Assembly: GCA_025936205.1 (NCBI GenBank)
Contig: JAICTU010000158.1
Location: 1-17,330 of the forward strand
DNA: 17,330 nt
Direction: 5' to 3'
Source of the DNA: Polyangiaceae bacterium
GTDB lineage: Bacteria > Myxococcota > Polyangia > Polyangiales > Polyangiaceae
The notes beneath the pieces are model-generated. The model saw nothing but the letters and a program-made list of their open reading frames with translations. It was not told the origin of the DNA and did not search any database. How positions within the stretch are numbered: the first letter of the stretch is position 1; each line of letters starts with the position of its first letter. Of the stretch, positions 1-17,330 are shown one piece after another. Made by a program: the position numbers and the translations under genes.

Positions 1-1125
1 CGGAATGCCTTGATCGCGTAGCCCTTGCGCGACCAGGCCGGCGATCTCCACGGCGCCCGAGGGCGAGAAGTGCGTGTGATCGTCGCAGAAGAAATCACCC
101 ACGGGCCCCGTCGTGTCGGCGCTCACGTCCCCGCCTGCAACGGGACAGAAGGCGCGCTGGTTGTAGAGCGCCACGCTGAGCGCGTGCAGATCGATCACCG
201 GCACGTCGAAGCGTTGCCCAGCGTCGAGGGTGCGGGTGACGAACTCACCGCGGCTGCCGCGCGCCGTACTGCCGTTGCAGGAGATGGAGCTCACCGGGGT
301 GAGGAAGACGGGCTGCGCTCCGCGCGCCTTGGCCGCGTCCGCCATCATGCCGTAGGCGGTCTCGAACGCATCCAGGCCCACGTGGCGATCGCAGCTGGGA
401 TCGCCGTCGTTGATGCCGAACTGAATGAACAGGTAGTCGCCGGGCTTCATGCCGTCCAACATGGCCTGCCAGCGCGGCTGCAGCGTCGGTTCTCCGGCGG
501 CGTTGCGCTCGAGCACGCACTCCCCCGCCGCATCCTTGTCTTGACCCACGTTGTACAGCCAGGTGTGCACGCTGCGACCGCCCGCGGCGGAGTTGTTGAC
601 GGTCACGCGCGAATCGAGGCGCGCTCCGATCACTCCGCCCCAGCCGCGCGGACACGGCGTCTGGCCGTTGGCCACCGTCGAGTCGCCGGCGATCCACATC
701 GTCAATGGAGGTAAACTCGCAGGATCGACGTTCGCCACGGGCGGCGGTGTCATGCTCGGCGTGCTGGGCTGTGGCTCGGCTCCGGGCGCGGCGCCGCTCG
801 CCGCGGGAGCTGGGCCGGGCGCGGCGCCGATCGGCAGCGGGCCACTCGCCGGCACTTCGCCGCGCGGCGCGTCGCTGCTCACTGGAGCCTGTTCCGAACC
901 CGGTTCCGGCAGCTGAGACGCGGGCGGATTCGCCGGCGCCGCGGGCAGCGCCGGCGCCCCGCTCATCGTCCCGCCCGCTGCGCCATTGCTCGGCTGCTCG
1001 CTGGAACCACAGCCTCCCAACACGGCCGCGCCTCCCAAGAGGAGCCCGAGCATGGTAGCCCGGCGTACGGGCTGTCCCCGTAGAAGCACGGATCCGAGCA
1101 GAAATGAGAAGCGCGTCGAGATCAT
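1..1125 (-). CDS. SGNH/GDSL hydrolase lipoprotein, rhamnogalacturonan acetylesterase-like (CE12 type), 3' end cut by window edge
   Basis: Secreted esterase that probably removes acetyl groups from plant polysaccharides (pectin or xylan). The 375 visible residues read without a stop to the window edge. They begin with a hydrophobic N-terminus with a lipobox-like LGGC (Cys39), which suggests a lipoprotein. A Pro/Ala/Gly-rich linker follows to about residue 140, then an SGNH domain. The catalytic blocks are visible: GDST with nucleophile Ser149, AGGRS near 181-185, FGIND with Asn239, and DDHTHFS with Asp349 and His352. The spacing and the FFCDDHTHFSPSGA block fit the rhamnogalacturonan acetylesterase family. 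ATG at 1125 was chosen because the next in-frame ATG (1053) would remove the Arg-rich n-region (RR at 21-22) of the signal peptide. The Shine-Dalgarno is weak. A GH10 xylanase lies on the same strand 0.8 kb away, which supports a role in plant cell-wall breakdown. The exact substrate is not decided. Confidence 0.85.
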   Translation of the reverse strand, partial: MISTRFSFLLGSVLLRGQPVRRATMLGLLLGGAAVLGGCGSSEQPSNGAAGGTMSGAPALPAAPANPPASQLPEPGSEQAPVSSDAPRGEVPASGPLPIGAAPGPAPAASGAAPGAEPQPSTPSMTPPPVANVDPASLPPLTMWIAGDSTVANGQTPCPRGWGGVIGARLDSRVTVNNSAAGGRSVHTWLYNVGQDKDAAGECVLERNAAGEPTLQPRWQAMLDGMKPGDYLFIQFGINDGDPSCDRHVGLDAFETAYGMMADAAKARGAQPVFLTPVSSISCNGSTARGSRGEFVTRTLDAGQRFDVPVIDLHALSVALYNQRAFCPVAGGDVSADTTGPVGDFFCDDHTHFSPSGAVEIAGLVAQGLRDQGIP

Positions 1126-1186
1126 GGCAAACTCTCATGAGTGTGCCGGTTACACCCGCCGGGGCCAAGAGGAGATCGACGCGGGC

Positions 1187-1954
1187 GTGACCGATCTGCA
1201 ATTCTGGCTCTTGCTCACGCTGGTTGCGTTCGGCACAGCGATCGTCTCCGGCATCTTCGGCATGGTGGGTGGGCTGATCTTACTGTCAGCCCTGCTGTTG
1301 AAGCTGGACCCCATCGTGGCTGTGCCGGTGCACGGAATCGTGCAGCTGGCCTCCAATGGCTCGCGCGCCTGGTTGCTGCGCCGGCATGTGAACTGGAAAG
1401 CGGTGGCGCGCTTTGCCTGGCCGTTATTGCCGGCGGGCGCGCTCGGACTGTTGCTGCTGCAACGCATGCCCGCCGCTGTGGGCCGCATCCTGATCGGCGC
1501 TTTCGTGCTGCTGGCGACCTGGCTCCCCAGGTCGAGCCGTGAAGGACATGCCTCACCGCTGGCCTGGCACGGGCTTCCCGTCGGAGGAGCCCTGGTGGGC
1601 TTCTTCTCGACGCTGCTGGGCGCAACGGGTCCACTGCTCGGTCCGTTCATCGTCGCGCTCGACCTCGGGCCTCAGGGCACGATCGGCACGCTCGCCGGCT
1701 GCCAGATCTTCCAGCATGGGGCCAAGGTGCTGCTGTTCGGGCTCGGCGGCTTCGACTTCACCGCTTACCTGGCCTGGACGCTCGGGCTGTGCCTGGCGGC
1801 CCTGCTGGGCACGGTCGTGGGGACCCGCTGGCTCGCCAACTTCCGGCCCGCGGCCTTCAAGCTGGTGCTGCGCATCGTGATCAGCGCGCTCGCCGCCCAG
1901 CTGCTCGTCTCCGGCAGCTGGGACCTGCTTCAGCGCTCAGCGCACGCTCACTGA
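1187..1954 (+). CDS. TauE/SafE-family (DUF81) membrane permease
   Basis: Integral inner-membrane protein of about 255 residues with roughly seven to eight hydrophobic segments and a two-fold repeated layout typical of the TauE/SafE sulfite/anion exporter family. The first repeat begins in TM1-TM2 (GTAIVSGIFGMVGGLILLSALLL). The second has the matching GALVGFFSTLLGATGPLLGPFIV stretch near residue 130. The family moves sulfite, sulfoacetate or other small organosulfur anions out of the cell; the substrate here cannot be told. The GTG at 1187 is preferred: AGGAG lies 12 nt upstream, TM1 begins almost at once, and it leaves 61 bp for the divergent esterase gene. An alternative ATG at 1124 would add 21 polar residues and would overlap the start codon of the esterase. 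The stop codon overlaps the 3' end of the convergent xylanase gene by 7 bp. Confidence 0.82.
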   Translation: MTDLQFWLLLTLVAFGTAIVSGIFGMVGGLILLSALLLKLDPIVAVPVHGIVQLASNGSRAWLLRRHVNWKAVARFAWPLLPAGALGLLLLQRMPAAVGRILIGAFVLLATWLPRSSREGHASPLAWHGLPVGGALVGFFSTLLGATGPLLGPFIVALDLGPQGTIGTLAGCQIFQHGAKVLLFGLGGFDFTAYLAWTLGLCLAALLGTVVGTRWLANFRPAAFKLVLRIVISALAAQLLVSGSWDLLQRSAHAH

Positions 1955-3183
1955 TACGCGCAACCCATCAACCCGTCGTAGATCCCCCACCAGGCCGGCT
2001 TGCGCCCGAAGTCTCCGGCGAAGGCGAGCGGCGCCGGCACGGTGTCGAGCACGATCATGCCCTGCGTACAGCCATTATCATTCAACCAGGAGTTGGGATC
2101 GGACACGCCCCAGAGGCTGACGGAGCGGCAAGCCGGCGAATCAAAGCAGGCGCTCACGATGCGGTTGTATCGATATCGCTGCAGCTCCCGCCCCACCTGA
2201 TTGTCGCCCACGCTGCACAGCGTGACATCCATCTCCGTCACATCGATCTGCAGCCCGAGGTCCGCATAGCGCTGAATGTTGGCGCGGAAGTCCTGAGCCC
2301 CGGGCCCTTGATCGAGCGGGCCCGTGTGCATCTGGAAGCCCACACCATCGATCGGCACGCCCTGGGCCACCATGTCGCTCACCATGTTGTACATGCCGGT
2401 CGACTTCGCGCCGTTCATTCCCTCCACGCCGAAGTCGTTGTAAAACAGCAGCGCGTCCGGGTCGGCGTCATGCGCGGCCCGAAAGGCGTCGGGGATGAAG
2501 TCCGCTCCGAGCTCGCGATAGAAAATGCTGTCGCGGTAGATCGGCGTCTGCCCCATCGTGCCGTTCATCACGTCGCGGGCCTCGTTCACGACGTCGTAAG
2601 CCACCACCACGCCCGGGAAATTCTCGCGGTAATGCGTCACTACCCCGCGAATGTGATTCAGCATCGCCTGGCGCAGGTCATCCCCGGTGAGCTCGTTGAC
2701 CCAGGGCGCCAGCTGCGAATGCCAGACCAGAGTGTGGCCGCGCACCTTCAAACCATTCTGCTGAGCGAAGGCGACAATCTTGTCCGCCCTCGTGAAGTCG
2801 AAGACGTCGCGCTCGGGTTCGATCGCCTCCCACTTCATCTCGTTCTCGGGCGTCAGCTGGCTGAACTGCGTCGCGACCGTATCGGCATAGCTCGGGGTGT
2901 CGAGACCCGTCGCGTTCACGGCGGCGCCGACCAGCTTCTGCGTCTGCCGAAAGCTCTTGGGTGAGTTGACGCCTGCGCCGAGCGGGGTGCTCTCCTGCGC
3001 CTCGTCCTGGCGACAGCTGTACGGGATCAGCTGCTTTGGCTCCGCCGGCTTCAAGCCGTCCGCTTCCGTGTCCTCGTTGGCGCCCTTGTCCGAGCCACAC
3101 GCGAACCCGACGAGGGCCATGCACAGTACCGCCCCCACCCAGCCATTCCCCACACTGCTCTTTCTGCTACCGACCGTCTGCAT
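1948..3183 (-). CDS. Endo-1,4-beta-xylanase, glycoside hydrolase family 10, lipoprotein
   Basis: Retaining endo-xylanase that cuts internal beta-1,4 bonds of xylan. The 411-residue product starts with a basic n-region and hydrophobic stretch ending in VGFAC (Cys29), so it is probably a surface or periplasmic lipoprotein. The lipobox has Phe at -2, which is atypical. A short acidic linker precedes a single GH10 barrel from about residue 65 to the end; no carbohydrate-binding module is seen. Family motifs occur in order: ENEMKWE (113-119), GHTLVWHSQLAPW (149-161), DVVNEARD with acid/base Glu201, FYNDFGVEG (248-255), VGFQMHTG (281-288), DVTEMD with nucleophile Glu317, SLWGVSDPNSWL (356-367) and a final DFGRKPAWWGI. 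The ATG at 3183 is chosen because it gives a clean signal peptide; a longer in-frame reading to 3369 adds an unlikely Arg-rich leader. A LacI-type palindrome at 3250-3265 suggests sugar-responsive repression. Confidence 0.95.
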   Translation of the reverse strand: MQTVGSRKSSVGNGWVGAVLCMALVGFACGSDKGANEDTEADGLKPAEPKQLIPYSCRQDEAQESTPLGAGVNSPKSFRQTQKLVGAAVNATGLDTPSYADTVATQFSQLTPENEMKWEAIEPERDVFDFTRADKIVAFAQQNGLKVRGHTLVWHSQLAPWVNELTGDDLRQAMLNHIRGVVTHYRENFPGVVVAYDVVNEARDVMNGTMGQTPIYRDSIFYRELGADFIPDAFRAAHDADPDALLFYNDFGVEGMNGAKSTGMYNMVSDMVAQGVPIDGVGFQMHTGPLDQGPGAQDFRANIQRYADLGLQIDVTEMDVTLCSVGDNQVGRELQRYRYNRIVSACFDSPACRSVSLWGVSDPNSWLNDNGCTQGMIVLDTVPAPLAFAGDFGRKPAWWGIYDGLMGCAYQ

Positions 3184-3624
3184 GGCGGCGAGCAGAACAG
3201 CATTTGCGCAGCCGCCACAACCCCCAGCGAGCCCCTGGAAGCCCTCTACCTGGAAACGATTCCAGCTCGGTCGAACTTTGGCGCTCCTGGTCACACGAGC
3301 TCGGGGCTCCAAACCTGAAAGGGAGTCACTCACGGCTCCTGCCGACCTTGCCGCCCCCACACGCGTCACGCGGATGAAACTGCATCCTGGTCGAGGTGAG
3401 TCAAAGCCGCTCGCCGAGGCAATGATACGCAGGGCGCCCAGCTGCTTTACCCACAGATCCTGCAGAAGGTGTGAACAACTCAGCGCGCTTCACTCGAAAT
3501 CGGCAGCGACTGCGGCAGGAATGGCGGCGCGCGCTACCCGCGACACCAGCACCGCTCGCGGGGCACGCATCGTGCAACGCCAGCGCCACGAACCTAGCCC
3601 TACAGGCTGCAAACAAGGAGGCCC
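3184..3624. other. Gene-free intergenic region between xylanase and hemerythrin genes
   Basis: No reading frame here has a credible start, ribosome binding site and protein-like composition on either strand; the open frames are Arg/Ala/Pro-rich by-products of high GC. The stretch carries the divergent control regions of the xylanase (-) and hemerythrin (+) genes. Visible elements are the palindrome at 3250-3265, a weak inverted repeat GTGAA/TTCAC at 3471-3475 and 3489-3493, and the AGGAGG ribosome binding site just before 3625. No clear sigma-70 promoter was found. Confidence 0.6.
3250..3265. promoter_or_regulatory. Candidate LacI/GalR-family operator upstream of the xylanase
   Basis: The 16-bp sequence CTGGAAACGATTCCAG has perfect 6-bp arms (CTGGAA/TTCCAG) around ACGA. 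It differs by one base from the fully symmetric CTGGAAACGTTTCCAG, the AAACGTTT-centred form typical of LacI-family operators. It ends 66 bp upstream of the xylanase ATG, a suitable place for an operator. No regulator gene is visible in the window, so the partner is unknown. Confidence 0.5.
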
Positions 3625-4188
3625 ATGCCCAACACAGTCGAAAACTTCGCAGCCAAAACGGCTGGCAAGGCCGCGGGCCTGCGCGCGCGCGTGCAAGGGC
3701 TCGTCGGTGTGTTCAACCTCCTGGCACAGCAGCACGAGCAAGCTGCCAGCTTGCTCACCCGCGCCAAACAGGCGAGCGACCCCAGCAAGCGTCGCGAGCT
3801 CTGGTCGCAAGTACGCTGCGAGCTGATCTGTCATGAGCGCGCGGAGCTCGGCACGGTTTACCCGGTGCTGGAGGAGAACCCCACGTCGGCGGACATCGCC
3901 CGCGCTCATGCCGACAGCGCACGCGAGCTGGAAGCGGCCATCGCCAGCGTCGATGCGCTCGGTTACGACTCGGAGAGCTGGGAGAGCTCCCTGCACAGCT
4001 TGATCCAGCTGGTGCAACAGCACGTCGAGCAAGAGGAGAAAGAGTTCTTTCCCCGCGCGCAGGGCACCCTCGGCAAAGAGGCAGCTCACGCGCTCGAGCG
4101 GCCGTTCCTCGCCGCTCAGCAGCCTTGCATGAGCCTGATGAGCCCGCCCGGCTGCGCTCGCGGCGGCCTCCCGGCGCTGAAGCGGTGA
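3625..4188 (+). CDS. Hemerythrin-like HHE-domain protein
   Basis: A 187-residue, almost wholly helical cytoplasmic protein of the hemerythrin HHE cation-binding family, which binds a di-iron centre and takes part in O2, NO or oxidative-stress sensing or iron handling. The expected metal ligands are spaced over four helices: His37 (QQHEQ), His70 and Glu74 (CHERAEL), His95, His124, and His133 with Glu137/Glu138 (QQHVEQEEKEFFP). The start is well supported by a strong AGGAGG, with 3 nt between it and the ATG. The C-terminal 25 residues (two Cys, Pro/Gly-rich) lie beyond the bundle and match nothing I recognise. The gene stands alone on the plus strand and converges with the DUF4142 lipoprotein gene. 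Specific function is unknown; membership of the HHE family is secure. Confidence 0.88.
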   Translation: MPNTVENFAAKTAGKAAGLRARVQGLVGVFNLLAQQHEQAASLLTRAKQASDPSKRRELWSQVRCELICHERAELGTVYPVLEENPTSADIARAHADSARELEAAIASVDALGYDSESWESSLHSLIQLVQQHVEQEEKEFFPRAQGTLGKEAAHALERPFLAAQQPCMSLMSPPGCARGGLPALKR

Positions 4189-4203
4189 CGACGCTAATGC
4201 GAA

Positions 4204-4231
4204 ACGGCCGGGAGCCCATGCTCTCGGCCGT
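4204..4231. terminator. Hairpin between convergent genes, likely bidirectional terminator
   Basis: Left arm 4204-4215 (ACGGCCGGGAGC) pairs with right arm 4220-4231 (GCTCTCGGCCGT). The stem has 12 pairs including one G-U in the plus-strand RNA (A-C mismatch in the minus-strand RNA) and the loop is CCAT. It lies 15 bp after the hemerythrin stop and 30 bp after the DUF4142 stop. There is no real U-tract; only TTTC follows on the minus strand. Confidence 0.55.
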
Positions 4232-4260
4232 GCTGGCGAGGGGCCGAGGAAGGGCCAGGA

Positions 4261-4935
4261 TCACTCTTTGTTGTCTTCCAGGCTGCTGGTGCCGTTCATC
4301 TCCTCCTGCAGGCGCTCGGCTTGTGCCAGATGCGACTCGACCTTGGGCTTGATGTCCTCCAGGTAGGCCTTCAATCCCGAGTCCTTGGCAGAGGGCAAGA
4401 GCTTATCCTGCAGCTCGTCGCGCACCTTGCGATGCTCGTCGATCTGCAGCTGGAGATATGCCCGATCGAAGTCCTTGCCACTCTTCTGCTTCAAGGACCT
4501 CAAGGCATCCTCGGCATCTCGCTGCATGCGCTGCGCTTCGGCGCTCGGTGTAGGCTCGACGCTCAGCTTCTGCTGATCCTGTCGCGCCTCGCCGTGATGA
4601 TCGACCATCATCGCCCCGAAGTCCCGCACGCGCGGATCGTGCGCCTTTTCTTGCGCCAACCGACCCTGCTCGATCTCGGCGGTGTTCGCAGCGGCAGTGA
4701 TGGCGAGGATCTCGGCGTCGCCCAGCTGGGCCGGCTTCGAAGTCCTCGCCGGGTCGTTGTGAACGGTGGAGGCAGTCCCCGGCGCCGCCGAGTCCTGCTG
4801 GCCAGTGCCTTGTTGAACCGTGCCCTGTCGAACATCGTCTGGGCTCTTGCTGGCAGCCGTATCGGAGCTCTTGCATTGCAGCGCCGCCAGAGCCATGGCG
4901 CTCAGGCAAACGAGGGAAGGAAGTCGCGAAAACAT
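4261..4935 (-). CDS. DUF4142 domain-containing lipoprotein
   Basis: Predicted exported protein of 224 residues. The N-terminus (MFSRLPSLVCLSAMALAALQ, then Cys21) is a signal peptide with a possible lipidated Cys, although Gln at -1 is unusual for a lipobox. A Gln/Ser/Ala-rich linker runs to about residue 65. A four-helix DUF4142 domain fills 70-215, recognisable by LGDAEILAITAAANTAEIEQG, the KAHDPRVRDFGAMMVDHH segment (His113/His114) and a C-terminal YLEDIKPKVESHL helix. DUF4142 proteins have a ferritin-like helical fold and no settled function; they are common in soil bacteria and often stress-linked. The ATG at 4935 follows GGAGAAAGG, about 12 nt upstream; a longer frame to 5058 would bury the signal peptide. 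The upstream region holds two inverted repeats (4948-4962 and 4974-5019). Confidence 0.85.
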   Translation of the reverse strand: MFSRLPSLVCLSAMALAALQCKSSDTAASKSPDDVRQGTVQQGTGQQDSAAPGTASTVHNDPARTSKPAQLGDAEILAITAAANTAEIEQGRLAQEKAHDPRVRDFGAMMVDHHGEARQDQQKLSVEPTPSAEAQRMQRDAEDALRSLKQKSGKDFDRAYLQLQIDEHRKVRDELQDKLLPSAKDSGLKAYLEDIKPKVESHLAQAERLQEEMNGTSSLEDNKE

Positions 4936-4947
4936 GGCGAATGAGCC

Positions 4948-4962
4948 TTTCTCCAGGAGAAA
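4948..4962. repeat. Inverted repeat overlapping the DUF4142 ribosome binding site
   Basis: TTTCTCC-A-GGAGAAA reads as a 7-bp dyad with one central base. On the minus strand its right arm is the GGAGAAA that forms the putative Shine-Dalgarno of the DUF4142 gene. It could be an operator, or a short RNA hairpin (stem UUUCU/AGAAA) that hides the ribosome binding site. Confidence 0.4.
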
Positions 4963-4973
4963 CGGCGGGGGAT

Positions 4974-5019
4974 CGGACGCGCGCGCTGAAGAGGATTCAG
5001 CGCGGGGGTAGCGCGTCCG
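4974..5019. repeat. Nested inverted repeat (two-part stem-loop) between the universal stress and DUF4142 genes
   Basis: The inner stem CGCGCTGAA (4982-4990) and TTCAGCGCG (4996-5004) is a perfect 9-bp pair around the loop GAGGA. Directly outside it, CGGACGCG (4974-4981) pairs with CGCGTCCG (5012-5019), leaving a 7-nt bulge on one side. Seventeen pairs in total make it the strongest hairpin seen in the window. It may end the universal stress protein transcript (stop 83 bp upstream) or form a leader structure 39 bp upstream of the DUF4142 start. There is no U-tract. Confidence 0.55.
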
Positions 5020-5101
5020 GCCTCGCTTCTCGTGCAGGGACGAGGGTGCAAGCTGCATGCCCGTGACGAGGCCAGCTGCCCAATCACGACGGCTTCGCCG
5101 C

Positions 5102-5746
5102 TCAGATCGAAGGCATCGTGCGACTGGCTTCCTCGTTGTTGCGGTGCACGTAGTGGTACGTCGGCGCGTGGCGGAAGGGCTGCAGTGGATGCTCCTCGGG
5201 TCCCAGGGGTGGCTCGATCTCCGGCACCTTCTCTCCGTCGAGAAAATCGCGCGGGCGGATCACGAAGACCCCGCAGGGCGCGCGCCGCAGCACCTCCTGC
5301 GCAACCGACCCCAACAGCAAGCGACCGAGACCGTGGCGGCTGTGCGTGCCGAGCACGATCAGATCCGCATCGAGCACCGTGGCCAGCGATACGATGCGCT
5401 CCGACGGCGTGCCCGCGACGACGTACACCGCAATCTTCTCGATCGGCAGCCGCTGCCCCGTCGCCACAACGGCGTCGACGATGCGCGCGACATGGAGGCG
5501 GGCCGTCTCCTGCGCCTCATCGCTGGGGATGACCCGCACGTCCCGGCCTGGCAGGAGCAACCCGCCCGTGAGCTCCGCCGCCACTGTGATCACATGCAGC
5601 TCGGCTGCTGGATAGGCCGCGCAGAGGCGTAACGCCTCGACCACGACACGATTGCCGAGCGGTGAAAAATCGCACCCGGCCACCACCCGATACGCCGCCG
5701 GCCGGGCCGCGACCGCCGGCTCTGGAAATGCTGCTGCCATGGACAT
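5102..5746 (-). CDS. Universal stress protein (UspA family)
   Basis: Cytoplasmic nucleotide-binding stress protein with a single Usp domain (about residues 18-165) and a charged, His-rich C-terminal tail of about 50 residues. Strand 1 reads YRVVAGCDFSP (the usual place for an ATP-contacting Asp, here Asp26). The phosphate loop is LGTHSRHGLGRLLLGS (132-147). This fits the Gly-x2-Gly-x9-Gly-Ser/Thr pattern except that the second Gly is Ser136; ATP binding is still plausible. The helix SVAQEVLRRAPCGVFVI follows as in other family members. The ATG at 5746 is well supported by AAAGGAG ending 6 nt upstream. It is followed on the same strand by the DUF4142 gene and preceded by a histidine phosphatase gene 119 bp away, so a shared stress-related transcription unit is possible. 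The role of the tail is unknown. Confidence 0.9.
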   Translation of the reverse strand: MSMAAAFPEPAVAARPAAYRVVAGCDFSPLGNRVVVEALRLCAAYPAAELHVITVAAELTGGLLLPGRDVRVIPSDEAQETARLHVARIVDAVVATGQRLPIEKIAVYVVAGTPSERIVSLATVLDADLIVLGTHSRHGLGRLLLGSVAQEVLRRAPCGVFVIRPRDFLDGEKVPEIEPPLGPEEHPLQPFRHAPTYHYVHRNNEEASRTMPSI

Positions 5747-5829
5747 GCTGTGCTCCTTTCCGTGCTCCCCGGGTCTCCCCGGTGTTGCAAACTGCGAACC
5801 CCAGTCCTGGAGTTGCATGTCTCGTGCCA

Positions 5830-5851
5830 CAGGGGCGCGTATTTGCCCCTG
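5830..5851. terminator. Hairpin just downstream of the histidine phosphatase gene
   Basis: CAGGGGC (5830-5836) and GCCCCTG (5845-5851) form a perfect 7-bp stem with an 8-nt loop, starting 14 bp after the phosphatase stop. No U-tract follows, so it may be a weak terminator or an mRNA 3'-end stabiliser. Confidence 0.35.
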
Positions 5852-5865
5852 CCTTCCTGCCCGCG

Positions 5866-6732
5866 CTAGCGCGGCGCGGCCGGCGCGTCCGGCTCAGCCG
5901 TGACGCGCGCGCCTTCCTCCTCCAGCGGTGCGACGTGGTTGTAACAGCGCAAGGCCATGCCCGGCCGGCCCTGCTCGTCGTGCTGATATTCATACTCGGT
6001 GACCGAGCAGTTGGCGACGTCGCCGGCGCCATCGATGGCCAGGATCTGCTGCTCCGTCATGCGCTCGATCAGGTAGCGCATGCACAACACCACGATCTCG
6101 TGTGCCACCACCAGCACGCGCTCCTGCTGATATTGTAGCTGAATCGTATCCAGCACGCTGCGCAGCCGCAGGATCACGTCACACCAGCTCTCCCCCCCCG
6201 GCGGGCGGTAATAGAACTTCCCCACATGATCGCGCAGCTCGGCTTCCTGCGGAAACTGGGCGCGGATGCCGGCCTTCGTCAGGCGGTGGAAGGCGCCGAA
6301 CTCCTTCTCGCGCAGCCGTTCGTCCGCGATCTCGAGCAGCCCTTTGCGGGCTGCTCCATTGAGGGCGCCAGTGCCGCCTGCGCCGTTGCCCGCCGTGCCA
6401 TTGTCGCCGTCGGCAGGACGACTGGTGAGATGCGCGGCTTCGATCAGCAGCTTGCCCGTCTGCAGCGCACGCACGTAGGGCGAGTACAACACGACCGACG
6501 GCCGCTCGCTCTCCGGCCTCCTGCCGAACCAGCGCCCCAGCGCGCGCGCCTGTTTTTCACCCAGCGCCGACAGCGGCACATCCATATCGCGGTCGGCGAT
6601 GTCGATCATCGACAGACCGCCCGACTCGGCCAGAGCCCGCGCGACGTTGCCCGAGCTTTCCCCGTGCCGCACGAGCCAGAGCCGGGCCGGCCAATTTTGC
6701 ATCCATGCGGGCGTCACCATGCGGCTCAGCAT
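5866..6732 (-). CDS. Histidine phosphatase superfamily protein (phosphoglycerate mutase-like)
   Basis: Cytoplasmic phosphatase or mutase of 288 residues that works through a phosphohistidine. The phosphate pocket is visible: RHGE at 22-25 (His23 nucleophile), Arg88 in SPYVRALQT, Glu144 in REKEFG, and His211 in VVAHE, where most relatives have GHG. The central region REKEFGAFHRLT and FYYRPPGGESW resembles broad-specificity members of branch 1. A low-complexity insert rich in Gly, Asn and Ala (about 107-127) interrupts the domain after the second Arg motif, and the last 25 residues are a Glu/Ala/Pro tail. The start at 6732 is the first ATG; no good Shine-Dalgarno is visible, and 6720 is an alternative. 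The substrate cannot be told. It lies between a lipoprotein gene and the universal stress protein gene, all on the minus strand. Confidence 0.88.
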   Translation of the reverse strand: MLSRMVTPAWMQNWPARLWLVRHGESSGNVARALAESGGLSMIDIADRDMDVPLSALGEKQARALGRWFGRRPESERPSVVLYSPYVRALQTGKLLIEAAHLTSRPADGDNGTAGNGAGGTGALNGAARKGLLEIADERLREKEFGAFHRLTKAGIRAQFPQEAELRDHVGKFYYRPPGGESWCDVILRLRSVLDTIQLQYQQERVLVVAHEIVVLCMRYLIERMTEQQILAIDGAGDVANCSVTEYEYQHDEQGRPGMALRCYNHVAPLEEEGARVTAEPDAPAAPR

Positions 6733-6829
6733 AGCTAGCCGTCGAGCGGACAGCCGTGCTCGCGCGGCTCCTGACGCGGCCTGACCCGCTCAGTTCGAGA
6801 AGAGAGCGCCCGGCGCGCAGAGGGTCACA

Positions 6830-7396
6830 TCAGAGGTCGACTCGAGCCGGCACGTCATCCACCGAGACGCGCTCGCCGCAGTCCACGGTCGTGATCGTGA
6901 ACTGGTCGATCAGGGCGAGTCTCTCGTCGCGATACACGTTGGTGAAACTGCCACCGTGATCCAGCACGCCACGGGCGCCAGGGTCGGAACACAGCTTCTG
7001 CAACACCTCTTGCCGCATGGCGTGCACGCCGTCGACGGCCACGTCGTCCACAGACAGATCCAGCATCGCGTACTCGAGCACCACATCACAGCCGTACGCG
7101 ACCACCCGCGTGGCGCTGGTATCCTTGTCGAGCCGCTGCGGCAGGGAGGCATTGGTGTCGAGCGCCTGGCGCTCCACTTTTCGGCAAAATTCAGCCTGTT
7201 CCTGCACCGAGTCGACGCTGGGCGCGGCGACGGGTACGACGGCCGCGCCGGCCGCCACCGGCGCGCGCTCGGCAGCCGGTCTGACCATCTGCACCTCGGT
7301 GACGAGTTGCGGCTCGGGCGCATCGGGCTTCGCCTTGCAGCCGAAGGCGACCAGCGAAAGCGACACGCCCGAGAGCACGATCTTCCAGCACGGCAT
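6830..7396 (-). CDS. Hypothetical lipoprotein with four cysteines
   Basis: I do not recognise a named family. The 188-residue product has a short basic start, a hydrophobic stretch and a lipobox-like VAFGC (Cys20, Phe at -2), then an Ala/Pro/Val-rich linker to about residue 62. The folded part (65-188) holds four further Cys at 71, 103, 136 and 173, which could form two disulfides in the periplasm. The end of the domain (GGSFTNVYRDERLALIDQF followed by TVDC) has the alternating pattern of a beta-hairpin. ATG at 7396 is the only start that keeps the signal peptide; the ribosome binding site is weak. The gene is divergent from the helicase gene (160 bp gap) and lies 97 bp upstream of the phosphatase gene on the same strand, possibly in one transcript. 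Confidence 0.72.
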   Translation of the reverse strand: MPCWKIVLSGVSLSLVAFGCKAKPDAPEPQLVTEVQMVRPAAERAPVAAGAAVVPVAAPSVDSVQEQAEFCRKVERQALDTNASLPQRLDKDTSATRVVAYGCDVVLEYAMLDLSVDDVAVDGVHAMRQEVLQKLCSDPGARGVLDHGGSFTNVYRDERLALIDQFTITTVDCGERVSVDDVPARVDL

Positions 7397-7556
7397 GCAG
7401 ATCGACTACCTCTGCCCACATGTAGCTGAAATCCCGCCGGCAGGCGACCGGCCGCGGGTGCGCGAGGCAGAAACCAGGCAAATCGCCGGCCAAACCGGCA
7501 CACTCGCGCCAAAACGAGACACCGTGACACCGAGGCACGGGTGCTAGGGTGCGCAG

Positions 7557-10500
7557 GTGTTTCATCCTGCGGTGGAGAACTGGTTCCGGGCCACGCACGG
7601 CGAGCCTTCGGAACCGCAACGCCGGGGCTGGCCGCAGATCCGCGCCGGTCGCCACACGCTGATCGCCGCGCCCACGGGCTCCGGCAAGACACTCTCGGCC
7701 TTTCTCGCGGCCATCGATGATCTGGTGGTGAGCGGCCTCGCGGGCACACTGAAAGACGAGCTCCGCGTGCTCTACGTCTCGCCCTTGAAGGCGCTGAGCA
7801 ACGACATCGAAAAGAACCTGCGCCAGCCGCTGGCAGGCATCCGCGCGCAGCTCGAAGCGCTCGGCCTGCCGCCGATCGAGATCCGCTCGGTGGTGCGCAC
7901 GGGCGACACTTCCGCCGCGGATCGCAACCAGCTGCGCAAGTCGCCGCCACACATCCTGGTCACCACGCCCGAGTCGCTGTACATCCTGCTCACTAGCGAG
8001 GGTGGCCGGCGCGCCCTCGCGAGCGTGCGCACCGTGATCGTGGACGAGATCCACGCCCTGATCACCAACAAACGCGGCGCGCACCTGGCGCTGTCGCTGG
8101 AGCGGCTGTCCGCGCTCGCCGAGCAGCCGCTGGTGCGCATCGGCCTGAGCGCGACGCAGAAGCCAATCGAAGAAGTCGCACGCTTCCTGGTGGGCTCGGC
8201 GCCATCCCACGACACACAACCCCAGGATGAGCCCGCTGACGTCGCCATCGTCGACTGCGGCCACAAGCGCAAGATGCGGCTGAGCATCGAGCTGCCCGCC
8301 TCGCCGCTGGAGGCCGTGATGTCGGCCGAGGTCTGGGGCGAGGTGTACGACCGGATCGCGGAGCTGGTGCAACAGAACACGACCACGCTCGTGTTCGTCG
8401 GCAACCGCCGCCTCTCCGAGCGGCTGTGCGCACAACTCGCCGAGCGCGTCGGAGAGCAGCAGGTCGCGGCCCACCACGGCAGCCTCTCGAAGGAGACGCG
8501 GCTGGCAGCCGAGCAGAAGCTCAAGGCCGGGCAGCTCAAGGCACTGGTGGCCACGGCGTCGCTGGAGCTCGGCATCGACATCGGAGCCGTGGATCTGGTG
8601 TGCCAGATCGGCTCGACGCGCTCGATCGCACGGCTGCTCCAGCGCGTCGGCCGCGCCGGTCACCAGCTGGGCGGCACGCCTGACGGCAAGCTCTTTCCCC
8701 TGAGCCGCAACGATCTGGTCGAGTGCAGCGCACTGCTGGACAGCGTGACGCGCGGCGAGCTGGACGCGGTGGTCGTGCCGCCCGCTCCGCTCGACATCCT
8801 GGCGCAGCAGGTCGTGGCCATGGCCGCCTGCGAGAGCTGCGACGAGGACGCGTTGTTCGCGCGCGTGCGCCGCGCGTATCCCTATCGCGAGCTGCCGCGC
8901 GAGCGCTTCGAGGCCGTGCTGAGCATGCTGGCGGACGGCTACAACACCAGTCGCGGGCGGCGCAGCGCGCTGATCCGGCGCGACGCCGTGACCCGGCAGA
9001 TCCAGGGCCGCAAGGCTGCCCGGCTGGTGGCGCTGACCAACGGCGGCGCCATCCCCGACAACACCGACTACCGCGTGGTGCTGGAGCCCGAGAACACCCA
9101 CGTCGGCAGCGTCGGGGAAGACTTCGCGATCGAGAGCATGGGTGGCGACATCTTCCAGCTCGGCAATGCCTCCTGGCGCATCCTGAAGGTGGAGCCGGGG
9201 CTGGTGCGCGTGGCGGACGCGCAGGGTCAGCCCCCCACGATCCCGTTCTGGCTCGGCGAAGGGCCCGCGCGCAGCGACGAGCTTTCCATCAGCGTCTCGC
9301 GCCTGCGCAACGAGCTCGCCGAGCGGCTCGAAGACGAGAACGCCGACGGCAGCTCGCTCGCGAGCGCCCTGCGCTGGCTGATCGAGGAGCGCCACTTTTC
9401 CGAGCCCGCTGCGCAGCAGCTGCTCGACTATCTCGCCGCCGCGCGGCGCACGCTGGGCACGTTGCCGACGCAGCGGCGCGTGGTGATGGAGCGCTTCTTC
9501 GACGAGGCGCAGAACACGCACCTGGTCATTCACTCCAGCTTCGGGGCGCGCGTGAACCGCGCCTGGGGCCTCGCCCTGCGCAAGCGCTTTTGCAGGACCT
9601 TCAACTTCGAGCTGCAGGCGGCGGCCACCGAGGATGCCATCATCCTGTCGCTGGGCCCGACGCACAGCTTCGAGCTGTGCACCGTTGGCGGCTTCTTGAA
9701 GAGTGCGACCGCGGAGAGCGTGTTGATCCAGGCGCTGCTCGACGCGCCGATGTTCGAGATTCGCTGGCGCCACAACGCCACCCGCTCGCTGGCCACGCCG
9801 CGCTTTCAGTCCGGCAGGAAGGTGCCGGCCACGCTGGTGCGCATCCGAGCCAACGATCTGCTCGCCACGGCCTTTCCCGATCAGCAGGCATGCCTCGAGA
9901 ACCTGCCCGGCGAGCGCGAGATCCCCGATCACCCGCTGGTCTGGCAGACGATCCAGGATTGTCTGACGGAAGCGATGGATTGTGGGGCATTCCTGGAGGT
10001 ACTCCGGCGCATCGAACGGGGTGAGATCGAAGTCTGCTATCGGGATTTGACCGAGCCCTCTCCCCTCGCCCACGAGATCTTGAACGCGAACCCGTATGCG
10101 TTCCTCGACCCGGCGCCGCTGGAAGAGCGCCGCACCCAGGCGGTGATGACCCGGCGCTTCTTCGACCCGAAGAGCGCGCGCGATCTCGGCCAGCTCGACG
10201 GGGACGCGATCGAGCGCGTGCGGCGCGAGGCCTGGCCCAGCTTCGAGAACGCTGACGAGCTGAGTGATGCCCTCTATCTGTGTGGCTTCTACGTCCAGCG
10301 TGAGCTCTCGGAGCGGCTCGCGCACACGGAGACCACGCCCGCGCAGGCCGCCGCGCTGTTCGATCAGCTGCTGCAACAGGGCCGCGCCACGCGCCTGGTG
10401 CTGCCGTCGGGCGAGGTATTATGGGCCGCCGCCGAGCGGCTCGCGCAGCTGCTGGCGGCGTGCCCCGGCGCGCAGCCGCGCCCCGAGCTCAGCCTGCCCG

Positions 10501-11999
10501 CGGCGCTGAGCGCCAGCGTCGAGCCCGAGACCGCGTGGCGCGAGCTGATGCGCGCGCGGCTCGAATCACTGGGCCCGGTCACACTGCGCGCCCTGGCGGC
10601 GCCGCTCGCCGCGCCGGGCAGCGACGCGGCGCTCCGGCACGCCGAGCAAGCGCTGCTGGCGCTGGAGACGCAGGGCTCCGCGATGATGGGCCGCTTCACT
10701 CCCGGTTGCCAGGAGCCGGAGTGGTGTGTCCGCGGGCTCCTGGCTCGCATCCATCGCTACACGCTCGAGCGCCTGCGGCGCGAGATCGAGCCGGTCACGA
10801 CCGCGGTGTTCGTGCGCTTCCTGTTCGACTGGCAAGGCGTGTCCTCCGATCACCGCCAGCTCGGGCAAGCCTCATTGCCCGCCGTGCTGGCGCAGCTGGA
10901 AGGCTTCGAAGCCTCCGCCGGCAGCTGGGAGTCTGCGCTCCTGCCGGCGCGCGTCGGCGATTACGATCCGGCGTGGCTCGACGGCTTGTGCCTGTCGGGG
11001 CAGCTGCTGTGGGGTCGCGCGGAGCTGCCCATGAACGCCAAGGCGCTGCGCTCGCTCGCGACCACGCCGATCGTGCTCGCCCAGCGCGAAAACTGGTCCT
11101 GGATCGTCGGTGCTCGCTTGCCCGCCGCGGCGGAGGCGCCCGCGCCGGAGCTCTCGGCGCCGGGCCGGCAGATCGAAGAGCAGCTGCGGCGCGGGCCGCG
11201 CTTCTTTCATGATCTACGGCGCAGCGTGGCGACCAGCAGCGAGCTGGAACTGGCGCTCTCGGAGCTGGTCGCCGCCGGCCGCATCAGCGCCGACAGCTTC
11301 AGCGGCATGCGCGGGCTGTTGCCCAGCAAGAAATCGGGCGCGGCGCGCCGCCAGCGCGCGCAGCGCCGCGCCCCCGCCGGTCTGGAGAGCGCGGGCCGCT
11401 GGTCGCTGCTCGAAGCGCTGGAACCGCCGCCGGAAGATCAGCTGGAGCGCTGGGCGCGCTTGCTGCTCAGGCGCTACGGCGTGGTGTTTCGCGCGCTGCT
11501 CGATCGCGAAAACGCGCCGCCCTGGCGCGACCTGTTGCGAGAATATCGCCGCCTGGAAGCGCGCGGCGAGGTCCGCGGCGGGCGTTTCGTGCAACGCCAC
11601 GCCGGCGAACAGTTCGCGCTGCCGGAGGCCGTCCCGCTCTTGCGCAGCTTGCGCCGCGCGGCGCCGGACGGACGAGAAGTGTGCCTGAGCGCTTGCGATC
11701 CCTTGAATCTGCTGGGCACGTTGTTGCCCGGCGAGCGTGTGACCGCAACGCCGAGCAATTCCTTGTTGTTCCGCGCTGGGCTGGCGATCGCGGCGCTGGA
11801 GGGCGGCAAGGTACGGATCTTCGAGGAGGTCGACGAGGCTGCGGCCTCCAGCATCGGAGATCGCCTACGACGTGGCCCGGCCTCCGCTGAGGCCCACGGA
11901 GAAGCGCCACTTGCCGCGCGCGGGCGGCGTGAGGCGCGGCGACCGGAGGCGGCGTTGCCCGCCAGCCTGCTCCGGCTTGGTTCTCGCCGCGCTTCGTGA
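7557..11999 (+). CDS. lhr: Lhr-type ATP-dependent superfamily 2 helicase with Lhr C-terminal region
   Basis: Large helicase-related protein of 1480 residues, close to the length usual for full Lhr. Lhr enzymes are 3'-to-5' ssDNA translocases that unwind RNA:DNA and DNA duplexes and act in DNA repair. Two RecA domains are clear: Q-motif region EPQRRGWPQI (19-28), Walker A APTGSGKT (38-45), DEIH box (163-166), SAT (198-200), and motif VI QRVGRAGH (362-369). The Lhr winged-helix and beta-barrel core follows (NTHVGSVGEDFAIESMGGD near residue 512, then a SFGARVNRAWGLALRKRF stretch near 660). The remaining 700 residues are the Lhr C-terminal tandem winged-helix region ending near DPLNLLGTLLPGE. The start is GTG at 7557, after GGGT. 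The last 45 residues are Arg/Ala/Pro-rich and look unlike the rest, perhaps a variable tail or a late frameshift. The methionine synthase-like gene begins 12 bp after the stop. Confidence 0.95.
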   Translation: MFHPAVENWFRATHGEPSEPQRRGWPQIRAGRHTLIAAPTGSGKTLSAFLAAIDDLVVSGLAGTLKDELRVLYVSPLKALSNDIEKNLRQPLAGIRAQLEALGLPPIEIRSVVRTGDTSAADRNQLRKSPPHILVTTPESLYILLTSEGGRRALASVRTVIVDEIHALITNKRGAHLALSLERLSALAEQPLVRIGLSATQKPIEEVARFLVGSAPSHDTQPQDEPADVAIVDCGHKRKMRLSIELPASPLEAVMSAEVWGEVYDRIAELVQQNTTTLVFVGNRRLSERLCAQLAERVGEQQVAAHHGSLSKETRLAAEQKLKAGQLKALVATASLELGIDIGAVDLVCQIGSTRSIARLLQRVGRAGHQLGGTPDGKLFPLSRNDLVECSALLDSVTRGELDAVVVPPAPLDILAQQVVAMAACESCDEDALFARVRRAYPYRELPRERFEAVLSMLADGYNTSRGRRSALIRRDAVTRQIQGRKAARLVALTNGGAIPDNTDYRVVLEPENTHVGSVGEDFAIESMGGDIFQLGNASWRILKVEPGLVRVADAQGQPPTIPFWLGEGPARSDELSISVSRLRNELAERLEDENADGSSLASALRWLIEERHFSEPAAQQLLDYLAAARRTLGTLPTQRRVVMERFFDEAQNTHLVIHSSFGARVNRAWGLALRKRFCRTFNFELQAAATEDAIILSLGPTHSFELCTVGGFLKSATAESVLIQALLDAPMFEIRWRHNATRSLATPRFQSGRKVPATLVRIRANDLLATAFPDQQACLENLPGEREIPDHPLVWQTIQDCLTEAMDCGAFLEVLRRIERGEIEVCYRDLTEPSPLAHEILNANPYAFLDPAPLEERRTQAVMTRRFFDPKSARDLGQLDGDAIERVRREAWPSFENADELSDALYLCGFYVQRELSERLAHTETTPAQAAALFDQLLQQGRATRLVLPSGEVLWAAAERLAQLLAACPGAQPRPELSLPAALSASVEPETAWRELMRARLESLGPVTLRALAAPLAAPGSDAALRHAEQALLALETQGSAMMGRFTPGCQEPEWCVRGLLARIHRYTLERLRREIEPVTTAVFVRFLFDWQGVSSDHRQLGQASLPAVLAQLEGFEASAGSWESALLPARVGDYDPAWLDGLCLSGQLLWGRAELPMNAKALRSLATTPIVLAQRENWSWIVGARLPAAAEAPAPELSAPGRQIEEQLRRGPRFFHDLRRSVATSSELELALSELVAAGRISADSFSGMRGLLPSKKSGAARRQRAQRRAPAGLESAGRWSLLEALEPPPEDQLERWARLLLRRYGVVFRALLDRENAPPWRDLLREYRRLEARGEVRGGRFVQRHAGEQFALPEAVPLLRSLRRAAPDGREVCLSACDPLNLLGTLLPGERVTATPSNSLLFRAGLAIAALEGGKVRIFEEVDEAAASSIGDRLRRGPASAEAHGEAPLAARGRREARRPEAALPASLLRLGSRRAS

Positions 12000-12011
12000 G
12001 ACAACCTCGCC

Positions 12012-13031
12012 ATGCTCGAAACGACGACCGCCGGCAGCTTGCCGAAACCCGCCTGGCTCGCAGAACCCGAAAAGCTCTGGGCCGCCTGGCGCCTGAGCGG
12101 CGAAGAGCTGGAGCGCGGCAAGGAAAAAGCCGCGCGCTTCTGGATTGAAGCGCAGGAGCGCGCCGGCATCGACGTCGTCACGGACGGCGAGCAGTTCCGC
12201 ATCCATTTCGTGCACGGCTTTCTCCAGACGCTCCAGGGCATCGACTGGGAAAAGAAGACGCGCATGGGTATCCGCAACAATCGCTACTTCGTGGACGTGC
12301 CCACGGTGACGGCACCGGTGCGCCGCAGCCGCTCGGTGCACGCCGATGAGGTGCGCTACACGCGCGCGCAGACGAAGCGAAAGCTCAAGATCACGCTACC
12401 GGGGCCGATGACGATCTGCGACACGATCGCAGACGGCCACTACGGCCGGCGTTCAGACCTCGCCATGGCCTTCGCGGGGCTGCTCAACGAAGAGGCCAAG
12501 GAACTGGCCGCGCTGGGCGTCGACACCATCCAGCTCGACGAGCCCGCGTTCAACGTCTTTCTGGACGACGTCAAGGATTGGGGCATCGCGGCCCTGCACC
12601 GCGCCACGGAAGGCCTGAGCTGCACCACGGCCGTACACATCTGCTACGGCTACGGGATCGACGCCAACATCCAGTGGAAGAAGACGCTCGGCAGCGAGTG
12701 GCGCCAGTACGAGGAGATCTTCCCGGCGCTGAACGCGAGCCGCATCCACCAGGTCTCGCTCGAAGCCGCCAACTCGCGCGTGCCGCTCTCGCTGATGCGG
12801 CTCTTGAAAGACAAGCAGCTGATGGTGGGCGTGATCGACGTCGCCTCTCAGGACATCGAGACGCCCGAGCAGGTCGAGGCCCGGATCGGTGCCGCCCTCG
12901 AGCACGTCGAGGCTGCGCGGCTGTTGCCCTGCACGAACTGCGGGCTCGCGCCGCTGCCGGAACAGGTCGCGGTCGGCAAGCTCCAGGCGCTGGGCGCTGG
13001 TGCCGCGCTCGCGCGCAAGCGCTGGGCGTGA
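12012..13031 (+). CDS. Stand-alone MetE catalytic-domain methionine synthase (MesD-like)
   Basis: Cobalamin-independent methionine synthase homologue that makes methionine from homocysteine. At 339 residues it has only the C-terminal, zinc-binding barrel of MetE; the N-terminal half of classical MetE (about 750 residues) is absent. All four zinc ligands are present: His209 and Cys211 in AVHICYG, Glu251 in SLEAANSR, and Cys310 in TNCGLAPL. IQLDEPAF (174-181) is the homocysteine-site strand. From memory, the run HICYGYGIDAN followed by WKKTLGSEWRQYE resembles MesD proteins, folate-independent synthases that work with an oxygen-dependent partner, MesX (DUF1852). No DUF1852 gene is visible here. 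The ATG at 12012 has only a weak upstream GTGAG. It lies 12 bp downstream of lhr and may be co-transcribed with it. The methyl donor is unknown. Confidence 0.88.
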   Translation: MLETTTAGSLPKPAWLAEPEKLWAAWRLSGEELERGKEKAARFWIEAQERAGIDVVTDGEQFRIHFVHGFLQTLQGIDWEKKTRMGIRNNRYFVDVPTVTAPVRRSRSVHADEVRYTRAQTKRKLKITLPGPMTICDTIADGHYGRRSDLAMAFAGLLNEEAKELAALGVDTIQLDEPAFNVFLDDVKDWGIAALHRATEGLSCTTAVHICYGYGIDANIQWKKTLGSEWRQYEEIFPALNASRIHQVSLEAANSRVPLSLMRLLKDKQLMVGVIDVASQDIETPEQVEARIGAALEHVEAARLLPCTNCGLAPLPEQVAVGKLQALGAGAALARKRWA

Positions 13032-13040
13032 TCTTGCGGC

Positions 13041-14258
13041 TCAATTGCGGCAGGGCACCGCTTTCGGAATGTTCTCCATGACGCAGACCGGGAACGACAC
13101 CTGGTCGACGGAGGCGGAAAAGAAATTGCCGTTGCCCGGGTTGTAGCGCCAGTCGCCGGGCGTAGAACAGTCCGGACAGGACGAGGTGGTATGGAAGCTG
13201 CTGCAGAGCATCGCGTCGGGGCGGCAGTAAGAGTTGCCCGGCAGGTTGGGGCCCATCCCGAACTGACACGATGAGCAATCCTCGTCGAGACCGCAGCTCG
13301 AGCTCAGGCAGCTCGAGTCGCTCAGGCGGCAGCTGCCTCCGGGAGCGGTATTCGCGCAGCCGCCCGCGAGCGAGCGGGCCTCGTCGATCGTGGGCAGGCG
13401 CCAATCAGACAGCCCGACCACACTGAAGTTGGCACAGAAATCGGCTGCCTCGGCCAGCGTCACCGTGCTGTCCGTACGCATTACCCAGCCGAGCGATGTA
13501 CCGAGATCGTAGTGAAACCCGCCGAAGGTCTCGTAAAAGATCCAGCCTTGTCCGTCGCCCAGATCGCGCCAGTGCAGACAGCCCTGGAATTCGCCGCTCT
13601 GGAAGTCGGTGGTCGACGGATCCGCATCGGCACAGCCGGCGTTGGTGATCACCTGTCCGCAGGCGACCCCGGCGTCGCCGCCTGCCCCCGCATCCCCGGA
13701 GCCGCCGCTGCTCCCGCTGTTCTCGCAGAAGCCTGCTCCGGAGCAGGTGCAATCGGGCGGAGGACTCTCGGTGCTGCAGACGCGCCGGCAGGCCGTGCTC
13801 TCGCCATTGGGCAGCGGATTGCCATAGCCCACGCAAATGAGCCCCGCGCCGCACTCGTCGCCGTTCGGGCAGGGCTCTCCGTCCGCCGCGGCGCTCACGC
13901 TGGCGTCGCCGGCATCCAGGCCTGAGTCCGAGCCGGCGTCGGTGGCGTCGCCGGGGTTCCCGCCTGTACCGCCCTGACTCACGCTGCCGGAAGCGCCCGC
14001 GGTACCGTCACCGCTCGAGCCGCCGTCGGTTGCGCCACCGCTGCTCGAGCCACCGTCCGTTGCACCAGCGCTGCTCGAGCCGCCGTCCGTTGCGGCACCG
14101 CCATTCGCGGCGGCGCTCGCACCGCCATTGCTCTCAGGCCCAGCGCCCGCTGCGGCGCTGCCGGCGTGGCCTACCCCCTCACCCGTATCAGAACAACTGA
14201 CGGCCAGCAAAAATGCCGCAAAACTCGCCGAAACCGCTCGCCGCAGACTCTGCCCCAT
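13041..14258 (-). CDS. DUF1566 (Lcl-type) domain lipoprotein with Gly/Ser/Thr/Asp-rich spacer
   Basis: Exported cell-surface lipoprotein of 405 residues. The signal peptide MGQSLRRAVSASFAAFLLAV is followed by SC with lipidated Cys22 (LAVSC). Residues 25-125 are a Gly/Ala/Ser/Thr/Asp-rich spacer that includes three 10-residue repeats of the GATDGGSSSG type. A Cys-rich segment with CPNGDECGAGLICVG (about 130-145) resembles small disulfide modules seen in myxobacterial lipoproteins. The C-terminal 200 residues form a DUF1566 domain (GLSDWRLPTIDEARSL near 290-305), a C-type-lectin-like fold of unknown ligand. The domain has many extra Cys (CLSSSCGLDEDCSSC). The ATG at 14258 is preferred over the in-frame GTG at 14270. 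The 3' end is 9 bp from the convergent methionine synthase gene. Function unknown; the layout fits a surface adhesin or sensor. Confidence 0.85.
   Translation of the reverse strand: MGQSLRRAVSASFAAFLLAVSCSDTGEGVGHAGSAAAGAGPESNGGASAAANGGAATDGGSSSAGATDGGSSSGGATDGGSSGDGTAGASGSVSQGGTGGNPGDATDAGSDSGLDAGDASVSAAADGEPCPNGDECGAGLICVGYGNPLPNGESTACRRVCSTESPPPDCTCSGAGFCENSGSSGGSGDAGAGGDAGVACGQVITNAGCADADPSTTDFQSGEFQGCLHWRDLGDGQGWIFYETFGGFHYDLGTSLGWVMRTDSTVTLAEAADFCANFSVVGLSDWRLPTIDEARSLAGGCANTAPGGSCRLSDSSCLSSSCGLDEDCSSCQFGMGPNLPGNSYCRPDAMLCSSFHTTSSCPDCSTPGDWRYNPGNGNFFSASVDQVSFPVCVMENIPKAVPCRN
14011..14100. repeat. Three tandem 30-bp coding repeats
   Basis: Units 14011-14040, 14041-14070 and 14071-14100 share the core CTCGAGCCRCCGTCSGTTGC. 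They encode decapeptides of the form GATDGGSSSG in the spacer of the DUF1566 lipoprotein. Copy number may vary by slippage. Confidence 0.8.
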
Positions 14259-14298
14259 CACTCCGTCCACTCGCTACGGCGGCTCGAGCTGCTCGCTT

Positions 14299-14317
14299 GA
14301 GCCCCGCGACGGGGCTC
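14299..14317. repeat. Perfect hairpin in the DUF1566 lipoprotein/mntA divergent region
   Basis: GAGCCCCG (14299-14306) and CGGGGCTC (14310-14317) form an 8-bp perfect stem with loop CGA. It lies 41 bp upstream of the lipoprotein start and 101 bp upstream of mntA. It could be an operator or leader structure; no function is assigned. Confidence 0.4.
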
Positions 14318-14400
14318 GGTCGCTGCGGACATGCCAGGCCACCACTAAAATGCGCTGCAAATGGGGCGCCTCTCGAGACAAAGCCCGTCCCTCGAGGTCG

Positions 14401-14409
14401 TGGTATACT
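14401..14409 (+). promoter_or_regulatory. Extended -10 promoter of mntA, probably near-leaderless
   Basis: TGGTATACT combines an extended -10 (TG-N) with TATACT (14404-14409). The start codon begins 9 nt further on, so transcription would start about 2-3 nt before the ATG. No -35 box is seen at the right distance, as is usual for extended -10 promoters. No ribosome binding site precedes the ATG. Two palindromes, TCTCGAGA (14371-14378) and CCTCGAGG (14390-14397), lie just upstream, 19 bp apart, and might be operator half sites. Confidence 0.5.
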
Positions 14410-14418
14410 TGCGCCGCA

Positions 14419-14772
14419 ATGACCGTCTCCGCGCACAAAACGGCACTGCACCTGCGGGCTCTCGCAGAGGCGAAGCGCCGCGAGGGTCAGCAGCGGGCGG
14501 ATCGCCTCCTCGCCAGCGTGCCACGAGCACACCGCCGCTTGGTGGAGCGGCACGGGGCGCGTCGCGTCTGGCTGTTCGGCTCGCTCGTCGCGGGCCTTCC
14601 CAGTGCCGAAAGTGATGTCGATCTCGCCGTAGAAGGCTTGGATGCCTCCCGCTATTTTGCTGCCCTGGCGGACCTGATGGAGGTGTTTCATGGTTCCGTC
14701 GACCTGGTACGGCTGGAGGACGCCCCGGAGAGCCTACGCACCCGCGTCTTGTCCGAAGGGCGCGAGCTTTGA
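14419..14772 (+). CDS. mntA: MntA-type nucleotidyltransferase antitoxin
   Basis: Minimal nucleotidyltransferase of 117 residues that pairs with HepT (type VII toxin-antitoxin). In studied pairs it neutralises the HEPN toxin by adding AMP units to a toxin tyrosine. The fold's signature GS-x10-DxD is exact: Gly54-Ser55, ten residues, Asp66 and Asp68. A third carboxylate, Asp95, sits in SVDLVRLEDAP as in active enzymes. An N-terminal helical extension of about 45 residues, rich in Arg and Ala, precedes the core. The ATG at 14419 is chosen because it follows a near-leaderless promoter; a longer open frame would cover the neighbouring intergenic region. The downstream hepT start TTG overlaps its TGA stop (TTGA), showing tight coupling. 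It belongs to a run of toxin-antitoxin genes beside the CRISPR gene at the right edge. Confidence 0.87.
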   Translation: MTVSAHKTALHLRALAEAKRREGQQRADRLLASVPRAHRRLVERHGARRVWLFGSLVAGLPSAESDVDLAVEGLDASRYFAALADLMEVFHGSVDLVRLEDAPESLRTRVLSEGREL

Positions 14773-15251
14773 ATCCCACGGTTCAACGGCTGCGCGCCGA
14801 GGTCGAGAGCGATCGCAGGGCCTGGCGTGCCCGCGTCGAAGAAGTTCGCGGGCTCGATCTCTGCAAGGCCGACGCGGCGATCCTTGCTCGAGCAGCCGTG
14901 GCGTTGCACCATGGCTACGGGGCGATCGAATCGGCGCTGGGGCGCGTCGCCCGTTTGATCGAGGGCAGCGTTCCGTCGGGCAGGGATTGGCACGTGGCCT
15001 TGCTGGAAGCCATGGCGCTGGACATCGAAGGAGTTCGCCCGCGCGTGTTGTCGGACGACTCGCTGCGCGGCTTGCGGAGTCTGCTCGCGTTCCGGCACTT
15101 CTTCCGCCACGCCTATGCCGTCGACCTGGAGGCGCCACGACTGGACGTGCTTCGCGGCGAGATGTTGGCGCTGCACGCGCCGCTGGAGCGCGACCTCGAC
15201 GCGCTCGATGCGCACCTGGCCTTGGTGGCGAGCCAACCTGCCGGGCTGTAA
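14769..15251 (+). CDS. hepT: HepT-like HEPN ribonuclease toxin
   Basis: Helical HEPN-domain protein of 160 residues, the likely RNase toxin of the pair with MntA. The HepT motif R-x4-H-x-Y is present as RHFFRHAY (Arg109, His114, Tyr116). Arg and His form the RNase site, and the Tyr is the residue AMPylated by MntA in characterised systems. The protein is longer than classical HepT (about 110-140 residues) and fits the larger HepT-like group that often follows an NTase gene. The start is TTG at 14769, overlapping the mntA stop. This gives the natural N-terminus MNPTVQRLRAEVESD, and no good ATG lies near. Antitoxin-first order and translational coupling would keep toxin below antitoxin. A small hairpin (CTGCCG/CGGCAG, 15238-15257) covers the stop codon. 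Confidence 0.85.
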   Translation: MNPTVQRLRAEVESDRRAWRARVEEVRGLDLCKADAAILARAAVALHHGYGAIESALGRVARLIEGSVPSGRDWHVALLEAMALDIEGVRPRVLSDDSLRGLRSLLAFRHFFRHAYAVDLEAPRLDVLRGEMLALHAPLERDLDALDAHLALVASQPAGL

Positions 15252-15393
15252 CGGCAGGCGTCTTCTGGAACGGGCCGCGGGATTCGCGAAGAGCTCGAAC
15301 GGCACTGGGCGGTTCAACGTGCCCAGAAGCTCTGGTTCGTTTCGCTCGCAGCCTGCGCCATCGTTCACTCGACGGCACGCGAGCTTCGTTCGC

Positions 15394-15774
15394 TCAACAG
15401 ACGACCACGCGCGGCCGCCGGCTGCCGCAGGCACGTAGTAAAGGTCGCAGATCGTCTGGGTCGCTAGTGTACAGTATGGTTCCCTCCCCCGCCGCGAGGA
15501 GGGCGACGTGGGCATCGCAAATATCTGCCGTGCGCGTGCGACCGCAGAGCACTCCTACGCTACGAGCAACAGGGTCGAAAGCACCGATCACACACTGTTC
15601 CAGGGCTTTCGAGAGCTGCGCCTGACGCAGCCCTCCGCGCCACGCCTGAGCCAGCGCCGTGCTCGGCACCTCGACATCCTCCCCATTCAAGGCAGCCAAC
15701 TTCAGCGCGGCCCACAGCTCGCGATCGTTCCGTTCCAGCGCGAGCAGCGCGCCCGCGTCCAGCACACGCCTCAC
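15394..15774 (-). CDS. PIN-domain ribonuclease toxin (VapC-like)
   Basis: PIN-domain endoribonuclease of 126 residues, the toxin of a type II VapBC-like pair. The acidic residues of the Mg site are visible: Asp6 in RVLDAGALLALER, Asp84 and Asp87 in TADICDAHVALLA, and Asp105 in YTSDPDDLRPLL. The block VPSTALAQAWRGGLRQAQL (37-55) is typical of a PIN subgroup common in actinobacteria and other high-GC bacteria; it has Gln43 where many VapC proteins carry a Glu. The start is GTG at 15774, whose last two bases overlap the TGA stop of the upstream antitoxin gene (GTGA). This fixes the start despite a longer open frame. It converges with hepT over a 142-bp gap. The RNA target is unknown. Confidence 0.87.
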   Translation of the reverse strand: MRRVLDAGALLALERNDRELWAALKLAALNGEDVEVPSTALAQAWRGGLRQAQLSKALEQCVIGAFDPVARSVGVLCGRTRTADICDAHVALLAAGEGTILYTSDPDDLRPLLRACGSRRPRVVVC

Positions 15775-16028
15775 GGGCGGCGCCGCCTCCCTGTCGACTT
15801 TCGGGTTGGCCTGGGGAGCGCCTTCTCGGCCGCGGACTGCAGCTCCGCGCTGGTAATTTCGCCATGCTCGGCCTCCCACTCTTGGATGACACGAAGCAAC
15901 CCCTGAGCCCGTAACTTCCGGCGGGCGGCGTCGGCAAGCCAAGCAGACGTTGGTTCGGCTCCGGCGGCTTTACGGACGGCGCGCGCGAGCTCCGGATCGA
16001 AGGAGACTGCGAATCTAGCGACAGTCAT
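15771..16028 (-). CDS. Ribbon-helix-helix antitoxin of the PIN toxin (VapB-like)
   Basis: Small basic protein of 85 residues that should bind both its own promoter and the PIN toxin. The N-terminal segment ARFAVSFDPELARAVRKAA followed by SAWLADAARRKL (4-39) has the strand-helix-helix pattern of CopG/RHH DNA-binding antitoxins. The acidic helix EWEAEHGEITSAELQSAAE (49-67) is the likely toxin-binding part. It ends in an Arg-rich tail (TGRRRRP). The ATG at 16028 is chosen because a strong promoter ends 6 nt upstream and an inverted repeat is centred on this codon; the upstream in-frame ATG (16070) lies before the -35 box. The stop overlaps the toxin start, so the two are translated together. Confidence 0.85.
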   Translation of the reverse strand: MTVARFAVSFDPELARAVRKAAGAEPTSAWLADAARRKLRAQGLLRVIQEWEAEHGEITSAELQSAAEKALPRPTRKSTGRRRRP

Positions 16029-16033
16029 ACTGT
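16021..16033. promoter_or_regulatory. Candidate operator centred on the antitoxin start codon
   Basis: ACAGT-CAT-ACTGT is a perfect 5-bp inverted repeat whose centre is the complement of the ATG start of the VapB-like gene. It lies directly beside the -10 box, so binding of the ribbon-helix-helix antitoxin there would block transcription (autoregulation). The arms are short, hence the modest confidence. Confidence 0.4.
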
Positions 16034-16034
16034 G

Positions 16035-16063
16035 ATAATACCCTGCAGAGAGTGGGCCGGCAA
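16035..16063 (-). promoter_or_regulatory. Sigma-70 type promoter of the antitoxin-toxin operon, leaderless
   Basis: Read on the minus strand, TTGCCG (16063-16058) and TATTAT (16040-16035) are separated by exactly 17 nt. The antitoxin ATG begins 6 nt after the -10 box, so the transcript would begin at or beside the start codon, giving a leaderless mRNA. No Shine-Dalgarno is present, which agrees. Confidence 0.6.
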
Positions 16064-16211
16064 CCTCCACCGCTGATCCCTGTGAGGACGCGGACTCGCA
16101 GTCAGAGTGATCGATCGAAGTCCTTGGGTGAGCCGCGACACCGCCTCCATGAGCACGGTCGCGGGATCACGAACTTCGGTATTGGCTACCCAAGACAAGC
16201 TACGCCCCAAG

Positions 16212-16232
16212 CCGGGGTGGGTCAACCCCCGG
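16212..16232. terminator. Hairpin spanning the csb2 stop codon
   Basis: CCGGGGT (16212-16218) pairs with ACCCCCGG (16225-16232, one bulged C); the csb2 stop codon lies in the loop. It may end the cas transcript. No U-tract is seen. Confidence 0.3.
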
Positions 16233-17330
16233 AGCCGCTCTCCCGCCTTGGCGGCGCTCTGTCAGGCCACTTCCTCAGCAATCCACCCCCGAGCATGCGG
16301 CTGCGCCCAAGCAAGATAGGGCCGGCCACATCCACGGCAAAGCTCAGCTCGAGCGCCGCGAAAATGCCGGTCCCTTTCACGACACTCGTCGAGAGCACAT
16401 CAACATGCGGCACCGGCAATTTCTGCCGCGCGCACGCTGCCTTGACGTCATTGACGATCAGCGCACCCAGATCACGGTCGTGGTCATGGCGATCGACGAG
16501 GTAGTCGTTGACGGTGCGCCAGCGTCGGCCGCTTGCGAACAACACGTCGTCATCATCAAGCGCAGCGCGGCGAAGCATGAGTCGTCCGCCGGCGCCCGCC
16601 TTCAACTCTTGCATCGTCGAGAACGCTGCGATTACGTCATCCCGGTGCTCAGAACGGTCTCCCATGCTGAGCATGGGAACGAGCGCAAGCAACCGTTGGC
16701 GCTCGAGGTCGGCGACCAGGCGCAGGCGGCTGCGGTCGTCTCGCACGGTCTCGCCGTTCGGCAGATGGCCCGTGAGCCACGCCGGCAGCGCCTTGTTGCC
16801 GAGGCGCTCTTGTGTGCGAGCCATGAGCGCACGTCGAAGCGCATCGGCGATGCCCGTCGATGACGCGCCCTTCTCGAGCCCTGCGTCGATGCGCAGCACG
16901 AGCACCTCGTCGCCGCCGACGCGCCTCGTGGTCGCTTCGTGCAGAGGTGGCGCCATCACGCCCAAGCCGGCGAAGCGCCCGTCACCAATTGCGATAGGAC
17001 CACTCACGGGCTGCGCGAAGGTGACACGCACGTGCCACGCCCTCTCCTTCTCGAAGCGCGTGTCTTTGGCGAAGAGCTCGGCGCGCTTGCCCCGCTTCCC
17101 CCAAGGCTCCCGCTGCACCTCGATTTGCACCGGCACGCCCTTCACCTCCGCCTGCCGCAGCGCCTGCAGCACCGCTTGCCGCGCCTGCCGCTCTTCTTGC
17201 TGACGCTCATCCGCGTTCTTCGTCTCGCGCGTCGTCGGTTCGAGGCGACGACGTCGTGTCAAAATCGCGGGCGTCACCGTCTGCCACGTCGCCGATGCCT
17301 GAGTGTAGCGCTGCCACATCTCCGCATCCC
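16222..17330 (-). CDS. csb2: Type I-G (I-U) CRISPR-associated Csb2 (Cas5/Cas6-like), 5' end beyond the window, tandem C-terminal unit
   Basis: Csb2 is the Cas5-Cas6 fusion of type I-G (GSU0054) systems, a Cascade subunit involved in crRNA processing and binding. The visible frame is open to the right edge, so the N-terminal Cas5 part is missing. Numbering from the Met at 17319: W-x-TVTP (12-17), KGVPVQIEVQ (60-69), HVRVTFAQPV (96-105) and the glycine loop GPIAIGDGRFAGLG (107-120) form the usual end of Csb2. Instead of stopping, the protein runs on for 245 residues. These again show Csb2-like steps: ALRRALMARTQ (160-170), LTGHLPNGE (182-190), WRTVNDYLVDRH (267-278), QKLPVPHVDVL (299-309) and a second loop GPILLGRSRMLGGGLL (333-348). 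The His-rich motif expected after SGH is lost (DDRSRLRL). So the protein may hold a tandem, degenerate second unit. The other cas genes should lie to the right. Family assignment is from motif memory. Confidence 0.75.
   Translation of the reverse strand, partial: DAEMWQRYTQASATWQTVTPAILTRRRRLEPTTRETKNADERQQEERQARQAVLQALRQAEVKGVPVQIEVQREPWGKRGKRAELFAKDTRFEKERAWHVRVTFAQPVSGPIAIGDGRFAGLGVMAPPLHEATTRRVGGDEVLVLRIDAGLEKGASSTGIADALRRALMARTQERLGNKALPAWLTGHLPNGETVRDDRSRLRLVADLERQRLLALVPMLSMGDRSEHRDDVIAAFSTMQELKAGAGGRLMLRRAALDDDDVLFASGRRWRTVNDYLVDRHDHDRDLGALIVNDVKAACARQKLPVPHVDVLSTSVVKGTGIFAALELSFAVDVAGPILLGRSRMLGGGLLRKWPDRAPPRRESGSGG

Follow-up and report, generated by a model that had tools for sequence, protein, structure and literature searches.

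A three-part Csb2 of probable fusion origin at a myxobacterial contig end: two Cas6-like units, the second altered in the clade of the window

Introduction

A csb2 gene at the end of a Polyangiaceae contig most likely encodes a Csb2 built by gene fusion, composed of a Cas5 part, an altered Cas6 unit and a further Cas6 unit. The window, meaning the whole stretch of 17,330 nucleotides that was analysed, ends inside this gene and holds its 3' part. It is reasonably probable that the following explanation is right as a whole: the gene is a long-form csb2 from a type I-G (Cas8g2) CRISPR system, its three-part product arose by fusion, and its second Cas6-like unit is the cutter in most of the family and a holder of RNA in the clade of the window.

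Among type I systems, I-G is the one understood least, according to the paper on the single characterised I-G effector, that of Thioalkalivibrio sulfidiphilus (Tsu) (PMC9638904). In the same paper, Tsu Csb2 belongs to a type I-G system with Cas8g/Csx17 and is described as a two-domain protein, one Cas5 fused to one Cas6 (PMC9638904). The papers drawn on are PMC9638904, PMC3150331, PMC10333696 and PMC11237760. A three-part architecture was not found in the open-licence literature searched; subscription papers and supplements may mention it.

The csb2 gene of the window

The gene is a minus-strand frame of 368 aa plus stop, whose 5' side is left open by the contig end. Its features are listed in window coordinates.

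16222..17328, minus strand: long-form csb2, 3' part, 368 aa and stop TGA at 16222-16224; 5' part beyond the contig end; relative P0123
16948..17328, minus strand: Cas6-like unit 1, C-terminal part, residues 1-127, up to glycine loop 1; TIGR02165 370-491/492, E 1.3e-24
17032..17037, minus strand: Trp-His ahead of glycine loop 1, residues 98-99; WH in 281/295 aligned rows
16960..16986, minus strand: glycine loop 1, GDGRFAGLG, residues 115-123; Arg-Phe replaces Ser/Cys/Ala-His of Csx17-linked Csb2
16273..16947, minus strand: linker and Cas6-like unit 2, residues 128-352
16765..16770, minus strand: Gly-His of unit 2, residues 187-188; GH in 295/295 rows
16726..16734, minus strand: Arg-Ser-Arg of unit 2, residues 199-201; x-x-His or His-x-His in most relatives
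16276..16308, minus strand: glycine loop 2, GRSRMLGGGLL, residues 341-351; Met in place of the His of 224/295 rows

In profile searches the protein scores 113.2 bits against TIGR02165 (curated cut-off 45) and 27.8 bits against PF09609 (cut-off 21), which places it in the Csb2 family, and the PADLOC Cas56g/Cas5g models match it too. The original prediction had read this frame, on this strand and at these coordinates, as a Csb2-like protein with two successive glycine-loop units, and each of these points is borne out: the motifs it quoted are present, and the two loops start 226 residues apart. The Cas5-like N-terminal domain would lie beyond the contig end, judging from a 91% identical relative, and the 5' end and operon of the gene are likewise presumed from its relatives.

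Elsewhere in the window, neither a further cas gene nor a CRISPR array was found, and a cas3 profile touched only an Lhr-like helicase. The large Lhr-type helicase is a 1480 aa frame at 7557-11999 on the plus strand, with DEAD, Helicase_C, DEAD_assoc and WH_Lhr domains. Two short stretches of minus-strand frames (15394-15777 and 15771-16028) are laid out like a toxin-antitoxin pair, and the scanned pieces of them had no Pfam match. Imperfect direct repeats with 30-base spacing (13907-14113) lie within the frame 13041-14270, which has a weak Lcl_C match.

Two Cas6-like units in one protein

Both halves of the fragment map to the same C-terminal region of the Csb2 profile. Residues 1-128 alone match TIGR02165 positions 370-491 of 492 (E 1.3e-24), the last quarter of the profile. 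Residues 129-368 alone match positions 259-490 (E 5e-10; 39.2 bits, just below the 45-bit cut-off) and positions 203-429 of 431 of PADLOC Cas56g PDLC01777 (E 9.6e-14). In a profile-profile comparison built on 36 relatives, unit 1 and unit 2 are homologous with a probability of 97.3% (E 1.6e-11), while the Cas5-like N-terminal part matched neither unit. The similarity of the two units is far beyond chance. In the five full-length relatives scanned, the first ~470-510 residues already cover the complete ordinary Csb2 profile (P0002 residues 3-472 match PDLC01410 positions 1-429/431), and the second unit follows after that. The protein carries two Cas6-like units, where the published Csb2 has a single Cas6 domain at its C-terminus. 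For residues 128-352, structure prediction gives a Cas6 fold with a glycine loop; in the structure search, a family absent from the list was not taken as absent. Sequence searches of the PDB found no Csb2 chain.

An appended second unit is what had been proposed from the sequence alone, together with the statement that Csb2 ends at the first loop, as single-unit proteins indeed do. The outcomes that would have spoken against it, halves that map to different, non-homologous parts of Csb2 or a second half without a RAMP fold, did not occur.

The contig end does cut the gene, and one could suspect an error of assembly or annotation, or a single-copy Csb2 misread as two units. Full-length, co-linear relatives on complete Cereibacter plasmids rule this out, and others occur in cultured Nannocystis exedens (DSM 71), Rhodanobacter sp. 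and Lamprocystis purpurea. The probability of an artefact is negligible.

Distribution of the long form

The closest relative, P0123 from a Polyangiaceae MAG, has 690 aa and matches 96% of the fragment at 91% identity. A protein search with the fragment gave 84 matches; 21 of them (P0123-P0143), 62-91% identical, make up the clade of the window. A tblastn search of plasmids found two from Cereibacter, and their Csb2 aligns co-linearly with 92% of the query (38.9% identity). This Csb2 (WP_181318582.1) has 695 aa and lies in the operon cas3-cas8c-cas7-csb2-cas4/1-cas2. When used as a query, it gave 1174 matches, and among the 120 listed all measure 695-747 aa except one row of 592 aa.

A scan of named genomes yielded 271 relatives, and in the best 80 of these 271 loci, a set that the long query biases toward long forms, 77 match through both units; of the other three, L071 is cut by a contig end and L079 and L083 stop after unit 1. 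These 80 loci come from many phyla and include some cultured strains, and the closest among them is a Polyangiaceae MAG (L005). With only the window protein as query, a scan of genomes gave 252 stretches, none confirmed, and a search of phage records gave no match.

Broader genome samples give another proportion, with single-unit Csb2 outnumbering the long form. Any Csb2 match was seen in 22/369 Gammaproteobacteria and 68/377 Myxococcota genomes, and a second unit in at least 4 of these 22 and at least 6 of these 68 (one of the six, G029, cut by a contig end); all of these counts are lower bounds, because at most four candidates per genome were scored. The long form is therefore a minority of all Csb2. 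It is present in many bacterial phyla and passes as ordinary Csb2: its database names, where given, are Csb2 or Cas5/Cas6. The profiles are 374-552 positions long and unit 2 matches their C-terminal half a second time, and thus none of them models unit 2 separately.

Operon and repeats

The cas8 search used profiles grown from the Cereibacter proteins and covered 82 loci, 80 from genomes plus two on plasmids. A Cas8g2-type cas8 was found in 75 of the 82, and contig ends cut six of the other seven. The locus L042 (4959-8473) has a long Csb2 with cas7, and no Cas8g2 or Cas3 match despite ~5 kb of upstream sequence. The original prediction had expected an unusual type I-G architecture; in the Cas8g2-type loci scanned, the long form is instead the usual one.

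Single-unit Csb2 frames were also examined in the sample loci L106-L161: 38 have no adjoining Cas8g2-type cas8, which is weak evidence of absence because the flanks are ~1.5 kb, and three have one (L114, L134, L161). L114 is cut by a contig end. L134 and L161 are Cas8g2-type loci with a single-unit Csb2 that is sister to unit 1 in the tree. The Csb2 of L161 keeps His at most motif places, and this locus possibly represents the state before fusion.

The closest relative has all of cas3g, cas8g2, csb1/cas7g, csb2, cas4g/cas1g and cas2, and NCBIfam names its proteins Cas3g, Cas8g2, Cas7g, Csb2, Cas4g/Cas1g and Cas2. Its cas4/1-cas2 part lies ~7 kb from cas3. No CRISPR array was found in this assembly. 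A single repeat-like sequence ending ATTGAAGC is located 3' of cas2 (L104:5970-6009). Arrays whose repeats end in TTGAAGC accompany 47 of the 82 loci, and in 43 of the 47 the repeat fold leaves 4 nt between the stem and the 8-nt handle.

Origin of the second unit

The alignment of 47 chosen unit sequences reveals two kinds of Csb2 Cas6 domain, CA and CB. Motifs of the CA type are HxHAH or HxHA, together with a His in the glycine loop (HFGLGLF). The CB type belongs to csb1-csb2-cas3 operons, for example those of Azotobacter and Rhodothermus; its motifs are GH, PHxA and PLPxVGHxHADG, and its loop carries Arg-Tyr/Phe. On the same contig as Csb2, a Csx17 match is present in 11/11 CA genomes, one of them (G387) a contig-edge piece under the cut-off. 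It was seen in 1/9 CB genomes (G708, beside a different Csb2) and in 0/5 genomes with a single-unit Cas8g2 or split Csb2. By alignment, unit 1 resembles CB with Arg at several His places, and unit 2 resembles CA.

The tree, calculated on 46 rows with the partial window unit 1 left out, divides unit 1, split unit 1, CB and the single-unit Cas8g2 Csb2 from unit 2, CA and the stand-alone genes with support 100/98. Constraining unit 1 and unit 2 to one clade is rejected (p-AU 0.002). The two units have separate ancestry; they are not each other's closest relatives, as tandem duplicates would be. In profile comparisons unit 1 scores best with CB (E 5.6e-23), and unit 2 is about equally close to CA (E 3e-22) and CB (E 4e-25), so that profile scores are a weaker guide to the origin of unit 2 than the tree.

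Relatives in which the two units are still separate genes were found. At L079:9977-12411, L083:9153-11550 and L109:719-3054, csb2 ends after unit 1 and a separate cas6-like gene comes next; the two genes overlap by ATGA in L079 and L109 and are 7 bases apart in L083. Further downstream is cas4/1, ~1.3 kb on in L083. These stand-alone genes share with unit 2 their side of the tree and their order after csb2; they differ in being genes of their own with HxH and loop His intact, whereas unit 2 is fused. The three loci look like the state before fusion, and unit 2 was most likely gained when the neighbouring downstream cas6-like gene fused to csb2.

A tandem duplication, with unit 2 as a diverged copy of unit 1, was the origin first suggested, and the 100/98 split and the p-AU of 0.002 speak against it. 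It could draw on the facts that both units match the same profile region and that their mutual homology is detectable. However, the units fall on opposite sides of the 100/98 branch and the one-clade tree is rejected, although long branches could bias that test, and the second unit is a separate gene in the split relatives. We regard duplication as quite improbable, and fusion as the preferred origin.

Which unit cuts

The histidine motifs were counted in 295 aligned rows with unit 2, which are protein plus locus rows and include 273 with a distinct unit 2. Within unit 2, GH is seen in 295/295 and the loop His in 224/295; the second His of HxH is seen in 269/295 (residue 201, replaced by Arg in the window clade, the window copy included). 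Unit 1 has GR in 250/295 and GH in 2/295, and mostly R-x-R where H-x-A is expected. Its loop has Arg-aromatic in 293/295 and Arg-Leu in 2/295. Unit 1 keeps WH in 281/295, and of the GHxH common to CB-type Csb2 it has the first His in 199/295, the second in 183/295 and both in 127/295. The second unit had been called degenerate in the original prediction. For the window copy and its clade, which lack the HxH and loop histidines of unit 2, this stands, and the HRHA-like histidines are indeed gone there (Arg and Met at the HxH and loop positions). Family-wide it does not hold, as unit 1 is the one without GH, HxA and loop His and unit 2 usually has them.

Among single-unit CA-type Csb2, the loop His is present in 11/12, at 485-543, and HxHA in 9/12, at 319-349 (protein or frame positions). 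The H503A variant of Tsu Csb2 does not cut (PMC9638904). From the 485-543 range, H503 would most likely be the loop His, by position arithmetic. Three rows with R260, R262 and H503 were considered as Tsu Csb2 and rejected as chance agreement: two are the same cut gene and none is Csx17-linked.

Unit 2 is the likely pre-crRNA cutter in most of the family, because it keeps HxH and the loop His, and the Tsu H503A change abolishes cutting. The three-part Csb2 would then consist of a Cas5-like N-terminal domain, a Cas6-like unit 1 without several histidines, which may serve as the scaffold that joins the Cas5 part to unit 2, and a unit 2 of predicted Cas6 fold, acquired when the directly downstream cas6-like gene fused to csb2. 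Unit 2 would be the pre-crRNA endonuclease, cutting 4 nt past the repeat hairpin to give the 8-nt handle, and it would remain bound to the hairpin once cut.

The loop His is absent from unit 2 in 71/295 rows, with several lineages having Tyr, Phe or Gln, and CB-type proteins are also without it; the cutting residue may therefore differ by lineage. In some CA-type Csb2, Gly-Arg or Gly-Cys stands in place of GH, hence the GH histidine is not the general catalyst. Since unit 1 keeps WH and part of GHxH, motifs that CB-type Csb2 also have, unit 1 may not be dead. It might still cut through a WH and GHxH site, with unit 2 as an RNA-holding add-on throughout the family. The WH in 281/295 rows and the partial GHxH agree with this, as do CB-type single-unit Csb2, which share these motifs and must cut alone if active. 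On the other hand, GH is kept in just 2/295, HxA is lost, GHxH is complete in 127/295, and it is the separate gene of the split systems that has intact HxH and loop His. A cutting unit 1 is improbable on this evidence, and cutting by unit 2 remains our preferred reading for most of the family.

The clade of the window

In the window clade, unit 2 has Arg for the HxH His, and its loop His is replaced by Met, Asn, Ile or Leu (the window has Arg and Met). The window copy thus has neither HxH nor the glycine-loop His, the pair that would mark a Cas6 endoribonuclease if H503 points to the catalytic residue. Outside the clade, both motifs are absent from unit 2 in three rows: P0170, L019 and L042. 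Unit 2 itself is present in 21/21 listed clade proteins, and mean identity in the 20 near-full-length ones is 0.72 for unit 2 and 0.76 for unit 1. For one pair, the window versus L005, dN/dS is well below 1 (0.28 for the unit 1 part, 0.30 for linker and unit 2). With its presence in all 21 proteins, an identity of 0.72 and a dN/dS of 0.30, unit 2 therefore looks unlike a decaying leftover. Most likely it would only hold the 3' hairpin of the crRNA in this clade, the cutting coming from elsewhere or from a rebuilt site.

A rebuilt site could rest on the kept histidines of GH (188) and RH (281), making unit 2 of the clade an active Cas6 with a shifted site. These are the sole invariant unit 2 histidines in 20 clade members, GH occurs in 295/295 family rows, and both the retention of unit 2 in 21/21 listed clade proteins and the dN/dS of 0.30 fit with activity. 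Catalytic residues also vary among Cas6 enzymes. Yet HxH and loop His are both lost, as outside the clade only in the three rows named above, and GH is replaced by Gly-Arg or Gly-Cys in some CA-type Csb2. A shifted site is conceivable, though we lean against it.

Cutting from elsewhere would mean that another Csb2 in the cell processes the clade's pre-crRNA and that the window-type protein only binds the product. A second Csb2, with a single unit, is encoded at C74:10132-11574 in the genome of the closest relative (G001). In L039 and L040, a separate, intact cas6-like gene adjoins a long Csb2 that has lost the loop His of its unit 2. Against such supply in trans, no other GSU0054-family locus was found in 10 of 15 genomes with a unit 2 lacking the loop His; the window clade is represented there by one genome, and MAGs are incomplete. 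We rate it as rather unlikely.

The single-unit Csb2 of G001 (L105) adjoins cas7 and cas3. In L039:9998-13220 and L040:5774-8996, the loop His of unit 2 is Asn and TRH is TRY, and the stand-alone neighbour has HxH and loop His, as if the function had moved back out to a separate gene.

Second Cas6 genes were counted in 50 of the 80 named loci, namely all 15 without the loop His plus 35 hand-picked, non-random ones. Another GSU0054-family locus (TIGR02165) is found in 5/15 genomes without the loop His versus 6/35 others, and a generic Cas6 (PF10040) in 1/15 versus 13/35. With these counts, loop-His loss coupled to a second Cas6 is unsupported as a rule.

It may even be, and we put this forward tentatively and at less than even chance, that neither Cas6 unit of the clade cuts. 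Cutting would first have passed to the fused Cas6 and then been lost in the myxobacterial branch, leaving a pure holder of the crRNA hairpin with guides cut by another enzyme, or a new cutting site.

Comparison with known systems

A Csb2 made of one Cas5 and one Cas6 seems an incomplete picture for the Cas8g2 branch: three parts are usual there, with the HxH and loop histidines kept in the second Cas6 unit. The three-part model predicts where crRNA is cut and held, and it offers a reason for the two length classes of Csb2. The route of the domain swap can be traced in living genomes, from a single unit to csb2 with a separate cas6 and on to the fusion. The window clade is a group in which crRNA processing probably works differently.

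Like the long form, Tsu Csb2 starts with a Cas5-like part and continues with a Cas6-fold domain, which the authors matched to Cas6b (4Z7K) (PMC9638904). The Tsu cut site, with 4 nt between the stem and an 8-nt handle, has the same geometry as 43/47 arrays of long-form loci (PMC9638904). They differ in that Tsu Csb2 has one Cas6 domain with the catalytic His H503, whereas the long form has two Cas6-like units, and the large subunit is Cas8g/Csx17 with Tsu Csb2 but Cas8g2 in the long-form relatives (PMC9638904). Unit 2 of the window clade is without the presumed catalytic His that Tsu Csb2 has (PMC9638904). The family profiles, cas5_6_GSU0054 (TIGR02165, PF09609) and PADLOC Cas56g/Cas5g, correspond in full to the first ~470-510 residues of the five long forms and differ from them in having no separate part for unit 2. 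Cas6b (4Z7K), Csf5 (6H9H) and Pyrococcus furiosus Cas6 (3I4H) share 9-16% identity and are separate proteins.
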